Part shown: positions 1-24,535 of the stretch, piece after piece
Layout: each line of letters begins with the position of its first letter
How positions within the stretch are numbered: the first letter of the stretch is position 1
Virus record (IMG/VR): IMGVR_UViG_3300032050_015755
Location: 1-24,535 of that record
Direction: 5' to 3' (one strand)
DNA length: 24,535 nucleotides
DNA from: a virus
The notes under the pieces: generated by a model
What the model was told of the DNA's origin: nothing
What the model saw: the letters and a program-made list of their open reading frames with translations, nothing else
Database searches by the model: none
Made by a program: the position numbers and the translations under genes

Positions 1-396
1 GAAAAAGGGCGCACCCAACCAAAGGGATTTCCAATTTGGGGCAGTTATGAACTTATGCGAGGAAATGACTTGTTGTTCACACGCCACTGCCGAGCCAGTT
101 ATCCCACCCACGCTTAGGGGGTTGAAAATATAGAAATCACCAGGGGTGGTGCTACACGGCATAACCATATCGGCAGCCCGATTATTAAAGCGCACCACAT
201 AATCCGAAAACTTGTTATCGAAAGTTTGGTCGGTGCGAAGCCAAACAAGGTCGTTGTTTGGCTTCATCCACCCCCTAATGTTCATTTCGATATCGATAAA
301 TTGTTTGGTTGCCGATAGTGTCATCGGACCGACAATGCCATCGATTTCTCCCGAGTAATAGCCTTTTTGCTTTAATATTGTTTGGAAGTTTTTCAC
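1..396 (-). CDS. Peptidoglycan-binding lysin, N-terminal part (cut by window edge)
   Basis: About 132 residues are visible; the 3' end lies outside the window. Residues 1-35 (from KNFQTILKQKGYYSGEIDG through VGPMTLSATKQF) form a typical peptidoglycan-binding repeat, which anchors cell-wall enzymes to murein. The rest has an IFNPLSVGGITGSAVACEQQ segment of a kind seen in phage lysins, but no catalytic residues can be assigned. Start: the frame has a TAA three codons upstream, and the first usable start is GTG at 396; no clear ribosome site is seen. It lies downstream of the tail fibre, a usual place for lysis genes. Role as endolysin or virion-associated lysin is inferred; the binding domain is fairly sure. 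Confidence 0.8.
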   Translation of the reverse strand, partial: MKNFQTILKQKGYYSGEIDGIVGPMTLSATKQFIDIEMNIRGWMKPNNDLVWLRTDQTFDNKFSDYVVRFNNRAADMVMPCSTTPGDFYIFNPLSVGGITGSAVACEQQVISSHKFITAPNWKSLWLGAPFF

Positions 397-471
397 TTTG
401 GGTTAACGGGTTGTATATTTCAAGTTGTGTGTATCTACTAACAACTTTATTATCCAAAAATCATTAAATGA

Positions 472-717
472 TTAATTAATCATTTTTAGACCATTCTTTT
501 CTAAGAAATCTTTGGGCTCAGCAATTTCCATGGTAGTGAAATCCTTTTTTGCTATAAGCTTATCAGCTTTTTCTTGAGTTACCACCATAGTGCAAAAATA
601 ATGTGTCGCAGGCTTTTCTCCCGTTGGGGAAAGTTCAATTTTAAGGATGTTATCATTTTTTTCTTTTGCTCTTGCTTCTGCTACTTTAGAAGCATCACAT
701 AATATACATATTCTCAT
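472..717 (-). CDS. Small hypothetical protein (81 aa)
   Basis: I do not recognise this family. It starts MRICILCDASKVAEARAKEK, is highly charged, has no membrane segment, and contains two cysteines close together (ILCDAS and YFCTMV regions). It follows the tail-fibre gene by 26 bp on the same strand and precedes the lysin, so it may be a small virion or fibre-associated protein; that is inference from position only. Start ATG is the first in frame after the upstream stop. Confidence 0.7.
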   Translation of the reverse strand: MRICILCDASKVAEARAKEKNDNILKIELSPTGEKPATHYFCTMVVTQEKADKLIAKKDFTTMEIAEPKDFLEKNGLKMIN

Positions 718-743
718 TTTGTTAAGTTTTTATTTTTAAATGT

Positions 744-3005
744 TTAAGCTGTTATATTAATAACATTTAGTCCCCCTATATTATCAATATAACTAAGTTT
801 AATATTTTCAGAGTCATTGTAAAAAATCGTACAGTTAGTTCTCATATTTACTAAAGCGGTGTTTACATCTGTTACTGTTATGATTAAATCAGTACCATCA
901 ATTCCTCCAAAATTAGAACCCAAGATGGTAATAGTATCTGCTATTTTATATAATATACCGCCCCCATTAAGCAAAACACTTGTAACTACTCCACCACTTA
1001 CTGTTATGTCAAATGTCGCACCAACACCCACACCAGAAGTAGAATCTTGTCCAATATTAGAATAGACATTATCTGCCCCACTTGGACCATTAGCACCCCA
1101 ACCATCTATTACACCTTGATTATCAGTGAAATTTATACTACTCAAATTGTCAACTTTAATATCATTGTATCTAAATTCAAATCCTATAGTATTGTTTGTA
1201 AAACCATCGTAGATAATGTTGTCATAGAAAAACTCACCTACGGTATTGTTTTGAAACTTATTTCCAATTTTATTACCTCTTGGTTGGTCAGAAAATATTC
1301 CACCAAAACCAAATTTATTGGAGATAACATTGTTTTGGAAAAAACTACCGATTGTATTATACCCAAAGTCATCACCAACTGTATTGTTTTGGAAAGTGCT
1401 ACCGATTGTATTATAACTAAAATATTCTCCAATATTATTGTCAAAGAAATTATTGCCAATTACATTATCTCTAAATTCAGTTTCACTATTATTCGAAACA
1501 AAACCATGCCCGATATTGTTGAAATAAAAATCACCTAATGTAAGATTACCTTTAAAATCATTTCCAATAATATTATCAGAAAAATCATAATTTCCAATGA
1601 AATCAGAATCTCCAATTGTATTATTGTTAAAATAATCTAAAATTTGGTTGTCATAGAATTGGTTATAAATAATATTATTATTAAACCCATTTCCTATTTT
1701 ATTCCCATAGACCGCATCCCAAGTTTGATTTTGATTGTATCCATTAAGGATAACATTTTTATAGAATTCTTTGTAAATTTCATTATTATTAAATTGGTTT
1801 CCAATTTGATTGTTTTGGAAATCAAAACCCCAATCGCTATCTATCCAATTATTCCTAAAGTCATTCCCAATTTGGTTTCTATAGAAACTATCACACAAAA
1901 TAAAATTATCGTTAAAATCATTACCAACGTGATTATCATAGAAATTTGCTGTAATGATATTATTTTCAAAGAAATTTCCAATTACATTGTCATCAAAGTC
2001 ATCATCAGTAATATTGTTTCGAAAGGCATAACCTATTTGATTAGCAGTGCAATCATCATTGAAGGTATTATTATAAGAACTATCACCAATAGTATTATTT
2101 TGATAACCGCCATCTTTGAGAACATTATTTGCTAATAAGAAATCGCCTAAACCATCATTTATAAAATATTTAGCGTGGTCTCCAATATAGGTGTTAATGC
2201 AACCATCAGTATCTATTGCCTCAAATGTATAGTAAAGACTAAAATCTAATTGCCCATCAACATTGCTTGGATAATAGCTATCGTAACTATAAGAATTTGT
2301 ATCAAAAAATTGAAGACCTGCACCAGTTGCAGTAATAGTGTCTCCTGTTACAGTCATAGTAAAATCATCAGTGATGGTCAAAATTGTGTAAAAAGTTTCA
2401 CTACTATTTCTGATAGCAATAACTTGACCAGGTGTCAGTGCGGTAAAATTTGTCAGTGTTCCAAGTACTGTTCCATCACTTTGTAATTCAACTGTCCCTG
2501 GTTGAGGGGATAATCTATCATAAGTTCTTAAACGGTATCTTTTAAATTGAATAGTTCGGTGGTCATAATCCGCACGGTTGCCCCATTCATCAACCCTTTC
2601 AGTAATTCTACCAAAAGCGGTATTTCCTGATTCGGTCGTAGAATATGTTACATCGTATTTAATAGTATCATTTGGATAACTAGGTTGAAATGCGTCTAAC
2701 GCTAAATTGTTTTCCGAAACTGCTAATACTACAATTGGGTCAATTGCGGTAGGAACCCAAGAAGAATTTGATACTGCAATAGGTGTTTTGTATTGGTCAT
2801 AGTCGGGTTGGTCATAACAAGTTCTAAAATCTGTAATTAGATAATACTGACCAGGAACTAAATTGTTTGACCCAATCAAATTTGTCAGTTCTGTATAGGC
2901 AACCTCGGTGAGGTTGTTAACCCAAAGAAGATTGTCATCCATTTCTTCAATGGTGAGTTTCGACCCTTTAGCGTTCGGTCCGAACTGTCTTGTGATGAGT
3001 GCCAT
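744..3005 (-). CDS. Beta-helical tail fibre / adhesin protein (753 aa)
   Basis: Predicted virion fibre that binds the host surface. Residues 1-33 (starting ALITRQFGPNAKGSKLT) match the N-terminal motif common in Bacteroidota phage fibre proteins, probably the virion attachment end. Residues 34-290 are a mixed beta region. Residues about 293-629 consist of a nine-residue repeat, roughly x-I-G-N-x-F-x-x-N, usually alternating IGNxF units with units such as IIYNQFYDN; two repeats (18 residues) would make one turn of a parallel beta-helix with stacked Asn and Phe. Residues 656-713 hold a glycine-rich beta module (GVGVGATFDITVSGGVVTSV, then DTITILGSN) common in phage fibres. A 19-nt element shared with another gene lies just upstream (3015-3033). 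Fibre role is strong; receptor unknown. Confidence 0.88.
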   Translation of the reverse strand: MALITRQFGPNAKGSKLTIEEMDDNLLWVNNLTEVAYTELTNLIGSNNLVPGQYYLITDFRTCYDQPDYDQYKTPIAVSNSSWVPTAIDPIVVLAVSENNLALDAFQPSYPNDTIKYDVTYSTTESGNTAFGRITERVDEWGNRADYDHRTIQFKRYRLRTYDRLSPQPGTVELQSDGTVLGTLTNFTALTPGQVIAIRNSSETFYTILTITDDFTMTVTGDTITATGAGLQFFDTNSYSYDSYYPSNVDGQLDFSLYYTFEAIDTDGCINTYIGDHAKYFINDGLGDFLLANNVLKDGGYQNNTIGDSSYNNTFNDDCTANQIGYAFRNNITDDDFDDNVIGNFFENNIITANFYDNHVGNDFNDNFILCDSFYRNQIGNDFRNNWIDSDWGFDFQNNQIGNQFNNNEIYKEFYKNVILNGYNQNQTWDAVYGNKIGNGFNNNIIYNQFYDNQILDYFNNNTIGDSDFIGNYDFSDNIIGNDFKGNLTLGDFYFNNIGHGFVSNNSETEFRDNVIGNNFFDNNIGEYFSYNTIGSTFQNNTVGDDFGYNTIGSFFQNNVISNKFGFGGIFSDQPRGNKIGNKFQNNTVGEFFYDNIIYDGFTNNTIGFEFRYNDIKVDNLSSINFTDNQGVIDGWGANGPSGADNVYSNIGQDSTSGVGVGATFDITVSGGVVTSVLLNGGGILYKIADTITILGSNFGGIDGTDLIITVTDVNTALVNMRTNCTIFYNDSENIKLSYIDNIGGLNVINITA
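1119..2129 (-). repeat. Nonapeptide-coding repeat tract inside the fibre gene
   Basis: Some 35 degenerate 27-bp units encode the x-[IV]-G-[ND]-x-F-x-x-N repeat. Longer loops interrupt the tract at DSDWGFDFQNN, SETEFRDN and GFGGIFSDQPRGN. The tract is AT-rich and strongly biased, which creates long open frames on the opposite strand that are not genes. Such tracts can change length by slipped pairing. Confidence 0.85.
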
Positions 3006-3014
3006 ATGATTCTT

Positions 3015-3033
3015 CTTTTTTCTGTATATATCA
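3015..3033 (-). promoter_or_regulatory. Candidate phage promoter-like element upstream of fibre gene
   Basis: The plus-strand string cttttttctgtatatatca occurs identically here and at 9649-9667, each time just upstream of a gene start (3005 and 9646). On the coding strand it reads tgatatatacag followed by an A-run. It does not match the Bacteroidota TAnnTTTG box, so it could be a phage-specific (for example late) promoter or an A-rich translation leader. Function is inferred. Confidence 0.4.
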
Positions 3034-3063
3034 GAATCAAGGGCGCAAAAAAGACGTATTTCG

Positions 3064-3246
3064 TTATTTAATTATGACTACTTGGTAAATGAACAATAAC
3101 TGCTCCACCGTCAATCTTTTCATTTGGGCGAAATATTCAATAGCAATAACTTTGTTTTCGGCAACACAAGTAGCAATGTTTTCGGGTTGGGTTTCCTTGG
3201 TTTGTAATCCCCATTTTTTGATTGGTGTATATTCAAAATCATCCAT
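3064..3246 (-). CDS. Small hypothetical protein (60 aa)
   Basis: Not recognised. The protein starts MDDFEYTPIKKWGLQTKETQ and ends in a hydrophobic stretch (LTVEQLLFIYQVVIIK), possibly an amphipathic helix. It sits 58 bp upstream of the fibre gene and 18 bp downstream of the secreted-protein gene, so it fits the compact phage layout. Confidence 0.6.
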   Translation of the reverse strand: MDDFEYTPIKKWGLQTKETQPENIATCVAENKVIAIEYFAQMKRLTVEQLLFIYQVVIIK

Positions 3247-3264
3247 AAGCTATTATATTATTTT

Positions 3265-3597
3265 TTAGTCCCAAGTAAACAAAAGGGGCATTTCCTCTAC
3301 GGCATCCGATGATTTGGGATGAATTGATGCCTCGGGGTGCTCATGTTTCCAAATAATGAGCATTCGCTCTGCCTCTGTTTTATTGGTATAGGGTATCCAT
3401 ATGTGGACTAATCCATTTTGGGTTAGTTCAACTTTGAGAGGTTCGTTATTTAAGGTTATCATTTCGAATTTTACCAAATGGATATCGAAAGTGCTCCAAA
3501 GTCGAACACACCAAATAGTATCGGGGGTGGGCGAGTTCTGTTGCCCCACCATAGTAAAGTTTAAAACTAAACACACGCTTAAAATTAAATATCGCAT
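3265..3597 (-). CDS. Small secreted protein with signal peptide (110 aa)
   Basis: Starts MRYLILSVCLVLNFTMVGQQ, a typical Sec signal peptide, so the product should be exported to the periplasm. No lipobox Cys is present at the cleavage site. The mature part (about 90 aa) has no known motif. An in-frame ATG exists 14 codons upstream, but that stretch lies in a terminator hairpin (3624-3653) and would spoil the signal peptide, so the start at 3597 is preferred. A phage-encoded exported protein could act in lysis, superinfection exclusion or envelope change; none is shown by sequence. Confidence 0.72.
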   Translation of the reverse strand: MRYLILSVCLVLNFTMVGQQNSPTPDTIWCVRLWSTFDIHLVKFEMITLNNEPLKVELTQNGLVHIWIPYTNKTEAERMLIIWKHEHPEASIHPKSSDAVEEMPLLFTWD

Positions 3598-3623
3598 TAG
3601 GTTTGGTTTTGGGTTAAAAGAAA

Positions 3624-3653
3624 AAAAGTGAGAACCCAAGGATTCTCACTTTT
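3624..3653 (-). terminator. Rho-independent terminator
   Basis: Perfect 11-bp inverted repeat AAAAGTGAGAA / TTCTCACTTTT with an 8-nt loop. On the minus strand the stem is followed by a T-rich run (CACTTTTTTTCTTTT). It lies 9 bp after the stop at 3663, so it ends the unit of genes running from 5836 to 3663. Confidence 0.85.
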
Positions 3654-3662
3654 CCGTTTTGG

Positions 3663-3890
3663 CTAGTCTCGGCTTTTTTGGAACACCTTAGCAAAAGGAT
3701 TGTACACTGTTTGACAAGTGATTAAACAATCTTCTTGCATCTCCAAAGAAGTGTGGTTTTTGGTTACTAATTTAGATACCCCCGAAACCGCAAAGGTTTC
3801 ATTAATAGCATCCAATTCAATAACTTGGTTTGCACCTTCGACGAAATGCCCCTCGGTAGAGGTGGGAGCAACATTGATTTTTGACAACAT
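3663..3890 (-). CDS. Small hypothetical protein (75 aa)
   Basis: Not recognised. Starts MLSKINVAPTSTEGHFVEGA; soluble, beta-rich by eye, with two Cys near the end (EDCLITCQTVY). A longer frame reaches 3950 but would overlap the end of the 3916-5100 gene; the ATG at 3890 follows an A-rich leader and is preferred. Last gene before the terminator at 3624-3653. Confidence 0.65.
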   Translation of the reverse strand: MLSKINVAPTSTEGHFVEGANQVIELDAINETFAVSGVSKLVTKNHTSLEMQEDCLITCQTVYNPFAKVFQKSRD

Positions 3891-3915
3891 AATTTTAAAA
3901 TTTTTTTGAAATGAA

Positions 3916-5100
3916 CTAATATTCGTAACGCATTTTAGCAAAGTACTCATCTCCCGTAATGGAGGTCATATCTGCCAAATCCTCGGGTGATAATTTGGAT
4001 AACTCCCCCTTTCCTTTGGGGGTGAAGACCGTGGAGAAACGCTCCCCTTGTCTCTGTATATATTTAATATGTTTTTTCAATTTTTGAGGAATTCGATATA
4101 GGGAGGCAATAGCATCTTTCGCATTGGTGTGGATAGGCTCGACCCCCAAGAAAAACATTCGGTCGGTGCTTGGGCAATAGCATCGAACATACGCCACCTC
4201 TTCTCCCATAATCTGACCTCGGTATAAAGTATACACCCCAATATTTTGACCCTTGGTTGTACCCTCTAATAAATCCTCCGATTTTTTATCCACATAGGTA
4301 TCTACTTGAGTTAAAGAGTTCCCCAAGAAATCTACCACATAATTATCCCCATATAATTCTTGCATCAGCATAATAGCAGTCGACTTAACCTCTTCATTAT
4401 CTTCTTGGGAAAAATCCGACATAGTATAGGTGTTGCTTTTAATCGCCTCGAATATGGATTTAGGTAGGTTACGACCATTGACGTAATAACACTCAAATTG
4501 AGTATGTGGGGTGGAATGTTGCCATTCGATAGCAGCTCCCTCTAAATTATGGAGTAGGTTTTGATTCGACCAGTGGATTTGGGTTGGGTATTTAGATACC
4601 ACCGCAAAGACCTCATTACAAATGATGTTAAAGATGCCCGATTCTCGTTGGAGGCGGAAACATTCTTGAAAGTCGTCATTAATACTGAGCGGTAAATCAA
4701 ATTCCTTGCGGATGAACTCATACCAAGTATAGTAACAATCACTATAAACATTCATAGTAAAAATGTAATAGTTGTTGTACTCCTTGAACTTAGACATCTC
4801 TTCTTTGGGTGGGAGTAAAGCACCCTCGTAGGTATCTCGCTCCATTAGTTCGGGATTGGTTTCCAACTGATTCTTAATCCAATTGTACATGAGTTGGGTT
4901 TCGAACGGATTCTCCGCCGCAAAAATCCATTTGGGTGGTTGATTCCCAATGTATTTATAATTCCAATCCACACAAGCTTTAGCTTTTTCTAAAGAGAAGC
5001 GACGATAACGCCCGCCATCGGAAACCCCTTCTAAGGCACGGGCTTGGTATTCGGGAATTTTGGCTTTGATTTCGGGTGTAAAATCGGCAAGTGTTTTCAT
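3916..5100 (-). CDS. DUF6745-like protein (394 aa)
   Basis: Large soluble protein. The middle and end (residues about 170-310: YPTQIHWSNQNLLHNLEGAA, YYVNGRNLP, then AIMLMQELYG, DTYVDKKSEDLLEG and VYTLYRG) resemble DUF6745, an uncharacterised family in large phages and bacteria; this match is from memory. Residues 1-160 are alpha-helical and rich in Trp/Tyr with no known motif. Its ATG overlaps the stop of the upstream gene (ATGA at 5097-5100), so the two are translationally coupled. Function unknown. Confidence 0.75.
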   Translation of the reverse strand: MKTLADFTPEIKAKIPEYQARALEGVSDGGRYRRFSLEKAKACVDWNYKYIGNQPPKWIFAAENPFETQLMYNWIKNQLETNPELMERDTYEGALLPPKEEMSKFKEYNNYYIFTMNVYSDCYYTWYEFIRKEFDLPLSINDDFQECFRLQRESGIFNIICNEVFAVVSKYPTQIHWSNQNLLHNLEGAAIEWQHSTPHTQFECYYVNGRNLPKSIFEAIKSNTYTMSDFSQEDNEEVKSTAIMLMQELYGDNYVVDFLGNSLTQVDTYVDKKSEDLLEGTTKGQNIGVYTLYRGQIMGEEVAYVRCYCPSTDRMFFLGVEPIHTNAKDAIASLYRIPQKLKKHIKYIQRQGERFSTVFTPKGKGELSKLSPEDLADMTSITGDEYFAKMRYEY

Positions 5101-5387
5101 ACTTTTGACTTAGTTTTATAATGATTAAATTTAATATGTTTTATTTTGGAACAAATTTCGTATAGTTCATTTTGGGCATAGAGGTCGCACCAAGAATCTA
5201 AAAAATGACTCATTTCTTTTTTGGATAAAGTCCGCTCTCCAATTAAAATCCTCTGCGGTTTTTGACTCCATTCCTCCCAACTGAGGGTTCTATTTTGTTC
5301 GACATCAAATAAGATAGCCCGTAGTAGTTCTAAGTGGGGGTTTGTGTTTATCCGTTCTTTGGATTTAGTTCTTCTTCGCATCCGCAT
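5097..5387 (-). CDS. Small basic hypothetical protein (96 aa)
   Basis: Not recognised. Very basic start (MRMRRRTKSKERINTNPH) followed by a helical body with a Trp-rich segment (TLSWEEWSQKPQ). The basic tail could bind nucleic acid, which is only a guess. Coupled by ATGA overlap to the DUF6745-like gene and 5 bp downstream of the 5393-5836 gene. Confidence 0.65.
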   Translation of the reverse strand: MRMRRRTKSKERINTNPHLELLRAILFDVEQNRTLSWEEWSQKPQRILIGERTLSKKEMSHFLDSWCDLYAQNELYEICSKIKHIKFNHYKTKSKV

Positions 5388-5392
5388 TAACT

Positions 5393-5836
5393 TTAAATGG
5401 TATGGGTTAAAATACTATCTAGGGTTTGATGGAAAACTTTATGTTCCGTATCTTGGGTGTGCGATATGTACCATTCCCCAGTTAGTGAAAATAAGTAAGC
5501 ATATCGAATTGCTATACTATCTTGGGGTATTTGTAGAAACATAGCCACCGAAGAGTGTTTTTGTTGTTTTAACTCAATACCTCGGTCTCGGTGGAACGCA
5601 ATTGTGCAATTTGCTTGGGGTCGAGAAAAAGTGTGAGTTTTGTGTTTAATCGGATAAAGTTCGGGGCATAAAACACTAATATCACCTAAGGCAATCAACG
5701 CCTCTACCTTTGCTCGATTTTGATAATGGGTTTGTAGAATACGACCCACACCTTTGGGTTGCCCGTCAAAATGGCAGTAAATAGAAGTGACCGTAGCGTC
5801 TATATTTTCAATCCCAATTCTTGAATTTGTTGACAT
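5393..5836 (-). CDS. Conserved phage hypothetical protein (147 aa)
   Basis: The start (SRIGIENIDATVTSIYCHFD, then GQPKGVGRILQTHY) and the ALIALGDISVL motif belong to a family often seen in phages and mobile elements, with the usual form YCHWDGYPxGVG. No enzymatic residue pattern is known to me. It is the first gene after promoter 5855-5885, with a leader of about 15-20 nt, and heads the unit ending at 3624. Confidence 0.82.
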   Translation of the reverse strand: MSTNSRIGIENIDATVTSIYCHFDGQPKGVGRILQTHYQNRAKVEALIALGDISVLCPELYPIKHKTHTFSRPQANCTIAFHRDRGIELKQQKHSSVAMFLQIPQDSIAIRYAYLFSLTGEWYISHTQDTEHKVFHQTLDSILTHTI

Positions 5837-5854
5837 ACTTTTTTTATTGCCCTA

Positions 5855-5885
5855 CAAAGTTAAAACAAAAAAAGATAATTCCAAA
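5855..5885 (-). promoter_or_regulatory. Bacteroidota-type promoter
   Basis: On the coding strand TTTG, 19 nt, then TAACTTTG, matching the Bacteroidota consensus TTTG / TAnnTTTG. It lies 18 bp upstream of the ATG at 5836 and between two genes. Confidence 0.75.
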
Positions 5886-5927
5886 AAAAAGAGAATATTT
5901 TTTCAAGGAATTGGTAAATATTTTTTC

Positions 5928-6167
5928 CTATTCGAAATCATCCCAACACCAGACGGGGGTTTTCTCCCCCATATATGCCCCACTGACATTAAAGGTGAAA
6001 TACTCCAACGCCTCTTCTTCGGACATATCACTTTCTAAAATTCGTAAGCACTTAGACACCGAGTATATCAACCGCATCTGGTTTTCATCCACCCCGATAA
6101 TAGCGGCATCAAAACCATCGGCAACTAAAAAATCATCCTCGTATCGGTCTAAAATTTGCTCTAACAT
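5928..6167 (-). CDS. Conserved phage hypothetical protein (79 aa)
   Basis: A small acidic protein with ADGFDAAIIGVDE, RLIYSVSKCL, MSEEEALEYF and FNVSGAYMGEKTPVW motifs. I recognise this as a widespread phage family of unknown function. Its ATG directly follows the stop of the upstream gene (6168), suggesting coupling. The next promoter (5855) follows its stop. Confidence 0.82.
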   Translation of the reverse strand: MLEQILDRYEDDFLVADGFDAAIIGVDENQMRLIYSVSKCLRILESDMSEEEALEYFTFNVSGAYMGEKTPVWCWDDFE

Positions 6168-6479
6168 CTATTCTTGATTTATTGGGGTTTCGGTTTTAGA
6201 ACTGCTTTTGGGGGAACACCCCAACCAAAAAGTGGTTGCGAATAAATGTCGCCTCCATTTAGGGACTTTAAATTCCATTAGGGTGGTTTTTAAAATTTGC
6301 TCCATGACCTCTCGCTCACACACATAGTCCATAAAGGGGATTACCTTTTCCCCTCGCTCATTAATAGTAGCGTTAGCTAACAGTTCATCCCAATCACCAC
6401 TCGGGGTGCTTGCTTTGAACGCCCGACGATAAATTTCGTGGAGGATAAACTCATCCGTATTCTTCTTCTGTCTGCCCAT
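6168..6479 (-). CDS. Conserved phage hypothetical protein (103 aa)
   Basis: Starts MGRQKKNTDEFILHEIYRRA; helical and basic in the second half (FKVPKWRRHLFATTFWLGCS). No known domain. It overlaps the 3' end of 6451-6933 by 29 bp in another frame and abuts the next gene, a typical phage small-gene string. Confidence 0.75.
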   Translation of the reverse strand: MGRQKKNTDEFILHEIYRRAFKASTPSGDWDELLANATINERGEKVIPFMDYVCEREVMEQILKTTLMEFKVPKWRRHLFATTFWLGCSPKSSSKTETPINQE

Positions 6480-6933
6480 AATAAAAGTCGTTTAATGTTT
6501 TTTGTATATATATTTGTCCCCTCTCCGCAAGCTCCATAAAGATAATTTTCTCCTCCGCCGTTAGTTCGAAAACTCGATTCCCAACAAACTCTAAATCGGG
6601 GGACATCTCATCGTGGTCGATGTTATTCCAACTTGCTAACATATAACAAGTCTCGGGTTTATCGAAAAACTTTATACTAATATTAATGGAATCTATAGAA
6701 ACAAAGTCACCTTTAATCTCGTACCCATTAGCCAAATACTCGTCGAGCTTTCCGTAGTAATGATTTGCCTCCCAATAAAGGATTTCAAAAAAACTGAATG
6801 GGGGTATCTTTAAGTGCCTTTGTAGGGGCTTTGGTACACCATCTTCCATATAAAAATTAGTGGCGGAAATAGACCCCTTTCTTTCCATATAAGGCATCCA
6901 TTTAAGGCTATCAAAATTGTGTAAGCGTCCCAT
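6451..6933 (-). CDS. Hypothetical protein (160 aa)
   Basis: Not recognised. Starts MGRLHNFDSLKWMPYMERKG; mixed alpha/beta with many aromatic residues and no membrane segment. Overlaps the following gene by 29 bp and lies 2 bp after the stop of the preceding gene (6936), so it belongs to the unit started by promoter 7740-7771. Confidence 0.72.
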   Translation of the reverse strand: MGRLHNFDSLKWMPYMERKGSISATNFYMEDGVPKPLQRHLKIPPFSFFEILYWEANHYYGKLDEYLANGYEIKGDFVSIDSINISIKFFDKPETCYMLASWNNIDHDEMSPDLEFVGNRVFELTAEEKIIFMELAERGQIYIQKTLNDFYYGQTEEEYG

Positions 6934-6935
6934 AC

Positions 6936-7229
6936 TTAATTATTATTTGAGGATATGTATAGCAAATCTCTTCGTTCCAATACTTGTTTTAAGGTCGCCA
7001 CTATGATACCATCCAAAGTTATCGTTTGGGCACTAATAGTGATGAAATCCACATTAGCATCCACCACAACCACCTCAGTACCTACGGGAATCCGATGGTA
7101 TGATTGTGGGAAATTAGTGATTAAGTCATGAACGGATTCGGCATAGCCGCCAATAACTTGGCAGACATTACCCACCCCAATAGGGCAAGTGTTTAAAACC
7201 TCATAAGAGGTGATTTCATTTTTGGTCAT
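6936..7229 (-). CDS. Hypothetical protein (97 aa)
   Basis: Not recognised. Central part (RIPVGTEVVVVDANVDFITI, then SAQTITLDGIIVATL) looks like a small beta-barrel of SH3-like type, an inference from the strand pattern. Overlaps the upstream gene by 14 bp in another frame. Confidence 0.7.
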   Translation of the reverse strand: MTKNEITSYEVLNTCPIGVGNVCQVIGGYAESVHDLITNFPQSYHRIPVGTEVVVVDANVDFITISAQTITLDGIIVATLKQVLERRDLLYISSNNN

Positions 7230-7452
7230 ACGAGTTATTATGAATGGCTTCTAAAAGATGTTTGGCTCGCTCAAAGTTTTCCATTTCAATAGAAAAATCA
7301 TCCCCGATGATAATTAGACACCCCCGCTGCATTAAGGTTCGCTCCCGAACAAACTGGGGGTGTAGGACAACCGCATCGATTCGTTTCGGGGTGGCGGTGT
7401 TTGGGCGAAATATTATTTTCTCCACCCCCGCTTTGGCTTCGTAAACTATCAT
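7216..7452 (-). CDS. Hypothetical protein (78 aa)
   Basis: Not recognised. Starts MIVYEAKAGVEKIIFRPNTA; short alpha/beta protein ending in a helix (ENFERAKHLLEAIHNNS). Follows the 7454-7660 gene by 1 bp and overlaps the next by 14 bp, so it is a member of the same unit. Confidence 0.7.
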   Translation of the reverse strand: MIVYEAKAGVEKIIFRPNTATPKRIDAVVLHPQFVRERTLMQRGCLIIIGDDFSIEMENFERAKHLLEAIHNNSYDQK

Positions 7453-7453
7453 T

Positions 7454-7660
7454 TTAATTTAGGTTAGGGTTATTGGGTAATTGCACCCAAGAACAAATAG
7501 AGGCGATAACTTGCACTTCGAATTTGAGTTGCTCCTCGGTCTTGGAATCGGACTGCCTATCCCAAAAAATAATATCAAATGCAGAAACCGTTTCTTCGGT
7601 ATCGGCAAAGCCGTTTTGATAAATTAACACTGTTGCCGTAATAGTTCCCATAATTCCCAT
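7454..7660 (-). CDS. Hypothetical protein (68 aa)
   Basis: Not recognised. Starts MGIMGTITATVLIYQNGFAD; first gene after promoter 7740-7771, with a leader of about 75 nt containing a small inverted repeat (ATAGGTT / AACCTAT). A second ATG three codons in could also be used. Confidence 0.62.
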   Translation of the reverse strand: MGIMGTITATVLIYQNGFADTEETVSAFDIIFWDRQSDSKTEEQLKFEVQVIASICSWVQLPNNPNLN

Positions 7661-7739
7661 AGGTTATGTTTGTTAAAGATGGATAGGTTTTCGAGCCACC
7701 CCAACCTATTATATGTATCGGTTGACGGGGTATTAAAGG

Positions 7740-7771
7740 CAAAGATAAAATAAAAAAAGTGAAAATTCAAA
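7740..7771 (-). promoter_or_regulatory. Bacteroidota-type promoter
   Basis: Coding-strand TTTG, 20 nt, TATCTTTG. It is the only candidate between the 7821 stop and the 7660 start. Its upstream half overlaps the hairpin 7752-7789, so the end of one unit and the start of the next share the same bases. Confidence 0.72.
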
Positions 7772-7789
7772 AGAAACTCCACTTTTTTT
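7752..7789 (-). terminator. Terminator-like hairpin, possibly bidirectional
   Basis: Inverted repeat AAAAAAAGTG / CACTTTTTTT with an 18-nt loop that can pair further (TTC / GAA). On the minus strand it ends in a T-run. It follows the stop at 7821 by about 30 bp. The A/T-rich stem is weak, so strength is uncertain. Confidence 0.55.
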
Positions 7790-7820
7790 ATTTATTGTTT
7801 TTTCGTTTGGGTTCTTGGTG

Positions 7821-8036
7821 CTAAACTATTTCATAATGCTCCAAAACCAAATGACCATATTGTTTGGATTGGCTCATTTCATCCAAACGGCTAATGGCTT
7901 CTTTTTGGTCGTATATAAAACAAGCCGCACTACACTCATTTTGTACATTTCCACCGCTGTCGATGAATTTATCTCCTTGTTCCGTGCGTTGGCAAATCAC
8001 ATATGCCATTTTTCGGGTTTCTTTAATTAGTTTCAT
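7821..8036 (-). CDS. Small hypothetical protein (71 aa)
   Basis: Not recognised by name. Contains MAYVICQRTEQGDKFIDSGG and ends with HLVLEHYEIV; a second ATG at codon 10 may be the true start. Overlaps the end of the P-loop gene by 14 bp, so it is probably coupled to it. Last gene before hairpin 7752-7789. Confidence 0.65.
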   Translation of the reverse strand: MKLIKETRKMAYVICQRTEQGDKFIDSGGNVQNECSAACFIYDQKEAISRLDEMSQSKQYGHLVLEHYEIV

Positions 8037-9144
8037 TGTTTATGATATTTGGTTTAAAGTTACAAATAATAATGTTTGTGGTAACACCCTCTAATTGAGC
8101 TAAATGTTGATAGGTTTGGAGAACTTTATCTAAGGTTAGGGTGGGGTGTTTATTACCTACCACTACTATGTCGGCTACTAAAATACCATACATATAATCC
8201 AAATCTACGTAATCCGCTTCCTCGCCTTCTTCATCCATATCCAAGGCATCAGTTTCAAAAACCGAGAGGTCTTGGCGATTTAATAACGAGCCTATGTAGG
8301 ATTTACCCACTCCCGATTCCCCGCTAAAAAAATAAACATTAGGTTTGTCTAGGAGTCTTTCCGTTTTGGGGGAAATAAATAGGGTGTTTAAATTCTCTCG
8401 GTGAAAGACCGCCCCCCTAGGGTAGTACACATCACCCCCCGTTCCGCTACTCCAAATCAAACTGCCCTCCTCATCTAATAAATAGTTAGATTCCCCAAAG
8501 CACACGAGTTCTACGGGGATGTGCTTGATGGGGAGGAAATGACAATCCTTACTTTGATTGTACCCTATCTCGGTAACCACACAATCCCCAAAAGATGCCG
8601 AACACCACCCCGAACCACAACTACCGTGTCTAGGTTGGAAACGAACACTGATATATTTTTGCCAAACGTAATTTTTAGGTTCTTTTAACTTACCCTTTAT
8701 AATAAATTCATAATCGGTAACGTTTCGAAACCCATAACCCGACTGACCCGATACCCGATGCCACTTATTCATCCCCACAATCGACCAATCAACTTGTTCT
8801 ATGGGCAAATCTGTTACATGATTTAGATATCTTAAATATTCGGGCTTCTCGCAATAATTGGTTTCGAGAAATAACTCCAAACCTCGTATCCCATAAAAAC
8901 CAAACTTAAGGCACAAGTTATCCCCAATATAATTGGTAATTAATTCCTCATCCGAGTAAAAATCTTCTCGATTGAAGTCACTCCCAAAGGTGTTTTGGTG
9001 ATAGGTCGCCCAAAATTCCCGTTCCCTTTCGGGATGTTTTGAGATAAAATTAATATACAGCTGCTTGGCTATTTCAATGTTGTCACCACCCGCTGTTAAT
9101 AACTGAGCCACGGAATGGATATGCTCTTGGGTAAAATCACTCAT
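8023..9144 (-). CDS. P-loop protein with large uncharacterised N-terminal region (373 aa)
   Basis: Residues 270-373 contain a Walker A motif GESGVGKS (275-282) after a hydrophobic strand (VYFF) and before SYIGSLL, then an acidic segment (FETDALDMDEEGEEADYVD) and a hydrophobic strand ADIVVVG, resembling small P-loop kinases or AAA-type ATPases. Residues 1-265 match no domain I know and carry a Cys/Gly-rich patch (HGSCGSGWCSASFGDC). A nucleotide-binding role is well supported; substrate unknown. It belongs to the unit started by promoter 10136-10166 or by the element at 9649. Confidence 0.75.
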   Translation of the reverse strand: MSDFTQEHIHSVAQLLTAGGDNIEIAKQLYINFISKHPEREREFWATYHQNTFGSDFNREDFYSDEELITNYIGDNLCLKFGFYGIRGLELFLETNYCEKPEYLRYLNHVTDLPIEQVDWSIVGMNKWHRVSGQSGYGFRNVTDYEFIIKGKLKEPKNYVWQKYISVRFQPRHGSCGSGWCSASFGDCVVTEIGYNQSKDCHFLPIKHIPVELVCFGESNYLLDEEGSLIWSSGTGGDVYYPRGAVFHRENLNTLFISPKTERLLDKPNVYFFSGESGVGKSYIGSLLNRQDLSVFETDALDMDEEGEEADYVDLDYMYGILVADIVVVGNKHPTLTLDKVLQTYQHLAQLEGVTTNIIICNFKPNIINNETN

Positions 9145-9181
9145 TGTTTTATTTTAGATGTATGGGGTGACGGAATAAAAA

Positions 9182-9424
9182 CTAAAACGTGCGTCCATGA
9201 TACAGCACCTCTTCGTCAATTGAGTATGGGGAGACAGTTTTAACTATCTTTGCCTCACCCGAGCCTAATATAGACTCATACACCAAAAACTTACTTTGAG
9301 GTGTGGCGGGGATAACACGGTCTATTTTATCTAATACATCCTCCAAAAAGTTAAAAACACCTAAAACTTGGAATAGGTTCGCCACCTCATCAATTTCTTG
9401 CAAGATAAAAAATTTAGTTTTCAT
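9182..9424 (-). CDS. Hypothetical protein (80 aa)
   Basis: Not recognised. Starts MKTKFFILQEIDEVANLFQV; helical first half, beta second half ending HGRTF. Twelve bp after the 9437 gene stop and 37 bp before the P-loop gene start. Confidence 0.65.
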   Translation of the reverse strand: MKTKFFILQEIDEVANLFQVLGVFNFLEDVLDKIDRVIPATPQSKFLVYESILGSGEAKIVKTVSPYSIDEEVLYHGRTF

Positions 9425-9436
9425 GAGCAGTGTTTT

Positions 9437-9646
9437 TTACATTTCTTTGATAAAGGCATCAATGTTGGTAGCTAATAGGGTTTCTTCCCTTAATTGCACC
9501 CCTTTTATGGTAGTTAATCGATATTTAATGATAGTGGAATCCATACTGTAGTCTACGGTAATACCCGAAACCACCCCTTTGTAGACCGCACCACCCTCCA
9601 AGTAAAAAACCACGGTGTCCAAATCATATTTAGTGTCTATCGTCAT
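9437..9646 (-). CDS. Small beta-rich phage protein (69 aa)
   Basis: Starts MTIDTKYDLDTVVFYLEGGA, followed by YKGVVSGITVDYS; the strand pattern suggests a small SH3/Tudor-like barrel of a kind common among phage hypotheticals. The upstream 19-nt element at 9649-9667 is shared with the fibre gene, hinting at common control. Confidence 0.7.
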   Translation of the reverse strand: MTIDTKYDLDTVVFYLEGGAVYKGVVSGITVDYSMDSTIIKYRLTTIKGVQLREETLLATNIDAFIKEM

Positions 9647-9648
9647 AG

Positions 9649-9667
9649 CTTTTTTCTGTATATATCA
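9649..9667 (-). promoter_or_regulatory. Second copy of promoter-like element
   Basis: Identical over 19 nt to 3015-3033 and placed directly before the ATG at 9646. See the entry at 3015. Confidence 0.4.
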
Positions 9668-10102
9668 TTAAAGGAGACCGCTATCTAAGAAAGAATAATA
9701 TCCGTTCGAAGTAACAATCAAGTGGTCGGAAACTTTGATATCAAGTAGGGCTAAACCGTTTTTAATTTTTTCGGTCAGTTCTTTATCGGCATCGCTTGGG
9801 TTTAAATTACCCGTTGGGTGGTTGTGTACCAAAACACACTTTATGGCTAAAGCATCAAGGGCGTATTTGGCAACCAATCGAATATCGACCGTAGTGCAGT
9901 TTATCGAACCTTGACTGATTTTTGCCCAACCCACAGCCTCCATAGCTGAGTTGAAAGCCACCAAGAAAAACGATTCGTAAACATCGATGTCCTCCCCATA
10001 AAATTGTTTAGCTAACTCATAGACATCCCTAGAGGATTTCACCTTGACGGGAATAATCGAAGAGGGGTTTTTCTTAATAGTGTACAAAGGTAGATTTTCC
10101 AT
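9668..10102 (-). CDS. radC: RadC-family JAB/MPN domain protein (144 aa)
   Basis: Carries the JAMM metal-binding pattern HNHPTGNLNPSDAD: His93, His95, Ser103 and Asp106, with a Glu at 43 as likely partner. This is the MPN domain found at the C-terminus of RadC proteins; the helix-hairpin-helix half of full RadC (about 220 aa) is absent, as is usual for Bacteroidota mobile-element and phage forms. Family knowledge predicts a zinc-dependent hydrolase fold, but the true substrate is unknown and a DNA-repair role is doubtful. First gene after promoter 10136-10166. Confidence 0.93.
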   Translation of the reverse strand: MENLPLYTIKKNPSSIIPVKVKSSRDVYELAKQFYGEDIDVYESFFLVAFNSAMEAVGWAKISQGSINCTTVDIRLVAKYALDALAIKCVLVHNHPTGNLNPSDADKELTEKIKNGLALLDIKVSDHLIVTSNGYYSFLDSGLL

Positions 10103-10135
10103 AATTGATAATTTTGATTGTTTCTCCCAACACTA

Positions 10136-10166
10136 CAAAGATAACACAAAAATCATTAAAACCAAA
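10136..10166 (-). promoter_or_regulatory. Bacteroidota-type promoter
   Basis: Coding-strand TTTG, 19 nt, TATCTTTG, 33 bp upstream of the radC-like start. Same sequence context (followed by GTAG) as the 5855 promoter. Confidence 0.78.
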
Positions 10167-10203
10167 AAAATAAGGGTTGATTTTGCCATATATTTCTTAT
10201 TTT

Positions 10204-10545
10204 TTACCCTAACGCCACCCCCTCTAAATACTTCATAAAATCATTTAAATCCAACCAAGTATCTCCGTTAGATATGGGGTGACACCCCCAAGTCAGTTCG
10301 GTGGCTATGACCACACAGCCATTGGGTACACCTAAGCTATTTACCTCGCCTACATACCCAAGATTTGATTGGTATTTAGGAATCCAAGCCCGAAGACCCA
10401 AATGATTCCCACACAACTCTATCAAATAACCTTGTTTGTTTTGTCCTACCCCCCACTCAGCCCTCCACCCCCTATGGCACAAGAGGTTTGTGACTACTTC
10501 CGAAAGGGGCGTGTGAGTTAAATGCTTAGTTTCCTCAATCGTCAT
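10204..10545 (-). CDS. Hypothetical protein (113 aa)
   Basis: Not recognised. Contains TNLLCHRGWRAEWGVGQNKQ and a beta-rich middle with conserved-looking Trp/Gly. Overlaps the end of the upstream gene by 11 bp. About 60 bp separate its stop from the next promoter. Confidence 0.7.
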   Translation of the reverse strand: MTIEETKHLTHTPLSEVVTNLLCHRGWRAEWGVGQNKQGYLIELCGNHLGLRAWIPKYQSNLGYVGEVNSLGVPNGCVVIATELTWGCHPISNGDTWLDLNDFMKYLEGVALG

Positions 10546-10696
10546 GCTGAACCCTCTTTAATCGCTTATAAGTTTTTTTACTTACATGGACTTTATGGTT
10601 GGTGGAAAACCCATGCGGGTGTTGTTCCAAGTATACCATTCGAGCCCCCGCACCGAGAGCGGAAATCATTCTTTTAGTGGTTTTTGACTGTTTCAT
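10535..10696 (-). CDS. Small basic protein (53 aa)
   Basis: Not recognised. Starts MKQSKTTKRMISALGAGARM and is Lys/Arg-rich to the end (KKTYKRLKRVQHDD), so it may bind nucleic acid. A longer frame reaching 10747 would cross the promoter at 10717-10748, so the ATG at 10696 is chosen; the leader would be only about 15 nt. Confidence 0.68.
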   Translation of the reverse strand: MKQSKTTKRMISALGAGARMVYLEQHPHGFSTNHKVHVSKKTYKRLKRVQHDD

Positions 10697-10716
10697 CGCA
10701 TTCTTTTTTTGATACC

Positions 10717-10748
10717 CAAAGTTAATACAAAAAAAGGTCATTTCCAAA
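10717..10748 (-). promoter_or_regulatory. Bacteroidota-type promoter
   Basis: Coding-strand TTTG, 20 nt, TAACTTTG, just upstream of the ATG at 10696. Confidence 0.74.
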
Positions 10749-10771
10749 AAATACCCTATGTATTTAATAAA

Positions 10772-11122
10772 TTAATGGTAGTATGCCTCATACCCCTCTC
10801 GTTTATTTACCAAGGCGGACATCAAATCCCCCCAAGCTCGATTAGTGAAATTCAAAATACGCCCATCGGAAAAATAAAAATTCCATTTATCGGTAATCTC
10901 ACTAGCGGGCTTCCCAACCCACCCCCTATCCAAAATGGCTTTTTTTATCAAGTGTAAATGAATCAGAATATCTGAGGGCATTAAATCCAAATACTCCTCC
11001 CAAGACGGGTGGAACTTATTCACCCCCGACATCGATTTAAGATACTCAATGGCACTCTCATCTATTTTTTGATTAGACACTCGAAGACTTAAATCGCCAA
11101 TTTTGTAGGAATATTCTTGCAT
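10772..11122 (-). CDS. Hypothetical protein (116 aa)
   Basis: Not recognised. Starts MQEYSYKIGDLSLRVSNQKI; helical middle (SDILIHLHLIKKAILDRGWV) and an aromatic end. The frame stays open further upstream but that part overlaps the 11137-11508 gene and is low in sense; the ATG at 11122 lies 14 bp after that gene's stop. Confidence 0.7.
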   Translation of the reverse strand: MQEYSYKIGDLSLRVSNQKIDESAIEYLKSMSGVNKFHPSWEEYLDLMPSDILIHLHLIKKAILDRGWVGKPASEITDKWNFYFSDGRILNFTNRAWGDLMSALVNKREGYEAYYH

Positions 11123-11136
11123 TCTTTTATCTTTTT

Positions 11137-11508
11137 TTAGAGCCAACCCTTGTTTGACAAATATCTGAGAAAATCTCGAAAATCTTGCACCCCTTGGGTG
11201 TTCATGACTTTTTTGGCACTTGAGATGGCTTCGGGGTGACCCTCTAAAACCCCCAACAGCCATGGGGTGTTATCCCATAAACTAACATTTTCGGTGTCCT
11301 TATTGGTAAACTCTATATCTATACCACCCCAATGCACACCCCCCATTTCATTTAATAAATATGATGCCTCCCAAGTATAATCATCGGTTTCATAGACACA
11401 AGCGGTGAAATGAACCACATTGTTCTCATCAAAATTGGAATCTAGTATAGTTTCCTCGATTGTTTCTCGAACATACCAAACCCCATTAATACAAATTCTA
11501 TGTTCCAT
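11137..11508 (-). CDS. Hypothetical protein (123 aa)
   Basis: Not recognised. Starts MEHRICINGVWYVRETIEET; the middle has GGVHWGGIDIEFTNK and the end a helical segment (DFRDFLRYLSNKGWL). Resembles small phage proteins of unknown role. The 63 bp upstream are AT-rich and hold no clear promoter box. Confidence 0.7.
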   Translation of the reverse strand: MEHRICINGVWYVRETIEETILDSNFDENNVVHFTACVYETDDYTWEASYLLNEMGGVHWGGIDIEFTNKDTENVSLWDNTPWLLGVLEGHPEAISSAKKVMNTQGVQDFRDFLRYLSNKGWL

Positions 11509-11571
11509 AAAAAATATTTTAATTTATATATTATTTTTTTTCCGTATTTTTTTAGGTATGTACTTTTTGGT

Positions 11572-11784
11572 TTACATGAGGTCTAATTCGTGTAGCACCG
11601 AAGTGAAAAAATCCAAGTCTTTATCATCATAATCTATGATACGTTGGGTGGTGATGCGAGCACACCTAATGGCAATTAAGGTACATAAAATTTCTTGCCC
11701 GCAATCGGTATCCTCATTTTGAAGGAGTATCTTAAAGTCCGCAACTAAATGTTCGGCATAATTTTTGGCATTTTTATCAATCAT
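11572..11784 (-). CDS. Small helical phage protein (70 aa)
   Basis: From MIDKNAKNYAEHLVADFKIL onwards the sequence resembles a small all-helical family frequent in Bacteroidota phages (AxxYAExLV... cALIAIR...). The frame is open to 11844, overlapping the phosphoesterase gene by 20 bp; the shorter start at 11784 gives the better match. Function unknown. Confidence 0.65.
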   Translation of the reverse strand: MIDKNAKNYAEHLVADFKILLQNEDTDCGQEILCTLIAIRCARITTQRIIDYDDKDLDFFTSVLHELDLM

Positions 11785-11824
11785 CGGAAGAACTATTTTA
11801 AAAAAATGAATATGGGTCGAGGTA

Positions 11825-12559
11825 TTAAAGGAATGTGAGTTCATTAGTAACGATATCCCACTCTACAGTTAAGGGTTTGTGGGCATACTCATATCTTTCA
11901 TTTAATACGGAGGCGTTGATGTAATGGGTTACACCATCAAACATATACCCATACCCCGAGTGGATGTGTCCACAAACATGGATTTTAGGTTTCGCCTCTT
12001 TAATTCTTTCTGCTAACAACTCACACCCTAAGTTTTGGGTCTGACCGAGTATTTGGTCGACATACCCGTGGGCAGGACCGTGCGTGATGAGAATATCCAC
12101 CCCATCGGGAATTGCATCCCATCTTTTTTTCAACTCCGCACCCTTTCTCGGGAGATTGAACGCCCAATCATAAAATTCGGGCTGCCAAGGGCTGCCATAA
12201 ATTTTGACCTTAGGTTTGTTGCCAATTTCTATTTCTGCAAGATTGTCCCTAAGATATTCAATCCACTTGTAACTGTTGATAATTTCCTCGGTTGGTTTGG
12301 GCATCAGTACGCTTCGATGAACTTGAAATACCTCTCGGTCGATAAACCCCCAATCGTGATTCCCAGCGATAAAAAATTTAAAATCATACTGTTCTAAGCT
12401 ATTGAACCACGCACAAAAATCCTCAATCTCGTGTTTATATCCCATGGAGGAAATGTCGCCTGCGTGGATAAGGAGGTCACCACCTGGTAATAGTTGGTCT
12501 AATTTTTTATGCTTGTTGTGTGTGTCACTAATAAAGGTGATATGTATTTTTTCGCTCAT
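11825..12559 (-). CDS. Calcineurin-like metallophosphoesterase (244 aa)
   Basis: All five metal-site motifs are present: DTH (12-14), GD (34-35, IHAGDIS), GNHD (66-69), HGP (160-162, ITHGPAHG) and GHIH (197-200). Length fits the small bacterial/phage metallophosphatase group. Such enzymes cleave phosphomono- or diesters with Mn2+/Fe; the phage substrate (nucleic acid end, cyclic nucleotide or other) cannot be read from sequence. No signal peptide, so cytosolic. Forty-five bp downstream of the 12605-13144 gene. Confidence 0.93.
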   Translation of the reverse strand: MSEKIHITFISDTHNKHKKLDQLLPGGDLLIHAGDISSMGYKHEIEDFCAWFNSLEQYDFKFFIAGNHDWGFIDREVFQVHRSVLMPKPTEEIINSYKWIEYLRDNLAEIEIGNKPKVKIYGSPWQPEFYDWAFNLPRKGAELKKRWDAIPDGVDILITHGPAHGYVDQILGQTQNLGCELLAERIKEAKPKIHVCGHIHSGYGYMFDGVTHYINASVLNERYEYAHKPLTVEWDIVTNELTFL

Positions 12560-12604
12560 TGTTTTATTGTTTGTGATTTTATATACAAGTAGGGTCTGAA
12601 GGTT

Positions 12605-13144
12605 TTAATTACACCAATCCCGCAGCCCACCACCGTCAAATTTTTCATCTCGCTCTTGATTTTCGGACAATCCCTTAATAGTATCCCAAAGCTCCCCCCA
12701 TTCCGATTCTTCTAATTCCCGAACCCTTTGGTGATAATGCTTGCGGAAATTTTTATCTTCCTCGGGGGACGTGTCCACTATTTCGTATAATTTAGGGCAC
12801 TCACTTATCAAAACCCACTGAACACTTATTTTTGGACTACCCCCCAATTCCACATCCACCATATCACAATAACGACCGTCATTAATATTTTGTAGGATGG
12901 TAACCACTCGATTTATTTTACCGACTTTTTTAAGGCGATAATCTAACGCCCCGTCGCCTTTTTTTTCGAGACCGTTTGCAATATCGGTGAGGGATATTTC
13001 TAAAAACTTTAATGTGCCATGATAGTCCCCCCAACGGTGTCCCCACAACGCCTTTCGAAATTTCCAAAGGTTGCGAATAAAATTGGGGAGGTCTCGAAAC
13101 CAATACCTTTTAACATCGACAAGCCAAGGACTGAGGCGAAACAT
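12605..13144 (-). CDS. Conserved phage hypothetical protein (179 aa)
   Basis: Starts MFRLSPWLVDVKRYWFRDLP and has a RNLWKFRKALWGHRWGDYHG segment that I have seen in Bacteroidota phage proteins; the rest is helical with many charged residues (LKKVGKINRVVTILQNINDG). No catalytic pattern. Its ATG abuts the stop of the recombinase gene at 13145, marking the end of the cassette island. Confidence 0.78.
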   Translation of the reverse strand: MFRLSPWLVDVKRYWFRDLPNFIRNLWKFRKALWGHRWGDYHGTLKFLEISLTDIANGLEKKGDGALDYRLKKVGKINRVVTILQNINDGRYCDMVDVELGGSPKISVQWVLISECPKLYEIVDTSPEEDKNFRKHYHQRVRELEESEWGELWDTIKGLSENQERDEKFDGGGLRDWCN

Positions 13145-13957
13145 TTAAATGGGTAAGTTTACTTTGGTTAATAATTGATTAGATACATGGGTATAAATCT
13201 CGGTTGTCTTAACGTTTGAGTGACCTGCAATTTTTTGAATGATTCGCAAGTCTGTTCCAGACTCCAATAAGGTGGTAAAACATGAGTGTCTTAGTGTATG
13301 TATCGAGGAGTTGGGGTCAATGTACTTTTTGAAAATTGATTGGCACGAAGCTATTGAGTATTGGTCTGAGTCTTGTCCGCTGAAAAGATAAGTGGTAGGT
13401 TTATATTTTTTATAGTAATTTCTAAGCATCTCCAAAACTGTTTGGGATAGTGGGACAATTCTATCCTTTTTACCCTTGGCGTTTTTGATGTGAATTATCA
13501 TTCTCTTAGAGTCAATGTCCTCAATTTTTAAATTGGTTACCTCAGATACCCGTAACCCAACGGAATACGTTAACGTTAGGATTGTTTTATGTTTTATATT
13601 TTCTATTTTATCCAATTGTGTTTTTATAAAACTACTATCTATAACTCTCGGTAGTTTTTTTTCCTTTTTGGGTCTTTTGAAACTAACCTTATCATATTTT
13701 TTGTTCAGTCCGAATTTGTAGAGGAATCGGATTGAGTTAATGACTTGGTTTTGTTGGGAGGTGGATGTGAATTGGTAATCATCTAAATATGATTGAAAGT
13801 CCGCAGCTGAAAGGTGGACTGCTGATTTAGTTTGTTGGTTCAAGAACTTTCTGATGTGCGAAAGGTAGTTATTAGAGGTTCTTTTTGAATAATTTAGATA
13901 GTTAAGTTTTTGTTCGCAAATCTTTAATGTTGTGAGTCCTTTCTCGTTCATTTTCAA
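13145..13957 (-). CDS. Tyrosine recombinase (270 aa)
   Basis: XerC/D-type site-specific recombinase. N-terminal SAM-like DNA-binding domain (about 5-85) and catalytic domain with the full set of active residues: Arg136 (YSVGLRVSE), Lys163/164 (KGKKDR), His220 and Arg223 (HTLRH), His246 (AGHSN), nucleophile Tyr255 (EIYTH). Length is short and the extra segment that marks integron integrases between the Lys and HxxR regions is absent. It lies at the 3' end of an array of small genes separated by attC-like palindromes, all reading towards it, so it is the obvious candidate to move them; that link is inference. It could instead be an unrelated phage or transposon recombinase. Confidence 0.95.
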   Translation of the reverse strand: MKMNEKGLTTLKICEQKLNYLNYSKRTSNNYLSHIRKFLNQQTKSAVHLSAADFQSYLDDYQFTSTSQQNQVINSIRFLYKFGLNKKYDKVSFKRPKKEKKLPRVIDSSFIKTQLDKIENIKHKTILTLTYSVGLRVSEVTNLKIEDIDSKRMIIHIKNAKGKKDRIVPLSQTVLEMLRNYYKKYKPTTYLFSGQDSDQYSIASCQSIFKKYIDPNSSIHTLRHSCFTTLLESGTDLRIIQKIAGHSNVKTTEIYTHVSNQLLTKVNLPI

Positions 13958-13987
13958 TGATTTAAGGGTTATTAGATATATATATTA

Positions 13988-13994
13988 GTTAGGT
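13988..13994. other. Core-like heptamer near recombinase gene
   Basis: GTTAGGT, fitting the integron core GTTRRRY (ACCTAAC on the coding strand), sits between the first cassette-like gene and the recombinase, next to a TA-repeat. No partner half is seen, so it may be a relic or an attI-like site. A heptamer alone is weak evidence. Confidence 0.3.
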
Positions 13995-14003
13995 TCAATT
14001 AAA

Positions 14004-14198
14004 TTATTGTTTTGAGTTTTTTATTGGTATGGTAAATCTAACCGCACCAGTTATTTCACTCAATTCTCTATCGCTTATTGTCATCATACTATCATCACTA
14101 CTCTTTCCATATTTGCGTTCTTTGGTTTCTTGAAATAACTTCTGTTTTTCATCAGTCCACTCGGATTTCCAATCTTCAATGTTTTTGTAAATTTTCAT
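14004..14198 (-). CDS. Cassette-like small protein (64 aa)
   Basis: Not recognised. Starts MKIYKNIEDWKSEWTDEKQK, a charged helical protein. AT-rich and low in the G-runs typical of the phage genes to its left. Bounded upstream by the attC-like site at 14238-14291 and downstream by the core-like heptamer at 13988. Confidence 0.68.
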   Translation of the reverse strand: MKIYKNIEDWKSEWTDEKQKLFQETKERKYGKSSDDSMMTISDRELSEITGAVRFTIPIKNSKQ

Positions 14199-14237
14199 AT
14201 CTATATTTTTTTATTTGTAAAACAATAATTTAACTAA

Positions 14238-14291
14238 ACCTAACAAATGATAAACAACATTAAAACGATTTTTTATCATCGGACGTTAGGC
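14238..14291 (-). repeat. attC-like site 1 (54 bp)
   Basis: Outer cores ACCTAAC (14238-14244) and GTTAGGC (14285-14291) fit RYYYAAC / GTTRRRY and pair over six bases. Inner arms ATGATAAA (14247-14254) and TTTATCAT (14272-14279) pair perfectly; unequal spacers (2 and 5 nt) lie between, as in integron attC sites. 14241-14262 is identical to 20844-20865. Confidence 0.65.
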
Positions 14292-14304
14292 ACAATACAA
14301 GTAT

Positions 14305-14511
14305 CTACACCCAATCACGTACAAGTAAAAAAGAATTTTTAACTCCTTCCGATTCACTTTCAAATATTGGCAAACAAGTTTCAGTATCGCTCCATATTTC
14401 ACCATCCCATGCCCAATCATATTTATTTTCACAATGTGGGCATTTACCTCTCACGTCCCATTCTGCTTCAAATTCTTTTTTACATTTATGGCATTCAATA
14501 TCTACTTTCAT
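14305..14511 (-). CDS. Zinc-ribbon small protein (68 aa)
   Basis: Residues 1-30 carry two CxxC pairs (CHKC and CPHC, 18 residues between) in the pattern of a zinc ribbon, followed by a Trp-rich acidic part (KYDWAWDGEIW). Such proteins bind metal and often nucleic acid or protein; the role is unknown. An upstream TTG would extend the frame into the attC-like site, so the ATG at 14511 is chosen. Flanked on both sides by attC-like sites: the clearest single-gene cassette of the array. Confidence 0.75.
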   Translation of the reverse strand: MKVDIECHKCKKEFEAEWDVRGKCPHCENKYDWAWDGEIWSDTETCLPIFESESEGVKNSFLLVRDWV

Positions 14512-14525
14512 AATAAATGAACTGT

Positions 14526-14619
14526 GCCTAACAAGCAATATAAAACAGTTGCCATTAGGCTTATTACTAAATTTGAAACGTCTTATTAGGCAACCGTTTC
14601 ATATTGCCAACCGTTAGCA
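14526..14619 (-). repeat. attC-like site 2 (94 bp)
   Basis: Cores GCCTAAC (14526-14532) and GTTAGCA (14613-14619). Inner arms of 19 nt (14535-14553 and 14589-14607) pair at 17 of 19 positions; both mismatches become G-T/G-U pairs on the coding strand. It sits between the stop of the methyltransferase and the start of the zinc-ribbon gene. Confidence 0.68.
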
Positions 14620-14625
14620 GTAATA

Positions 14626-15522
14626 CTACATCCCATCTCCGAATGAAGTTACTACGTTAAATTCTTTTTCTTTTCTTTTTTCTTCCACCCTCTTTAAAGA
14701 AATATTAAAATAATCCATATTGTTCTCAATTCCAATAAAATTTCTGTTGGTGTATATACAAGCAATTCCTGTTGTCATTGAACCACCAAACATATCTAAA
14801 ACAGTTTGATGTTCTTTTGTGAAAGTCCTTATTAAGTTTTCCATTAGTTTTAATGGCTTTTGAGTTTCGTGCAATTTGTCTGAAATATGTGAACTTTCTT
14901 CAATTAAATTGGTTTTATAAATTTCAGAACAAAAAGTACCTGTACCATACTTCAAATAACAATCTGTAATAGTTCCACCAATCTTATATGGTTTAAACAT
15001 ATATACAATTGGCTCTACTATTGGTGCTAAATTACCCAATCGTCTATTGTCGCTATAATCTGAATTTCTCTTACCTATTACTTGACCTATTCTTTGTGCT
15101 TTAAATGGTGCTTTTTTCTTATTCCAACTAATTACATCTTTTAATATTAGACCGCTATTTTCTCCTGCAACCGTAAACCTGTGCTGATATTGCCTTCCTG
15201 TAAAACATAATATTGGCGATGCAGGTTTCATTATTCTACAACACTCTTTTAAAAAACTTTCGCAAAATATTTGAAATTCAATACTTATTTGCTTGTCTTT
15301 ATCACTCCACCCATTTTTAGGCTTACCTCTACTTTTAAACATTTTACTCTTTTGTTGTGCAGGAGAGCTTCCTAATAATGCACTATTGGTATTAGAATGT
15401 TTAATATCCCAATCACTAAATGAAATTCCATAGGGAATATCTGAAATTATCGCATCAATACTTTCGTCAGGTATTAACTTCATCTGCTCTATTGCATCTC
15501 CGTATCTTAAATCTATTGTCAT
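14626..15522 (-). CDS. Orphan DNA methyltransferase, N6-A or N4-C type (298 aa)
   Basis: Motif IV appears as SDIPYG (27-32), a known variant of DPPY, near the N-terminus; motif X-like HETQKPLKLMENLI (218-231), motif I DMFGGSMTTG (243-252) and motif II FIGIE (262-266) follow, an order fitting beta-class amino-methyltransferases. It should methylate adenine or cytosine in a specific site using S-adenosylmethionine. No restriction enzyme lies next to it, so a role in shielding phage DNA or marking host DNA is more likely than a full restriction system. It is the only large gene in the cassette array and has attC-like sites on both sides, though about 90 bp separate its start from site 3. Confidence 0.9.
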   Translation of the reverse strand: MTIDLRYGDAIEQMKLIPDESIDAIISDIPYGISFSDWDIKHSNTNSALLGSSPAQQKSKMFKSRGKPKNGWSDKDKQISIEFQIFCESFLKECCRIMKPASPILCFTGRQYQHRFTVAGENSGLILKDVISWNKKKAPFKAQRIGQVIGKRNSDYSDNRRLGNLAPIVEPIVYMFKPYKIGGTITDCYLKYGTGTFCSEIYKTNLIEESSHISDKLHETQKPLKLMENLIRTFTKEHQTVLDMFGGSMTTGIACIYTNRNFIGIENNMDYFNISLKRVEEKRKEKEFNVVTSFGDGM

Positions 15523-15612
15523 ATTTTTATTTTAATATTTTCCCACCGCACAAAAAGAAAAGAAAAAGGTTCAGTTCTTCGATTGAGTATTTGTGGTTTA
15601 AATCCGTACTAC

Positions 15613-15706
15613 TGCTAACAGCGTATATAAGAAATGGCACATCAGTATTTGTGCTAAATTTCAACATTCTACAAGTGCCACTTCTCATATACGCAAAACG
15701 TTATAA
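15613..15706 (-). repeat. attC-like site 3 (94 bp)
   Basis: Cores TGCTAAC (15613-15619) and GTTATAA (15700-15706). Inner arms of 20 nt (15621-15640 and 15675-15694) pair at 18 of 20; both mismatches are again G-T/G-U on the coding strand. Same total length as site 2 though the arm sequence differs. The outer core overlaps the stop codon of the gene at 15701. Confidence 0.66.
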
Positions 15707-15952
15707 AACATAATACTTCCTGCACCAATTTGGAATTTGTGATACTTTAGTTAAATCCTTTTCATCGCATATTTTTCTGCCAATCCATGTACAATGGTAT
15801 CCAGTATAATCTTCATCATCACTTTTACCATAAGGATTTAACTTACAATAAACACATTCTAAACAACTTCCAATAGTATTACGTTTTATAACATCAGATA
15901 TATGTAATTTTTTATCTGTGTCAAGGTCTGTACTCTTATTATTGTTTTCCAT
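15701..15952 (-). CDS. Cassette-like Cys-rich protein (83 aa)
   Basis: Not recognised. Six Cys, arranged CLECVYC, later HCTW, KICDEKD and WCRKY, suggest a metal-bound fold. Starts MENNNKSTDLDTDKKLHISD with an unstructured head. The stop codon lies inside the core of attC-like site 3, a compact cassette arrangement. Confidence 0.7.
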   Translation of the reverse strand: MENNNKSTDLDTDKKLHISDVIKRNTIGSCLECVYCKLNPYGKSDDEDYTGYHCTWIGRKICDEKDLTKVSQIPNWCRKYYVL

Positions 15953-16027
15953 ATTATTTAAGTTTTGCGTTTCAATTTAAGAAAAAAACTACACATATCT
16001 GAGTATCGTTATAGGTAATAAAAATTA

Positions 16028-16228
16028 CTACTCCTCGTACTCATGAATATCAGTGTCGCCATTCTCAAAATATTTTAGATATTCTGTTAGTAAATCATCA
16101 TCTTTCCATCTACATCTATCATTTTCGTGCATACCATCGTATGTAAAAGTCCACGTATAATAGTTGTGGTCTGAGTCTTTACTAAAATATTTTTCTAACC
16201 AATCTTCTAATTCTAATTTCTGCTTCAT
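16028..16228 (-). CDS. Cassette-like small acidic protein (66 aa)
   Basis: Not recognised. Starts MKQKLELEDWLEKYFSKDSD, very acidic and aromatic. CGTTA lies 16 nt after its stop (16007-16011), but no full palindrome is present there. Confidence 0.65.
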   Translation of the reverse strand: MKQKLELEDWLEKYFSKDSDHNYYTWTFTYDGMHENDRCRWKDDDLLTEYLKYFENGDTDIHEYEE

Positions 16229-16273
16229 AATCCGTAAATTTTAGAGGAAAAAATTACACTCAATCGTTAGTCG

Positions 16274-16588
16274 TCATTTTACGAGCGACCGTTGACGATT
16301 TGACATTTCTTTAAAAGTTGGTAGCTTTTCAGTATCCGACTGCTCAACAAATTCCAATACATTCAACCTTTGTGCTATTCTTACCATTTGACTTTTATAG
16401 CCAATAGTATCAAAGAATTTACTGCAAACAATTTCTTCCCCACCATTCATTGTAGCTTTATGACAAATGAAGTGAGTTTGATTTTCTGCACAATCTTTAA
16501 TAATTTCTTTAGCTCTTTTTGGGCTTACAATTATATCTTCCGACAAAAGACAGTTTTTGCAACATTCTTTAAAAACTTTTAATCCCAT
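16274..16588 (-). CDS. Cassette-like Cys-cluster protein (104 aa)
   Basis: Residues 9-55 have the Cys pattern CC-x2-C ... C ... C ... C (ECCKNCLLSEDIIVSPKRAK, FICHKATMNGGEEIVCSKFF), then IAQRLNVLEFVE. I recall similar small proteins in phages and mobile elements; a bound metal or Fe-S cluster is likely, but function is unknown. CGTTA follows the stop by 4 nt (16265-16269). Confidence 0.75.
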   Translation of the reverse strand: MGLKVFKECCKNCLLSEDIIVSPKRAKEIIKDCAENQTHFICHKATMNGGEEIVCSKFFDTIGYKSQMVRIAQRLNVLEFVEQSDTEKLPTFKEMSNRQRSLVK

Positions 16589-16607
16589 TGTATTTTAAAT
16601 TTTAATT

Positions 16608-16644
16608 GTTGGCGTTGGGGTGAGTGCCCCCTAAAACGTTATAA
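16608..16644 (-). repeat. Truncated attC-like hairpin
   Basis: CGTTGGGG (16613-16620), a 6-nt loop and CCCC followed by a near-match to AACG; the CGTTATAA core at 16637-16644 matches the one in site 3. The far core is missing, so it seems a degraded or short form. Confidence 0.45.
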
Positions 16645-16659
16645 GTAATAAAACAAAAA

Positions 16660-16959
16660 TTATTGACTTAATCTATTAAACAATTCTTCATCAATGATAA
16701 TGTTGTTGATTATCTTTGGGTCACCCGTCACCTCTTCGGTTAAGTATTCGTGAGCTAACTGATTAACTACTATATACTCAGTATCAATATCTGAATAGTG
16801 AATGTGCTCAAAAGCTTTTTCAAGTTCCAATTTATCCTCTAAGGTTGGGACTATAATTTTATATTTAGTCCATTTCACTTTTTTCATTTCTTCTTTGGTG
16901 AGGTAATCAGTTTTATTATCCTCATTCTTGAAGTCATCGAATCGTTTCATTACTTCCAT
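16660..16959 (-). CDS. Cassette-like hypothetical protein (99 aa)
   Basis: Not recognised. Starts MEVMKRFDDFKNEDNKTDYL (a second ATG at codon 4). Segment KYKIIVPTLEDKLELEKAFE followed by DTEYIVVNQLAHEYL looks like a small alpha/beta fold. The stop is followed after 18 nt by the CGTTA of the truncated hairpin. Confidence 0.68.
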   Translation of the reverse strand: MEVMKRFDDFKNEDNKTDYLTKEEMKKVKWTKYKIIVPTLEDKLELEKAFEHIHYSDIDTEYIVVNQLAHEYLTEEVTGDPKIINNIIIDEELFNRLSQ

Positions 16960-16987
16960 GTGTTTTATATTTAACCGTTAGTTGCAA

Positions 16988-17191
16988 TTATGCGACCTCC
17001 GATAAAAGCTGATTAATCACCTCATCAAATTGATTTCCGTTACCTAAGTTATCTTCCAACATTGACTTGAAAAACAATTTGTAAACCTCATCAGTCAAAA
17101 TTGTTTCAGATGTTATTTCGGGGTAGCCAAACTCCTTCAAGTTTTTTACACCCGATTCTAATATATGTTCTCTAATTTGCTCGTTTGTCAT
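16988..17191 (-). CDS. Cassette-like small helical protein (67 aa)
   Basis: Not recognised. Starts MTNEQIREHILESGVKNLKE; fully helical and acidic. CGTTA lies 7 nt after its stop (16976-16980). Confidence 0.66.
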   Translation of the reverse strand: MTNEQIREHILESGVKNLKEFGYPEITSETILTDEVYKLFFKSMLEDNLGNGNQFDEVINQLLSEVA

Positions 17192-17295
17192 TTTATTTGA
17201 ATTTTATGTCGGCGGCACAATACACCACCATCGGAAATACTCGGAGCGTGTTATCTGCCATACAATAGACGTGATAACAAGTCATCCTCTTTACT
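17192..17295. other. Intergenic region with weak inverted repeat
   Basis: This 104-bp gap contains TGTTATC / GATAACA (17249-17280 region) and a GC-rich end. It may be a degenerate cassette boundary, but no full attC-like fold can be drawn. Confidence 0.3.
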
Positions 17296-17685
17296 CTAAA
17301 ATCGACCGATAACCGAAGCAATATCCCAAATACTTTCCAACGGTATTTCCCTTTGTTTTATTACACCTTTTCGACAAAAAAGAACTTCCATTTCTAATTC
17401 TTGGAACATTGTAGTTTCAAATTCAAACAACTTAAACCCATTGTTAAATAAGTTTATAGCATCGGAGGCGGTAAACCATTGGTTCATGTTCTCGATGTTT
17501 TTACCAGCACTTTGCCAAGTATGCCCGTCTTTTTTGTGTATCGGGTTAAACGGCATGGGAAAGTCTTTTGCAATCCCATCGGGGCAAAGTAGGTGTATCT
17601 TCTTTCTGAGAATACCATCTTTTGTGTACCACATACCATCCTTATCTTCGGGATTTTCAATTCTGTAAACAATTTTTGTTTCCAT
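17296..17685 (-). CDS. Hypothetical protein (129 aa)
   Basis: Not recognised. Starts METKIVYRIENPEDKDGMWY; contains HTWQSAGKNIENMNQWFTAS and EFETTMFQELEMEVLFCRKG. Soluble, mixed fold. Its base content is between that of the AT-rich cassettes and the phage genes, so it may be the outermost cassette or the first phage gene after the island. Confidence 0.72.
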   Translation of the reverse strand: METKIVYRIENPEDKDGMWYTKDGILRKKIHLLCPDGIAKDFPMPFNPIHKKDGHTWQSAGKNIENMNQWFTASDAINLFNNGFKLFEFETTMFQELEMEVLFCRKGVIKQREIPLESIWDIASVIGRF

Positions 17686-17715
17686 TTTTTAATTTTTATG
17701 TATTTAATAGGTGAT

Positions 17716-17967
17716 TTACTTTTTTTCGAACGGTGGTGGGTTATCCCCCACCTCTTGTAAGGCTAAAATTTGTTTTTCCAAAGCCGCCCAAACCGATTGA
17801 TATGCCTTATAGTGGGGTAATTGCTGTTGCTGCCCCCACCACAATTCTTGATAAATCACCACTGCGAAACGATGAATCGACACATCAACCATTCGATAGT
17901 GATAATCTCGATGGCTCAAGGGGTTTGTGGGTTCTTGCTCGGTTTTTATAGGTGGTATATTTTCCAT
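17716..17967 (-). CDS. Hypothetical protein (83 aa)
   Basis: Not recognised. Starts MENIPPIKTEQEPTNPLSHR; helical middle rich in Gln/Trp (IYQELWWGQQQQLPHYKAYQ). An open extension to 18039 would cover the 45-aa membrane-protein gene in another frame, so ATG 17967 is preferred. Overlaps that gene by 22 bp. Confidence 0.68.
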   Translation of the reverse strand: MENIPPIKTEQEPTNPLSHRDYHYRMVDVSIHRFAVVIYQELWWGQQQQLPHYKAYQSVWAALEKQILALQEVGDNPPPFEKK

Positions 17968-18083
17968 AGGAGTAGGGACAGATAAACACCAACCACCACG
18001 CCTAAGAGACCAACCACAAGGATACCTCCGTGTGCCCACCTATTGGGTTGCTTCTTTAGTCTTTGTGGGTTTTGAGATGCCAT
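17946..18083 (-). CDS. Single-span small membrane protein (45 aa)
   Basis: Reading frame from ATG 18083 to TAA 17946. A basic head (MASQNPQRLKKQPNRWAHGG) is followed by an uninterrupted hydrophobic stretch of about 20 residues (ILVVGLLGVVVGVYLSLLLW) and a short tail KIYHL. The layout fits a small inner-membrane protein such as a holin, spanin part or exclusion factor; none can be named. It starts 9 bp after the stop of the lipoprotein gene (18093). Confidence 0.65.
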   Translation of the reverse strand: MASQNPQRLKKQPNRWAHGGILVVGLLGVVVGVYLSLLLWKIYHL

Positions 18084-18092
18084 AGGTAGTAG

Positions 18093-18344
18093 TTAGTTTG
18101 AGTTGGTTTGGATTTCGTATTGGATGTGGTTTTTGTCATTGGTTTTCCACTGAACCGAACCCGAGCACTTGGTGAAGTATCTATACCCACCATCCCAAAA
18201 TCGATACACCTTACACCCATCTACTTCGAAGAGCAGCTCCACTTCGAACTGATTGTTGTTAGTAACCGCCACCTCTTTGGCATCTCTTCTACAGCTCGTT
18301 CCTAAAACTAAGCCAAGTATTATCATTAGAAATATTTTTTGCAT
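18093..18344 (-). CDS. Small lipoprotein, DUF4884-like (83 aa)
   Basis: Lipoprotein signal MQKIFLMIILGLVLGTSC with lipid-bearing Cys18. The mature part (ELLFEVDGCKVYRFWDGGYR, YFTKCSG, VQW) resembles DUF4884, a family of small Bacteroidota lipoproteins common in phages; the name is from memory. Its ATG shares one base with the upstream stop (TAATG). Likely anchored in the envelope during infection; role unknown. Confidence 0.8.
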   Translation of the reverse strand: MQKIFLMIILGLVLGTSCRRDAKEVAVTNNNQFEVELLFEVDGCKVYRFWDGGYRYFTKCSGSVQWKTNDKNHIQYEIQTNSN

Positions 18345-18661
18345 TAGATTTTATTTTCATGTTGGTGAATAATATTATGACGGACATTTTCGATGGCTCG
18401 GACTGCCCATATCTTGACCCAATCCGCATCATAAAAATTTCTTCGGATAAAAGTACCATAGGAAAAATAATCAAAATTCGGGGACACCAGGTGTTCCCAA
18501 GTAGGAATTAATTCGCCAAAGATAAAATATTTACGCCTCGTCGTATTGGTTTGTTTTTGTATTTGAAAAATAGTATAAGACCACCCGTAATCTATTAGTC
18601 TGACTCGATAATGGTGGTCTTCGTATTCAAAATGAGACCATTTGTTGTGTTGTACTGCCAT
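18344..18661 (-). CDS. Hypothetical protein (105 aa)
   Basis: Not recognised. Starts MAVQHNKWSHFEYEDHHYRV; very rich in Tyr, Trp, His and Phe. No signal or membrane segment. One-base overlap with the following lipoprotein gene suggests coupling. Confidence 0.7.
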   Translation of the reverse strand: MAVQHNKWSHFEYEDHHYRVRLIDYGWSYTIFQIQKQTNTTRRKYFIFGELIPTWEHLVSPNFDYFSYGTFIRRNFYDADWVKIWAVRAIENVRHNIIHQHENKI

Positions 18662-18696
18662 GATTTTAGATGTTTTGTATTTTTTTACCCAAAAGG

Positions 18697-18942
18697 CTAC
18701 TCCTCATCGGAAACTAAACTCACCGAGAGGTGGGGCACTAAGTCGTGCAGTTCGGAGATTATCCATTCATAGCCCCCATCCTTTAAGGTTTCGAGTAGGG
18801 GGTCGGAATAGATATCCTCGGAAGTATCCACCCCATCCCAAAAAGCAGATAGGTTATTTATCAATTGATGGGTGGGATATCCCTCAACCAACCAAAGGTC
18901 AGTAAGGAGGTTTTGTAATCGGTGTCGGAGTTGTTTATCCAT
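18697..18942 (-). CDS. Small acidic protein (81 aa)
   Basis: Not recognised. Starts MDKQLRHRLQNLLTDLWLVE; helical, ends in an acidic tail. It begins 11 bp after the small ORF at 18954-19091. Confidence 0.66.
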   Translation of the reverse strand: MDKQLRHRLQNLLTDLWLVEGYPTHQLINNLSAFWDGVDTSEDIYSDPLLETLKDGGYEWIISELHDLVPHLSVSLVSDEE

Positions 18943-18953
18943 AATATTAAGAA

Positions 18954-19091
18954 TTAAAGGGTGGTACTATTCGAAGGATAGTATTTAATGCCTACATGGG
19001 GATTGTTAAAATAACCATTTTTGGTTACCCTCGCAGAAACTTTATCGCCCACTTTAATTTCCATGACATCGGCATTAAATAGTGAACCCAT
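18954..19091 (-). CDS. Very small protein, OB-like (45 aa)
   Basis: Frame from ATG 19091 to TAA 18954. After MGSLFNADV comes MEIKVGDKVSARVTKNGYF, a pattern of short strands seen in small beta-barrel nucleic-acid-binding proteins. A purine-rich site (GGAGCGGGGG) lies just before the ATG. An internal ATG would give 36 residues. Supported mainly by position and strand pattern. Confidence 0.5.
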   Translation of the reverse strand: MGSLFNADVMEIKVGDKVSARVTKNGYFNNPHVGIKYYPSNSTTL

Positions 19092-19205
19092 CGCCCCCGC
19101 TCCAATCACACCTCGAAGATACGACACCTTGAGGAGAAAACCAAATTTCGAGCGGTTTTTCTTTCATAGGGATTATTTTTTTTGGGTTGGGGGTGCTCTG
19201 CTTAT

Positions 19206-20051
19206 TTACTTCTTAACCGCATTGATGCGAGAGAGTACATCTTTGATTCGAGTGAACGTTTCCATACCAATAGGAATGGACATCAAAGAAATGAGGAATT
19301 GATGGATATAGGCATAAATGGCAATAGCTTGACCTTGGGATAAATTAAGGTTTCCGTTAGTATACACAACCAAGGCTAAAATTAAAAAGATTGTTTTGAC
19401 GGAATTGAGAGCCGCCCAATTTTTCCCTTGGATGGTAGACTGAGCAATAATGACCCTAGCCCTCCTTTTAAAAAAGGTTTTGATTTGGTGAATATCTTCC
19501 GTTTCCATAACGGACATCTTTTGTTCGAAATGGGTATTACTGACTCGAGTTCCTTGGGCTATTTTTTTATAGAATTTGACCACAACCCACACCACGGGGG
19601 AAGTGGCGATTACAACGACACAACCCGTGAGGGTGTGTTCTATAAAAATAAAACACAACGCCCCAACTATGCTAATGAGGGACATAATGTAATAATGCAT
19701 ATCCCACTCTAAGAAATGGATGATACTGTGCGCCAAATCGGTTCGTGCCAATTTAGCGGAGACCTCCGAGTCCTTGTCTTGGTCTAAATACTCAAAAATT
19801 AACTGGTTGTACATTTTGGTGTATACTTTCGTATCCATCACCATTCTTTTATACCAAAAAACATTCCCAACCAATTCCACCCCCAAGAAAACGAAAATCC
19901 AAAAATAATTTCCTACGAGCAAACCATCAATCGTTTTGCCTAATATATAAGGCTCGGCAAGAAACAAAAGTTGTGCCGTAAAGATGTATAGATAAATCAA
20001 CAATAAGGAATACTTATGCTCCCATATAATTTTATAGATATAGTTTTTCAT
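19206..20051 (-). CDS. ABC-transporter membrane domain protein without ATPase (281 aa)
   Basis: Six hydrophobic spans (about 15-35, 49-66, 121-137, 143-161, 222-236, 246-264) with features of type-1 ABC exporter membrane domains, including AEPYILGKTIDGLL after span 1, long helical arms between spans, and LSQGQAIAIYAYIHQFL near the end. The protein stops where the nucleotide-binding domain would begin; no Walker motif follows. It could pair with a host ATPase or act as a decoy. ATG 20051 overlaps the stop of the upstream lipoprotein gene (ATGA), which fixes the start. Confidence 0.85.
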   Translation of the reverse strand: MKNYIYKIIWEHKYSLLLIYLYIFTAQLLFLAEPYILGKTIDGLLVGNYFWIFVFLGVELVGNVFWYKRMVMDTKVYTKMYNQLIFEYLDQDKDSEVSAKLARTDLAHSIIHFLEWDMHYYIMSLISIVGALCFIFIEHTLTGCVVVIATSPVVWVVVKFYKKIAQGTRVSNTHFEQKMSVMETEDIHQIKTFFKRRARVIIAQSTIQGKNWAALNSVKTIFLILALVVYTNGNLNLSQGQAIAIYAYIHQFLISLMSIPIGMETFTRIKDVLSRINAVKK

Positions 20052-20284
20052 CGAATGTTTCTTAAACTCCAAATTTTGGTTTCACTGAATAAATAAAAAT
20101 TAACGGCTATAATTTGATTGGTGGAATCAATCACTATAAAATCGAAACCATCTCTTTGTATAAGTCCCGTTGCGGGCTCAACCTTACAATTTGGATATAG
20201 TTTGTTTAAATGTTTTTGGCGGGCGTATTGGTCGACACAAGAGGTGGTCAAACCAAACACCAAAAGTAAGAGTAAATACCTCAT
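20048..20284 (-). CDS. Small phage lipoprotein (78 aa)
   Basis: Signal MRYLLLLLVFGLTTSC with lipid Cys16, then a conserved-looking body with CKVEPATGLIQRDGFDFIVI and FYLFSETKIWSLRNIR. I have seen this family in phages of Bacteroidota; function unknown, probably at the envelope. Coupled by ATGA overlap to the ABC-type gene downstream. Confidence 0.82.
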   Translation of the reverse strand: MRYLLLLLVFGLTTSCVDQYARQKHLNKLYPNCKVEPATGLIQRDGFDFIVIDSTNQIIAVNFYLFSETKIWSLRNIR

Positions 20285-20289
20285 AGTAA

Positions 20290-20511
20290 TTATGGTTTTA
20301 GATTATAAATTCGGTGTAAAATTTCTTCGTTGGTTTGATAATCCACCGACCGAACATCATCCCCAATTAGGGCATCTATCCGCCCTAATTGATATGCACG
20401 CTCATGTAAAGTATCCGCATACTCAACCTTAGGGTTACTGCGAAGTTCGTCCCCAAACCCCACCATATAAAGGTCTAATAAAAATTCATCTTTTGGTTGC
20501 ATAAGTTTCAA
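20290..20511 (-). CDS. Hypothetical protein (73 aa)
   Basis: Not recognised. Starts MKLMQPKDEFLLDLYMVGFG with a helix-rich body (DTLHERAYQLGRIDALIGDD). ATG at codon 4 is an alternative start. Five bp before the lipoprotein start. Confidence 0.72.
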   Translation of the reverse strand: MKLMQPKDEFLLDLYMVGFGDELRSNPKVEYADTLHERAYQLGRIDALIGDDVRSVDYQTNEEILHRIYNLKP

Positions 20512-20545
20512 TTGGGTAATTATCAGAAAAGAGTTTTGGGTTGGG

Positions 20546-20562
20546 TATCATCGAGCGTTATG
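20546..20562 (-). repeat. Half attC-like site (gene-proximal half)
   Basis: Matches 14 of 17 bases of 14274-14290 (one end of attC-like site 1). It lies 7 bp after the stop of the gene at 20569. The partner half lies on the other side of the gene (20842-20865); the outer core reads CATAAC here and GTTATG there, so they are complementary. Confidence 0.6.
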
Positions 20563-20568
20563 TGTAAT

Positions 20569-20814
20569 TTATCTTAACACAAAATCAAAATATTTATCCG
20601 ACATTAAATTAATATCGGTAAAGTTTGAATACCATCCGTTATTGAATACGATATAAAGTTCTGTACCATCTTCGAATGTTTGTTTATATAAATCATATTC
20701 AGTTCCTTTTTGAAACTCCCATGACATATCGTATTCATCTGACCGAGTACATAAAACTTTACCTACCAATTCAACTTCCCTATCTGTCGCTTCTTCTAAT
20801 AATCTTATTTTCAT
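20569..20814 (-). CDS. Cassette-like hypothetical protein (81 aa)
   Basis: Not recognised. Starts MKIRLLEEATDREVELVGKV; the second half is rich in Tyr, Phe, Asp and Asn (NNGWYSNFTDINLMS). An upstream in-frame start lies within the flanking half-site region, so ATG 20814 is chosen. Bracketed by the two halves of an attC-like site. Confidence 0.7.
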   Translation of the reverse strand: MKIRLLEEATDREVELVGKVLCTRSDEYDMSWEFQKGTEYDLYKQTFEDGTELYIVFNNGWYSNFTDINLMSDKYFDFVLR

Positions 20815-20841
20815 ATATTTTGATTTTGTTAATAAACTACG

Positions 20842-20865
20842 CATAACAAATGATAAACAACATTA
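20842..20865 (-). repeat. Half attC-like site (start-proximal half)
   Basis: Bases 20844-20865 are identical to 14241-14262 in attC-like site 1 (22 nt). It lies between the stop at 20870 and the start at 20814. Confidence 0.65.
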
Positions 20866-20869
20866 GCAA

Positions 20870-21082
20870 CTATAATTGGCTTAAAAAAGCATCTCGCAAT
20901 AGAGATTTAGGTCTTGGGTTTTCGTACAATTCTTTCATTTTATCACAATATTGGTCATAAGCCAATAACAGTTCCCTTTGGTTGCTAACACTATGTAAAT
21001 CCAATAAAATTTTATCGGCTTCATCTTTTGTTAGTGTTCCTTGCATTAATAATCTTGTTGTTTCCTCAATTGTCTTTTTCAT
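20870..21082 (-). CDS. Cassette-like small helical protein (70 aa)
   Basis: Not recognised. Starts MKKTIEETTRLLMQGTLTKD; helical throughout (DEADKILLDLHSVSNQ). The stop is followed directly by a half attC-like site. Confidence 0.68.
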   Translation of the reverse strand: MKKTIEETTRLLMQGTLTKDEADKILLDLHSVSNQRELLLAYDQYCDKMKELYENPRPKSLLRDAFLSQL

Positions 21083-21127
21083 AATATAAAATTTAACTGT
21101 ATTTACATTTATCCGTTATATGTCATT

Positions 21128-21367
21128 TTAATAAACTATCGAATCTTTAAATTCATCAAGTTGCCAACGATGTAAAATGATTTCTCCGCCATCCGTGTCT
21201 TTAACCATTGCAAATAACATATCACCATTTTTAGACAATGTTATATCAGCAGGACAGAATTCATTTAAACTGTATCTATATTGAAGTTTATCTAAAAAAC
21301 GACATATCACTACAAGTATATCCAAGTGCTCTTGTTGTTCTATTAATTTACCATCTTCTGTATTCAT
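21128..21367 (-). CDS. Cassette-like hypothetical protein (79 aa)
   Basis: Not recognised. Starts MNTEDGKLIEQQEHLDILVV; N-terminal helix, then strands with LSKNGDMLFAMVKDTDGGEI. CGTTA lies 9 nt after its stop (21114-21118). Confidence 0.68.
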   Translation of the reverse strand: MNTEDGKLIEQQEHLDILVVICRFLDKLQYRYSLNEFCPADITLSKNGDMLFAMVKDTDGGEIILHRWQLDEFKDSIVY

Positions 21368-21377
21368 AGTTTTAAAT

Positions 21378-21581
21378 TTATTGTTTTAATATAAAAATAT
21401 TTTTATACTTACTAACTACTCTTGTATTATCACCATAGTATTCATAAATCGGTAACATATCTAAATCAAAATTATCACTATGTTCGTACTTAACAATAAG
21501 TGTTTCTAAACAATCAATGTCATCAAATCCCTCATATAAAATTTTGATACCGAAACCACTAAAATATTTTTCTTTTTCCAT
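21378..21581 (-). CDS. Hypothetical protein (67 aa)
   Basis: Not recognised. Starts MEKEKYFSGFGIKILYEGFD; acidic and Tyr-rich. Ten bp before the next gene start and with no CGTTA after the stop, so it may not be a cassette. Confidence 0.64.
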   Translation of the reverse strand: MEKEKYFSGFGIKILYEGFDDIDCLETLIVKYEHSDNFDLDMLPIYEYYGDNTRVVSKYKNIFILKQ

Positions 21582-21593
21582 TTTATTCGCTTT

Positions 21594-21812
21594 CTAAGAA
21601 ATTTGGAATTTCAAGTAGTTGTCGAAGCACTCATTCTTTGCACATATTTTCCTCGCTTCGGTAAAAGAAAAACACATAGCCACATAATGTTGATGTTCGT
21701 TATTTTTGAACACCTCATAATCGCCCATAAACATGGGGTTGTTATTTTTTTGAATAAAGCAACCTTTATACAGCCACAATCCATCCTCGATTTTTACTAA
21801 TTTTTGATACAT
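21594..21812 (-). CDS. Hypothetical protein (72 aa)
   Basis: Not recognised. Starts MYQKLVKIEDGLWLYKGCFI; beta-rich with FSFTEARKICAKN near the end. First gene after promoter 21843-21873. Confidence 0.7.
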   Translation of the reverse strand: MYQKLVKIEDGLWLYKGCFIQKNNNPMFMGDYEVFKNNEHQHYVAMCFSFTEARKICAKNECFDNYLKFQIS

Positions 21813-21842
21813 AAAGTTTTTTTAGAAAGGTTAATAATACCA

Positions 21843-21873
21843 CAAAGATAATCAAAATTTGGGAGAAACCAAA
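21843..21873 (-). promoter_or_regulatory. Bacteroidota-type promoter
   Basis: Coding-strand TTTG, 19 nt, TATCTTTG, 30 bp before the start at 21812 and downstream of the thyA-unit terminator. It may drive the long run of genes that follows. Confidence 0.8.
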
Positions 21874-21970
21874 TTATTACCCTAGAAATACTTGCGTGGT
21901 GGGTAAATAAGGGGTTGTATTTTTTTGGATTAGTATTTCACATCTTAAACATCCTTGATATACCACCGAA

Positions 21971-21998
21971 TAAAAAGTCCAAGCCATCGGCTTGGACT
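21971..21998 (-). terminator. Strong rho-independent terminator
   Basis: Perfect 10-bp stem AGTCCAAGCC / GGCTTGGACT with a 3-nt loop; on the minus strand followed by TTTTTATT. It lies 10 bp after the stop of the C-terminal thyA gene and ends that unit. Confidence 0.92.
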
Positions 21999-22008
21999 GT
22001 TCTCGTTT

Positions 22009-22797
22009 TTAATTGGAGAGGGGTGCTTTAATTGATGGGTGCGATTGATATCCGACCATTTGAAAATCTTCTATTTGCATATTTTGGATTAAAAAATCTA
22101 TATCGCTGACAAGATTCCCGATTCCACATTCACCACTTTCGGTGGGCCAGAATTCGGTATTGATTTCAAGTTTGGGTAAAGGGTATGGTTCTCTCGGGAT
22201 GACCCTTGGTATATTCCATTGGTCACACTCGGAATGGGATAGTGATTCGGGACTACCCCCATTATAGATTTGGTTAAACATTTCTTGAGATACCATTGCT
22301 CTCCTTTCTTCTAAATCCAATTCTCTACTAATTTGTAGTTTGGCCTGGTCAATATGATTTTTGTAAAGGTGAGTATCACCCAAGTTACCAATCAGTTCAT
22401 CAGGAATCATATTAACCGCCTTTGCAATGATTTCCAGCAGTAAGCCGTAAGAAGCAATATTGAATGGTAAACCTAAAAAAGTATCGCAGCTGCGTTGATT
22501 CCACATTAAAGAGATTGCTCTGGTTGGGATGTTAAATGCTTTACAGTCTTGTAATGTCTCTCTTTCAAATTCTTCACCACTAAAACAATTTTCTCTTTTA
22601 TGGCTTCTATTTGTTTTTTTGTTTAGTAGGTCGTTTCTCTCATCCAAACTCAACTCTCTTGTATAAAATTGAAATCCGTAATGACAAGGCGGGAGAACTT
22701 GCTTCCCTTCTGTGATATGTTTTCGGCCATATTTGTTATTAAAATTTCTATCAGTTTTTAGTTTTTCTAAAAACTCTTCTTTAGTTAGCGGATTCAT
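22009..22797 (-). CDS. thyA: Thymidylate synthase, C-terminal piece with catalytic Cys (262 aa)
   Basis: Carries the second half of the ThyA fold: PPCH with nucleophile Cys38, QRSCD (101-105), GLPFNIASY (109-117) and GDTHLYKNH (140-148), then the PLPKL and HPSIKAP motifs near the end. It lacks the N-terminal half ([17 protein letters not shown]), which is encoded separately at 23725-24354. Residues 1-34 before LPPCH are extra compared with usual ThyA, as are loops at about 50-95 and 160-200. Its ATG overlaps the stop of the endonuclease gene by 17 bp in another frame, suggesting coupled but separate translation. The two halves would have to assemble to make dTMP from dUMP and methylene-tetrahydrofolate. 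Confidence 0.93.
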   Translation of the reverse strand: MNPLTKEEFLEKLKTDRNFNNKYGRKHITEGKQVLPPCHYGFQFYTRELSLDERNDLLNKKTNRSHKRENCFSGEEFERETLQDCKAFNIPTRAISLMWNQRSCDTFLGLPFNIASYGLLLEIIAKAVNMIPDELIGNLGDTHLYKNHIDQAKLQISRELDLEERRAMVSQEMFNQIYNGGSPESLSHSECDQWNIPRVIPREPYPLPKLEINTEFWPTESGECGIGNLVSDIDFLIQNMQIEDFQMVGYQSHPSIKAPLSN

Positions 22798-23671
22798 ATA
22801 GTTTGTAATTTACGTATTTGACATTTTTTGATTTGATTCTATTTCTTAGTGTTGACATATTTAACCCAGTCTTAACTGAAGCATCAGATAGACTTTCATA
22901 GACGATTCCTTCAACTTCTACGCTTACCATATTTCCTGGTTTCTTGCCTTTATTTGCTTCACTAAGTTTTCTTTTCGTCTCTTCGGATTTAGGTTTTTTA
23001 TTAGCTTCAGATATTCTCTGTTTTACTTCATCAGTATGCGTTTTGCCTTTCATTGGATTATTTCGTTTCATCCAGTCTGAATGATTAGTATTATCCTTTC
23101 CTTTCCAATAACCTTCTTTACCTTTATTTGATTTGCTTATTTTATCATTAATGCTATTTCTTTCTTCTTCTGTTAAATTTTCATGCCATTTTTTTTTAGC
23201 TTCTGACATTTTAATTTTTGAATCACCATTGCGTTTTTTTCCAAAGTTTGGACTGTTTTCACCTTTATATTTTCCAACAAAAGAATCTTTCCATCTTTCT
23301 ATTTCATCTTCACTCTTCTTTCTACCTCTAGTTGGATTGTTTTCTTGCATCCACTCTGAATGTTTTTGCCTAATTAAATCTTTATTTGGATGATTTGAAA
23401 TAGTGTCTCCTCCATTTCCGCCTAAAGCTATATTGTAACCAAAGCTTCTATTTGTTGAATCATAAAAACTTATCCAGTACTTTTCTCTTTCATTTAAATC
23501 TTCTACCGATTCGCATACTTCAAGAATTTCTTTATTAAAATTTTCAAGTCCGTACTTCTGAAAAGCAAGATGTAAAATTTTACCGCTCCCTAAATATGCT
23601 GGATTGTTGTTTTTGTCTCGTCCTATGTAAATTTTGCCATTCGCTAGATTTGTAGTTTTATAGATAATCAT
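22781..23671 (-). CDS. GIY-YIG homing endonuclease with NUMOD3/NUMOD1 repeats (296 aa)
   Basis: Residues 1-90 are a GIY-YIG nuclease: IYKTTNLANGKIYIGRD with the YIG triplet at 15-17, the following Arg, and Glu in NEREKYW (61-65). Residues about 130-245 hold several NUMOD3-type motifs (NNPMKGKTHTDEVKQRISEA; SEETKRKLSEANKGKK), and 250-290 a NUMOD1-type motif (YESLSDASVKTG, STLRNRI) for DNA binding. It should cut an intact thyA allele and copy itself in. Only 53 bp separate it from the upstream thyA piece and it overlaps the downstream piece. Same family as the T4 td intron nuclease I-TevI, but here without intron space. Confidence 0.95.
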   Translation of the reverse strand: MIIYKTTNLANGKIYIGRDKNNNPAYLGSGKILHLAFQKYGLENFNKEILEVCESVEDLNEREKYWISFYDSTNRSFGYNIALGGNGGDTISNHPNKDLIRQKHSEWMQENNPTRGRKKSEDEIERWKDSFVGKYKGENSPNFGKKRNGDSKIKMSEAKKKWHENLTEEERNSINDKISKSNKGKEGYWKGKDNTNHSDWMKRNNPMKGKTHTDEVKQRISEANKKPKSEETKRKLSEANKGKKPGNMVSVEVEGIVYESLSDASVKTGLNMSTLRNRIKSKNVKYVNYKLYESAN

Positions 23672-23724
23672 AATGGTATTACTTCCTTTTTATTTTATAT
23701 ATTCAAGGAAGCATTACAATTTTA

Positions 23725-24354
23725 TCACTTTTCAAAATCTTTTAGATAATCTTGGTAAAGTTCATCGTCGGTTCTATAATCAGTAACTGGCAAATCTGAC
23801 GGATTCCAAGCACTTACCATTAATCGTCTTGAGTCAGGATTTGTTTTAAGGTCACGGATTAAGTTTGCAATTTGGTCTATTGATTCTGATGAAATATACC
23901 ATTCATTATGTTCTTTACTTTCATCTTCAAATTTAGTCCAATTTCTCCATTGCTTACCATAAATTGGCCCAAGGTCGCCCCAAGTCTTAGCAAACTCATC
24001 ATCTGTTTTGATTTTGTCGATGAATTCTTCTTGTGTGAATGAATTTGGATAGATTCTACCATTGTTTATTTTTGATAAATAATTCTTATAAGCATCACCA
24101 TCCCAAATATGACAACCATTATCCACCAGGTATTTTATATTTGTTTCCCCCCTTAAAAACCAAAGTAATTCAACTACAATTCCTTTCCAATACATTTTTT
24201 TGGTATTAATGAGTGGAAAGCCATCACTCATCTTGTGACGGATTTGTCGACCAAATACGGATATAGTTCCCGTTCCCGTTCGGTCGCTTTTACTGACCCC
24301 ATTGTCCATTATGTCTTGGAGTAGTGCTTGATAGTCTTTATCTAGTTTGTTCAT
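23725..24354 (-). CDS. thyA: Thymidylate synthase, N-terminal piece (209 aa)
   Basis: Has the first half of Thy[14 protein letters not shown] (Arg25), [11 protein letters not shown] (62-72), [13 protein letters not shown] (125-137) and [12 protein letters not shown] (174-185). It ends with a 19-residue acidic tail ([19 protein letters not shown]) and a stop, just where usual ThyA would continue to the catalytic PPCH motif. That part is in 22009-22797, beyond the endonuclease gene. The upstream ORF overlaps its start by 17 bp, and its first 13 codons are repeated there. Not active alone by family knowledge; activity requires the other piece. Confidence 0.93.
24314..24339 (-). repeat. Direct repeat of thyA 5' end, thyA copy (26 bp)
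   Basis: Codons about 6-14 of the N-terminal thyA piece; identical to 24495-24520. Recombination between the copies would fuse or delete the upstream ORF. Confidence 0.85.
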
Positions 24355-24535
24355 TTTTGATTATTTTACTTCTTAAATCCTTAATTATTACATCCCAATT
24401 ATTAGCTTGTTCTGCGTTATATTTTATATCAAGTTTTTCGCCATAGGTTACTTTCATACTATAATGTTGAAAATTGTTTCTAGCCGTTTCGTATTCTTGG
24501 AGTAGTGCTTGATAGTCTTTGTCTATTTTATTCAT
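24338..24535 (-). CDS. Small ORF with duplicated ThyA N-terminus (65 aa, at window edge)
   Basis: Starts [20 protein letters not shown], sharing 12 of the first 13 residues with thyA, then differs into a charged helical protein ending [10 protein letters not shown]. Its start is the last three bases of the window, so it could extend further. It overlaps the thyA start by 17 bp. Either a small coupled leader gene that captured the thyA start, or the source of the thyA start; function unknown. Confidence 0.6.
24495..24520 (-). repeat. Direct repeat of thyA 5' end, upstream copy (26 bp)
   Basis: Identical over 26 bp to 24314-24339 inside thyA, with further near-identity to the ATG of each ORF. 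The copies are 181 bp apart in the same orientation. Confidence 0.85.

Follow-up and report, generated by a model that had tools for sequence, protein, structure and literature searches.

A putative gene cassette with a clipped attC-like site in a phage-borne, integron-like array linked to an insert-less integrase

The small gene at 20569-20814 of the window (the whole 24,535-nucleotide stretch of IMG/VR virus record IMGVR_UViG_3300032050_015755) very probably belongs, as an integrated cassette, to a phage-borne, integron-like system, with its own attC clipped and this copy probably locked. This reading draws on features apparent in the sequence: exact boundaries, an intact homologous cassette elsewhere, a deletion, core covariation, an attI-like box and the strand geometry.

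Cassette a and its clipped attC

The features around the gene are as follows.
20558-20862, no strand assigned: cassette a, from the TT after the crossover up to the clipped attC
20569-20814, minus strand: ORF of cassette a, 81 aa (91 aa if the upstream ATG at 20844 is used)
20544-20562, plus strand: left half-site, an L' arm and R' box G|TTATG with the crossover after G20557; the R''L'' arm is absent
20842-20865, plus strand: right half-site, what remains of the cassette a attC: R'' (CATAAC), L'' and some of the loop; L'R' is deleted
20863-21115, no strand assigned: cassette b, TTAGCAAC...GTTGCTAAC plus a hairpin, ending CCG|TTATATG; its ORF is 20870-21082 (minus strand)

The initial annotation described the gene as bracketed by the two halves of an attC-like site. 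Both half-sites lie where it had placed them, and its base matches and complementary cores were all reproduced. The left one (20546-20562, TATCATCGAGCGTTATG) agreed with the attC-like site called site 1 (TATCATCGGACGTTAGG) at 14 of 17 bases, and the right one (20844-20865) was identical to site 1 over 22 of 22 bases, with no further match in the window and a shuffle expectation of 0 (0.00). The core GTTATG at 20557 can pair with the core CATAAC at 20842; read inward, the cassette ends are GTTATGTGTAATTTATCTTAACACAAAATCAAAATAT and GTTATGCGTAGTTTATTAACAAAATCAAAATAT, and complementarity reaches past the core for about 35 bases. Alone, the left half-site is weakly above chance, as the window has 209 GTTA sites and 3 of them, including site 1, are equally similar upstream; it becomes significant because it falls exactly at the cassette boundary. 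It reads TATCATCG, keeps the 5-nt distance from GTTA of intact sites and matches the L' consensus at 9 of 13 positions. An automatic palindrome scan with exact six-base cores recovered site 1 amid mostly chance matches.

The ORF of cassette a had no match in Pfam, NCBIfam, PHROGs or PADLOC and belongs to no known family; its predicted structure was unusable (pLDDT 38). We found a single viral homolog, at a locus (L202) of another phage, with 86% amino acid identity. The two loci are 89% identical in nucleotide sequence, and this identity is limited to 20553/20556-20865, that is, CG|TTATG...CATAACAAATGATAAACAACATTA (CG|TTATG to CATTA). Otherwise they have only 121 bp of integrase start in common, and their flanks are unrelated. 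In L202 the attC-like hairpin is complete and the following cassette opens at G|TTAGG. The suggestion of a movable unit 6 kb away from the recombinase is thus borne out by another phage, in which the cassette has an intact attC and unrelated neighbors. We read the gene at 20.5 kb as a mobile gene cassette with exact boundaries; as an individual feature, cassette a is a decayed cassette. The weak significance of the left half-site by itself would suit an ordinary phage gene with fortuitous flanking repeats, but the chance expectation for the 22-mer and above all the exact homologous cassette in L202, which refutes this alternative, make it vanishingly improbable.

Two other parts of the initial annotation did not stand. 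It placed the unit's ends mid-site, so that circularizing would rebuild a full site; the L202 copy instead runs from G|TT through a complete attC. It had also taken unrelated flanks in homologous phages as evidence against mobility. A mobile cassette is expected to have exact G|TT boundaries and unrelated flanks, so that comparison was misdirected, and the unrelated flanks of L202 point the opposite way. The proposed search for relatives and empty sites yielded the one viral homolog but no empty site: ORF 20870-21082 had no viral relative, and the relatives of ORF 20290-20511 (L206-L216) were non-syntenic. L202 also holds, at 3484-3604 and in the surroundings, the beginning of an integrase gene, accompanied by an attI-like motif and interrupted by a cassette boundary, together with a second attI-like motif; these are integron relics adjoining the intact cassette copy.

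In the window, cassette a lacks 26 hairpin bases, from the loop TTA to the R' TTA, and the next cassette follows directly. After TTA, intact sites read AAACGATTGTTTATCATCGGACGTTA and the window reads CATTA|GCAACTATAATTGG, the expected product of a deletion between the loop TTA and the TTA of the next R' box; the GCAAC after the deletion point is part of cassette b. Clipped half-sites were rare among the matches listed, where L107 and L130, besides the window, lacked the L' arm, and the clipped hairpin may be a metagenomic assembly error at the deletion. We propose that a 26-bp deletion from the hairpin-loop TTA to the TTA of the next R' box clipped the cassette a attC and left R''L'', and that the site on the left would likewise be one arm short. 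The left half-site is probably the remnant of a preceding, different upstream attC, so the "two halves" are probably one clipped attC of cassette a next to a neighbor-site remnant, and not a circle opened at its site. With no complete attC on either flank, cassette a is probably locked in place.

The same order of parts, L'R'-gene-R''L'', would arise if a cassette circle had been opened within its attC hairpin, perhaps by a hairpin nuclease, and the resulting linear piece joined to the phage genome. The two breaks map to the hairpin apex or close to it, and loop-joined chimeric attCs (L184, L007, L099 and L118) show that apex exchanges occur. The ends also fold well when joined circle-wise, giving one hairpin (−9.8 kcal/mol, z −4.0), and either half by itself gave no fold. 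However, the right half runs into the start of cassette b rather than into unrelated phage DNA, the TTA overlap suits a simple deletion, and the L202 cassette has the ordinary form. We consider a joined linear piece improbable and favor the deletion.

Cassette b has matching cores, its far core GTTGCTAAC lying at 20981-20989, and its hairpin (20984-21120) has an 8-bp stem with spacers of 3 and 6 nt. The region 20546-21120 thus has a single complete hairpin, at 20984-21120, besides the clipped site at 20842-20865, and the integrase is 6 kb off; an integrase-less attC cluster (CALIN) is defined by two or more attC sites in a 4-kb span with no adjoining integrase. Cassette a would sit in a small second array, and we infer both the origin of that array and the present immobility of the cassette.

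Structure of the attC-like sites and covariation of their cores

The cassettes beside the integrase are listed below.
13989-14288, no strand assigned: cassette 1, ORF 14004-14198 (minus strand), intact attC 14239-14290
14289-14613, no strand assigned: cassette 2, ORF 14305-14538 (minus strand), zinc-ribbon-like; attC about 14526-14618, the site read by eye
14615-15699, no strand assigned: cassette 3, DNA methyltransferase 14626-15522 (minus strand), attC 15614-15705
15701-16007, no strand assigned: cassette 4, ORF 15701-15952 (minus strand) starting within the attC loop, attC 15887-16013
16637-16974, no strand assigned: cassette 6, ORF 16660-16959 (minus strand), attC wholly deleted in the window

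A strict finder located three full attC-like sites beside the recombinase (14239-14290, 15614-15705 and 15887-16013), compared with 0.175 sites in the shuffled window. Their architecture is NNTAAC, 1-2 nt, stem, loop, stem, 5 nt and CG|TTA. Since the finder requires an exact 8-bp stem, its attC counts fall short of a complete census. Cassette 6 is 93% identical to a cassette in L142 with an intact attC, making this the second attC loss in the window, and homologs of the methyltransferase cassette occur in L184 and L203 with different left flanks; both cassettes are found at other loci, bounded by G|TT and flanked differently. At sites 15887-16013 and 20984-21120, the ORF start codons are inside the attC loop, so that the gene overlaps its own recombination site.

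The 22-mer of site 1, a mark of the commonest attC, was present in at least 119 IMG/VR stretches, and nearly all matches listed continue with AAACGATTGTTTATCATCGGACGTTANNNNNAAT and so are full sites. In 84,980 bacterial and archaeal genomes it occurred three times, always in MAG contigs, and a looser attC pattern was absent from all 296 genomes from the phylum of a Lishizhenia MAG (Bacteroidota).

The initial annotation also claimed that the cores had changed together across the gene. The complementary cores of cassette a agree with this, and we observed the same trend over 185 adjacent site pairs: at the 8 positions after GTT, agreement was 5.44/8 across the gene and 3.35/8 within the hairpin, the shuffled value being 3.36/8 and the maximum of 200 shuffles 3.61. 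Cores that match across the gene and are random within the hairpin are the expectation for a crossover at G|TT; the hairpins would then join two cassettes, with each cassette bringing its own core pair. In 119 matched cassettes, the ends were complementary to about nucleotide 23. Position 11 was a fixed exception, where R' always has A, usually as an A.C mismatch with the R'' end.

At the level of sequence only, a crossover at G|TT of the R' box is indicated by the boundaries in L202, L184 and L142 together with the core covariation. We dropped the literal GTTRRRY core, as most R' boxes and cores read GTTAT. We also rejected a crossover at the other end of the hairpin, which would place the attC on the 3' side of the ORF: in L202 and L184 the attC travels on the R'' side, and in the cassette next to attI no hairpin separates attI from the gene.

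Arrays of this kind might instead arise by homologous recombination between identical attC-like repeats, with no site-specific step. Consistent with this, the type-I attC is nearly identical across more than 100 phage sites, and chimeric sites exist. However, cores that are uncorrelated within the hairpin but matched across the gene, boundaries that fall precisely on CG|TT where sites differ in their arms, and arrays that adjoin an integrase with a fixed strand geometry and an attI-like box all argue against it. We regard homologous recombination as very improbable and retain site-specific recombination at G|TT. The chimeric attCs of L184, L007, L099 and L118 each have the R''L'' arm of one type loop-joined to the L'R' of another.

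We then selected cassettes independently of their hairpins, from the attI box and core agreement. Of the 36 cassettes so selected, 23 had a stem of 7 bp or longer, compared with 8.4% of 513 control TAACs. The stems comprised many unrelated sequences, and the spacers were constant (1-2 and 5 nt). Varied stems with constant spacers are the pattern of a structure-recognized site; the fold is conserved and the sequence variable, as in the attC of integrons.

The integrase, its attI-like box and cassette polarity

Two features form the head of the array.
13145-13957, minus strand: tyrosine recombinase (integrase), six catalytic residues present, no IntI-specific insert
13966-13991, plus strand: attI-like box beside the integrase start, ATATATATATTAG|TTAGG

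The catalytic residues of the window integrase are R136, K164, H220, R223, H246 and Y255. From the catalytic K to HxLRH we counted 56 residues, and 55-57 in the phage clade, compared with 103 in 15 of 15 IntI and 62-72 in Xer proteins; the insert of roughly 47 residues that makes up the IntI-specific additional domain (I2 region) is absent. TIGR02249 scored 158 bits (cut-off 265) and TIGR02224/TIGR02225 (XerC/XerD) 147 bits (cut-offs 335/330), below the level of orthologs; the top NCBIfam score, also under its cut-off, came from the XerA/integron model NF040815. The 34 phage integrases form a single clade (100/99) that is separate from IntI, and they are not XerC/XerD orthologs either. A structure model of moderate quality (pLDDT 78, pTM 0.58) found its best fold matches in IntI4 (2a3v) and XerA, and is non-discriminating.

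The I2 insert or helix is reported to be needed for cassette capture, to confer single-strand recombination and to be restricted to integron integrases (PMC7790495), and its presence was part of the case for accepting archaeal integrons (PMC9668308). A survey of tyrosine recombinases reported that the insert is not fully conserved in an integron-like subgroup (PMC8138268); in our literature search, we found no paper linking insert-less members to attC arrays.

A box reading TAAC-TATNATATAT lies 30-50 nt before the integrase start codon, at the first cassette boundary, in most of the 29 loci inspected, and this conserved box would correspond to an attI adjoining the integrase gene. In nearly all integrase loci, the attC is opposite in strand to the integrase and upstream of it. 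Genome G008 (276 kb) has a five-site cluster with an attI-like box about 50 kb from its integrase array (L238, G008:240000-251000), where no integrase was detected; distant second arrays in other phages mean that the 6-kb distance in the window is not unique. Stretches with attC-like sites of the same type also occur in deposited huge-phage genomes of 462, 635 and 636 kb, with three hairpins within one region of the 635-kb phage, and a full integrase was not found in these three records. The arrays in the 462-kb and 635-kb environmental phage genomes are L250 and L252 (LR756500, LR745206).

We suggest that the integrase encoded at 13145-13957 takes up circular cassettes through a crossover at the R' box (G|TT), for which the attI-like box before its own gene and the attC-like hairpins on the cassettes would serve as sites. 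The linked integrase would thereby recombine a folded, single-stranded attC without I2. Alternatively, the integrase could be Xer-like and act on double-stranded sites, the hairpins being, for example, promoters or terminators of the antisense-oriented genes. The missing IntI insert is in keeping with this, as is the conservation of an R''-side leader plus attC ahead of many different genes. Stems that differ while pairing and spacers are kept would, however, be needless for a sequence-specific double-stranded site, and we hold such a mechanism to be unlikely, though much the most serious competitor to action on a folded attC. The stretch comprising start codon, leader and attC at 14192-14288 is conserved ahead of many different genes at about 60 loci, and leader plus attC behaves as if it were one module.

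In 119 cassettes, the longest ORF was antisense to the attC in 111 and sense in none; five were unclear and three had no ORF of 40 aa. The ORFs are thus not directed at their attC, as they are where the attC lies 3'. The attC belongs on the 5' side of the gene, since of the two flanking attCs in L202 and L184 only the one on that side moves along with the gene. ORFs antisense to the attC imply that the phage system has no Pc-style sense expression. A relaxed classical-attC finder, intended to check polarity at IntI loci, found sense and antisense equally often in both groups, and we set its output aside as noise.

Of the 296 Bacteroidota genomes sampled, 60 encoded integrases with about 40-47% identity. 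All 20 chromosomal relatives examined lacked the insert (56-62 residues). Several had attC-like sites downstream on the same strand, with cassettes longer than in phages. In L279, L284 and L289 the ORFs were sense and stopped 7-24 bp ahead of the site in 7 of 7 inspected, which provides an independent check on the orientation convention. This small sample suggests that the phage branch reversed cassette polarity. The chromosomal relative L292 has a CATTAAAACG loop in common with the phage sites.

Relation to known systems and further observations

The phage system shares with bacterial integrons the G|TT-bounded cassettes, the R''L''L'R' hairpins with unpaired spacers, the attI-like site at the integrase gene, and an array upstream of the integrase with the attC on the opposite strand. 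Unlike bacterial integrons, it is phage-borne, its integrase lacks the roughly 47-residue IntI insert and its attC sequence is nearly absent from bacterial genomes. It would be integron-like in its working, yet departs from integrons in two defining respects, the IntI insert and cassette polarity. The chromosomal relatives in Bacteroidota are also insert-less, but have downstream, same-strand arrays with sense ORFs. XerA, XerC/XerD and XerH resemble the phage integrase in length without the insert and differ in that the phage enzyme is linked to cassette arrays.

Integrons and CALINs have been described in phages, several of them recombined by IntI1, including lytic phages with attC cassettes (a DNA methyltransferase among them) and a Polaribacter phage (Qi et al., 2023; PMC9892861). 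The sites in those virulent phages have no integrase and recombined with IntI1 when tested, whereas here the arrays have their own integrase clade, attI-like box and attC family. On viral integrons and integrons in huge phages, our search (bioRxiv and subscription papers lay outside its scope) returned nothing relevant besides PMC9892861. We found no prior description of an integron variant with an insert-less phage integrase, although one may exist. Fused resistance cassettes with truncated or deleted attC, such as blaOXA-10/aadA1 and the aadA1 cassette of Tn1331 (PMC8876359), resemble cassette a in being fixed to a neighbor after attC loss; they differ in that cassette a belongs to a phage array of non-resistance genes.

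We see an even chance that a second kind of integron is at work in large, probably Bacteroidota, phages: an I2-less recombinase would act on folded attC at G|TT and shuffle small phage genes that face away from their attC and join phage transcription units. If so, together with the related insert-less chromosomal system, it would make I2 dispensable or replaced. A widespread clade of I2-less phage integrases with attC hairpins and an attI-like box would make the origin of integron recombination directly testable, and large phages would gain a dedicated exchange device for accessory genes such as methyltransferases and small unknown proteins. Cassette a would illustrate the fixation of a cassette through loss of one hairpin arm.

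Further along the window, a thymidylate synthase gene (22009-24354) is split into an N-terminal part at 23725-24354 and a C-terminal part at 22009-22797, with no Rfam intron match at the split gene. The ORF between the two parts (22781-23671) is, by eye, GIY-YIG homing endonuclease-like (compare phage td introns). At 24314-24535, two adjacent ORFs have near-identical protein starts, which derive from a 41-bp direct repeat (24314-24354 and 24495-24535).
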